This document shows, one piece after another, positions 1 through 34,700 of a DNA stretch of 34,700 bases (position 1 is its first letter; every line of letters begins with the position of its first letter). The notes beneath the pieces are model-generated. The model ran no database searches and was not told the DNA's origin. It saw only the letters and a program-made list of their open reading frames with translations. The position numbers and the translations under genes were made by a program. Location of the stretch: contig DAOUUU010000010.1 of assembly GCA_030667985.1 (NCBI GenBank), positions 1-34,700 on the forward strand, given 5' to 3'. Source of the DNA: Candidatus Krumholzibacteriota bacterium. Its GTDB lineage: Bacteria > Krumholzibacteriota > Krumholzibacteriia > Krumholzibacteriales > Krumholzibacteriaceae.

Positions 1-2
1 CG

Positions 3-1178
3 GTCAGGGGGGTTCTTCCGATCTCGTGCTACGCGCGTGCGAGCGGCTCGAGGGCTATTATCGTGCCTGAAGTGAACGCTCCGGAAGCCGCCGTGATGAC
101 GGGGCTCGAGGTGATACCGTGCCGGGATCTCGATGAAGCGACAGAGATCGTGCGCGGAGGCGAGCCGCGGCCAGTCTCTTCTCCCGAAAGGCTGGCTCGG
201 CGGGCGACCGGTCATCTAGATTTCTCGCATGTCGTTGGACAGGAGACGGCGAAACGTGTCCTGGAGATAGCGGCGGCCGGCGGCCATCACGTCCTGATGG
301 TAGGTCCGCCCGGTTCCGGCAAGACAATGCTTGCGCGGCGCATCGTATCGATCCTGCCGCCGCTCGATGAGGATGAGGCGGTCGAGAACGCCAAGATAGC
401 CAGTGTCGTAAGAGGGACGGGAGGACTTAGCTATGACCGGCCATTCAGGGCTCCGCATCATTCAGCGAGTGATGCCGGGCTCGTGGGCGGAGGAAGAAAC
501 GCTTCGCCGGGAGAGATCACCCTCGCCAACAACGGAGTGCTCTTTCTCGATGAGCTCACCGAATTCCGGCGGAATGTTCTGGAGACGCTCAGGCAACCTA
601 TCGAAGAGGGAACGATCGTCATCTCGAGGGCAAGCACAACTTGCGTTTACCCGGCGAGATTTCAGCTTATTGCGGCGATGAACCCTTGTCCCTGCGGATT
701 CTTTCAGAGCGATTCGGGCAGATGCAGATGTTCGCCCCTTCAGATAAAGCGTTATCTCTCGAAGATCTCGGGTCCTCTGCTCGACAGGATCTCGATGCAG
801 ATAGCGGTCAGGGCCGTAGATCCGGCCGAATGGTCGATCTCTTCCGCTGCCGCAACGTTAGGTTCGGAGGAGATGAGGCGCCGAGTTAGCCGCGCGGTCT
901 CCATCCAGGGCAAGCGTTATAAAGAAGCGGTGAATTTAAGGAGAAACGCCGATCTCGGGACGCAACACATCAAAACCTTCTGCATGCTGGCCGATCCGGC
1001 CGCCGAGCTTCTCGACGCGGCGCAGCGAAAGCTGCTCTTCAGCGCGAGGAGCAGGAGAAACATCCTGCGCGTATCAAGGACGATCGCCGATCTGGAGGGT
1101 TCAAGGGAGGTCATGGCCCCTCACGTGGCGGAAGCTGTGCAGTACAGAGTCGCGAAGATGTTCGAATATCCGGCTTGA
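3..1178 (+). CDS. comM: ComM/YifB family AAA+ ATPase (Mg-chelatase-like), 5' end outside window
   Basis: This is the C-terminal four fifths of a ComM/YifB protein; 391 residues are visible, against about 500 for the family. The frame is open from base 3 and the first visible residues (VRGVLPIS, then IIVPEVNAPEAA) match the end of the family's N-terminal Lon-protease-like domain, so the gene begins before the window and the GTG at 63 is not its start. Walker A is GPPGSGKT (visible residues 101-108) and Walker B is the GVLFLDE segment. The NPCPCGF cysteine motif and the C-terminal Mg-chelatase helical region follow. In naturally transformable bacteria ComM is a hexameric helicase that promotes branch migration during integration of incoming DNA. 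It ends 19 bp before the convergent acyl-CoA dehydrogenase gene. Confidence 0.93.
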   Translation, partial: VRGVLPISCYARASGSRAIIVPEVNAPEAAVMTGLEVIPCRDLDEATEIVRGGEPRPVSSPERLARRATGHLDFSHVVGQETAKRVLEIAAAGGHHVLMVGPPGSGKTMLARRIVSILPPLDEDEAVENAKIASVVRGTGGLSYDRPFRAPHHSASDAGLVGGGRNASPGEITLANNGVLFLDELTEFRRNVLETLRQPIEEGTIVISRASTTCVYPARFQLIAAMNPCPCGFFQSDSGRCRCSPLQIKRYLSKISGPLLDRISMQIAVRAVDPAEWSISSAAATLGSEEMRRRVSRAVSIQGKRYKEAVNLRRNADLGTQHIKTFCMLADPAAELLDAAQRKLLFSARSRRNILRVSRTIADLEGSREVMAPHVAEAVQYRVAKMFEYPA

Positions 1179-1197
1179 GCGGCCCGCCGCTCGGAGA

Positions 1198-2349
1198 TCA
1201 CAGATTCCGGGAGTGAAGAATGTCGCGGGCTATGATCATTCGCTGGATCTCGCTCGTCCCCTCGAAGATCCTGTTGATCCTCGAATCCCGGTACATCCGT
1301 TCTATCGGGAACTCCTTTATATATCCGTAGCCGCCGTAAATCTGCATCGCCTGGTCGACTATACGGTCGAGCGCTTCCGAGCAGTAGAGCTTCACAATGG
1401 ATGCTTCACGGGTCACGTTCTTGCCCTCTTCGTACATCCAGGCGGTACGGTAGAGGATCGACTCCATGTTGTAGACCTCCATCGCCATATCGGCGAGCAT
1501 CCACTGGATCCCCTGGAACTGCGAGATCTTCTTTCCGAACTGAACGCGGTCCTTCGAATAGGCGGCGCTTAGTTTCAGGGCTTCTTTCGCCGCGCCGAGG
1601 GCGGCCGCGCCGAGACCGAGCCGGCCCGTATTGAGCACCTTCATGCCGACGATCACACCACGGCCCTTCCGTCCGAGAAGGTTCTCCTTCGGCACCTTAA
1701 CATCCTCGAAGATGAGTTCAGCGGTCTCGGATCCTCTGATTCCCATCTTTTTCTCGATCTTGCCGACGCTGAATCCGGGAAATTCCTTCTCGACTATGAA
1801 AGTCGAGAGCTTTCCGTCGTTGCCCTCGCCCGTTGTCTTGGCGAATACAGTGAAGTAATCGGCGAAGCTCCCATTGGTGATGAATATCTTTTGGCCGTTG
1901 AGCAGGAAATGATCGTCCTTCTCCTCGGCGACCGTCTCGCTCGTGTAGGCGTCGGAGCCTGCGTTTGGCTCGGTCAGCGCGTAGGCTCCGATCTTCTTTC
2001 CCTCAGCAAGCGGCACGAGGTATTTCTTCTTCTGCTCCTCGGTGCCGAACATATTAATGCCCGATGCCCCTATACTCTGGTGCGCGCCGATGAATGTGGC
2101 CGTCGAGGCGCATCCCCGTCCGATCTCCTCCTGCATGATGCAGTAACCCATCTCTCCCATCCCCGCGCCTCCGTACTCGACGGGAAACGAGATGCCGAGA
2201 AATCCCAACTCCGCCAGCTTGTCGATCAAATCGCGTGGGATCTTCTCCTCCTCGTCGATCTTTTCAGCTATCGGTTTGAGCTCGTTATCGACGAACTTCC
2301 GGACCATCTCTCTCAGCATATTCTGTTCATCTGTAAAAGTGAAATCCAT
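1198..2349 (-). CDS. Acyl-CoA dehydrogenase (short/medium-chain type)
   Basis: Flavoprotein that introduces the trans-2,3 double bond into acyl-CoA, passing electrons to electron-transfer flavoprotein. The 383-residue length is normal for short-chain and butyryl-CoA dehydrogenases. Visible signatures are the FAD/substrate motif ALTEPNAGSDA, the flavin-contacting stretch ITNGS, and the C-terminal IFEGTSEIQR segment, whose glutamate (about residue 363) occupies the catalytic base position of this subfamily. The ATG at 2349 is preceded by a purine-rich GGGGGA ribosome site. It lies alone, convergent with comM and divergent from endonuclease III, with no ETF, thiolase or enoyl-CoA hydratase neighbours in the window, so substrate chain length cannot be decided from context. 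Confidence 0.95.
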   Translation of the reverse strand: MDFTFTDEQNMLREMVRKFVDNELKPIAEKIDEEEKIPRDLIDKLAELGFLGISFPVEYGGAGMGEMGYCIMQEEIGRGCASTATFIGAHQSIGASGINMFGTEEQKKKYLVPLAEGKKIGAYALTEPNAGSDAYTSETVAEEKDDHFLLNGQKIFITNGSFADYFTVFAKTTGEGNDGKLSTFIVEKEFPGFSVGKIEKKMGIRGSETAELIFEDVKVPKENLLGRKGRGVIVGMKVLNTGRLGLGAAALGAAKEALKLSAAYSKDRVQFGKKISQFQGIQWMLADMAMEVYNMESILYRTAWMYEEGKNVTREASIVKLYCSEALDRIVDQAMQIYGGYGYIKEFPIERMYRDSRINRIFEGTSEIQRMIIARDILHSRNL

Positions 2350-2587
2350 GCGTCACATCCCCCTTCGAGAAAATGATATCCAATCGAAAAATTTCATCGC
2401 AGTGTGCGTAAGACATTGGTATTTATAGACAAGAAACGACCAACGGGCATGCGTAACCGGACAGTGCCCGATCGCCGGATGTGGTAGGATATGAACCGCC
2501 GGAGCCCGATGTCAAGTGAAATGAATTGTCCGCCCCAACGTTGCTGTGGTAGTTTGATTTTCCACGATAGGAAGTGGTGCAGGATAT

Positions 2588-3307
2588 ATGGCGAAACGAA
2601 AAGAAAAACATTCATATACGAGGCCCGAGTGGTTTCCGGGCGGCGAGAAGGCGTCTACAAAACTGCTCGAGAGAGCGGTCCCCAGGATCAGGGAAGCAAT
2701 CAGAGGCGTGGCAGATCCGTCTGTGACAGCCATCGCCAAGAAGACCAGATCCCCCTACCGTGTCCTTGTCTCTACCGTTATAAGTGCAAGGACGAAGGAC
2801 GAGGTGACCGCCGCGGCAAGCAAACGGCTCTTCTCGAGGGCGGATAATCCCGGTGATATGGCGAAACTGCCCGAGAGCGAGATTGCGAAGCTCATCTATC
2901 CCGCCGGCTTTTACAAGACAAAGGCGAGGGCGATACGCGCGCTTTCGAGGCAACTCCTGGAGGATTTTGCTGGAGAGGTGCCGGAAACGATCGAGGAACT
3001 CCTGCAGTTCCCCGGAGTGGGGCGGAAGACGGCAAACCTCGTAGTTACGCTCGCCTTCGGGAATCCGGGGATCTGCGTCGATACGCACGTGCACAGGATC
3101 GTGAATCGTACCGGCGCGGTCCGGACAAAAACCCCGAAAGAGACAGAATTCGCACTGAGGAAAGTCTTGCCGGAAAGGCACTGGATAGAGATTAACGATC
3201 TGCTGGTGATGTACGGGAAAGAGGTCTGCACTCCTGTCTCGCCTAGATGCTCGATATGCGCGCTGACCGCGCTCTGCGGAAGGGTGGGAGTCGCAAGATC
3301 ACGGTGA
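2588..3307 (+). CDS. nth: Endonuclease III (DNA glycosylase/AP lyase)
   Basis: Base-excision repair enzyme that removes oxidised pyrimidines and cleaves the abasic site. The helix-hairpin-helix is LLQFPGVGRKTA with catalytic Lys147, followed by the catalytic Asp165 in VDTHVHR. Four cysteines (214, 221, 224, 230; spacing 6-2-5) form the family's [4Fe-4S] cluster loop. The protein has 239 residues, longer than the roughly 210 of E. coli Nth, because of a basic N-terminal extension of about 25 residues (MAKRKEKHSY...). The ATG at 2588 is the most upstream start in this frame; a weak AGG lies upstream. It stands alone and is divergent from the acyl-CoA dehydrogenase gene. Confidence 0.96.
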   Translation: MAKRKEKHSYTRPEWFPGGEKASTKLLERAVPRIREAIRGVADPSVTAIAKKTRSPYRVLVSTVISARTKDEVTAAASKRLFSRADNPGDMAKLPESEIAKLIYPAGFYKTKARAIRALSRQLLEDFAGEVPETIEELLQFPGVGRKTANLVVTLAFGNPGICVDTHVHRIVNRTGAVRTKTPKETEFALRKVLPERHWIEINDLLVMYGKEVCTPVSPRCSICALTALCGRVGVARSR

Positions 3308-3398
3308 CCGCTACTTTAAGCGGGAACCGCGCAGCCCATATATGATACAATTGTACAGGTATATGTTGGGATTTGGGATTCTGCGCTAGGAGGAACGA

Positions 3399-4691
3399 AT
3401 GCGGCATCTGCTAGGTTTTGTCTGTTGTCTGGTGATCTTTGGGGCCGTCGCCAATGCCGGCGGGACGGAGTATGAAGAGTATTTCGCCGACAAGGGACTG
3501 AGGATAGATCTATTTCACACAGGAACCGCCACGACAGAGATCTTCAGTCTCGACGATTTGATCGAGCAGCCCTACTGGGGAGGAAATCCGAGGTCACTGA
3601 TCGACACGCTCAATCTGGGCGGGTATCTGGTGAGGGTTTTCGATCTGCAGACCAACAAACAGATCTTTTCGAGGGGATACTGCACTCTCTTCGGGGAGTG
3701 GGTGACTACAGACGAGGCGATAGCCGAGTTTTCCCGTACCTTTCACGAGTCGGTCATCATTCCCTACCCGCTTCGACCGGTGCAGGTGAGGATAGACCGG
3801 AGGGACCGGAATAACATATTCCGAAACGTGTTCGATATGCTGATCGATCCCGCTGACTATCATATCCGTAAGGAAAAACGGTGCTCTCATTTCAAGGTGA
3901 GAAAGCTGGTGGAGAACGGCCCCGCAGACAGGAAGGTCGATCTCGTGATCCTCGGGGACGGGTACCGTAAGGACGAGATGCACAAACTTCGCGAGGACTC
4001 GGACCGATTCATCGCGGCTATGTTCACAACCGAACCTTTCAAAAGCAGAAAGCGCGATTTCAATGTGAGACTCGTCGAGACGCTCTCGCTCGATTCGAGC
4101 GTGGACGAACCGCGCAAAGGTATCTATAAGAACAATTTTCTGGGGCTCTCGTTCAACACATTCGACCTGGAGCGGTACATGCTCTCGATTCAGAACAAAC
4201 CGATCCGGGATGCCGCCTCGAGAGCTCCATACGACCTTGTCGTTATCATCGCGAACACGGATCGCTACGGGGGAGGAGGGATCTTCAATCTCTACTCGAT
4301 ATCCTGTTCCGACAACGAGTATGACGAGTATGTATTCGTTCACGAGCTGGGGCATGCGTTGGCTGGACTGGCCGACGAGTACTATTCCTCCGATGTCGCG
4401 TATAATGATATGTATCCGCGCGGCATCGAGCCGTGGGAGAAGAATATTACGGCACTGCTAGATGCGAAGAACATCAAGTGGGGGGATATGATCGAGGGGG
4501 ATACGCCCATTCCAACGCCGCCCGATTCGATCTATGCCGATGTTGTGGGGTGCTTCGAGGGCGCCGGCTATTCAGCAGAGGGACTCTACCGTTCCAGCCT
4601 CGATTGCAGGATGTTCTCGAAGAGTCTCATCGATTTCTGCCCCGTTTGCCGGCGCGCAATCGAAGAGGTTATAGATTTCCACACCCGCTGA
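3399..4691 (+). CDS. Secreted M64 family (IgA peptidase-like) metallopeptidase
   Basis: A 430-residue exported zinc peptidase. The first 20 residues form a signal peptide (hydrophobic LLGFVCCLVIFGAVANA with an AxA-type cleavage site). A beta-rich N-terminal domain typical of M64 proteins follows. The active site HELGHALAGLADEY begins at about residue 315: His315, Glu316 and His319 are the zinc-binding HExxH, and the trailing GLADEY is characteristic of M64. Cysteines near the C-terminus (CFEGAGY, LDCRMF, FCPVCRRA) could form disulfides after export. A strong AGGAGG ribosome site lies just before the ATG. The family is named for a Clostridium ramosum IgA protease, but most relatives have no known substrate, so IgA cleavage should not be assumed. 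It converges on the ferritin-like gene with only 2 bp between stop codons. Confidence 0.9.
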   Translation: MRHLLGFVCCLVIFGAVANAGGTEYEEYFADKGLRIDLFHTGTATTEIFSLDDLIEQPYWGGNPRSLIDTLNLGGYLVRVFDLQTNKQIFSRGYCTLFGEWVTTDEAIAEFSRTFHESVIIPYPLRPVQVRIDRRDRNNIFRNVFDMLIDPADYHIRKEKRCSHFKVRKLVENGPADRKVDLVILGDGYRKDEMHKLREDSDRFIAAMFTTEPFKSRKRDFNVRLVETLSLDSSVDEPRKGIYKNNFLGLSFNTFDLERYMLSIQNKPIRDAASRAPYDLVVIIANTDRYGGGGIFNLYSISCSDNEYDEYVFVHELGHALAGLADEYYSSDVAYNDMYPRGIEPWEKNITALLDAKNIKWGDMIEGDTPIPTPPDSIYADVVGCFEGAGYSAEGLYRSSLDCRMFSKSLIDFCPVCRRAIEEVIDFHTR

Positions 4692-4693
4692 GC

Positions 4694-5200
4694 TCAGGGA
4701 CCGAGGTTCATGAGCCGCTCGCCCCGGAGATAATCGTCCGAGTTGTATTCCGAGCTGAACTCGAGCTGCTTGTATTCCGCCACGAGTATAGAGAAGTGGC
4801 TGTGCTCCATGCTGGCGAGGTGCTGCAGGATCGATTTGCTGTTGGAATCCCGGGTCTTCTCGGCTAGCTCCGTGTAGAATTTTTCCGCTTTATCCTCCGC
4901 CTCCATAGCCGCCTCGAATAGCTCCTTGAGCCCGGCGCCCTTCTCGATGGCCTCGGCGATGGTCGGAATGAGCGATTTCTTCGGAATGCTCAGCTCCACC
5001 TCGGGAAACTTCTTGTTGTACGCCTCGGTGAGGATCTCCTTGTGTTTGAGCTCCTGGGCTATAAGGAAATCGAGTTTGAGAGAGAGGTCGTCGCTTTTCG
5101 TTATCTCCTTCATGCGGGTATAGAGTTTGACCGCTTCTATCTCGGACTTAATTGCGATGCTGAGGACTTCGAGTGTGGTGAAATCTGGTTTCTGGCTCAT
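4694..5200 (-). CDS. Ferritin-like/rubrerythrin-type diiron protein
   Basis: A 168-residue helical protein of the ferritin-like superfamily. Two repeats of a helix pair are visible. The first has Glu in EIEAVKLYTRM and ExxH in QELKHKEIL. The second has Glu in AEDKAEKFYTEL and ExxH in MEHSHFSIL. This gives the Glu...ExxH + Glu...ExxH pattern of a carboxylate-bridged diiron site. There is no rubredoxin domain (no CxxC pairs), so it is a rubrerythrin core rather than a full rubrerythrin. It is the last gene of a minus-strand operon, 30 bp behind fabL and downstream of trxB, which suggests a link to peroxide or redox defence. Substrate (peroxide, O2, iron storage) cannot be told from sequence. 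Confidence 0.85.
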   Translation of the reverse strand: MSQKPDFTTLEVLSIAIKSEIEAVKLYTRMKEITKSDDLSLKLDFLIAQELKHKEILTEAYNKKFPEVELSIPKKSLIPTIAEAIEKGAGLKELFEAAMEAEDKAEKFYTELAEKTRDSNSKSILQHLASMEHSHFSILVAEYKQLEFSSEYNSDDYLRGERLMNLGP

Positions 5201-5230
5201 TATCTCTATCCTTTCTAAAAGCTTGAACGA

Positions 5231-5980
5231 TTATAGTGTCAGGCCTCCGTCTGCCACAATGGTCCTTCCCTGAATCCAGGAGGCGTCGTCGGAGAGGAGA
5301 AAGGCCGCGACAGACGCGATATCCTCGGGACGGGCTATGCGGTGCGCCGGCGTCCGGTCGGTCCATTCTTCCAGCAGTTTCTCTTTGTCGGGAAAGAAGT
5401 CAAGTGCAGACGTTTCTACTGGGCCGCCCGATACCGCGTTGACGTTGATGCCCCTGGGCGCCAGCTCGCGCGCGAAGTACCTTACGAGCGATTCCAGGGC
5501 CGACTTGCTCGCGCCGACCGCCGCGTAGCCGGGAAGGCATGTAACGCTGCCGATCGAGGAGACGGCGATGATCTTGCCTCCCTGGTCCCCGAACAGTTTG
5601 ACCGACTGCTGCACGCCGAGGAGAAATGATCTCGCGTTCGTGTTCATGGCGCGGTCCCAGCCGAAACGTCCGATCCGCTCGGCCGGTCCGACCACTCCCG
5701 AAACGGCGTTCGAGACAAACAGGTCGAGTCCGCCGAATGTCTCTTTGACGTCGGCGAAGAGCTTCTTGACCTCTTTCGGCTCCGAGATGTCTGCTTGGAG
5801 GGCGATTGCTTTTCGTCCGAGCGATTCGAGCTCCTTGACAGTTTCGGCGGCGGATTGCTCGTCTTTGACGAAATTGACCGCGACATCGGCTCCTTCGGAG
5901 GCGAGGCGCATTGCTATCGCGCGCCCGATGCCTCTCGAGCCGCCCGTTACGAGAGCTCTCTTTCCCTTGAAACGTTCCAT
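5231..5980 (-). CDS. fabL: Enoyl-[acyl-carrier-protein] reductase, FabL type
   Basis: A short-chain dehydrogenase/reductase (249 residues) that fits the NADPH-dependent enoyl-ACP reductase FabL, the last step of each fatty-acid elongation cycle. The nucleotide-binding motif is TGGSRGIGR (12-20). The catalytic pair is Tyr152 and Lys159 with Y-x6-K spacing, diagnostic of enoyl-ACP reductases rather than the Y-x3-K of ordinary SDRs. FabL-like stretches include SNAVSGVVGP, WDRAMNTNAR, VNAVSGGPVETSAL and the final IVADGGLTL. It lies between trxB (60 bp upstream) and the ferritin-like gene (30 bp downstream). No other fab genes are in the window. A 3-oxoacyl-ACP reductase is the alternative, but the Y-x6-K spacing argues against it. 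Confidence 0.87.
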   Translation of the reverse strand: MERFKGKRALVTGGSRGIGRAIAMRLASEGADVAVNFVKDEQSAAETVKELESLGRKAIALQADISEPKEVKKLFADVKETFGGLDLFVSNAVSGVVGPAERIGRFGWDRAMNTNARSFLLGVQQSVKLFGDQGGKIIAVSSIGSVTCLPGYAAVGASKSALESLVRYFARELAPRGINVNAVSGGPVETSALDFFPDKEKLLEEWTDRTPAHRIARPEDIASVAAFLLSDDASWIQGRTIVADGGLTL

Positions 5981-6040
5981 GGTGTCCTTCCGTCTGCCGC
6001 GCGGAGTATTTCCCGGTGTCCTATTTACGGACGTCCGTCA

Positions 6041-6973
6041 TCAGCCCGGTGAGACATCTTCGCCCTGGAGAAATTTAAGGGCGTCGATAGCGGCCATGCA
6101 GCCGCTGCCCGCGGCCGATATCGCCTGCCGGTATCTCGGGTCCTTTACGTCGCCGGCGGCGAACACGCCCGGTACGCTGGTTTTCGTATTCTCTTTCGTT
6201 ACGATATATCCGTGCTCGTCGAGGTCGATCTTTCCATCGAAGATCTTGGTCGCGGGATCGTGACCGATCGCGATGAACACGCCCTCGACGGTCAGATCGC
6301 TCGTCTCGCCGGTTTTAACGTTCTTGAGCCGGATTCCCGTCACCTTGTTTTCATCCGCGCCGAGTATATCCTCGACGACCGAATCCCAGGCAAATGATAT
6401 CTTCTCGTTATCAAAGACCATTTTCTGCATCGCCTTGCTCGCCCTGAGCTCGTCTCTTCTGTGTATCACAGTCACTTTCTTGGCGAACCTGGTCAGGAAG
6501 GTGGCCTCCTCGATAGCGGCGTCGCCTCCCCCCACGACGGCGATCTCCTTGTCGGTAAAGAAGAATCCGTCACATGTCGCGCAGGCGCTCACGCCCTTGC
6601 CCCTGAGTGCGGTCTCCGATTCGAGCCCCAGCCAGCGCGAAGAGGATCCTGTGGCGATAATGATCGAGCGTGCCTCTATTGTATTGGAACCTATGGTGAT
6701 CACGAATGGCTTTGAATCCAGATCGGTCATTTTGACGTCGCCGGAGATGATCTCGGCGCCGAACTTGACGGCCTGCTTCTTGATCCTGCCCATCAGCTCC
6801 GGTCCCTGGATGCCGTCGGGGAACGCGGGGAAGTTATCGACAGTCGATGTGATCATGAGCTGACCGCCGGCCGACATTCCCTCGATGACCGCCGTCTTCA
6901 ATTCGGCGCGGCAGGAGTAGATAGCCGCGGTGAGACCCGCAGGTCCTGAGCCTATGATAGCCACATCGTACAT
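6041..6973 (-). CDS. trxB: Thioredoxin-disulfide reductase
   Basis: NADPH-dependent flavoenzyme that reduces thioredoxin. The 310-residue protein has the FAD-binding GSGPAGLTAAIY near the N-terminus, the redox-active CATC (Cys131, Cys134) inside the NADPH domain, the second dinucleotide motif VVGGGDAAIEEA, the NADPH 2'-phosphate motif HRRDELRAS, and the closing FAAGDVKDPRYRQ flavin motif. It is first in the minus-strand operon trxB-fabL-ferritin-like. Its ATG follows a strong GGGAGG site, and a sigma-70-like promoter about 100 bp upstream is divergent from the promoter of the TGS GTPase gene. Confidence 0.97.
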   Translation of the reverse strand: MYDVAIIGSGPAGLTAAIYSCRAELKTAVIEGMSAGGQLMITSTVDNFPAFPDGIQGPELMGRIKKQAVKFGAEIISGDVKMTDLDSKPFVITIGSNTIEARSIIIATGSSSRWLGLESETALRGKGVSACATCDGFFFTDKEIAVVGGGDAAIEEATFLTRFAKKVTVIHRRDELRASKAMQKMVFDNEKISFAWDSVVEDILGADENKVTGIRLKNVKTGETSDLTVEGVFIAIGHDPATKIFDGKIDLDEHGYIVTKENTKTSVPGVFAAGDVKDPRYRQAISAAGSGCMAAIDALKFLQGEDVSPG

Positions 6974-7071
6974 GCTGTCCTCCCGTGATTTGATGTGTGA
7001 TCTTCCCGCATCGGGATGGGTATTCGCGCTTCAAGTAAAGCTCGGCATGCCGGCTTTTATCCGGAAATCGA

Positions 7072-7100
7072 AGTATAGTGAGAGCCGCCGTATCGAACAA
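7072..7100 (-). promoter_or_regulatory. Predicted sigma-70-type promoter of the trxB operon
   Basis: On the minus strand a TTGTTC -35 hexamer (7095-7100) and a TATACT -10 hexamer (7072-7077) are separated by exactly 17 bp. The -10 matches the consensus at 5 of 6 positions. It would leave a leader of roughly 90 nt before trxB. Confidence 0.5.
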
Positions 7101-7127
7101 GATAAAATTGCGGGAAGAGCAGGCGTG

Positions 7128-7156
7128 TTGAACACTCAGTGGGATTTTGGTAAAGT
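7128..7156 (+). promoter_or_regulatory. Predicted sigma-70-type promoter of the TGS GTPase gene
   Basis: TTGAAC (7128-7133), a 17-bp spacer, then TAAAGT (7151-7156), each 4 of 6 matches to consensus. It overlaps the most upstream in-frame start at 7147, which is a reason to place the true GTPase start downstream at 7228. Confidence 0.4.
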
Positions 7157-7227
7157 GTGACTGGTGTATCGCCCCGCATTCAGCGACAGTGCCTAGCAGA
7201 CGCGTAAATGTATGGTGGAGGTCAACG

Positions 7228-8205
7228 ATGCCTGCGAATCTTCCTCCCGCCTATTTTGCCGCGGAGAAGGAATACAAAAACTCCAGGACGACTCCCGAGA
7301 AGATAGCCGCTCTCGAGGAGATGCTCGCCGCTATGCCCCATCACAAGGGGACCGATAAGCTGCGCGCCGGACTCACTCGTAAGATCGCCCAGTTCAAGGA
7401 GCAGGAGGAGCGGCAGGCCAAGTCGAAGCGGGGCTCGGTATTCAGTATAGACAAGCAGGGCGCAGCTCAGGTGATCCTGCTGGGGCTTCCAAACGTGGGC
7501 AAATCGACCATTCTCACAGGTTTAACCCACGCGCACTCGGAAATCGCGGATTACCCTTACACAACCGTCATTCCTGTCATCGGAATGATGGAGTACGAGG
7601 ATATTCAGATCCAGATGGTCGATCTTCCACCACTGGGCGACGATATCAGGAAGCTGCCCTACTACAACGTCATTCGTAACGCGGATCTGCTGCTTCTTGT
7701 CATAGACGGTTCTGGCGATCCGGAGGTGGATCTCGGTCTTCTGCTAGATGAGCTGGAGGATGGGAAGGTCTTCTCGATGCAAAAGAGCAACGAGGAACTG
7801 CCCGTCGGTGGAGTCGTAAAGAAGATGTTTGTCATCCTGAACAAGTGCGATGGGGGTGGGGAAGATATGCCGGTGGGACTCGATAGCTTTGCGGGCGGAG
7901 AAATTCGCTGCGTGGCGGTATCGGCGAAGGAAGACAAGGGTATCGAGAGGATCAGGCTGGCCGTATACGAAGCGGTCGAGATCATCAGGGTCTACACCAA
8001 GATTCCTCATCAAAAGCCTGATATGAAAGATCCCTACGTTCTGCCCATCGGGAGCACCGTCATGGATCTCGCCCGGGAGATACATCACGATTTCTCGGAC
8101 AGCCTGCAGTTCACCCGTGTCTGGGGTTCCTCGCGCTTCGAGGGCCAGTCGGTTCAGCGTGATTTCGTGCTCCAGGACGGGGATGTCGTGGAGATCCACA
8201 TTTAA
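7228..8205 (+). CDS. OBG/DRG-like GTPase with C-terminal TGS domain
   Basis: A 325-residue GTP-binding protein. A charged helical N-terminus (about 1-75) precedes the G domain: G1 GLPNVGKST (86-94), G2 region YPYTTVIPVIG, G3 VDLPPL, G4 NKCD, G5 SAKED. A TGS domain forms the last 65 residues or so (from DPYVLPIGSTVMDLA to the end), as in DRG and RelA/ThrRS proteins. The G3 box reads DLPP where most GTPases have DxxG. I recall a similar DxPP in other members of this TGS-GTPase group, so it may be a family trait. The ATG at 7228 follows GGTGGAGGT, a good ribosome site, so it is preferred over the in-frame GTG at 7147. Translation-related roles are likely by family, but the partner is unknown. 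Its stop overlaps that of nfo on the other strand. Confidence 0.88.
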   Translation: MPANLPPAYFAAEKEYKNSRTTPEKIAALEEMLAAMPHHKGTDKLRAGLTRKIAQFKEQEERQAKSKRGSVFSIDKQGAAQVILLGLPNVGKSTILTGLTHAHSEIADYPYTTVIPVIGMMEYEDIQIQMVDLPPLGDDIRKLPYYNVIRNADLLLLVIDGSGDPEVDLGLLLDELEDGKVFSMQKSNEELPVGGVVKKMFVILNKCDGGGEDMPVGLDSFAGGEIRCVAVSAKEDKGIERIRLAVYEAVEIIRVYTKIPHQKPDMKDPYVLPIGSTVMDLAREIHHDFSDSLQFTRVWGSSRFEGQSVQRDFVLQDGDVVEIHI

Positions 8206-9068
8206 ATTTTTCTTGTGGATCTTTTCTTGCGCAGGCCGCGCAGGAGTTCGAGGTTTCTTATATCTTCCTCCATATCGGGACCCTTTGGAGTCTCGAGGAT
8301 CATCGGCCGGTCAAAGAACCTCTCGTCGTTCACCAGATGGCGGAATGCTTCAATTCCGAGGTGGCCCTCGCCAATATGCGTGTGACGGTCGACCCTGCTC
8401 CCAAGTTCCTTGAGAGAATCGTTCAGATGAAACGCCCGGAGCCGGTCCAGGCCGATCGTACCGTCGAAATGTCTGAAGGCCGCGTTGTACGCGCGCTTGG
8501 ATCGCAGATCGTACCCGGCGGCGAAGGCGTGGCATGTATCGAAACAGACGCCGATGCGGTTTTTATGCTCGATCCCTTCTATGATTCCGGCAAGCTGCTC
8601 GAATGTGTGCCCGATCGAGTTTCCCTGGCCCGCTGTCGTCTCGAGCAGCACCTGGAGGTCATCGCCCGCAGTCTCGTCGAGTACATAATTCAGGCTTTCT
8701 GCGATTGTCTCGATGCCCTGCCGCTCGCCCGCGCCCCTGTGACTGCCGGGGTGGAGTACGATATGGGATATTCCGAGCCTCTCCGCCCGGCGCATCTCGA
8801 CGAGAAATCCCCTTTTCGATTTTCCAAGGATCCCCGGTTCGGGGGATGCGAGATTGATCAGGTATATAGAATGAGCGATGACGAACCCGGGTTCGAAATC
8901 GCGCATGCCGGCCCTGAATGCGGTCATTTCTTCACGGCGAAAAGCCCTCGCCTTCCACTGGTTGCGGTTCTGGACGAATAGCTGGACGGCGTTGCAACCT
9001 ATGCCTTTGCCGCGTTCGAGAGCGAGGTTGACGCCGCCCGATATCGACATGTGAGCTCCGAAATTCAC
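8202..9068 (-). CDS. nfo: Endonuclease IV (AP endonuclease)
   Basis: A TIM-barrel, tri-zinc apurinic/apyrimidinic endonuclease that nicks 5' of abasic sites during base-excision repair. The 288 residues show the family's ordered metal-binding signatures: GAHMSISGG at the N-terminus, the VLHPGSH loop, LLETTAGQG, CFDTCHAFAAGYD, FHLNDSLKELGSRVDRHTHIGEG and ILETPKG. It starts with GTG, preceded by AAAGGAGA on the minus strand; no better ATG lies upstream. It converges with the TGS GTPase gene, and the two stop codons share bases within a palindromic TTTAAA. Another repair gene (nth) lies 5 kb away, but the two are not co-transcribed. Confidence 0.97.
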   Translation of the reverse strand: MNFGAHMSISGGVNLALERGKGIGCNAVQLFVQNRNQWKARAFRREEMTAFRAGMRDFEPGFVIAHSIYLINLASPEPGILGKSKRGFLVEMRRAERLGISHIVLHPGSHRGAGERQGIETIAESLNYVLDETAGDDLQVLLETTAGQGNSIGHTFEQLAGIIEGIEHKNRIGVCFDTCHAFAAGYDLRSKRAYNAAFRHFDGTIGLDRLRAFHLNDSLKELGSRVDRHTHIGEGHLGIEAFRHLVNDERFFDRPMILETPKGPDMEEDIRNLELLRGLRKKRSTRKI

Positions 9069-9135
9069 GCTTCTCCTTTCCAGTCCGGCCTAGCTTGTAG
9101 TATTATCAGACCAGACATGTGAAAGCGAGGTCAAA

Positions 9136-9435
9136 ATGGACGAGAACAACAAAGAGGAACTGGTGATGCTCGCCTCCTTCCAGGGGGAATACGAGGCGAA
9201 GATCGTGCAGGGCATACTCGAATCGGGCGGGATCCTGACAGTGATCAAGGGCGCCCTCGTTCAGGGAGTCCATCCGATAACGGTGGATGGATTGGGGCTG
9301 ATGACGGTTTACGTCCGCAGAAAGGACCTCGAAGAGGCGCAGAAGGTACTGAAGCAGGCGCCAGAGCTGGACGAGAGCGGAGTCGAATGGAGCGATAACG
9401 GCCCGGAGGGTGACGATACGGGCGCACCCCGCTGA
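9136..9435 (+). CDS. DUF2007-domain small protein (putative signal transducer)
   Basis: A 99-residue soluble protein. Its first 75 residues match the DUF2007 pattern: a ferredoxin-like fold starting with LASFQGEYEAKIVQGILESGGI and ending with TVYVRRKDLEEAQKVL. This domain is annotated as a putative signal-transducing or PII-like unit, but no biochemical role is established to my knowledge. The C-terminus is acidic and probably disordered. A GAGGT site lies about 7 nt before the ATG. It reads toward tRNA-Val 51 bp downstream and is divergent from nfo. Confidence 0.8.
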   Translation: MDENNKEELVMLASFQGEYEAKIVQGILESGGILTVIKGALVQGVHPITVDGLGLMTVYVRRKDLEEAQKVLKQAPELDESGVEWSDNGPEGDDTGAPR

Positions 9436-9486
9436 ATTGCTTGAAAATTCCCTTGAGAATCATTATAGTGAATCCTCTCGGAGAGT

Positions 9487-9562
9487 GGGAGCTTAACTCA
9501 GTGGTTAGAGTGCTACCTTCACACGGTAGAAGTCACAGGTTCAAATCCTGTAGCTCCCACCA
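9487..9562 (+). tRNA. tRNA-Val (anticodon CAC), CCA encoded
   Basis: Folds as a complete 76-nt cloverleaf. The acceptor stem GGGAGCT pairs with AGCTCCC. The D stem ACTC pairs with GAGT. The anticodon stem CTACC/GGTAG presents loop TTCACAC with anticodon CAC at positions 34-36 (reads GUG, valine). The T stem ACAGG/CCTGT carries the TTCAAAT loop. The discriminator is A and the terminal CCA is encoded. The last bases are duplicated about 3.1 kb downstream, marking this gene as an integration target. Confidence 0.97.
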
Positions 9563-9563
9563 T
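9547..9563 (+). repeat. Putative attachment core (attL) at the 3' end of tRNA-Val
   Basis: The 17-mer CCTGTAGCTCCCACCAT covers the 3' half of the T stem, the acceptor strand and CCA plus one base. It recurs at 12665-12681 with one mismatch. tRNA 3' ends are the classic target of tyrosine-recombinase islands, and a recombinase remnant sits only 73 bp away. Confidence 0.65.
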
Positions 9564-9635
9564 CTTTATATTTTTTATCCCCCTTCTTTTGAATCACTTG
9601 GCAACACTCCCTCGCTATCTTTATACACTTTTTAG

Positions 9636-9974
9636 TCATTCCGAGTAATTCTCCAAGGCTTCTATGGCGGCTCTTTTCCGCTCCCTGCTCGTATGCAGAT
9701 ACCGCGTTACCATCTCTAGCTTGCTCCAACCGCCTAGTTCCATGAGCGTGTAAGGATCGACTCCGCACTCTACTAGGCGTGTTGCCCAGGCGTGTCTGAT
9801 ATCGTGGAACCGCCAGGGTTCTACTTTGGCGTAGGCCTTCTTCCATCTGTAAAATGATGATCTGGGCACATTAAAATCACGGCAAGCTTCTTTGACGTTC
9901 CCGATGCCTTGAGCGTACTGCAGAATCGCTGCTTTTCGGCGAACAGCTGAGGCGTCACGTACTTCACTATTCAT
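9636..9974 (-). pseudogene. Chimeric remnant: transposase-type HTH fused to C-terminal half of a tyrosine recombinase
   Basis: A 112-residue open frame built from two unrelated parts. Residues about 10-50 (RRKAAILQYAQGIG, then VKEACRDFNVPRSSFYRWKKAY) look like the N-terminal helix-turn-helix of an IS481/IS3-type transposase. From about residue 55 the text is the end of a tyrosine recombinase catalytic domain: the Arg-II box FHDIRHAWATRL, GGW at the His/Trp position, and the nucleophile in TRYLHTS. The first catalytic arginine, the lysine and the core-binding domain are absent, so it cannot recombine alone. The junction lies near KVEPWRF. The frame is intact and a GGAGGAGG site precedes the ATG, so a small protein could still be made. 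It lies 73 bp from tRNA-Val, as expected for an island integrase. Confidence 0.75.
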
Positions 9975-9977
9975 AAT

Positions 9978-10034
9978 CCAGACCTCCTCCAGGTTGCCAT
10001 TAATTTAGCATCTGAAGTGTCCCAGGAGGTCTGG
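9978..10034. repeat. 11-bp inverted repeat over the ribosome site of the chimeric recombinase gene
   Basis: CCAGACCTCCT at 9978-9988 is perfectly complementary to AGGAGGTCTGG at 10024-10034, with about 35 nt between. On the minus strand the proximal arm contains the Shine-Dalgarno AGGAGG for the ATG at 9974, so RNA reading in from upstream would bury that site in a stem. Confidence 0.7.
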
Positions 10035-10039
10035 TATTC

Positions 10040-10190
10040 CTACAAGACCAGGTCGCCCCTGACGTAATCGATAGTCCCCCAGGAGCCGCTTGACTCGGAG
10101 AAGGAACCGGCACCGTCATTGATGAAATCCTGGACGAGGAACCCCCGTTGGCAGAGACGACATCCATATATCCGTCTCCGCCTCGGGCAA
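10040..10190 (-). pseudogene. Fragment of a VCBS/FG-GAP repeat protein, frameshifted
   Basis: Reading the minus strand from about 10190, one frame gives GGDGYMDVVSANGG, the calcium-binding DxDG-like loop of VCBS/FG-GAP beta-propeller repeats. After a frame change near 10140 the text continues as FINDGAGSFSESSGSWG and then ends at a TAG (10040-10042). Both halves are typical of one repeat, so this is the broken C-terminal tail of a larger secreted repeat protein whose body is gone. It ends close to the inverted repeat above. Confidence 0.6.
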
Positions 10191-10319
10191 TTAAAATTAA
10201 CTATGCGCTTAGTTTTAAGCGATTAATTATGTAACCTGGTGGATAGATCATCCCGACACGCATTTTTATTTCTAATAATCATTTGCGAATATTCCCGCTG
10301 CGGCTACATTATACACAGG

Positions 10320-11207
10320 ATGAAAACCTACCTGGATTGCATACCATGCTTCTTCAAGCAGGCCCTCGAGGCATCACGGATCGCTGGCGCTGACGAGAAC
10401 ATTCAGCGGCGGATCCTCGACGCCGTCGCCGAAGCCCTCCATGAGTTCCCGCTGGAAGCGTCTCCACCTGAAATGGGGCGCGTTATTCACCGCCTTGTGC
10501 AGAAATACACGGGGTCGGTCGACCCTTACCTGCGAATCAAGGAGCGAAGTAACAGACTCGCCATGAGTATTCTTGGAAAAGCCATGGATATCCTTGACCA
10601 CGGCAACGATAGATTGCGGATCGCAGTCGAGCTGTCTATAGCTGGAAATATCATAGATTTCGGCGTGAACAACAGTCTGGACATCGAAGCGGAACTGGAG
10701 AAGATCTTATCGACCGAGCGGAATACGACAGGCGATGAGGATAGAGTATTTTTTCATATCGATTCATTCAGGGAATCATTGATCGATGCGAGCTCTATAC
10801 TCTATCTGGGTGATAACGCGGGTGAAACCGTCTTCGACCGGATCCTGATTGAAGAAATCAGGAAGATGGACGGAACAAAGAAGATCACATACGTAGTGAA
10901 GGAAAAACCGATCATAAACGATGCCCTCGAGAAGGATGCAATCGATTGTGGCATCGATAACGTTGCCGAAATAGTATCGTCGGGTTCTGATGCACCCGGC
11001 ACAATCCCGGCCCTGTGTTCCGATGAGTTCATGGAAAGGTTCCGTGCGGCAGATATGGTCATCAGCAAAGGACAGGGAAACTTCGAAGGTTTGTCTGACA
11101 CGAAGAGAACGGTGTTTTTCCTCCTGATGGCCAAATGTCCGATAATCGCCGCGGATATCGGATGCCGGGTGATGGATATTGTATTGCTTCATCATATGCC
11201 CGGGTGA
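10320..11207 (+). CDS. DUF89/ARMT1-like metal-dependent phosphatase
   Basis: A 295-residue member of the DUF89 (ARMT1-like, damage-control phosphatase) family. The N-terminus MKTYLDCIPCFFKQAL has the CxxC typical of the archaeal/bacterial AF1104-like subgroup. Further hallmarks are AGNIIDFG (about 108-115), the metal-binding YLGDNAGETVFD (about 162-173) and SKGQGNFEGL. Family members use a divalent metal (Mn, Co or Ni) to hydrolyse phosphometabolites, and CxxC-bearing members are untested to my knowledge. Upstream in-frame GTG codons exist (from 10239), but the family N-terminus begins exactly at the ATG at 10320. It is followed after 26 bp by the UPF0282 gene in the same direction, probably co-transcribed. 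Confidence 0.85.
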   Translation: MKTYLDCIPCFFKQALEASRIAGADENIQRRILDAVAEALHEFPLEASPPEMGRVIHRLVQKYTGSVDPYLRIKERSNRLAMSILGKAMDILDHGNDRLRIAVELSIAGNIIDFGVNNSLDIEAELEKILSTERNTTGDEDRVFFHIDSFRESLIDASSILYLGDNAGETVFDRILIEEIRKMDGTKKITYVVKEKPIINDALEKDAIDCGIDNVAEIVSSGSDAPGTIPALCSDEFMERFRAADMVISKGQGNFEGLSDTKRTVFFLLMAKCPIIAADIGCRVMDIVLLHHMPG

Positions 11208-11233
11208 CCTGTAATGAACGGATAATTCCAGAT

Positions 11234-12166
11234 ATGGATATCGAGATCTTCGGCACGGAATCTCTGGGAGTCCGGGGACTCTCCTGCAGAATTGAATCGG
11301 GAAACCGAACGATATTGATCGATCCAGGGATCGCTCTTGGATATCAACGATACGGACTGCTTCCCCATCCTTTTCAGGTAGCGGTAGGAATTAAGATCCG
11401 CGAACGGATCACGGCTGCATTGACCGAAGCGACCGACGTCGTGATCAGTCACTATCATGGCGACCACATTCCCCTATTCGACGCAAATCCGTACCAGCTA
11501 AGTATCGAGCAAGTAAACGGCTTGCAGCATAACGCCCGCTTCTGGTCCAATGATATCTCCGCCCTAACTCCCAGAATGAAGGAAAGGGCCACAGCCCTCC
11601 GCGCCGCTTTGAACCGGGATCTGCACAACGCAGAAGGAACATGCGATGGGAATATGTGCTTTTCGATACCCGTTCCTCATGGTGAAGCAGACAGCACTCA
11701 CGGGGAAGTGATGATGACGCGGATCGAGGATGAGGAACAGGTATTCGTGCACGCGTCCGATATCCAGCTTCTCAACCGTGAATCGATCAACCAGATACTG
11801 CAATGGCGTCCCGATATTGTGCTGGCCTCCGGCCCTCCACTCTACCTCAAACGACTTTCGGCCGATCAACAGGAATACGCGTGGGAAAACGCGTTGAGGC
11901 TGTCACGTGAAATAGATACGGTTATTCTCGATCACCACCTGATGAGGTGTAAAGAGGGCATCGCCTGGTTGAAAAGCGTTTCCCGCGAAACGGGGAACAG
12001 TGTCGTCTGCGCGGCCGATTTTCTCCACAGACCACGATTATTGCTGGAGGCGCAACGAAGACGGCTCTACAGCGAAATGCCCGTTCCAGAAGGCTGGCAT
12101 CTCGATTACGCGCGCGGAAAGGTTACTGTGGAAGGCTATCGCGTGTGGCGTGGATGCGAGGCATAA
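11234..12166 (+). CDS. UPF0282 family metallo-beta-lactamase-fold protein
   Basis: A 310-residue protein resembling UPF0282, a family best known from archaea. It opens MDIEIFGTESLGVRGL, then LIDPGIALGYQRYGLLPHPFQ, a metal-binding HYHGDH at residues 73-78, VPHGEADSTHGEVMMTRIE, FVHASDIQLLN, DIVLASGPPLYL and DTVILDHHLMR. The HxHxDH box and later His/Asp residues indicate a di-metal hydrolase, but no substrate is known for the family. The reading frame is open upstream into the DUF89 gene, but family similarity begins at this ATG; no good ribosome site is visible. The immediate pairing with a DUF89 phosphatase inside a small tRNA island suggests the two were acquired and work together. Confidence 0.83.
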   Translation: MDIEIFGTESLGVRGLSCRIESGNRTILIDPGIALGYQRYGLLPHPFQVAVGIKIRERITAALTEATDVVISHYHGDHIPLFDANPYQLSIEQVNGLQHNARFWSNDISALTPRMKERATALRAALNRDLHNAEGTCDGNMCFSIPVPHGEADSTHGEVMMTRIEDEEQVFVHASDIQLLNRESINQILQWRPDIVLASGPPLYLKRLSADQQEYAWENALRLSREIDTVILDHHLMRCKEGIAWLKSVSRETGNSVVCAADFLHRPRLLLEAQRRRLYSEMPVPEGWHLDYARGKVTVEGYRVWRGCEA

Positions 12167-12652
12167 AGCAGAATTTATATTGGAGCAATTGCCTCTAATC
12201 CGGTGTAGGAATACCGTTGCCGGTTTGCACAAACCCGATGGCAAGTAATCGTCCCCTCCATTTTCTATAGCCCACATTGCTTCTATGTCGAAGCTGGACC
12301 CGTTACATTTCGCATATCTTACACATCCCGTACAATAACGAGTGTCACGCAGCCCGACCTCATAGAGTCGCTGGTTGCAAAGTTGATTATCGGAGACACA
12401 AGCTTTACGATGGACACACGTTTCATAGGGGCAACCGAACACTTTAAGTTGATAGCTAGTCCGTGTTGTGTGGAGTGCCCAGGCCCAACGGAGCAGATAG
12501 ACGGCTCCAATAAGTTGCGACTCGTTCTTTAGTCGTTTTTTTAGTCGGTCCTTATGTGCGTCATGTCCACTATGTCCGCTATGTTCGGTGAGATAACTGT
12601 TGATTTTTTGAGGGGTTGCTTGTAAGTTGCTGTTGTTGCTAAGTGTATGCAA
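12038..12652 (-). CDS. Doubtful cysteine-rich open frame near the island's right end
   Basis: A 204-codon frame that I do not recognise. Its first 130 codons lie in otherwise empty sequence, while the last 43 are antisense to the UPF0282 gene and are probably not coding. The N-terminal part has a His-rich stretch (HSGHSGHDAHKD) and a cluster of cysteines (CPYETCVHRKACVSDNQLC, then YCTGCVRYAKC) that could bind zinc or iron-sulfur. No ribosome site is convincing. It may be a decayed gene, chance, or a small metal-binding protein. Confidence 0.2.
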   Translation of the reverse strand: MHTLSNNSNLQATPQKINSYLTEHSGHSGHDAHKDRLKKRLKNESQLIGAVYLLRWAWALHTTRTSYQLKVFGCPYETCVHRKACVSDNQLCNQRLYEVGLRDTRYCTGCVRYAKCNGSSFDIEAMWAIENGGDDYLPSGLCKPATVFLHRIRGNCSNINSALCLASTPHAIAFHSNLSARVIEMPAFWNGHFAVEPSSLRLQQ

Positions 12653-12731
12653 ATGATGGGATTCCCTGTAGCTTCCACCATTATTCTATCCTGCAAGTTA
12701 GCTGGCAGCCTGCCTAGGGAGGGTAATATCA
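12167..12731. other. 565-bp gap at the island's right border
   Basis: Contains no recognisable gene apart from the doubtful cysteine-rich frame on the minus strand. The right attachment-like repeat lies at 12665-12681, and a good ribosome site (GGGAGGG) at 12717-12723 serves the following lipoprotein gene. Near 12555-12590 there are short direct repeats of a TATGTCC-like unit. Confidence 0.5.
12665..12681 (+). repeat. Putative attR: imperfect copy of the tRNA-Val 3' end
   Basis: CCTGTAGCTTCCACCAT matches the tRNA-Val 3' end (9547-9563) at 16 of 17 bases in the same orientation. The single C-to-T change falls at the position of tRNA base 70. Similarity does not extend upstream, as expected for a recombination core rather than a duplicated tRNA gene. 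Confidence 0.6.
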
Positions 12732-13649
12732 ATGAAGCACTTCATGCAGTTCGTGATAACCACCTTTTACATCTTATTTGTTCTCTCGTTGCTTTTGTTG
12801 TCTTTTGGTTGTGCTGAAGAATCAAGTCGTCATGAACCTCTAGTATATCTGAACCACGTATATGTGTACGTTGATAGTACTACTTATTCTTCTATTCGTG
12901 ATTCTGATTATTTAAAGGAACAATTCGCCTATGTCGAGACAAGAACAACGTATGCAGATAGTAATTCATCATGGACAGGAACCTATATCTGGGGCGAAAA
13001 CACATATATCGAATTCTTTGATATAGGAAATATCGAGAATAAAGGATGGTCCGGGATAGGATATGGTGTTGAAATCGAAAATGGAATCGATTCTCTTTAT
13101 AAACGTTTTACTGATCTAGGAATAAATAATGTAGTAAAAGGTATGAGGTCTCGTCAGACGGAAGACGGTGAAATACCTTGGTTTTATTGGTTTGGTTTTT
13201 CTAATGAGGATTCGACTGCATCGTTTATATTGAACACATGGTTAATGGAATACCACCCTGATTATATGAAGCATAGATATCCAGATATCGATCCGGAATC
13301 AATAAATATTACAAGAAAGCTATATACTAAAAAATATTACCAAGAAGACTTATTGCTAAAGAACATTATTGAGATCGAATTTGCTCTAGACGAACTCGAT
13401 CATAATAAATTTGTTGAAGAATTAAAGAATTATGGATATCGGATGGAACAGAAAGGGGAATTGACGGTTGCACGAGGGCCGGATATCAAAATGATCCTTC
13501 GGGCCAAACATGAAGACAAATCAGGAATTTGTAGAATCAAGTTTTCTTTAACGGGCAAACAATACGATCCACAAACAGTCCTATTTGGTGATAAGTCAAA
13601 ATTGATATTAAACAAAGATAGAACAGCGGAATGGCATTTTAGCATTTAG
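12732..13649 (+). CDS. Putative lipoprotein, DUF5829-like
   Basis: A 305-residue probable lipoprotein. Residues 1-27 form a long hydrophobic signal ending LLLLSFGC, an imperfect lipobox. The mature part begins LVYLNHVYVYVDSTTYSSI and contains WTGTYIWGENTYIEFFD, which recalls DUF5829 and glyoxalase/VOC-like proteins; the C-terminal third may be a second VOC-like half. I cannot assign a function. Base composition is clearly AT-richer than the housekeeping genes around it, with many AAA, ATA and TTA codons, which points to recent transfer. The ribosome site AGGGAGGG sits 8 nt before the ATG. It begins 51 bp after the attR-like repeat. Confidence 0.65.
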   Translation: MKHFMQFVITTFYILFVLSLLLLSFGCAEESSRHEPLVYLNHVYVYVDSTTYSSIRDSDYLKEQFAYVETRTTYADSNSSWTGTYIWGENTYIEFFDIGNIENKGWSGIGYGVEIENGIDSLYKRFTDLGINNVVKGMRSRQTEDGEIPWFYWFGFSNEDSTASFILNTWLMEYHPDYMKHRYPDIDPESINITRKLYTKKYYQEDLLLKNIIEIEFALDELDHNKFVEELKNYGYRMEQKGELTVARGPDIKMILRAKHEDKSGICRIKFSLTGKQYDPQTVLFGDKSKLILNKDRTAEWHFSI

Positions 13650-13741
13650 CGGCACATGACAGGGCGATCAACCCAATAACCCCTTGGGAGCAATAAGAGC
13701 TGTGTATGAAGTGTTACACCGAACAATTAGGAGAAGATGGC

Positions 13742-14188
13742 ATGGAGGAAAAAACGAAGATCGGAATAATCATCTGTGACCGCTATCGTAGGTGCGCGGG
13801 TGGGAAGTGTTTTAGGTCAGTGCGCAATAGAGAAGGCGCGTTTAGCAGGTACAAGAATAAGGAAGTCGAAGTTGTCGGGTATACCAGCTGTGATGGGTGT
13901 CCTGGCGGCAATGTTGAATATGCCGTGGAAGAAATGAAGAAAAACGGCGCAGAGGCGATACATCTTGCCACCGGGCTGGTTGTGGGGTATCCCCCATGTC
14001 CTCATATTACATATTTTTGTGATTTTATCAAAACAAGATATGGTCTTGAAGTCGTTTATGGTACTCATCCTATACCTCAAAAGTACCTCAATATGCACGA
14101 TCAATTGGGGACATGGGATGATCCCGAATGGAAAAAGATCATTGAACCAACAATGGCGGATGAGAAAACTCGTTTATCCTATGATTAG
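13742..14188 (+). CDS. CGGC-domain protein (putative metal-binding)
   Basis: A 148-residue protein of the CGGC-domain family. The N-terminus IGIIICDRYRRCAGGKCFRSV carries the defining cysteines, followed by SCDGCPGGN and PPCPHITYFC, giving at least seven cysteines that probably bind metal or an iron-sulfur cluster. Function is unknown for the family. The frame is open from an ATG at 13706, but AGGAG at 13729-13733 is correctly spaced for the ATG at 13742, where family similarity also begins. Like the preceding lipoprotein gene it is AT-rich, suggesting the two arrived together; they are 92 bp apart. Confidence 0.8.
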   Translation: MEEKTKIGIIICDRYRRCAGGKCFRSVRNREGAFSRYKNKEVEVVGYTSCDGCPGGNVEYAVEEMKKNGAEAIHLATGLVVGYPPCPHITYFCDFIKTRYGLEVVYGTHPIPQKYLNMHDQLGTWDDPEWKKIIEPTMADEKTRLSYD

Positions 14189-14398
14189 CAATCAAGTGGA
14201 CAAGTCGAGCGGCCAGAATCATGAAGGAAGTCATATTGCTGATGCCTCTATATCCTATCATCATATCTCTTTGTTTGTTTTAGCTAAGATATCGATTCGA
14301 AGAATGGACCTGACGATTCAGTCTGAAACTTTCCAATGTTGCGCTCGTAATTGCATTTAGCACCGGTGCACATCAACTCTCAACCAAGGAGAGGTATT

Positions 14399-17300
14399 AT
14401 GCTTCCAAGTCTTCGCGTTAGAACGGTTTTCGGGCCTTCAGCGATGGTTGTCCTTCTGACGGCGACGCTCGTTACGAGTCTTATTGCTCTGCCGGCCGCG
14501 GCAGCCGAGCAGAGGCCGCTGATGCGGTTTCCCGATATTCACGGCTCGACGGTCGTTTTCAGTTTCGGCGAGGACATATGGTCCGCGCCAGTCGAGGGCG
14601 GGGTCGCGACGAGGCTCACGATCCACGACGGCGAGGAAAGTTTTCCCAAGTTCTCCCCGGACGGATCGCTGATCGCCTTCACCGGAGAGTATGACGGCAA
14701 CGCAGATGTCTACGTGATGAACCTCTACGGGGGAGAGATAACCCGCGTTACATACCATCCAATGACTGATCAGGTCGTCGGTTGGCACCCGACCAAGAAC
14801 AAGATCATCTTCAGCTCCTATAGGAACAGCCATAACTATTTCTCGCATCTCTTTCTCATATCGCCTGACGGCACGGGCCTCGAGGAACTGATCATGCACG
14901 AGGCGGCGCAGGGGAGCTTCTCGCCCGACGGCACCAAGATCGCCTACAACCGTCTCGCGCGCGAGCACAGGACCTGGAAGCGCTACAAGGGCGGGACCGC
15001 CCAGAACATCTATCTATTCGATTTCGACAAGAACGAGGACCGGCTGCTCACGACATTCGAGGGAACCGACCGGATTCCGATGTGGATAGGGGACAAGATA
15101 TACTTCAGCAGCGACCGCGATCGGACGCTTAACATCTATTCGCTCGATCCCGAGACAGGCGATGTAGAGCAGCTGACGAACCACACCGAATACGACGTGC
15201 GCCGTCCCAGCAAGGGCGATGGAAGGATCGTCTACGAGCTTGGAGGCACACTCTGGGTGCTCGATGTCGAAACCAAGGAGACAAAGCAGATAGAGGTCGC
15301 CATAAAGACTGACGCGCCCGAGATGAGGCCGTTCGTGGAGAACGTGAAGGACCGGATCACGCACTTCGATTGTTCGCCAGGCGGCGAAAGGGCGCTCGTA
15401 ACGGCCAGGGGAGAGGTCTTCACGGTCCCGAAGGAACACGGGCCGACGAGAAACCTGACCAGGGACTGCGGCTCGAGAGACAAGGACGCGACCTGGTCGC
15501 CCGACGGCAAGTGGATCGCCTACATCTCGGACAAGCGGGGCGAGTACGAGATCTACATAGCAGATCCCAAGGGAACAGATGAGCCGATCAGGCTCTCCGG
15601 CCACAGGGACGGCTACAGGCACACGCTTCGCTGGTCCCCCGACAGTAAGAAGCTTGCCTTCGCCGATCAGACTCTCCGCTGTTTCTACATAGACATCGAC
15701 ACGAAAGAGATCACAGAGGTCGACAGGGCCGAGTACGAGAACATCGATGTATCGCTCGATCTCAAACCGATACACGATTTCGCCTGGTCCCCCGACAGCA
15801 GGTACATCGCCTACTCGAAGATGGGCTCGGACCTGGTCTACAACGTCTATATCTACTCACTCGATGACGGAAAGAGCCGTAACGTGAGCATGGGGATCTT
15901 CAACGATTTCGGCCCCGTCTTCAGCGCGGACGGCGAGCACCTCTTCTTCATCTCGAACAGGCGTTTCAACGCGACACTCTGCGACTTCGAATGGGAACTG
16001 GTCTACAAGAAGGTCGCCGGTATCTATGCCCTGACGCTTCGCAAGGGTGGCGAGCCGTTCCTGCCATTCCGCAGCGACGAGGTCGAGATCTCGAGCGACG
16101 AAGATGGGAACGACAAGAAGGAGAAAAAGGACAAAGAGAAGGATAAAGCGGTGACGATCGATTTCTCCGGGCTGGCTCATAGGATCCAGCATCTTCCCCT
16201 TCCACGGGGCAACTACCGCAGCCTCTCCGCGAATGAGAAGGGCCTTTTCTATCTCAACAAGGACGAGGGCGATTTCAACCGGTTCGAGTTCAGGAGTATC
16301 GGGCAGATGGATCTGTACAGGTTCTCGATCAAGGACCGGGAAGAGAAGACCGTCATCAAGGGGATCAATGGATACAAGCTCTCGGCCGACGGGTCGAAGA
16401 TCGTCTACAGGAAAAGCAACGCCATCGGTATCATCGACGCCTCGGCGACCGATTCGAAGGGTGAGGCGCTCGACCTCGCCGACCTCGAGATGAGGATCGC
16501 GCCGATAAAGGAGTGGACGCAGATCTTTAACGAGGCGTGGCGGATGGAGAGGGATTTCTACTATGATCCGGATATGCAAGGGCTCGATTGGGACGCGATG
16601 AGGGTGAAGTACGGAAGTCTTCTCCAGTTTGTCTCCTGCCGGCAGGATATCCGCTATATCATCGGAGAGCTTATAGGAGAGCTCAGCACGTCCCACACAT
16701 ACGTATTCGGCGGTGACAGCCGCCGTGACGCAGACCGTGTCAATGTCGGCCTTCTCGGCGTAGATTGGGAGATCGACGAAAAGGCAAGCCGCTATAAATT
16801 CGGCAAGATATACAGTGTGTCCGACTGGAGCCGGGAGATCATACCTCCGCTGACTCTCCCAGGTGTCAATATCGAGGAGGGTGATTATCTGCTCGCGGTG
16901 AACGGGGAAGAGGTAACATCCAAGCGTAATATCTACAGCTATTTCCAGGGTCTTGCGGGGGAGCAGATCAAGCTCCTCGTAGGGTCCAAGCCCTCTGTGA
17001 AGGAAGCCCGCGAGGTCACTGTAGCCCCGATCCGCAGCGAGTATCGACTCAAATATCAGGATTGGGTCGAGCACAACCGGAAGGTGGCCGACGAGAAATC
17101 GAACGGCACGATCGGCTACGTACATCTACCCGATACATACCTCGGCTCGGCAACCGAGTTTCCCAAGTATTTCTACTCGCAGCTGAGAAAGAAGGGGATC
17201 ATCGTGGACGGCCGGTTCAACGGCGGCGGCCTCGATCCCGATATCTTTCTCCGGAGGCTGGACAAGGAGGTACTCGCTTACTGGACGCGCCGTTACTCGC

Positions 17301-17707
17301 ACGACCAGACGAATCCGGGCATGGCGACGCGCGCCTACATGGTCTGCATCACCAACCGCCAGGCCGGCTCGGGAGGCGATATGCTGCCGATGGAGTTCCA
17401 GATGAAGAAGATGGGGCCCGTTATCGGCACGCGCACCTGGGGCGGACTCGTCGGCGTCTCGATGTGGCTCGGACTGATCGACGGCGGCGGTCTATCGGCG
17501 CCCGATTACCGTATATACGATCCCGAAGGAAATTGGATCGTCGAGAACGAGGGCGTTCAGCCCGATATCGTCGTTGATCTCGACCCGGTCGAGGTCTCGC
17601 GCGGCCACGACGCACAGCTCATGAAGGCGATCGAGCTGCTGATGGAAAAGATAGAGAAGGATCCGCTCTCCTGGCCCGAGCACGAGTCCTTCAAGATCGA
17701 TAGGTGA
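14399..17707 (+). CDS. Secreted tricorn-type protease (S41 family, beta-propeller + PDZ)
   Basis: An 1102-residue exported peptidase of the tricorn family, which degrades peptides released by larger proteases. A signal peptide (about 1-36, ending PAAAAEQ) indicates periplasmic or extracellular location, unlike cytoplasmic archaeal tricorn. Many TolB/PD40-type propeller repeats follow (for example SPDGSLIAFTGEYDG, SPDGKWIAYISDK, SPDSRYIAYSK). Then come a lysine/glutamate-rich linker near residues 560-585, the C1 domain, a PDZ domain (about 780-870) and the S41-like C2 domain. By analogy with Thermoplasma tricorn, the catalytic residues are His766 in TSHTYVF, Ser991 in AGSGGDM and Glu1049 in WIVENEGV. 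AAGGAGAGG precedes the ATG at 14399, chosen over the in-frame ATG at 14351. It stands alone and converges on the nif3 gene. Confidence 0.93.
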   Translation: MLPSLRVRTVFGPSAMVVLLTATLVTSLIALPAAAAEQRPLMRFPDIHGSTVVFSFGEDIWSAPVEGGVATRLTIHDGEESFPKFSPDGSLIAFTGEYDGNADVYVMNLYGGEITRVTYHPMTDQVVGWHPTKNKIIFSSYRNSHNYFSHLFLISPDGTGLEELIMHEAAQGSFSPDGTKIAYNRLAREHRTWKRYKGGTAQNIYLFDFDKNEDRLLTTFEGTDRIPMWIGDKIYFSSDRDRTLNIYSLDPETGDVEQLTNHTEYDVRRPSKGDGRIVYELGGTLWVLDVETKETKQIEVAIKTDAPEMRPFVENVKDRITHFDCSPGGERALVTARGEVFTVPKEHGPTRNLTRDCGSRDKDATWSPDGKWIAYISDKRGEYEIYIADPKGTDEPIRLSGHRDGYRHTLRWSPDSKKLAFADQTLRCFYIDIDTKEITEVDRAEYENIDVSLDLKPIHDFAWSPDSRYIAYSKMGSDLVYNVYIYSLDDGKSRNVSMGIFNDFGPVFSADGEHLFFISNRRFNATLCDFEWELVYKKVAGIYALTLRKGGEPFLPFRSDEVEISSDEDGNDKKEKKDKEKDKAVTIDFSGLAHRIQHLPLPRGNYRSLSANEKGLFYLNKDEGDFNRFEFRSIGQMDLYRFSIKDREEKTVIKGINGYKLSADGSKIVYRKSNAIGIIDASATDSKGEALDLADLEMRIAPIKEWTQIFNEAWRMERDFYYDPDMQGLDWDAMRVKYGSLLQFVSCRQDIRYIIGELIGELSTSHTYVFGGDSRRDADRVNVGLLGVDWEIDEKASRYKFGKIYSVSDWSREIIPPLTLPGVNIEEGDYLLAVNGEEVTSKRNIYSYFQGLAGEQIKLLVGSKPSVKEAREVTVAPIRSEYRLKYQDWVEHNRKVADEKSNGTIGYVHLPDTYLGSATEFPKYFYSQLRKKGIIVDGRFNGGGLDPDIFLRRLDKEVLAYWTRRYSHDQTNPGMATRAYMVCITNRQAGSGGDMLPMEFQMKKMGPVIGTRTWGGLVGVSMWLGLIDGGGLSAPDYRIYDPEGNWIVENEGVQPDIVVDLDPVEVSRGHDAQLMKAIELLMEKIEKDPLSWPEHESFKIDR

Positions 17708-17846
17708 CCGAATCGGGTCAATAGCGTTTTACACTGTAAACAAAGGGTTTCCCTGTCGGCCGTATAATCGGAATTAAACATAAAAATACCAATAATACGA
17801 TCTCCTGGCGGCGCAAGCCGTTCGGGAACCGGTTTTCTGTCAAATC

Positions 17847-18602
17847 TTACAGTCCCGTCGGGATATCGATGAATCTCGAAGCGAGTCCGAACTCTCTCTC
17901 GAGGAGCGTGCCAAGCGATTTCACGCCTAGTGTTTCTGTGGCGTAATGTCCGGCGCATACGAGGTTGATCTTCGCCTCGCGCGCGGTGTGGTAGACGGAA
18001 TGTGCCGGTTCCCCCGTCAGAAGTGTGTCACAGCCCGTCTCTTTCGCCTGCTGAACAAGCATCGAGCCGCCACCGGAGACGATGCCCAGTCTTTTCGTTT
18101 CAGAAGGACCGAATGGGAATATCTTCGATGAACCACCGAGCTTCTTCGTAAGGCGGGCGGATAGGGCCCGCAGGGTCAACCGCTTCGGCAGCGTACCATT
18201 GAGCCCGATCTTTATGCCGCGGTAGATGCCAAATGGCTCGGGGTTCTCGAGTTCGAGGAGGCGGGCGAGCCCGATGTTGTTACCGATCTCTTCGTGACAG
18301 TCGAGAGGGAGGTGCGCCGCGTATAGAGAGACACACTTCGAGAACAGGAGCCCGATACGTTTTCCCATCACTCCGGCCAGGGGAACAGGTTCTCCCCAGA
18401 ATAGTCCGTGATGAACGATCAGGAGCTCCGCGCCGCAGGAGGAGGCCCTTGTGACGGATTCTCTGCAGGCGTCGACGGCTGTAGAGACTTTCGTTATGTT
18501 TTTCGAACATTCCACCTGTAGGCCGTTCATAGCCGAATCCGAAGCGAAATCATCCGTACGCAGCGTCGTATCGAGGTATTGAACGATCCGGTCGAGTCTC
18601 AT
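17847..18602 (-). CDS. Nif3-like dinuclear metal centre protein
   Basis: A 251-residue member of the Nif3/YbgI (DUF34) family, ring-forming proteins with a dinuclear metal site; some have been tied to GTP cyclohydrolase-type activity, but the cellular role is unsettled. Visible signatures are DSAMNGLQVE near the N-terminus, LLIVHHGLFWG (metal-binding HH), SLYAAHLPLDCHEEIGNN, GIVSGGGSML, LLTGEPAHSVYHTARE and the C-terminal CAGHYATETLGVKSL metal motif. I chose the ATG at 18602 because GAAGAGAG is properly spaced for it; a GTG nine bases upstream would touch that site. It is the third gene of the operon headed by the sigma-54 activator, 63 bp after the UGA-containing metallophosphatase gene. Confidence 0.9.
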   Translation of the reverse strand: MRLDRIVQYLDTTLRTDDFASDSAMNGLQVECSKNITKVSTAVDACRESVTRASSCGAELLIVHHGLFWGEPVPLAGVMGKRIGLLFSKCVSLYAAHLPLDCHEEIGNNIGLARLLELENPEPFGIYRGIKIGLNGTLPKRLTLRALSARLTKKLGGSSKIFPFGPSETKRLGIVSGGGSMLVQQAKETGCDTLLTGEPAHSVYHTAREAKINLVCAGHYATETLGVKSLGTLLEREFGLASRFIDIPTGL

Positions 18603-18665
18603 GATAAACACTCTCTCTTCTGGTTTGGGCGTCGAGGGACGAGAGCTCCCGTCCGCTGCCGGCCT

Positions 18666-19694
18666 CTAGTGTTTCTCCTTGACAGGCTTGGCCCTTGATG
18701 TTGATTTGTATTCCTGTTCTATTCTTTTGAATTCAGGATGATCGGTCAACTCGAGGAGCTCGGAGCCCCTGTCGACAGCCGTCATTTCCCATTGGCCGTC
18801 GATTCGATCCACAAGGATCTCCGTAAAAGATGTCTTTGTTTCGCCCGGTCCGACGAGCAATGTGCTGCCGTGCATTTCTGAGTGGGTTTTGGCGTTGATC
18901 CTGTGGCTCGATATGACAAGGTCGATACCGGGCACTTTCCCGGCGAGCTGCAAGCTCCGGTCCCACAACTGATGACTCAGAGCGATCACTATATCGCACC
19001 CCTTCTCCCTGAGCTCGGAGGCCGCGCGAAGCGCCGCCATCTGCGGGTTCTCTATCTCGTAATAGTCCCTTGTGAGCCGGTCCGCCGAATAGACCAGGGT
19101 AGGTTGAACGACGCTGAAGATACCGACCTTCAATGCGCCGATGCGTGTGAAGAGCAGGTTGGTGCCCCCGATCTCTTTTATCACATAGGGCGTTGTGAGA
19201 GGCTCCTGTGATCTCTTTTCGACGATGTTCGCCGCTACCAGCTCGAGGCGGCTGTGTCTCGCCGTTTCGAGCAGGCGTTTCTTCCCGAAGAGGATCTCGT
19301 TTTCCCCAACCGCCAGGGCGTCGTAACGAAGCAGCTTCATCGCCTCGAAGAAGAAGCGGTCCTGGACATCCTGGTTTTTCACGCGCCTACTGGCGCAGAA
19401 ATTACCCGTGTCGACGAGCACGACCGGCCGTTCGTCACGTCTCTGTTCGATCAGGGTAGCCCACCTGGCCATCCCGGACTGCGTTTCGCTATTTCACCCG
19501 CACGGCTCTCTGTATCCGCTCAGCTCATTTGTCAGGAAGATACTGAGTGATACAGGATCCTTCCGGCCGCTCTCCGGGTTATCCGACCGGGCGATGTAGA
19601 TCTTGAGAGGGATGTAGACGGCAAGGAGCACTACAAAAAGGATAAAGGCCCACCGGATGAAGGGATAGGTCTTTCTACTTGTTGTTTTTCTCAT
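18666..19694 (-). CDS. Membrane-anchored 5'-nucleotidase/metallophosphatase-fold protein, predicted selenoprotein (UGA = Sec67)
   Basis: Read through one in-frame TGA (19494-19496), this is a 342-residue protein. Residues 12-33 form a membrane anchor. The metallophosphatase fold starts at VSLSIFLTNELSGYREPCG, followed by UGA, NSETQSGMARWATLI, VVLVDTGNF, LAVGENEILFG, IVIALSHQLWD and DLVISSHRI. The two halves are in the same frame with no indel. I recall relatives reading EPCGC...GGxARRATLI, so the UGA occupies the second cysteine, giving C65-G66-U67. A SECIS-like hairpin lies 19-40 nt after the UGA. Several metal-ligand positions are altered (TNDLHG to TNELSG, GNHE to GENE), hinting at a redox rather than phosphatase role. 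The start overlaps the preceding activator gene by 20 bp. The alternatives are a nonsense mutation or restart at the ATG at 19472, which lacks a ribosome site and would lose the anchor. Confidence 0.75.
19454..19475 (-). promoter_or_regulatory. Candidate bacterial SECIS element
   Basis: Minus-strand RNA 19-40 nt downstream of the UGA folds as GGG-(A)-UGGCC, loop AGGUG, GGCUA-CCC: eight base pairs (one G-U) with a single bulged A. After a C-U mismatch the stem can extend by about three more pairs. The GGU in the apical loop and its 29-31 nt distance from the UGA resemble SelB-binding hairpins such as that of E. coli fdhF (loop AGGUCU). It lies inside the coding sequence, as bacterial SECIS elements do. 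Confidence 0.65.
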
Positions 19695-22600
19695 TATACA
19701 TTCTCAGCCATTTGTAGACTGTAGGTTTCGAGACTTGGAGGATCCTGGCCGTTTCCTGCGCGCTTTCAGTCCGTTCGTGCACCTGATGGGCTATCTCGTA
19801 CTGGAGCAGCTGCATGCTCGGTTCCATGTTGGTGGACTTGATCGTGTCGAGCAGGTTTTCTACGGCGTCCTCCAGGGTCGGGCTCAGCGGCGGCGTCTCG
19901 GCCAGTGGGCGGCTCAGGATGTTATCGGGCAGATCCTCCACGAGGATCGTATCTCTCTTCGACGTGATGACGAGCCGCGTTATGATATTCTCCAGCTCCC
20001 TGACGTTGCCCGGCCAATCGTATTCGAAGAAATAGGCGAGTGCCGCCTGCGCGATCGTCTTGAGGGGAATATTGTAGATGTTGCAGTAGGTCGCAAGGAA
20101 ATGGTTGCAGAGCGGCTCGATGTCATCTTTGCGGTCCCTGAGTGTAGGAATCCTTATGGGAAATATGTTCAAGCGGTGGTAGAGGTCTATGCGGAACTGT
20201 TTCTTCTTGATGAGTTCGAGGAGGTCGACGTTGGTCGCGGCTATTATCCTGGCGTTGGTGGTGATCTCCTTTCGGCCGCCGACCCGGTAGAATTTCTGTT
20301 CTTCGAGGACCCGGAGAAGTGTCGGCTGCAAACTGATTGGAAGATCGCGGATCTCGTTCAGGAAGATCGTGCCGTCGCGCGCCGACTCGAAATGGCCGAT
20401 TCGCTGACGATGCGCCCCCGTGAACGAGCCCTTCTCGTGACCGAACAATTCGCTCTCGATGAGTTCGCGCGGGATGGTCGCGCAGTTCAAAGAGACGAAG
20501 GGCTTGTCCCGCCTGTGGCTGTTGTAGTGTATCGCCTTGGCGAACAGATCCTTGCCGGTACCATTTTCCCCGATCAACAGGACGGACATGTCCATGTCCT
20601 TGATGTCGTTTATCAGCTTGAAGATGTGCTTGATTGCGGGTGAGGACCCCACGATTTCCTTGAAGGTGTTTCGTCCCTTTGTTTTTACGCCGGAGGGCCT
20701 TATCGGCTTGGTCCTCTCGATGCTCTTGATCTTTCGAGACAGGAGGATATTTTCGAGTCCCAGGGCGACCTGTTGGCTGAAGGCGATGAGGAAGCTGTGG
20801 TTCTCCTCGTTCGTGCCAGCGTTTTTCCTGGTGGAGTCGAGGTATAGGAATCCGGTCACCTCGTCCTCTATCCAGAGCGGGATACAGATTATGCTCGGAT
20901 GCTCCTTTAAAAATGCTTCGCTCACCTTGTCGCAAGGGAGGGAGACGCTGGAGGCGTCGAGAGGATATCCGAGCTGTTTTGCGATGTCGAGCAGGGCCGA
21001 AACATTCTTGTCCGGCAATATTTGCTGTTTCGATGAAACGCCGCTTGCCGCCAGGATCCTGTAGGATTCAGCCTCCTCTCCCTGCAGGATCAGCGCGGCG
21101 CGTTTCATGCCGGTGATCTTCATGACGGTCTCGGCTATCAGGCTGTAGAGTTTTTCAGGATCGTGGATTGTTCTGATGATCGATGTCAGCCTGCAGAGCA
21201 CCTGGAACCTGTCGGAATCCGACTTGATCTGTTCTAGAGATTTCGCCGATTCGGTGTCGAGTGCGTCGATAAGGGTCTGCACGTTACGTGGAATGTTTTC
21301 TGAATCTCCGAGAAGCGATATGGCTCTTAGCAGGTATTCCCTCGCGAGCGGTTCATTCCCTTCCTCGAGGTAGAGGCGTCCGATCTCCGCAGCGGTTAAT
21401 ACGGCGGTGGTCTTTCTGCCGAGAAGCGAGAGCTCGAGGTTCACTCCTTCGAGCAGCCTCTTGCCCTGCTCTCTCTTGCCTTCGGCGAGCAGCAACCTCG
21501 CTTCGAGGATATTGATCAGGCACGCTTCGAGGCGCGAACCGATGATCTTGTTGAGAGAGTTCGCCTGTTCGAGCAGTTTGCGTGACTCCTCGTGATTTCC
21601 TTCCTTCAGGGCAAGCTCGCATAGCCTGCGGAAAACGACCGCTTTCTCCCTCTGGGATTTTGTCTTTTGACAGATGTGTAGATCCTTGTAGAAGTAATCG
21701 CGCGCGGAGTTTAACCTTCCTTTTAAAAAATTGATATCCCCCAGAGTGCCGTATGCCTCGGCAAGCAGCTGCTGATTGCCTATATCCTCGGCGAGCCTGG
21801 TGGCAGTAAGACAGGATTTCTCCGCCTCGTCAAGTTGCTCGAGGTCGAGGTAGACGAGGGCTATGTTGAGATGCGCCGCCGCGAGGCCGGGAAGGTTGCT
21901 GTGGCGCTTCTTGATCTCCATGCTCTTCTTGAAGCATCCGAGGGCGTCGTTCAACTTGCCCATCGAGAGATATACGAGCCCGAGGTTGTTATGGCTGGTC
22001 GAGATCCCGATTTCCTCGTTGCAGCGTTCTCGGAGCGTGAGACATTTCCGGTGGCAGGTGACGGCGTCTTCGTACTGGCTCCTGTTCCAGTTGATCGTTC
22101 CCATCAGGTTGTATGTCTGGGCGATCTCGAGCGGGTATTTTTTCTCGTCGAGGAGTTTGTGTACAAGCAGGCAGTTTTCGTGAGACTTGTCGAATAGGCC
22201 GAGCCGGTAATGGACCCAGGAGAGATCGTTATACAATTTCGCCCGCTGATTCGAAAGAAGATGCTCCCCATGTGTGTCGAGGGTTCTCTCGAGAAGCCTC
22301 TCCGCCTTCATGAATTCCCCGCGCTTCTCAAGGATCTCGCATTCCTTCCGCACCGCTTCGACGGCGAGGCTCCGAAATTCAGCCGCCATCTTTTTCGAGG
22401 AGATGTCCTCACGGCACCTTCGATAGAATTGCTCGGCCCGCGCAATATTGCCGATCAGCGAGAAGTAGTTGCCGAGTTCGAGCAGCAGATTGAAGCGGGT
22501 TTCGGCCGGTAGGTGACGGTCGAGTTTTTCATGCAGGTAGCTTTCGTTGAAACAGTTGATCGCACTCAGGTTTTCCCGCTCCAGCATGGATTTGAAGAGT

Positions 22601-24222
22601 TGATAACCCTTGACGGCGGCCAGTTCCTTTTCACCTGCCTGTGCGAGATGATGGAAGATATAGAGTGTCGGGGCGTTCTCGATCTCATCGAGGATGAGCG
22701 TGATGTTTCTGTGGATCTGTTCCCTGCGCTTCTTGGGAATCTTCTTGAGGACATGTTCGGCCAGGGTCCTGCCGCTGAGTTTGTACAGCAGGCAGACTTC
22801 ACCGTCAGAGAGAATGGAATCCTCCGACCTTGCCTCGACAAGCCCCTGCGCTCGCAACCTCATGATCGATTCGTACATGCCGTTTCCTGAAGTGGGAAAG
22901 ACGTTCTGCAGGATCTTCAGGGGCATTTCGAACTTGAAGACCGCCATGAAGTTGAGTATAGAACGGTCCTCGTCCGTGAGGGAAGAGAGTGGTCCGGAGA
23001 ATCGCTTTCCCAGGTTCTCTGCGGCCTTTCCCTTTTCCTGGCGGCTGAGCGGCGCCAGCGGGATGTGAGTGATCGGGACGCTTTTTCTGCTGCATTCATC
23101 CGTCAAGGAGGAGACATAGTAGTCGGGAGATTTGTTGTTTACGACAATGACGCTTAACGGGCAGCTCGTCAGGCTTCGGCAGAGTCTATCGATGATGTGG
23201 CAGCTGACAAGCGGCTCCTGGGAGTGATCGTCGATGACGACGAATCCATGGCCGTCGTCGAACGAGTCAGGTCCCATATCCTGAAAGAGGTTCTGATCGC
23301 TAAGGATCGCCCCATGCTCGAAACCCCAATCCTCTGTGAGGCGTTCCGCAGCTTCCCGGACGAACCGGCTCTTTCCCTCTCCGCAGTCCCCCTTGAGTAT
23401 CACGAGTTGATTTTTGCCGCCTGCCGCCTTTTCGGCCGCCTTCTTCATCAGTCCCATGGCCGTCTTGGGCATTATAAATGGAGGGATCATGCCGGGTGGA
23501 ACGAACGGCTCCTGATGTTCGAGGCCGGCAAAGGTGAGGAGGTCATCAAACAGGTCTGAACAGCTCTTCCTGGTCATGTCACAGGAGAAGGAGTGGAGTC
23601 GTTTGGAGAGCGAGCGCCCTTGTTTCGCGGCTTTATCGGGCATATAGAGCACGAATGTATCGAGCAGGCGCCCGATACTCTCGAGATCCCGGCACAAAGC
23701 CGCATCGAGACCGCCGAAAGATATCGGTTCCCCTTTCAGGTGAGCAAGGATTTCGAAAGGCAGCAGGTATGCGGTGGGGAGCACCTTGAGGTCCTTGCCG
23801 GCGAGAACGATCGCTTCGGGGGCGAGGTTGCCGAAATAATATCCCTTCTCGAGGAGGGGGAGAATCGCCGCGAACAGTTCGGCCATTGTTTCTCTGACCT
23901 TCGCCGTTTCAATCGAAGGGAGCGCCTTTGTCAACGGCACGAAGTTTGTATAGGGAAGCAGAAATGATACGCTGTTGTTTGTCTTCTGGAGCGAGAGGGT
24001 GGACGGGAATATTTCGCCTGAAAAGAGCGCCTTCCTCATCTCGAGATCGGCGAGGGAGAGCGATATCCTTTCCTCGGAATTAAGAGAGAACCGGAAAAAG
24101 CTCTTTTCGCTGAGAGAGTCAGTGACGCCATGCCCCCGCCAGGGAGGATAGTTGCCGAGGACCTTCTTGGTGATGTACCGGGAGGCAATACCCTTATCAT
24201 AATTTTCACGGTTCATCTGCAT
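19675..24222 (-). CDS. Giant sigma-54 activator: kinase-like, STAND-type ATPase, TPR, GAF, AAA+ and Fis-type HTH
   Basis: A 1515-residue regulator combining several signalling modules. Residues about 1-225 look like a degenerate protein-kinase fold without clear HRD or DFG. A P-loop GDCGEGKSR (about 276-284) opens a STAND-like ATPase domain. TPR repeats span about 570-990, a GAF domain about 1005-1165. The sigma-54 AAA+ domain follows: Walker A GENGTGKD (about 1219), the sigma-54-contacting loop GSFTGA (about 1265), FRIDLYHRLNIFPI, and a C-terminal Fis-type HTH (ETARILQVSKPTVYKWLRMY). Walker B reads IFLNEI, with Asn for the usual Asp. No receiver domain is present, so input is probably protein or ligand binding to the TPR/GAF parts. 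The ATG at 24222 or 24216 lacks a clear ribosome site. It heads the operon containing the predicted selenoprotein and nif3. Confidence 0.9.
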   Translation of the reverse strand: MQMNRENYDKGIASRYITKKVLGNYPPWRGHGVTDSLSEKSFFRFSLNSEERISLSLADLEMRKALFSGEIFPSTLSLQKTNNSVSFLLPYTNFVPLTKALPSIETAKVRETMAELFAAILPLLEKGYYFGNLAPEAIVLAGKDLKVLPTAYLLPFEILAHLKGEPISFGGLDAALCRDLESIGRLLDTFVLYMPDKAAKQGRSLSKRLHSFSCDMTRKSCSDLFDDLLTFAGLEHQEPFVPPGMIPPFIMPKTAMGLMKKAAEKAAGGKNQLVILKGDCGEGKSRFVREAAERLTEDWGFEHGAILSDQNLFQDMGPDSFDDGHGFVVIDDHSQEPLVSCHIIDRLCRSLTSCPLSVIVVNNKSPDYYVSSLTDECSRKSVPITHIPLAPLSRQEKGKAAENLGKRFSGPLSSLTDEDRSILNFMAVFKFEMPLKILQNVFPTSGNGMYESIMRLRAQGLVEARSEDSILSDGEVCLLYKLSGRTLAEHVLKKIPKKRREQIHRNITLILDEIENAPTLYIFHHLAQAGEKELAAVKGYQLFKSMLERENLSAINCFNESYLHEKLDRHLPAETRFNLLLELGNYFSLIGNIARAEQFYRRCREDISSKKMAAEFRSLAVEAVRKECEILEKRGEFMKAERLLERTLDTHGEHLLSNQRAKLYNDLSWVHYRLGLFDKSHENCLLVHKLLDEKKYPLEIAQTYNLMGTINWNRSQYEDAVTCHRKCLTLRERCNEEIGISTSHNNLGLVYLSMGKLNDALGCFKKSMEIKKRHSNLPGLAAAHLNIALVYLDLEQLDEAEKSCLTATRLAEDIGNQQLLAEAYGTLGDINFLKGRLNSARDYFYKDLHICQKTKSQREKAVVFRRLCELALKEGNHEESRKLLEQANSLNKIIGSRLEACLINILEARLLLAEGKREQGKRLLEGVNLELSLLGRKTTAVLTAAEIGRLYLEEGNEPLAREYLLRAISLLGDSENIPRNVQTLIDALDTESAKSLEQIKSDSDRFQVLCRLTSIIRTIHDPEKLYSLIAETVMKITGMKRAALILQGEEAESYRILAASGVSSKQQILPDKNVSALLDIAKQLGYPLDASSVSLPCDKVSEAFLKEHPSIICIPLWIEDEVTGFLYLDSTRKNAGTNEENHSFLIAFSQQVALGLENILLSRKIKSIERTKPIRPSGVKTKGRNTFKEIVGSSPAIKHIFKLINDIKDMDMSVLLIGENGTGKDLFAKAIHYNSHRRDKPFVSLNCATIPRELIESELFGHEKGSFTGAHRQRIGHFESARDGTIFLNEIRDLPISLQPTLLRVLEEQKFYRVGGRKEITTNARIIAATNVDLLELIKKKQFRIDLYHRLNIFPIRIPTLRDRKDDIEPLCNHFLATYCNIYNIPLKTIAQAALAYFFEYDWPGNVRELENIITRLVITSKRDTILVEDLPDNILSRPLAETPPLSPTLEDAVENLLDTIKSTNMEPSMQLLQYEIAHQVHERTESAQETARILQVSKPTVYKWLRMYNEKNNK

Positions 24223-24233
24223 CAACGATCGTT

Positions 24234-24259
24234 AAATATTTTAACGGATTAAAATACTT
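24234..24259. promoter_or_regulatory. Dyad between promoter and start of the sigma-54 activator gene (possible operator)
   Basis: TATTTTAA (24237-24244) and TTAAAATA (24249-24256) are perfect inverted repeats around a CGGA centre; two further pairs follow beyond one mismatch. The dyad touches the -10 hexamer of the predicted promoter. A palindromic AACGATCGTT lies at 24224-24233 beside it. This could be a repressor or autoregulatory site. Confidence 0.45.
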
Positions 24260-24284
24260 TACAGCAAAAAACCGAATTTTTCAA
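24256..24284 (-). promoter_or_regulatory. Predicted sigma-70-type promoter of the activator-selenoprotein-nif3 operon
   Basis: Minus strand TTGAAA (24279-24284; 5 of 6 consensus) and TAAAGT (24256-24261; 4 of 6) with exactly 17 bp between. Expected leader length is about 25-30 nt. Confidence 0.55.
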
Positions 24285-24383
24285 GAAGTTTATCTAAAAT
24301 GTTATTTGACTGTGCATTAAATCAGAACTCAGCTCATGAGATCTGGAAGGGCGTGTTGGTTTGGGTCAAAAAGCGGGTTTCTA

Positions 24384-24734
24384 TCAGGGTATATATAGTA
24401 ATCTTCCGCAATTCTCACAGGTCTGAAGAAGGTCCCTGTTGATCGAGGAGAAAAAGGAGGTGGGCAGCTTGACGAAGCAACCGAGGCAGAGGTCCCCGGT
24501 GACGGGAAGAATAGCCATCGTGTAGCGCCCCGTCAGCTTTTTATAGCGCTGAAGAACGGTGGGGGAGATCTTCTTGGCGAGTTTGGAGCGCGCATCCTGG
24601 AGCTCCTCGAGGCCCGTCAGTTTGAATCCGAGGCTCTCGAGTTCCTTGGAGGTGGATTTGTCCTTCGCCTCCTTGATCATGATATCGAGGTCCTGAAGGG
24701 CGATTAGAAGCCTATGTGCTTCTTTTAGCGGCAT
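24384..24734 (-). CDS. C4-type zinc-ribbon protein (zf-RING_7-like)
   Basis: A 116-residue protein with a helical, coiled-coil-prone N-terminus (1-60) and a zinc ribbon with CLGC (Cys83, Cys86) and CENC (Cys106, Cys109), spaced as in the C4 zinc-ribbon proteins of bacteria. The coiled-coil region is much shorter than in the usual 230-250-residue members. Its ATG abuts the stop of the PtsN-like gene (TAGATG) and the ribosome site GGGAGG lies inside that gene's last codons, so translation is coupled. Nucleic-acid or protein binding is likely but unproven. Confidence 0.7.
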   Translation of the reverse strand: MPLKEAHRLLIALQDLDIMIKEAKDKSTSKELESLGFKLTGLEELQDARSKLAKKISPTVLQRYKKLTGRYTMAILPVTGDLCLGCFVKLPTSFFSSINRDLLQTCENCGRLLYIP

Positions 24735-25193
24735 CTATCCTCCCAAAAGCTCGATCAGTGATTTGTAGTCGGTCACTTCAGTGAGTTTTTTCAGTTCGGC
24801 CGGTTTCTGGACAAGGCCGATGAGCTGACTGAGCAATGCGAGATAGACTTCTGCACCCTTATCGCTCGGCGCCAGGATGAGAAAAAAGATTTTCGTCGGT
24901 TTTCCGTCGAGAGAATCGAAATCGATTCCGCCGGCCGATCTCGCGAACAGGACAATCAATTTCTTGATTGCGAGGGATCTACCGTGGGGAAAGGCTACGC
25001 CGTTGCCCAGCCCGGTGCTGCCGAGGCTTTCGCGGTTTTTCAGCATCTCCATGATGAAATGCCCGTCGGAGATGAGTTTCTGCTCCGCGAGATGGCGCAC
25101 CATCTCCTGCAGCACTGACATCTTCTTACGGGACCGAAGATGAAATAAACAGAGCTTTTCCTGGAAGAAAGGGACGAGTTTGGATGTTTCCAT
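24735..25193 (-). CDS. PTS EIIA (fructose/nitrogen type, PtsN-like) protein
   Basis: A 152-residue EIIA domain of the mannitol/fructose/PtsN class. The phospho-accepting histidine is His70 in GNGVAFPHGRS, the characteristic motif, followed by IVLFARSAGGIDFDSLDGKPTKIFFLILAPSD. No EIIB, EIIC, HPr or EI gene is nearby, so a regulatory PtsN-type role is more likely than sugar transport. The frame extends to a TTG at 25217 that directly touches an AAGGAG, too close for initiation; the ATG at 25193 gives the usual family N-terminus but has a weak ribosome site. It is translationally coupled to the zinc-ribbon gene. Confidence 0.82.
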   Translation of the reverse strand: METSKLVPFFQEKLCLFHLRSRKKMSVLQEMVRHLAEQKLISDGHFIMEMLKNRESLGSTGLGNGVAFPHGRSLAIKKLIVLFARSAGGIDFDSLDGKPTKIFFLILAPSDKGAEVYLALLSQLIGLVQKPAELKKLTEVTDYKSLIELLGG

Positions 25194-25249
25194 TCTTGAT
25201 TTGTCTTTCGTTTTCAACTCCTTATTGTGTATAGCAGTTTACTATTTAA

Positions 25250-25278
25250 TTGACAATATGTTTTTGTTATCCTGTGAT
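25250..25278 (+). promoter_or_regulatory. Predicted sigma-70-type promoter of rsgA
   Basis: A perfect TTGACA (25250-25255), a 17-bp spacer and TGTGAT (25273-25278; 4 of 6). The expected transcript start is about 35 nt before the rsgA ATG. Confidence 0.6.
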
Positions 25279-25318
25279 GGGTTTTATTACGGGTTACTCA
25301 AGGTGTGGAGAATAGGCC

Positions 25319-26269
25319 ATGTCAGAAGTATTGTTGTCGCGAGGTGTCGTAACCAGGATCCGCGGCTCCATCTATGTCGTATCGAGTGGCGGCGTCAATG
25401 TAAAGTGTTCGCTCAGGGGGCGTTTCCGGCTAAGGGACAGGCCGGATGAGCTTCTTCCCGTTGTCGGTGACAATGTGGATTTCAGGCCTGGAAGCAGTCC
25501 CGATGACCGAGGGGCCACGGGTATGATAATGTCGGTGCATCCTCGCAGCAGTGTCTTTGCCAGGAGCGGCTTATCGGGCAAGATGGATCACAAGGTCATC
25601 GGGGCGAATCTCGACCAGGTGATCATCGTCGTCAGCACGAAGAAACCGACACTCAAACTAAGGCTTATCGACAGGATGATCGTCGCCGCCGAGGCGGGAG
25701 GTATGGAACCGGTGGTCTGCGTGAACAAGATGGACCTGATAGGGGACGTGGACTGTTTGCGGAGACAGTTGGCCCCGTATGAGAAGATGCAGTACAAGGT
25801 TATATTTTGCAGTGCGTTGCGAGGCACCGGCCTGGACGTCATCCGCGAGCTGATGAGATTCAAGAGTTCTATAATGGTAGGGTCGTCAGGTACGGGAAAA
25901 ACCTCGCTCGTGGCGGCGCTCCAGCCTGATCTGAAGCTCGTTACCGGGGCGGTGAGCGATAAGACGGGCAAGGGCCGTCATACGACGACCCACTTCGAGC
26001 TGCACGAGCTCGATTTCGGCGGTTACATCGGTGATACGCCGGGGATAAGGGAATTCGGCGTCTCTGATGTGAGCAAAAGGGAGCTCGCGACCCATTTCAG
26101 GGATTTCAGGCCCTATCTCGGCACCTGCCGTTTTTCGACCTGCACACACAGCCACGAGCCTGATTGTTCCGTCAAGGAAGCCGTGGAGGAGGGAACACTC
26201 TCACGCGACCGGTATGAGAGCTATATCAGGATTCTGGATTCTATAGGCGATCAGCAAAAGAACCGGTAG
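25319..26269 (+). CDS. rsgA: Ribosome small-subunit biogenesis GTPase RsgA
   Basis: A 316-residue circularly permuted GTPase that helps late maturation of the 30S subunit. Domains in order: an OB fold (about 1-85), then G4 NKMD before G1 GSSGTGKTSL and G3 DTPG, the permuted order that defines the family, with the KGRHTTTH switch segment. A C-terminal zinc site follows (CRFSTCTHSHEPDC). The P-loop has Thr after GK (GKT) where many RsgA proteins have GKS, a conservative change. A GGAG lies 10-15 nt before the ATG. It is divergent from ptsN and followed by a hairpin. Confidence 0.96.
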   Translation: MSEVLLSRGVVTRIRGSIYVVSSGGVNVKCSLRGRFRLRDRPDELLPVVGDNVDFRPGSSPDDRGATGMIMSVHPRSSVFARSGLSGKMDHKVIGANLDQVIIVVSTKKPTLKLRLIDRMIVAAEAGGMEPVVCVNKMDLIGDVDCLRRQLAPYEKMQYKVIFCSALRGTGLDVIRELMRFKSSIMVGSSGTGKTSLVAALQPDLKLVTGAVSDKTGKGRHTTTHFELHELDFGGYIGDTPGIREFGVSDVSKRELATHFRDFRPYLGTCRFSTCTHSHEPDCSVKEAVEEGTLSRDRYESYIRILDSIGDQQKNR

Positions 26270-26299
26270 TAAGGCCGGCAGATCCCTTTAATATGAAAA

Positions 26300-26321
26300 A
26301 GGCGGCCCGGAAAGGCCGCCT
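26300..26321. terminator. Strong GC hairpin after rsgA
   Basis: AGGCGGCC (26300-26307) and GGCCGCCT (26314-26321) form a perfect 8-bp stem with a 6-nt loop. A run of five A precedes it and no T run follows, so as an intrinsic terminator it fits minus-strand better than plus-strand transcription; on the plus strand it may only stabilise the rsgA transcript end. Confidence 0.5.
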
Positions 26322-26423
26322 ATGGTAAGGAGGGATTGAAGACGGTGGGAAAATCCGCTCTCATTCCTTCATACGTAATGGAGGGTGAAAGGTTCCAATA
26401 TTATTCAGGCAAGAAAGATCGTG

Positions 26424-27525
26424 ATGAAAAAGATCGAAAGACAGGGAAAGATCGCTCTCGCGCGTTTTGCCGCTCTCTTTCTCGGGGCAAGAGGAGAGGT
26501 CGGCAATGAGGTGCTGCGCCTGGAGCCGGAAAAGGTCCTTGTTATACGCCAGCATAATCAGATGGGTGATATGCTGCTCGCGGTGCCCGCGTTCAGGGCT
26601 CTGAAGAAACGGTTTCCCCGCGCCCGCATATCCCTTGTCGCCGCATCGATAAACGGTATCGTGATGGAGAACAGCCCCTTCGTAGACGAGGTCCTGGTCT
26701 ACGCGAAGGAACGCAACAGAAAGAATCCATTCAGGCTCGTCAGGTTCCTGATGGAATTACGCCGCCGGCGGTTCGATCTTGTCATCGTGCTCAATACCGT
26801 ATCGTTTTCAATAACAAGCATGCTGCTGGCGGCCCTTAGCGGGGCCCGGTTCCGTATCGGCTCGAGCAGCTCGGGATTCGGGCACGATCTGTCCGGCAGG
26901 TATTACCATATCGAGATGCCCCTGCCGAGCGCCGAAGAGCTCGAACGGATGCATGAGAGCGAACACAATCTCTATCCTCTGTCGATGATCGGGGTGGTCG
27001 AGGAGGATCTGAAGTCGCAGCTCATACCGACCGATGATGAGGAGGCGGATGCGTCGCGGTTCATAGAGGCTTCCTGGGGGGGCGCCGATCCGTTCATCGT
27101 CATCCACCCTGGAGCTGGAAAGAAGCAGAATATCTGGCCTCCCGGCAATTTCGCCGAAACTGTGATACGGCTGAAGAAGATTCGGCCCCTCGGCGTAATG
27201 GCCGTTCGGGGTCCGGTGGACAGGGAGATTTTCGATCGATTCATCTCCGCATGTCCACATGTGGACGCCGAGCTCTCGATGCCGAGTATCGGATTTCTCG
27301 GCGCGCTCATGAAGAGGGCCGCCGTTACGCTCTGCAATGATACAGGGATCATGCATCTAGCTGGCGCGGTCGGGGCGAACTGCTGCGCCGTCTTTGGGCC
27401 TACGAATCCGGATCGATGGAAGCCGGTAAACGACAATGTCGTGGCGATACGCGGCGCTGACGAGAGAGTCGAATCGGTTACTGTGGATGAAATGGTCAGG
27501 CGGGCCGCCCAATTTGTCGAGAGGC

Positions 27526-27545
<20 letters not shown>
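26424..27545 (+). CDS. Family-9 glycosyltransferase (heptosyltransferase-like)
   Basis: A 373-residue GT-B fold glycosyltransferase of family 9, the group of ADP-heptose:LPS heptosyltransferases. Family marks are VLVIRQHNQMGDMLLAVPAFRAL near the N-terminus, FDLVIVLN, VIHPGAGKKQNIWPP at the start of the nucleotide-sugar domain, and CNDTGIMHLAGAVGA with AVFGPTNPDRW near the C-terminus. It probably acts in lipopolysaccharide core or related surface glycan synthesis at the inner membrane, implying a Gram-negative type envelope. The start is uncertain: in-frame GTG codons at 26385 and 26421 are possible, but spacing to a ribosome site is poor for each. Its end overlaps the convergent kinase gene by 20 bp. 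Confidence 0.88.
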
Positions 27546-29222
<1,677 letters not shown>

Positions 29223-29226
<4 letters not shown>

Positions 29227-29951
29227 GTTGCTGTCACCAGCCTCGAAGCTAACGATTCGGGCAGTCCGGCCGATCGGATCTTCTCCTGAGCCAACTCGAT
29301 GTCATACGGTATCCGCCTGATCGAGATGGTTCCCTTCTTCGTGTCGAGCAGGGCGTAGCTCGCCGCCGCGACCCCGTCCCTGGGCTGTCCGATGCTTCCA
29401 ACGTTGAATAGATAGCGGGCCCCGGGCTCCAGCTGTACGATCGAATTCTCGAGGGCTTTGCAGCCTTTCGTTCTATGCCACTCTATGCAGGATGGTATGT
29501 GAGTGTGTCCCACGAATATGAATCTCTCGCCCCTCGCTTCGAAGAGGCGGCGCGCCTGTTTCATCGTGTGTATGTATTCGAAATCCAGAGGATCTACGGG
29601 AGACGCGTGTGCGAATACACAATTCTCGTGTCGCCTTGTTGCATCGTACCGGCTCAAACGCTCGATATGGCGGGTGTGCAGGGTCTTCGCTGTCCAATGG
29701 ATGGCTCTCTTCGCTGTCCTGTTGAAGTTCTCGTATCCCAGGATGCCGGCGACTGCGAGATCGTGGTTTCCGCCGATGCGGATCTGTGCTCGCTCGTGGA
29801 CCATCTCCACGCACTCGTTAGGATTGGCTCCATAACCGACTACGTCGCCCAGTGAGACGATGATGTCGGGCTTGTGCATCGCCGCATCCTCCAATACTTG
29901 TTCGAGTGCCTCGATGTTAGCGTGCACATCTGAGAAAACTAGATATCGCAT
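29223..29951 (-). CDS. Calcineurin-like metallophosphoesterase
   Basis: A 242-residue dinuclear metallophosphoesterase of the YfcE/diadenosine-tetraphosphatase-like group. All metal ligands are visible: FSDVHAN (Asp8, His10), LGDVVGYG, GGNHDLA, FAHASP and FVGHTHIP. Likely substrates are phosphodiesters, nucleotides or phosphoproteins; sequence alone does not decide. It sits between the FHA gene (6 bp upstream) and the Ser/Thr kinase gene (4-bp ATGA overlap), which suggests a phosphatase counterpart to that kinase or a shared second messenger. Confidence 0.9.
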
Positions 29952-29957
29952 CCTGTT

Positions 29958-31313
29958 TCACCTCTGGAAGACGAACTCTTCCGATCCGATCTCGATCAGA
30001 TCGTTCTCTTCCAGTAACTTCTCGTCCACCTTCTCGCCGTTTATCCGGATCTTGCCTGTTTTTCCAACCCGCTGGATCACACATTCGGTGCCGTCACGCT
30101 TGATCTCGGCGATACGCTTTGGAGAGAACAATCCTCCGACACGGACGTCGCAGGAGTCCTCCTTGCCGATGATCAGACAGTCGTCCTCGATCGGGTAGAC
30201 TTCATCCGTTTCTTTACGCAGCAGCTTTGGGCTGGATTCGTTCGTCACGGGATAATCTATATGGAATTTCTCTTTTTTCTCTTTCTTCGTTTTGGCGTGA
30301 AAGTTCGGGATGATGACTGTTTGATCGAGATCGTCGATGGTAAAGCTCTCGCCCTGGGCTATTTCGAATACGATGATGTATTTGCCGAGGAGGATGTTGT
30401 CCCCGCTGTTCAATTTTGCCTCTTTGACCGTCTGGCCGTTGACAAGTGTTCCGTTCTTGCTGCCCAGGTCGTTGATGAAGAAACCCTCTTTCGACGATCG
30501 TATGACGGCGTGTTGACGTGAGACGCTCAAGTTGTCGATTACGATGTCGTTCTGCGAGTTTCTCCCGATCGTCATCTGTTTCCCGTTGAACGGATATGTT
30601 TTCAGCGGCCTGTTCTTCAGTTTGACGACGAGAGTGGGGGGCTGACTGAGGTAGAAGGAGGATATGGTTCCTTCATGGTCCTCCGGGATGGGGCGAGCGT
30701 CCTCAGCCTGCGATATGACGAGATCCGTGAAGACCATCAGATCGAAATGACAGTGTGTCGACAGAGTGTAGACCTTGACGAGAAAGAGCTCTCGAACGTC
30801 CGTTTTCGGTTTGAGCTTCTCCGCCTGTCCATGATGGCAGGCCACCGGCCTGCCCTCGTGGTACCTGATCAGTATCAGGTTGTCGGGCTGGCGCGCGGCG
30901 ACGAGAGCGCTCTTTTTGGAGTTTTCGATCTCGTCTAAGAGGTCATCGAGGTCGACCACCTTCGAGTCCGCTTTCATGGCGGCTTTCTTCTGGAGATATA
31001 CAAGCAGCGAATGGTACAACACGAGATCGGTGTAGTAGACGACGAGTCGCGGGAACTGCAGGGTCCTTAACTCGGTGAAGAATCGCCTCATCGGTATGTT
31101 TTGGAATCCATCGCCCCGGTCGACTGTGATCCAGTAGATCGAGCCTTCCCTGATGAACAGCAGGTACTGAGCCTGGGCGTTGAATATTTCAACGATCACA
31201 GGATACTTGCAGCTTGCCTTCAGGAAGTGCTTCAGTACGGTGTCGAACTCGTCGAAATCGAGCTCGCTCGGGTGCAGAAGTACTTTATGATAAGGGACTT
31301 GCAGTCTTAACAT
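29958..31313 (-). CDS. FHA-domain protein (one intact, one degenerate FHA)
   Basis: A 451-residue cytoplasmic protein. Residues 1-225 are a domain I do not recognise, alpha/beta in character. An FHA domain follows at about 228-318 with the phosphothreonine-binding residues intact: Gly250-Arg251, Ser265 and His268 in SVSRQH, and LGSKNGTLVNG. A lysine-rich linker leads to a second FHA-like fold (375-451; IGKEDSCDVRV) that lacks the Arg and the SxxH motif and so should not bind phosphothreonine in the usual way. It heads the operon with a metallophosphoesterase and a Ser/Thr kinase, whose substrates it probably recognises. GGAGC lies about 10 nt before the ATG. Confidence 0.88.
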   Translation of the reverse strand: MLRLQVPYHKVLLHPSELDFDEFDTVLKHFLKASCKYPVIVEIFNAQAQYLLFIREGSIYWITVDRGDGFQNIPMRRFFTELRTLQFPRLVVYYTDLVLYHSLLVYLQKKAAMKADSKVVDLDDLLDEIENSKKSALVAARQPDNLILIRYHEGRPVACHHGQAEKLKPKTDVRELFLVKVYTLSTHCHFDLMVFTDLVISQAEDARPIPEDHEGTISSFYLSQPPTLVVKLKNRPLKTYPFNGKQMTIGRNSQNDIVIDNLSVSRQHAVIRSSKEGFFINDLGSKNGTLVNGQTVKEAKLNSGDNILLGKYIIVFEIAQGESFTIDDLDQTVIIPNFHAKTKKEKKEKFHIDYPVTNESSPKLLRKETDEVYPIEDDCLIIGKEDSCDVRVGGLFSPKRIAEIKRDGTECVIQRVGKTGKIRINGEKVDEKLLEENDLIEIGSEEFVFQR

Positions 31314-31414
31314 AGTTTGATAGCTCCGGGAAAAAGACTCTTCTGATGGGGAATCGCAAAATCGATGCCAAACCGTTTATTTACAATAGAAAAGCAACTA
31401 CTCGAGAAATCTTC

Positions 31415-31443
31415 TTGTTCTCGGAATTTAAAATTATTACATT
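31415..31443 (+). promoter_or_regulatory. Weak candidate promoter of the cold-shock gene
   Basis: TTGTTC (31415-31420), 17 bp, TACATT (31438-31443). Only 3 and 4 matches to consensus. If used it would give a leader of about 100 nt, in keeping with the long leaders common on cold-shock mRNAs. The rest of the 31314-31546 gap shows nothing else clear. Confidence 0.3.
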
Positions 31444-31546
31444 CTGCCTATATGTATCGGTGGTAATACCTCCACCGGTTATGTTTGGCAGCTGGTGGGT
31501 TTTGATTCAGAGGCCCGCCGATGTGGCGTTAAGGGGGTATTTGTAA

Positions 31547-31753
31547 ATGGTAGCAGGTAAGGTAAAATGGTTCAACGAGAGTAAGGGATACGGCTTTATC
31601 CAGCAGGATGAAAACGAGAGGGATATTTTTGTTCATTACTCAGACATCGAGGGTGAAGGTTTCCGCACATTGAACGAGGGCGACGCGGTCGAGTTCGATG
31701 CTGTAGAAGGGCCGAAGGGGCTCCAGGCGAAGAACGTGCGGAAAGTTCAATAG
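31547..31753 (+). CDS. Cold-shock protein (CspA family)
   Basis: A 68-residue OB-fold RNA/DNA chaperone. RNP1 is KGYGFI (13-18) and RNP2 is DIFVHY (26-31); the start [14 protein letters not shown] and the end [10 protein letters not shown] are typical. AAGGGGG is placed 10-12 nt before the ATG, and a strong intrinsic terminator follows. It is monocistronic, divergent from the FHA operon. The name cspA is not used because paralogues cannot be told apart here. Confidence 0.97.
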
Positions 31754-31785
31754 ACTAAATACTATCAGATTATGTCTATTTCGAG

Positions 31786-31815
31786 AGGGAGGCGCTCAAA
31801 CGCCTCCCTTTTTTT
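31786..31815 (+). terminator. Rho-independent terminator of the cold-shock gene
   Basis: AGGGAGGCG (31786-31794), a six-base loop CTCAAA, CGCCTCCCT (31801-31809) and a continuous T run to 31815. A perfect 9-bp GC-rich stem followed directly by T residues, 33 bp after the stop. Confidence 0.93.
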
Positions 31816-31839
31816 CTTGGGCTTTGCGGCTCAGGGCGA

Positions 31840-33162
31840 TCAGGCTTCGATGGTGGTTTCTGCATGAAAGCGCTTCAGGTTCCTGCGGGCCTTCTCGTTT
31901 CCCGGGTCGATCTCGACCGCGCGTTTCCAGGCTTCGATAGCCTCCTCGATCCGATCGAGCTTGTAGTACGCGTTGCCAAGATTGGTATGGGCGGAGCTGT
32001 TATCCTTGCTGCGGCCTATCGCCTCCTTGTACATCTCGACAGCTTCATCGAGCGAGCCGAGCCTGTAGAAGACGTAGCCGAGATTGTTGTAGGTGACGGC
32101 GAGATCTGGATTCAACTCGATTGCCTTCTTGAAGGCCTCTGTCGCCTTGTTCTCTTCGTCGAGCTCCGTGTAGGCGAGGCCGAGATTGTTGTAACCCTCT
32201 GTGAAATCAGGCGCTAACTCTACGCATTTTTCGAAGAGTTCGAGGGCTTTCTCGTAATGCCCGTTGTGGTAGGCGACAACACCAGCGTTGTTGATACGTT
32301 TTGCTTCGGCGAGCTGGCGTTTGCCTTCCTCATCCTCGAGGTTCTGCTTCTGCGCCTCGATGAGTTTGATGATCTCCGAATGGTTTTCGCTCAGTTCGTT
32401 TATGATCTCTTTGTTCGATTCGAGTTCGGAGTCAACCCCTTCGAGGTTCTTGCCCAGGATCTCGCGCCAGTCGGTGACCTCTTTCCTGAAGTTCTCGATC
32501 CGATCCTCGCTTGACGAGATCTTTGTGTCGATCTCTTCCTTGATTTCATCGAGTACTTCGCCGACGTCGCCGCTGCCCTTCGCGACGGCCGTTGTGATAT
32601 CTTTCTCGATCTTTTTCCATTTGTCGTCGAAGGCCTTCTTGAATCCCTTGAGTAGCTTGTCGTTTTTCTTTTCCAGTTCCTTGAACAGGCCGAGGATCTC
32701 GCTCGTGCTCTTCTGCTGGAACTCCCAGATCTTTTCTATATCGTTGACGACGGATTTCAGGTCGTCGCTTCCCTCGGGCCCGTTGCTCTGTCCCCCCTCG
32801 AGGGAGGCTTCGAGCCGGCATTCACCGGTGTCATCGTCGTGGAAACGGCAGAGGCGCCCGAGGCATGTAACCTCTCCCCTGTATGACTTCGCGGTAAACC
32901 GAACACCGCGGTCGCCATCGCTCGGCGGGTCGACGTTTTTATCCGGCGAATCGTCGTCATCATCCGACACCTCGTCATTTTTCTCTTTCGTCTCGCCGTA
33001 ACCGAGCTTGATAACGCCTGAGGCCTCTTTCGATTCGGTATCCTCGGCCTCTCGATTCTCCATTTCCCCTTTTTCTTCGAGGTCGGTGCTGTCCGCTTCA
33101 CGGAACAGCAGATCCTTATCGTCGATAACGAACGCCTGCGTTATCAGTGGACAGATCTTCAT
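31840..33162 (-). CDS. TPR protein with split four-Cys module, acidic linker and coiled coil
   Basis: A 440-residue protein. It opens MKICPLITQAFVI (Cys4), then a strongly acidic low-complexity linker (about 21-85, DDDDDSPDK), then TCLGRLCRFHDDDTGEC (Cys100, Cys105, Cys115). The four cysteines could form one metal site with the acidic segment looped out. Residues about 130-300 are heptad-rich coiled coil. At least four TPR units occupy the C-terminus (for example GYNNLGLAYTELDEENKATEAF and AHTNLGNAYYKLDRIEEA). No signal peptide is present. It lies 18 bp downstream of another TPR gene in one operon. A scaffold role is likely; partners are unknown. Confidence 0.85.
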   Translation of the reverse strand: MKICPLITQAFVIDDKDLLFREADSTDLEEKGEMENREAEDTESKEASGVIKLGYGETKEKNDEVSDDDDDSPDKNVDPPSDGDRGVRFTAKSYRGEVTCLGRLCRFHDDDTGECRLEASLEGGQSNGPEGSDDLKSVVNDIEKIWEFQQKSTSEILGLFKELEKKNDKLLKGFKKAFDDKWKKIEKDITTAVAKGSGDVGEVLDEIKEEIDTKISSSEDRIENFRKEVTDWREILGKNLEGVDSELESNKEIINELSENHSEIIKLIEAQKQNLEDEEGKRQLAEAKRINNAGVVAYHNGHYEKALELFEKCVELAPDFTEGYNNLGLAYTELDEENKATEAFKKAIELNPDLAVTYNNLGYVFYRLGSLDEAVEMYKEAIGRSKDNSSAHTNLGNAYYKLDRIEEAIEAWKRAVEIDPGNEKARRNLKRFHAETTIEA

Positions 33163-33180
33163 TACTCATCCTCTCCTTCT

Positions 33181-34700
33181 TTAAAGCCGTTCGAGGCTTC
33201 CAATTGCTTCCAGAGTCAAGGCCTTCTCATCCAGAGAAGATTCGATCATTCTCGTGTAGTTCAGCACGGCCCGTTCTCTTACGTCTCGATAGTTGGAACC
33301 GGTCTCGAGTATCTTGAAGAACGAGTTGAATGCTCGGGTGAAGTTGCCGAGCTGCTCGTTCGCTAACCCTTCCGTGTATAATGTTCGGATCTCCGTTTCC
33401 GTCAGGGCGGAGGCGGAGTGAGTTGTGGATCCGGCGATCGCCATCGCGGATACAGGCCTATCCATAGCCAGATATGTCTCGGCGAGCAGCAGGATGCGCA
33501 TGCCGGAACCGAGGTTTCCCTGCTCGATCAGCTCCAGAGCCGTTTCGTGCCTGCCGCAGTCGAGGCACATGCGTATGATTCGCTCGGTTTCATCCTCCGG
33601 AGGAGACTCCGTCTCGACACGCTTGACGTAGCTCGATATCTCTCGTTCGATCTGTTTTTCGAAGGATTCTTCGAGTGTCCTGTATATGGTTGTACTGTCC
33701 TTGCCGGTGGAGATGAGTTCGTCGAGCAGGTGTGCCGCTCTCTCGTGATTTCCGGAATCCTGCAGGATCTCCACCAGTTCGATGCGGAGATCGGTGCTCT
33801 CCTCGGCATCGAGTAGTTCTGTTCCCAGCTCGAGAAGGTCTTCTGCCTCCACCAGTTTACTTGATTCTATGAGCAGGTGTGCTCCGAGCAGGAAGTGTTC
33901 TTTCTTTGGCTTAGCATCGATGAGCGTCTGAATGCGTTTGACCAGTTCGTCGGTCTGTTCTCCGGCACTCACGCCACGATCCTTGACCAGGTCGAAAGCC
34001 TCATCGTATAGGCCGCCGGATGTCAGGCAGTCGATCTCGAGGAGTGCCACTTCTCCGAGCAGCTCTTCCGGCCAGGAACGGTTATCCAGGCTATCGTGCA
34101 CCTGATTCCAGTTGGAGGCATCGATCTCGAACGCTTTCCGGTAGGTCGACAGGGATTCGGCACACTCCGATTTCCGGGCCTTGAGTGCGGCATAGGGGAT
34201 CAGGAATCGGCTGTTTTTCTCGTGGATAGGTACGTAGCCCGATACGATCTCGTCGAGTTTCCCCGGGTCGATCTCCTCGTGAGAGAGCATCTTGATGATC
34301 GGATCGAGTGATCGGTCGATCTGTCCGCCTCTGCTCGTAAGATCGGCTAGCAGCTTGTTTGCGCCGAAGTGATCGGGCTCGGAGCCCAGCAGCTCTAACA
34401 GGATCTCCATGACACGCTTCCCTGAACCCTCGTCGGTTGAGAGGAGATCCGATAGAAGCGCTGAGCTCTTGTCATATTTGCCCTGGAGGGAGAGGTTTCG
34501 GGCGAAGATGAGTGCCAGCTCGGTATCCTTCGGAGACTGCTCGTATAACTTCATGAGTGTAGATTCGAGTTCGGCGAGTGATTCATCAGGCCCCTTCTGC
34601 GCGGTCGCAAAGAGGCGGTAGGTCTCCTGATGTAGATCCTGCGCCCAGGCGATCTCGCCCAGAACGGTAGAAAGCGCCCAGGGTTTGACGCTTGCCGGCA
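33181..34700 (-). CDS. TPR-like repeat protein, 5' end outside window
   Basis: At least 505 residues are visible, and the frame stays open to the window edge (PASVKPWALSTVLGEIAWAQDLHQETYRLFATAQ... before the internal Met at 34554), so the start lies outside. The text is all-helical, with paired-helix repeats of about 34-37 residues rich in Leu/Ala/Glu (for example ELALIFARNLSLQGKYDKSSALLSDLL, GNHERAAHLLDELISTG, GRHETALELIEQGNLG), consistent with degenerate TPRs. No enzymatic motif is seen in the visible part. It is upstream of the four-Cys TPR protein gene, 18 bp apart, probably co-transcribed. Confidence 0.75.
   Translation of the reverse strand, partial: PASVKPWALSTVLGEIAWAQDLHQETYRLFATAQKGPDESLAELESTLMKLYEQSPKDTELALIFARNLSLQGKYDKSSALLSDLLSTDEGSGKRVMEILLELLGSEPDHFGANKLLADLTSRGGQIDRSLDPIIKMLSHEEIDPGKLDEIVSGYVPIHEKNSRFLIPYAALKARKSECAESLSTYRKAFEIDASNWNQVHDSLDNRSWPEELLGEVALLEIDCLTSGGLYDEAFDLVKDRGVSAGEQTDELVKRIQTLIDAKPKKEHFLLGAHLLIESSKLVEAEDLLELGTELLDAEESTDLRIELVEILQDSGNHERAAHLLDELISTGKDSTTIYRTLEESFEKQIEREISSYVKRVETESPPEDETERIIRMCLDCGRHETALELIEQGNLGSGMRILLLAETYLAMDRPVSAMAIAGSTTHSASALTETEIRTLYTEGLANEQLGNFTRAFNSFFKILETGSNYRDVRERAVLNYTRMIESSLDEKALTLEAIGSLERL

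Follow-up and report, generated by a model that had tools for sequence, protein, structure and literature searches.

A predicted membrane-anchored, haem-free form of UshA-like selenoprotein in the Krumholzibacteriaceae

The locus and its in-frame TGA

The window analyzed here is a stretch of 34,700 nucleotides from a genome of a Candidatus Krumholzibacteriota bacterium (contig DAOUUU010000010.1). A minus-strand reading frame within it is open except for a single TGA at codon 67 and encodes, if this codon is read through, a metallophosphatase-like protein (Table 1). The original prediction had described two same-frame minus-strand open reading frames (ORFs) split by one TGA that directly follows REPCG, and the sequence agrees with this description. 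The read-through sequence around codon 67 is LSGYREPCG-U-NSETQSGMARWATLIEQ, and the part 3' of the TGA, taken alone, is listed as a 268-amino-acid ORF (18666-19472). Residues 12 to 37 form a predicted helix in a low-confidence structure model, and from their hydrophobicity we read them as a putative membrane anchor.

Table 1. Features of the selenoprotein locus (window coordinates)
Feature	Position	Strand	Remarks
DUF34/NIF3 gene	17847..18611	-	Downstream neighbour in 12/14 loci
Selenoprotein gene (subfamily A)	18666..19694	-	Putative membrane anchor and UshA-type metallophosphatase-like domain; 342 residues with U67
SECIS-like hairpin	19454..19475	-	Bases 22-43 from the T of TGA; inside the coding sequence for SGMARWATL
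In-frame TGA, codon 67	19494..19496	-	Motif P64-C65-G66-U67; TGA in the window gene and 16/16 orthologues
Sigma-54-type activator gene (AAA_16, TPR, GAF, Sigma54_activat, HTH)	19675..24225	-	1516 residues; neighbour in 14/14 loci

The names of the tabulated window ORFs are our own labels, save where Pfam was run. Gene order was compared across 14 loci, 11 of the family and 3 of a sister family. The last 20 bases of the activator gene in the window genome also form the start of the selenoprotein gene, and the DUF34/NIF3 gene is not adjacent in G001 and G018, both of one genus. Elsewhere in the window, a tRNA (9487-9559, plus strand) is followed by a 112-amino-acid ORF (9636-9974, minus strand) that joins a helix-turn-helix/transposase-like start to a phage integrase end; together, these resemble a mobile-element remnant.

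Evidence for selenocysteine at codon 67

When 80 genomes of the class, the same set that a phylum-level search returned, were searched with a profile, 17 members scoring at least 445.8 bits stood apart from everything else, at no more than 171 bits; the distribution given here refers to the class. This group, here called subfamily A, consists of the window gene plus 16 orthologues. Of the 20 genomes in the family, 17 carry a member; the other three (G002, G016, and G019) are 75, 82, and 67% complete, respectively. A scan of named genomes returned one relative only, L039, which is apparently the same gene as L019 (their first 80 residues are identical) and was excluded from the orthologue count. 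Matches to the read-through protein were found in 57 of 58 relatives.

In the alignment, the residue 67 column holds TGA in all 17 rows of subfamily A, and the orthologues are 36 to 52% identical to the window protein. P64, C65, U67, G74, A76, R77, and W78 are invariant in the 17 rows, and at least 90% of them retain M75. In all five pairs tested, dN was lower than dS on either side of the TGA. Because the codon holds the same column in 17 sequences this divergent, with dN below dS on both sides, we do not regard the in-frame TGA as a chance occurrence. Alignment of homologues at residue 67 had been proposed as a check on the original prediction, and it gave a divided answer: UGA is present in every family orthologue recovered, whereas in the sister family the orthologues at this locus carry neither Cys nor UGA. 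Cys occupies this column in every one of the 11 rows of a Cys-bearing paralogue and in one haem-bearing relative from another family.

Since an Rfam search of positions 19300 to 19600 gave no SECIS match, the hairpin downstream of the TGA was evaluated by synonymous recoding, in which each 60-base stretch was recoded 300 times with the group's own codon frequencies. The tip of the hairpin has the sequence GGCC[A/C]GGUGGGC. The consensus hairpin of subfamily A has a free energy of −8.6 kcal/mol versus −0.18 ± 0.55 after recoding, and none of the 300 recodings was as low. The same hairpin was found in both other sets of UGA-bearing relatives: 10 haem-bearing relatives of the same order (consensus −8.9 versus −0.82 recoded; 0/300 as low) and 9 relatives from other families of the class (−10.42 versus −1.76; 0/300). 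As a control we used 11 Cys-bearing paralogues with near-identical amino acids in that stretch. Their consensus was −1.04 versus −0.09 (5/300 as low) with a different and weak fold, their mean single-sequence fold energy was ordinary (96/300 recodings as low), and the subfamily A hairpin was absent from the 11 sequences folded. When all 36 UGA-bearing sequences were taken together, 93.3% of the cells in the upper stem were paired, and the covariation score was 0.231 versus 0.098 for shuffled alignments (0/500 as high); two stem pairs have changed on both sides, a result equalled by 35 of 500 shuffles. The 17 subfamily A sequences alone contain no compensatory change, with 500 of 500 shuffles scoring as high.

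A search for selA, selB, selC, and selD in the same genome, likewise suggested at the outset, recovered all four above their cut-offs. The tRNA-Sec scored 69.8 bits (cut-off, 47) and was confirmed by ARAGORN with the anticodon tca; a second tRNA-Sec match, at 47.6 bits, lies just above the cut-off. SelA, SelB, and SelD scored 500.2, 363.1, and 364.3 bits, respectively. Among 25 genomes, SelB passed in 22, SelA in 24, and SelD in 22; among 14 control genomes, SelB passed in 2, SelA in 1, SelD in 2, and tRNA-Sec in 5. The SelD gene of the window genome (G000 C64:3452-4375) itself carries one in-frame TGA, as do the SelD genes of several relatives, and its product is probably also a selenoprotein, as is known for SelD in other bacteria.

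Were the TGA a true stop, the gene would be broken or there would be two genes, the second starting at the ATG of M75. That ATG, at 19472, does open the 268-amino-acid ORF, and M75 is retained in most rows as stated above; however, the row of L021 keeps the TGA though Ala replaces M75, and a stop would leave unexplained the TGA shared by all 17 diverged rows, the invariant P64 and C65 before it and G74, A76, R77, and W78 after it, a hairpin in excess of coding need, and the Cys that aligns at this site in relatives without TGA. We reject a broken gene and a pair of separate genes on the residue conservation and because purifying selection acts on the sequence before and after the codon, and consider them very improbable. 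A genome-wide reassignment of TGA to Trp or Gly, under which an in-frame TGA would be expected, has a negligible probability: TGA terminates 13 of the 26 tabulated window ORFs, the genome encodes tRNA-Sec, SelA, SelB, and SelD, and relatives have Cys, rather than Trp or Gly, at the aligned residue. The use of TGA as a stop is the ground on which a reassigned code is rejected, and it upholds the earlier argument that the code is standard in this respect.

The preferred reading, that the codon 67 TGA is read as selenocysteine, has in our estimate a probability of about 0.93. SelB with Sec-tRNA would decode this UGA, directed by the hairpin within the coding sequence, which starts 18 bases past the UGA.

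Relation to known UshA-like selenoproteins and Sec loss in a sister family

The proposal that a metallophosphatase-type protein carries selenocysteine in a C-G-U motif is thus strongly supported, but the accompanying statement that no selenoprotein of this type had been described was wrong. UshA-like (COG0737) CxU selenoproteins were published in 2008 and are modelled in NCBIfam. The 2008 GOS paper reports 76 of them (PMC2398784); later tables list an UshA-like family with CxU (PMC9312934; PMC13188914), and a 2026 review adds a "family 2" with CxxU. No description of the anchored form was found in the available portions of the literature searched, and a search combining Krumholzibacter with selenoprotein or selenocysteine gave nothing relevant.

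NCBIfam holds two models of UshA-like selenoproteins, NF041198 and NF049981. The nearest model to the window protein is NF041198, "UshA-like (seleno)protein," at 125.6 bits, below the cut-off of 275; the best E-value to this model among the 17 subfamily A rows is 2.4e-38. The next matches were to the SoxB thiosulfohydrolase model TIGR04486 (71 bits; cut-off, 550), followed by cyclic nucleotide phosphodiesterases, whose NCBIfam cut-offs were likewise not reached, and NF049981, the family 2 model, gave 31.8 bits (cut-off, 140). With these cut-offs missed, strict membership in NF041198, NF049981, or SoxB was rejected. Pfam gave only a sub-threshold Metallophos match. The two features of the wider COG0737 CxU group, an UshA-like domain and CxU, are both present. 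A profile of the 17 sequences matched, among solved structures, YfkN (3gve_A; E-value, 4e-23), 5'-nucleotidases, and SoxB. A structure model built from two sequences was poor (pLDDT, 55.2; pTM, 0.59), and with that weak model Foldseek recovered 5'-nucleotidases and YfkN at query TM-scores of 0.43 to 0.55, matches that we use solely to back up the profile result.

Subfamily A shares with NF041198 and the COG0737 CxU proteins the fold family, the position of CxU, the UGA codon, and the Ala-Arg after a conserved Gly. In contrast to NF041198, which has a C-terminal CxxCH haem part (model positions approximately 344 to 519) that is also present in relatives, all 17 subfamily A rows are without one; they differ further in the putative membrane anchor, in W78 where relatives have Arg, and in metal-ligand positions that are not kept. 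NF049981 is likewise UshA-like and Sec bearing, but its motif in print is CxxU, whereas that of subfamily A is CxU. In a tree, subfamily A and its motif-lost orthologues (below) grouped together with support of 100/100, apart from the other forms. L109 (G022) and L110 (G044) were left out of the tree and the residue counts; L031, L051, and L055 were omitted from the alignment of haem-bearing relatives and included in the hairpin, covariation, residue-count, and tree analyses. Judged by sequence, subfamily A is a separate clade of a known selenoprotein group, and we have high confidence that its predicted product is a real selenoprotein of a known kind in a distinct anchored, haem-free form.

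The window genome contains three paralogues: the subfamily A gene, a haem form on contig C77, and a Cys-Gly-Cys form on contig C147. The C77 paralogue is lipoprotein-like, has a TGA, and ends in a C-terminal CxxCH (Cytochrome_C554) part, and the C147 paralogue is single domain with Cys-Gly-Cys and without TGA. The Cys paralogue resembles subfamily A in its single domain and in having C-G-[C/U] at the same column but differs in its Cys in all 11 rows, without UGA or hairpin, in its separate clade, and in a start that we read as lipoprotein-like where subfamily A has an anchor. The original prediction had referred to relatives with EPCGC followed by GGxARRATLI; this was close, the actual sequences being RSCGC...GGLGRRAT in the Cys paralogue and EPCGU...GG[LV]ARRA in haem-bearing relatives.

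Two further observations concern the haem-bearing relatives. The 10 of the same order (L041, which is G000 C77, L043, L045, L047, L049, L051, L053, L055, L057, and L059) keep UGA, with the first Cys replaced by Ala in seven, Ser in two, and Phe in one; sequences such as PAGUG thus have Sec without a CxU partner. The haem-bearing L110 (G044 C23), from another family of the class, has RSCGC, with Cys instead of Sec.

In the sister family, a same-locus orthologue was found in four of five genomes (G020, G021, G022, and G024), and none was found in G023. These orthologues (L026, L027, L028, and L109) have lost C-G-U and the SGMARW that follows it and have kept the anchor. The motif-lost clade has a long stem branch (1.47) in the tree, and dN was lower than dS (0.06 and 0.17, respectively) in the one pair tested. 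The sister-family genomes still carry other UGA-bearing relatives. Retention of the gene without the motif indicates either that Sec is unnecessary for persistence of the gene or that its role has changed there.

Possible function of the Cys-Gly-Sec pair

We picture the subfamily A product as a single-domain UshA/YfkN-type protein that a single N-terminal helix would anchor in the membrane, with the domain probably on the periplasmic side. Eight positions taken as metal or catalytic residues were compared by alignment with a YfkN fragment as the reference. The YfkN residue is present at these positions in 1, 2, 10, 0, 0, 12, 8, and 0 of the 17 subfamily A rows; the first Asp is found in 1, the partner His in 2, the bridging Asp in 10, and the Asn and the catalytic His in none. 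The dinuclear metal ligands and catalytic His of an active calcineurin-like phosphoesterase are therefore not conserved in subfamily A. Among the haem-bearing and Cys relatives, the first-ligand Asp is present in 27 of 30, the two His positions are kept in 29 and 26 of 30, and Glu stands at the YfkN Asn position in 26 of 30. YfkN, 5'-nucleotidases, and SoxB, the best solved-structure matches to subfamily A, keep the metal ligands and are without a C-G-U motif at this place.

Because the metal-ligand positions drift while Pro-Cys-x-Sec is invariant, we favour C-G-U over phosphoester hydrolysis as the working centre, and put at roughly even odds that the Cys-Gly-Sec pair is the working part of the protein, acting as a thiol/selenol redox centre and not as a phosphatase. 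A redox role is plausible for the wider group because nearby relatives bear haem. Alternatively, Sec may be inserted and the protein may still be a metal-dependent phosphoesterase or SoxB-like hydrolase in which Cys and Sec replace lost ligands. The sequence matches and weak structure matches to YfkN, 5'-nucleotidases, and SoxB, together with the Asp, His, and Glu-for-Asn residues kept in the haem-bearing and Cys relatives, are in keeping with such a hydrolase, but the poor retention of the ligands in subfamily A itself and the absence of the catalytic His from all 17 rows weigh against it, and we consider it unlikely.

Returning to the redox reading, the position of the gene, behind a sigma-54-type regulator in every locus examined and overlapping it here, hints at a regulated or sensing role, which we regard as rather doubtful. 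As a tentative overall scheme, a phosphoesterase fold without its metal chemistry may have become an anchored selenol redox protein that faces the periplasm, perhaps sensing redox state together with the adjacent sigma-54-type regulator, with the Sec centre lost in the sister lineage and the gene retained.

The predicted protein extends a selenoprotein group, for which the available literature, as searched, states no biochemical role, by a distinct branch that is anchored and haem free. The branch lies far below the NF041198 cut-off and would therefore go unnamed in automatic annotation with this model. Since its metal-ligand positions drift and its C-x-U does not, the branch would be a clean probe of the Cys-Sec pair in this fold, and the loss of Sec at the same locus in the sister family, beside other UGA-bearing relatives, would provide a natural experiment in Sec loss.
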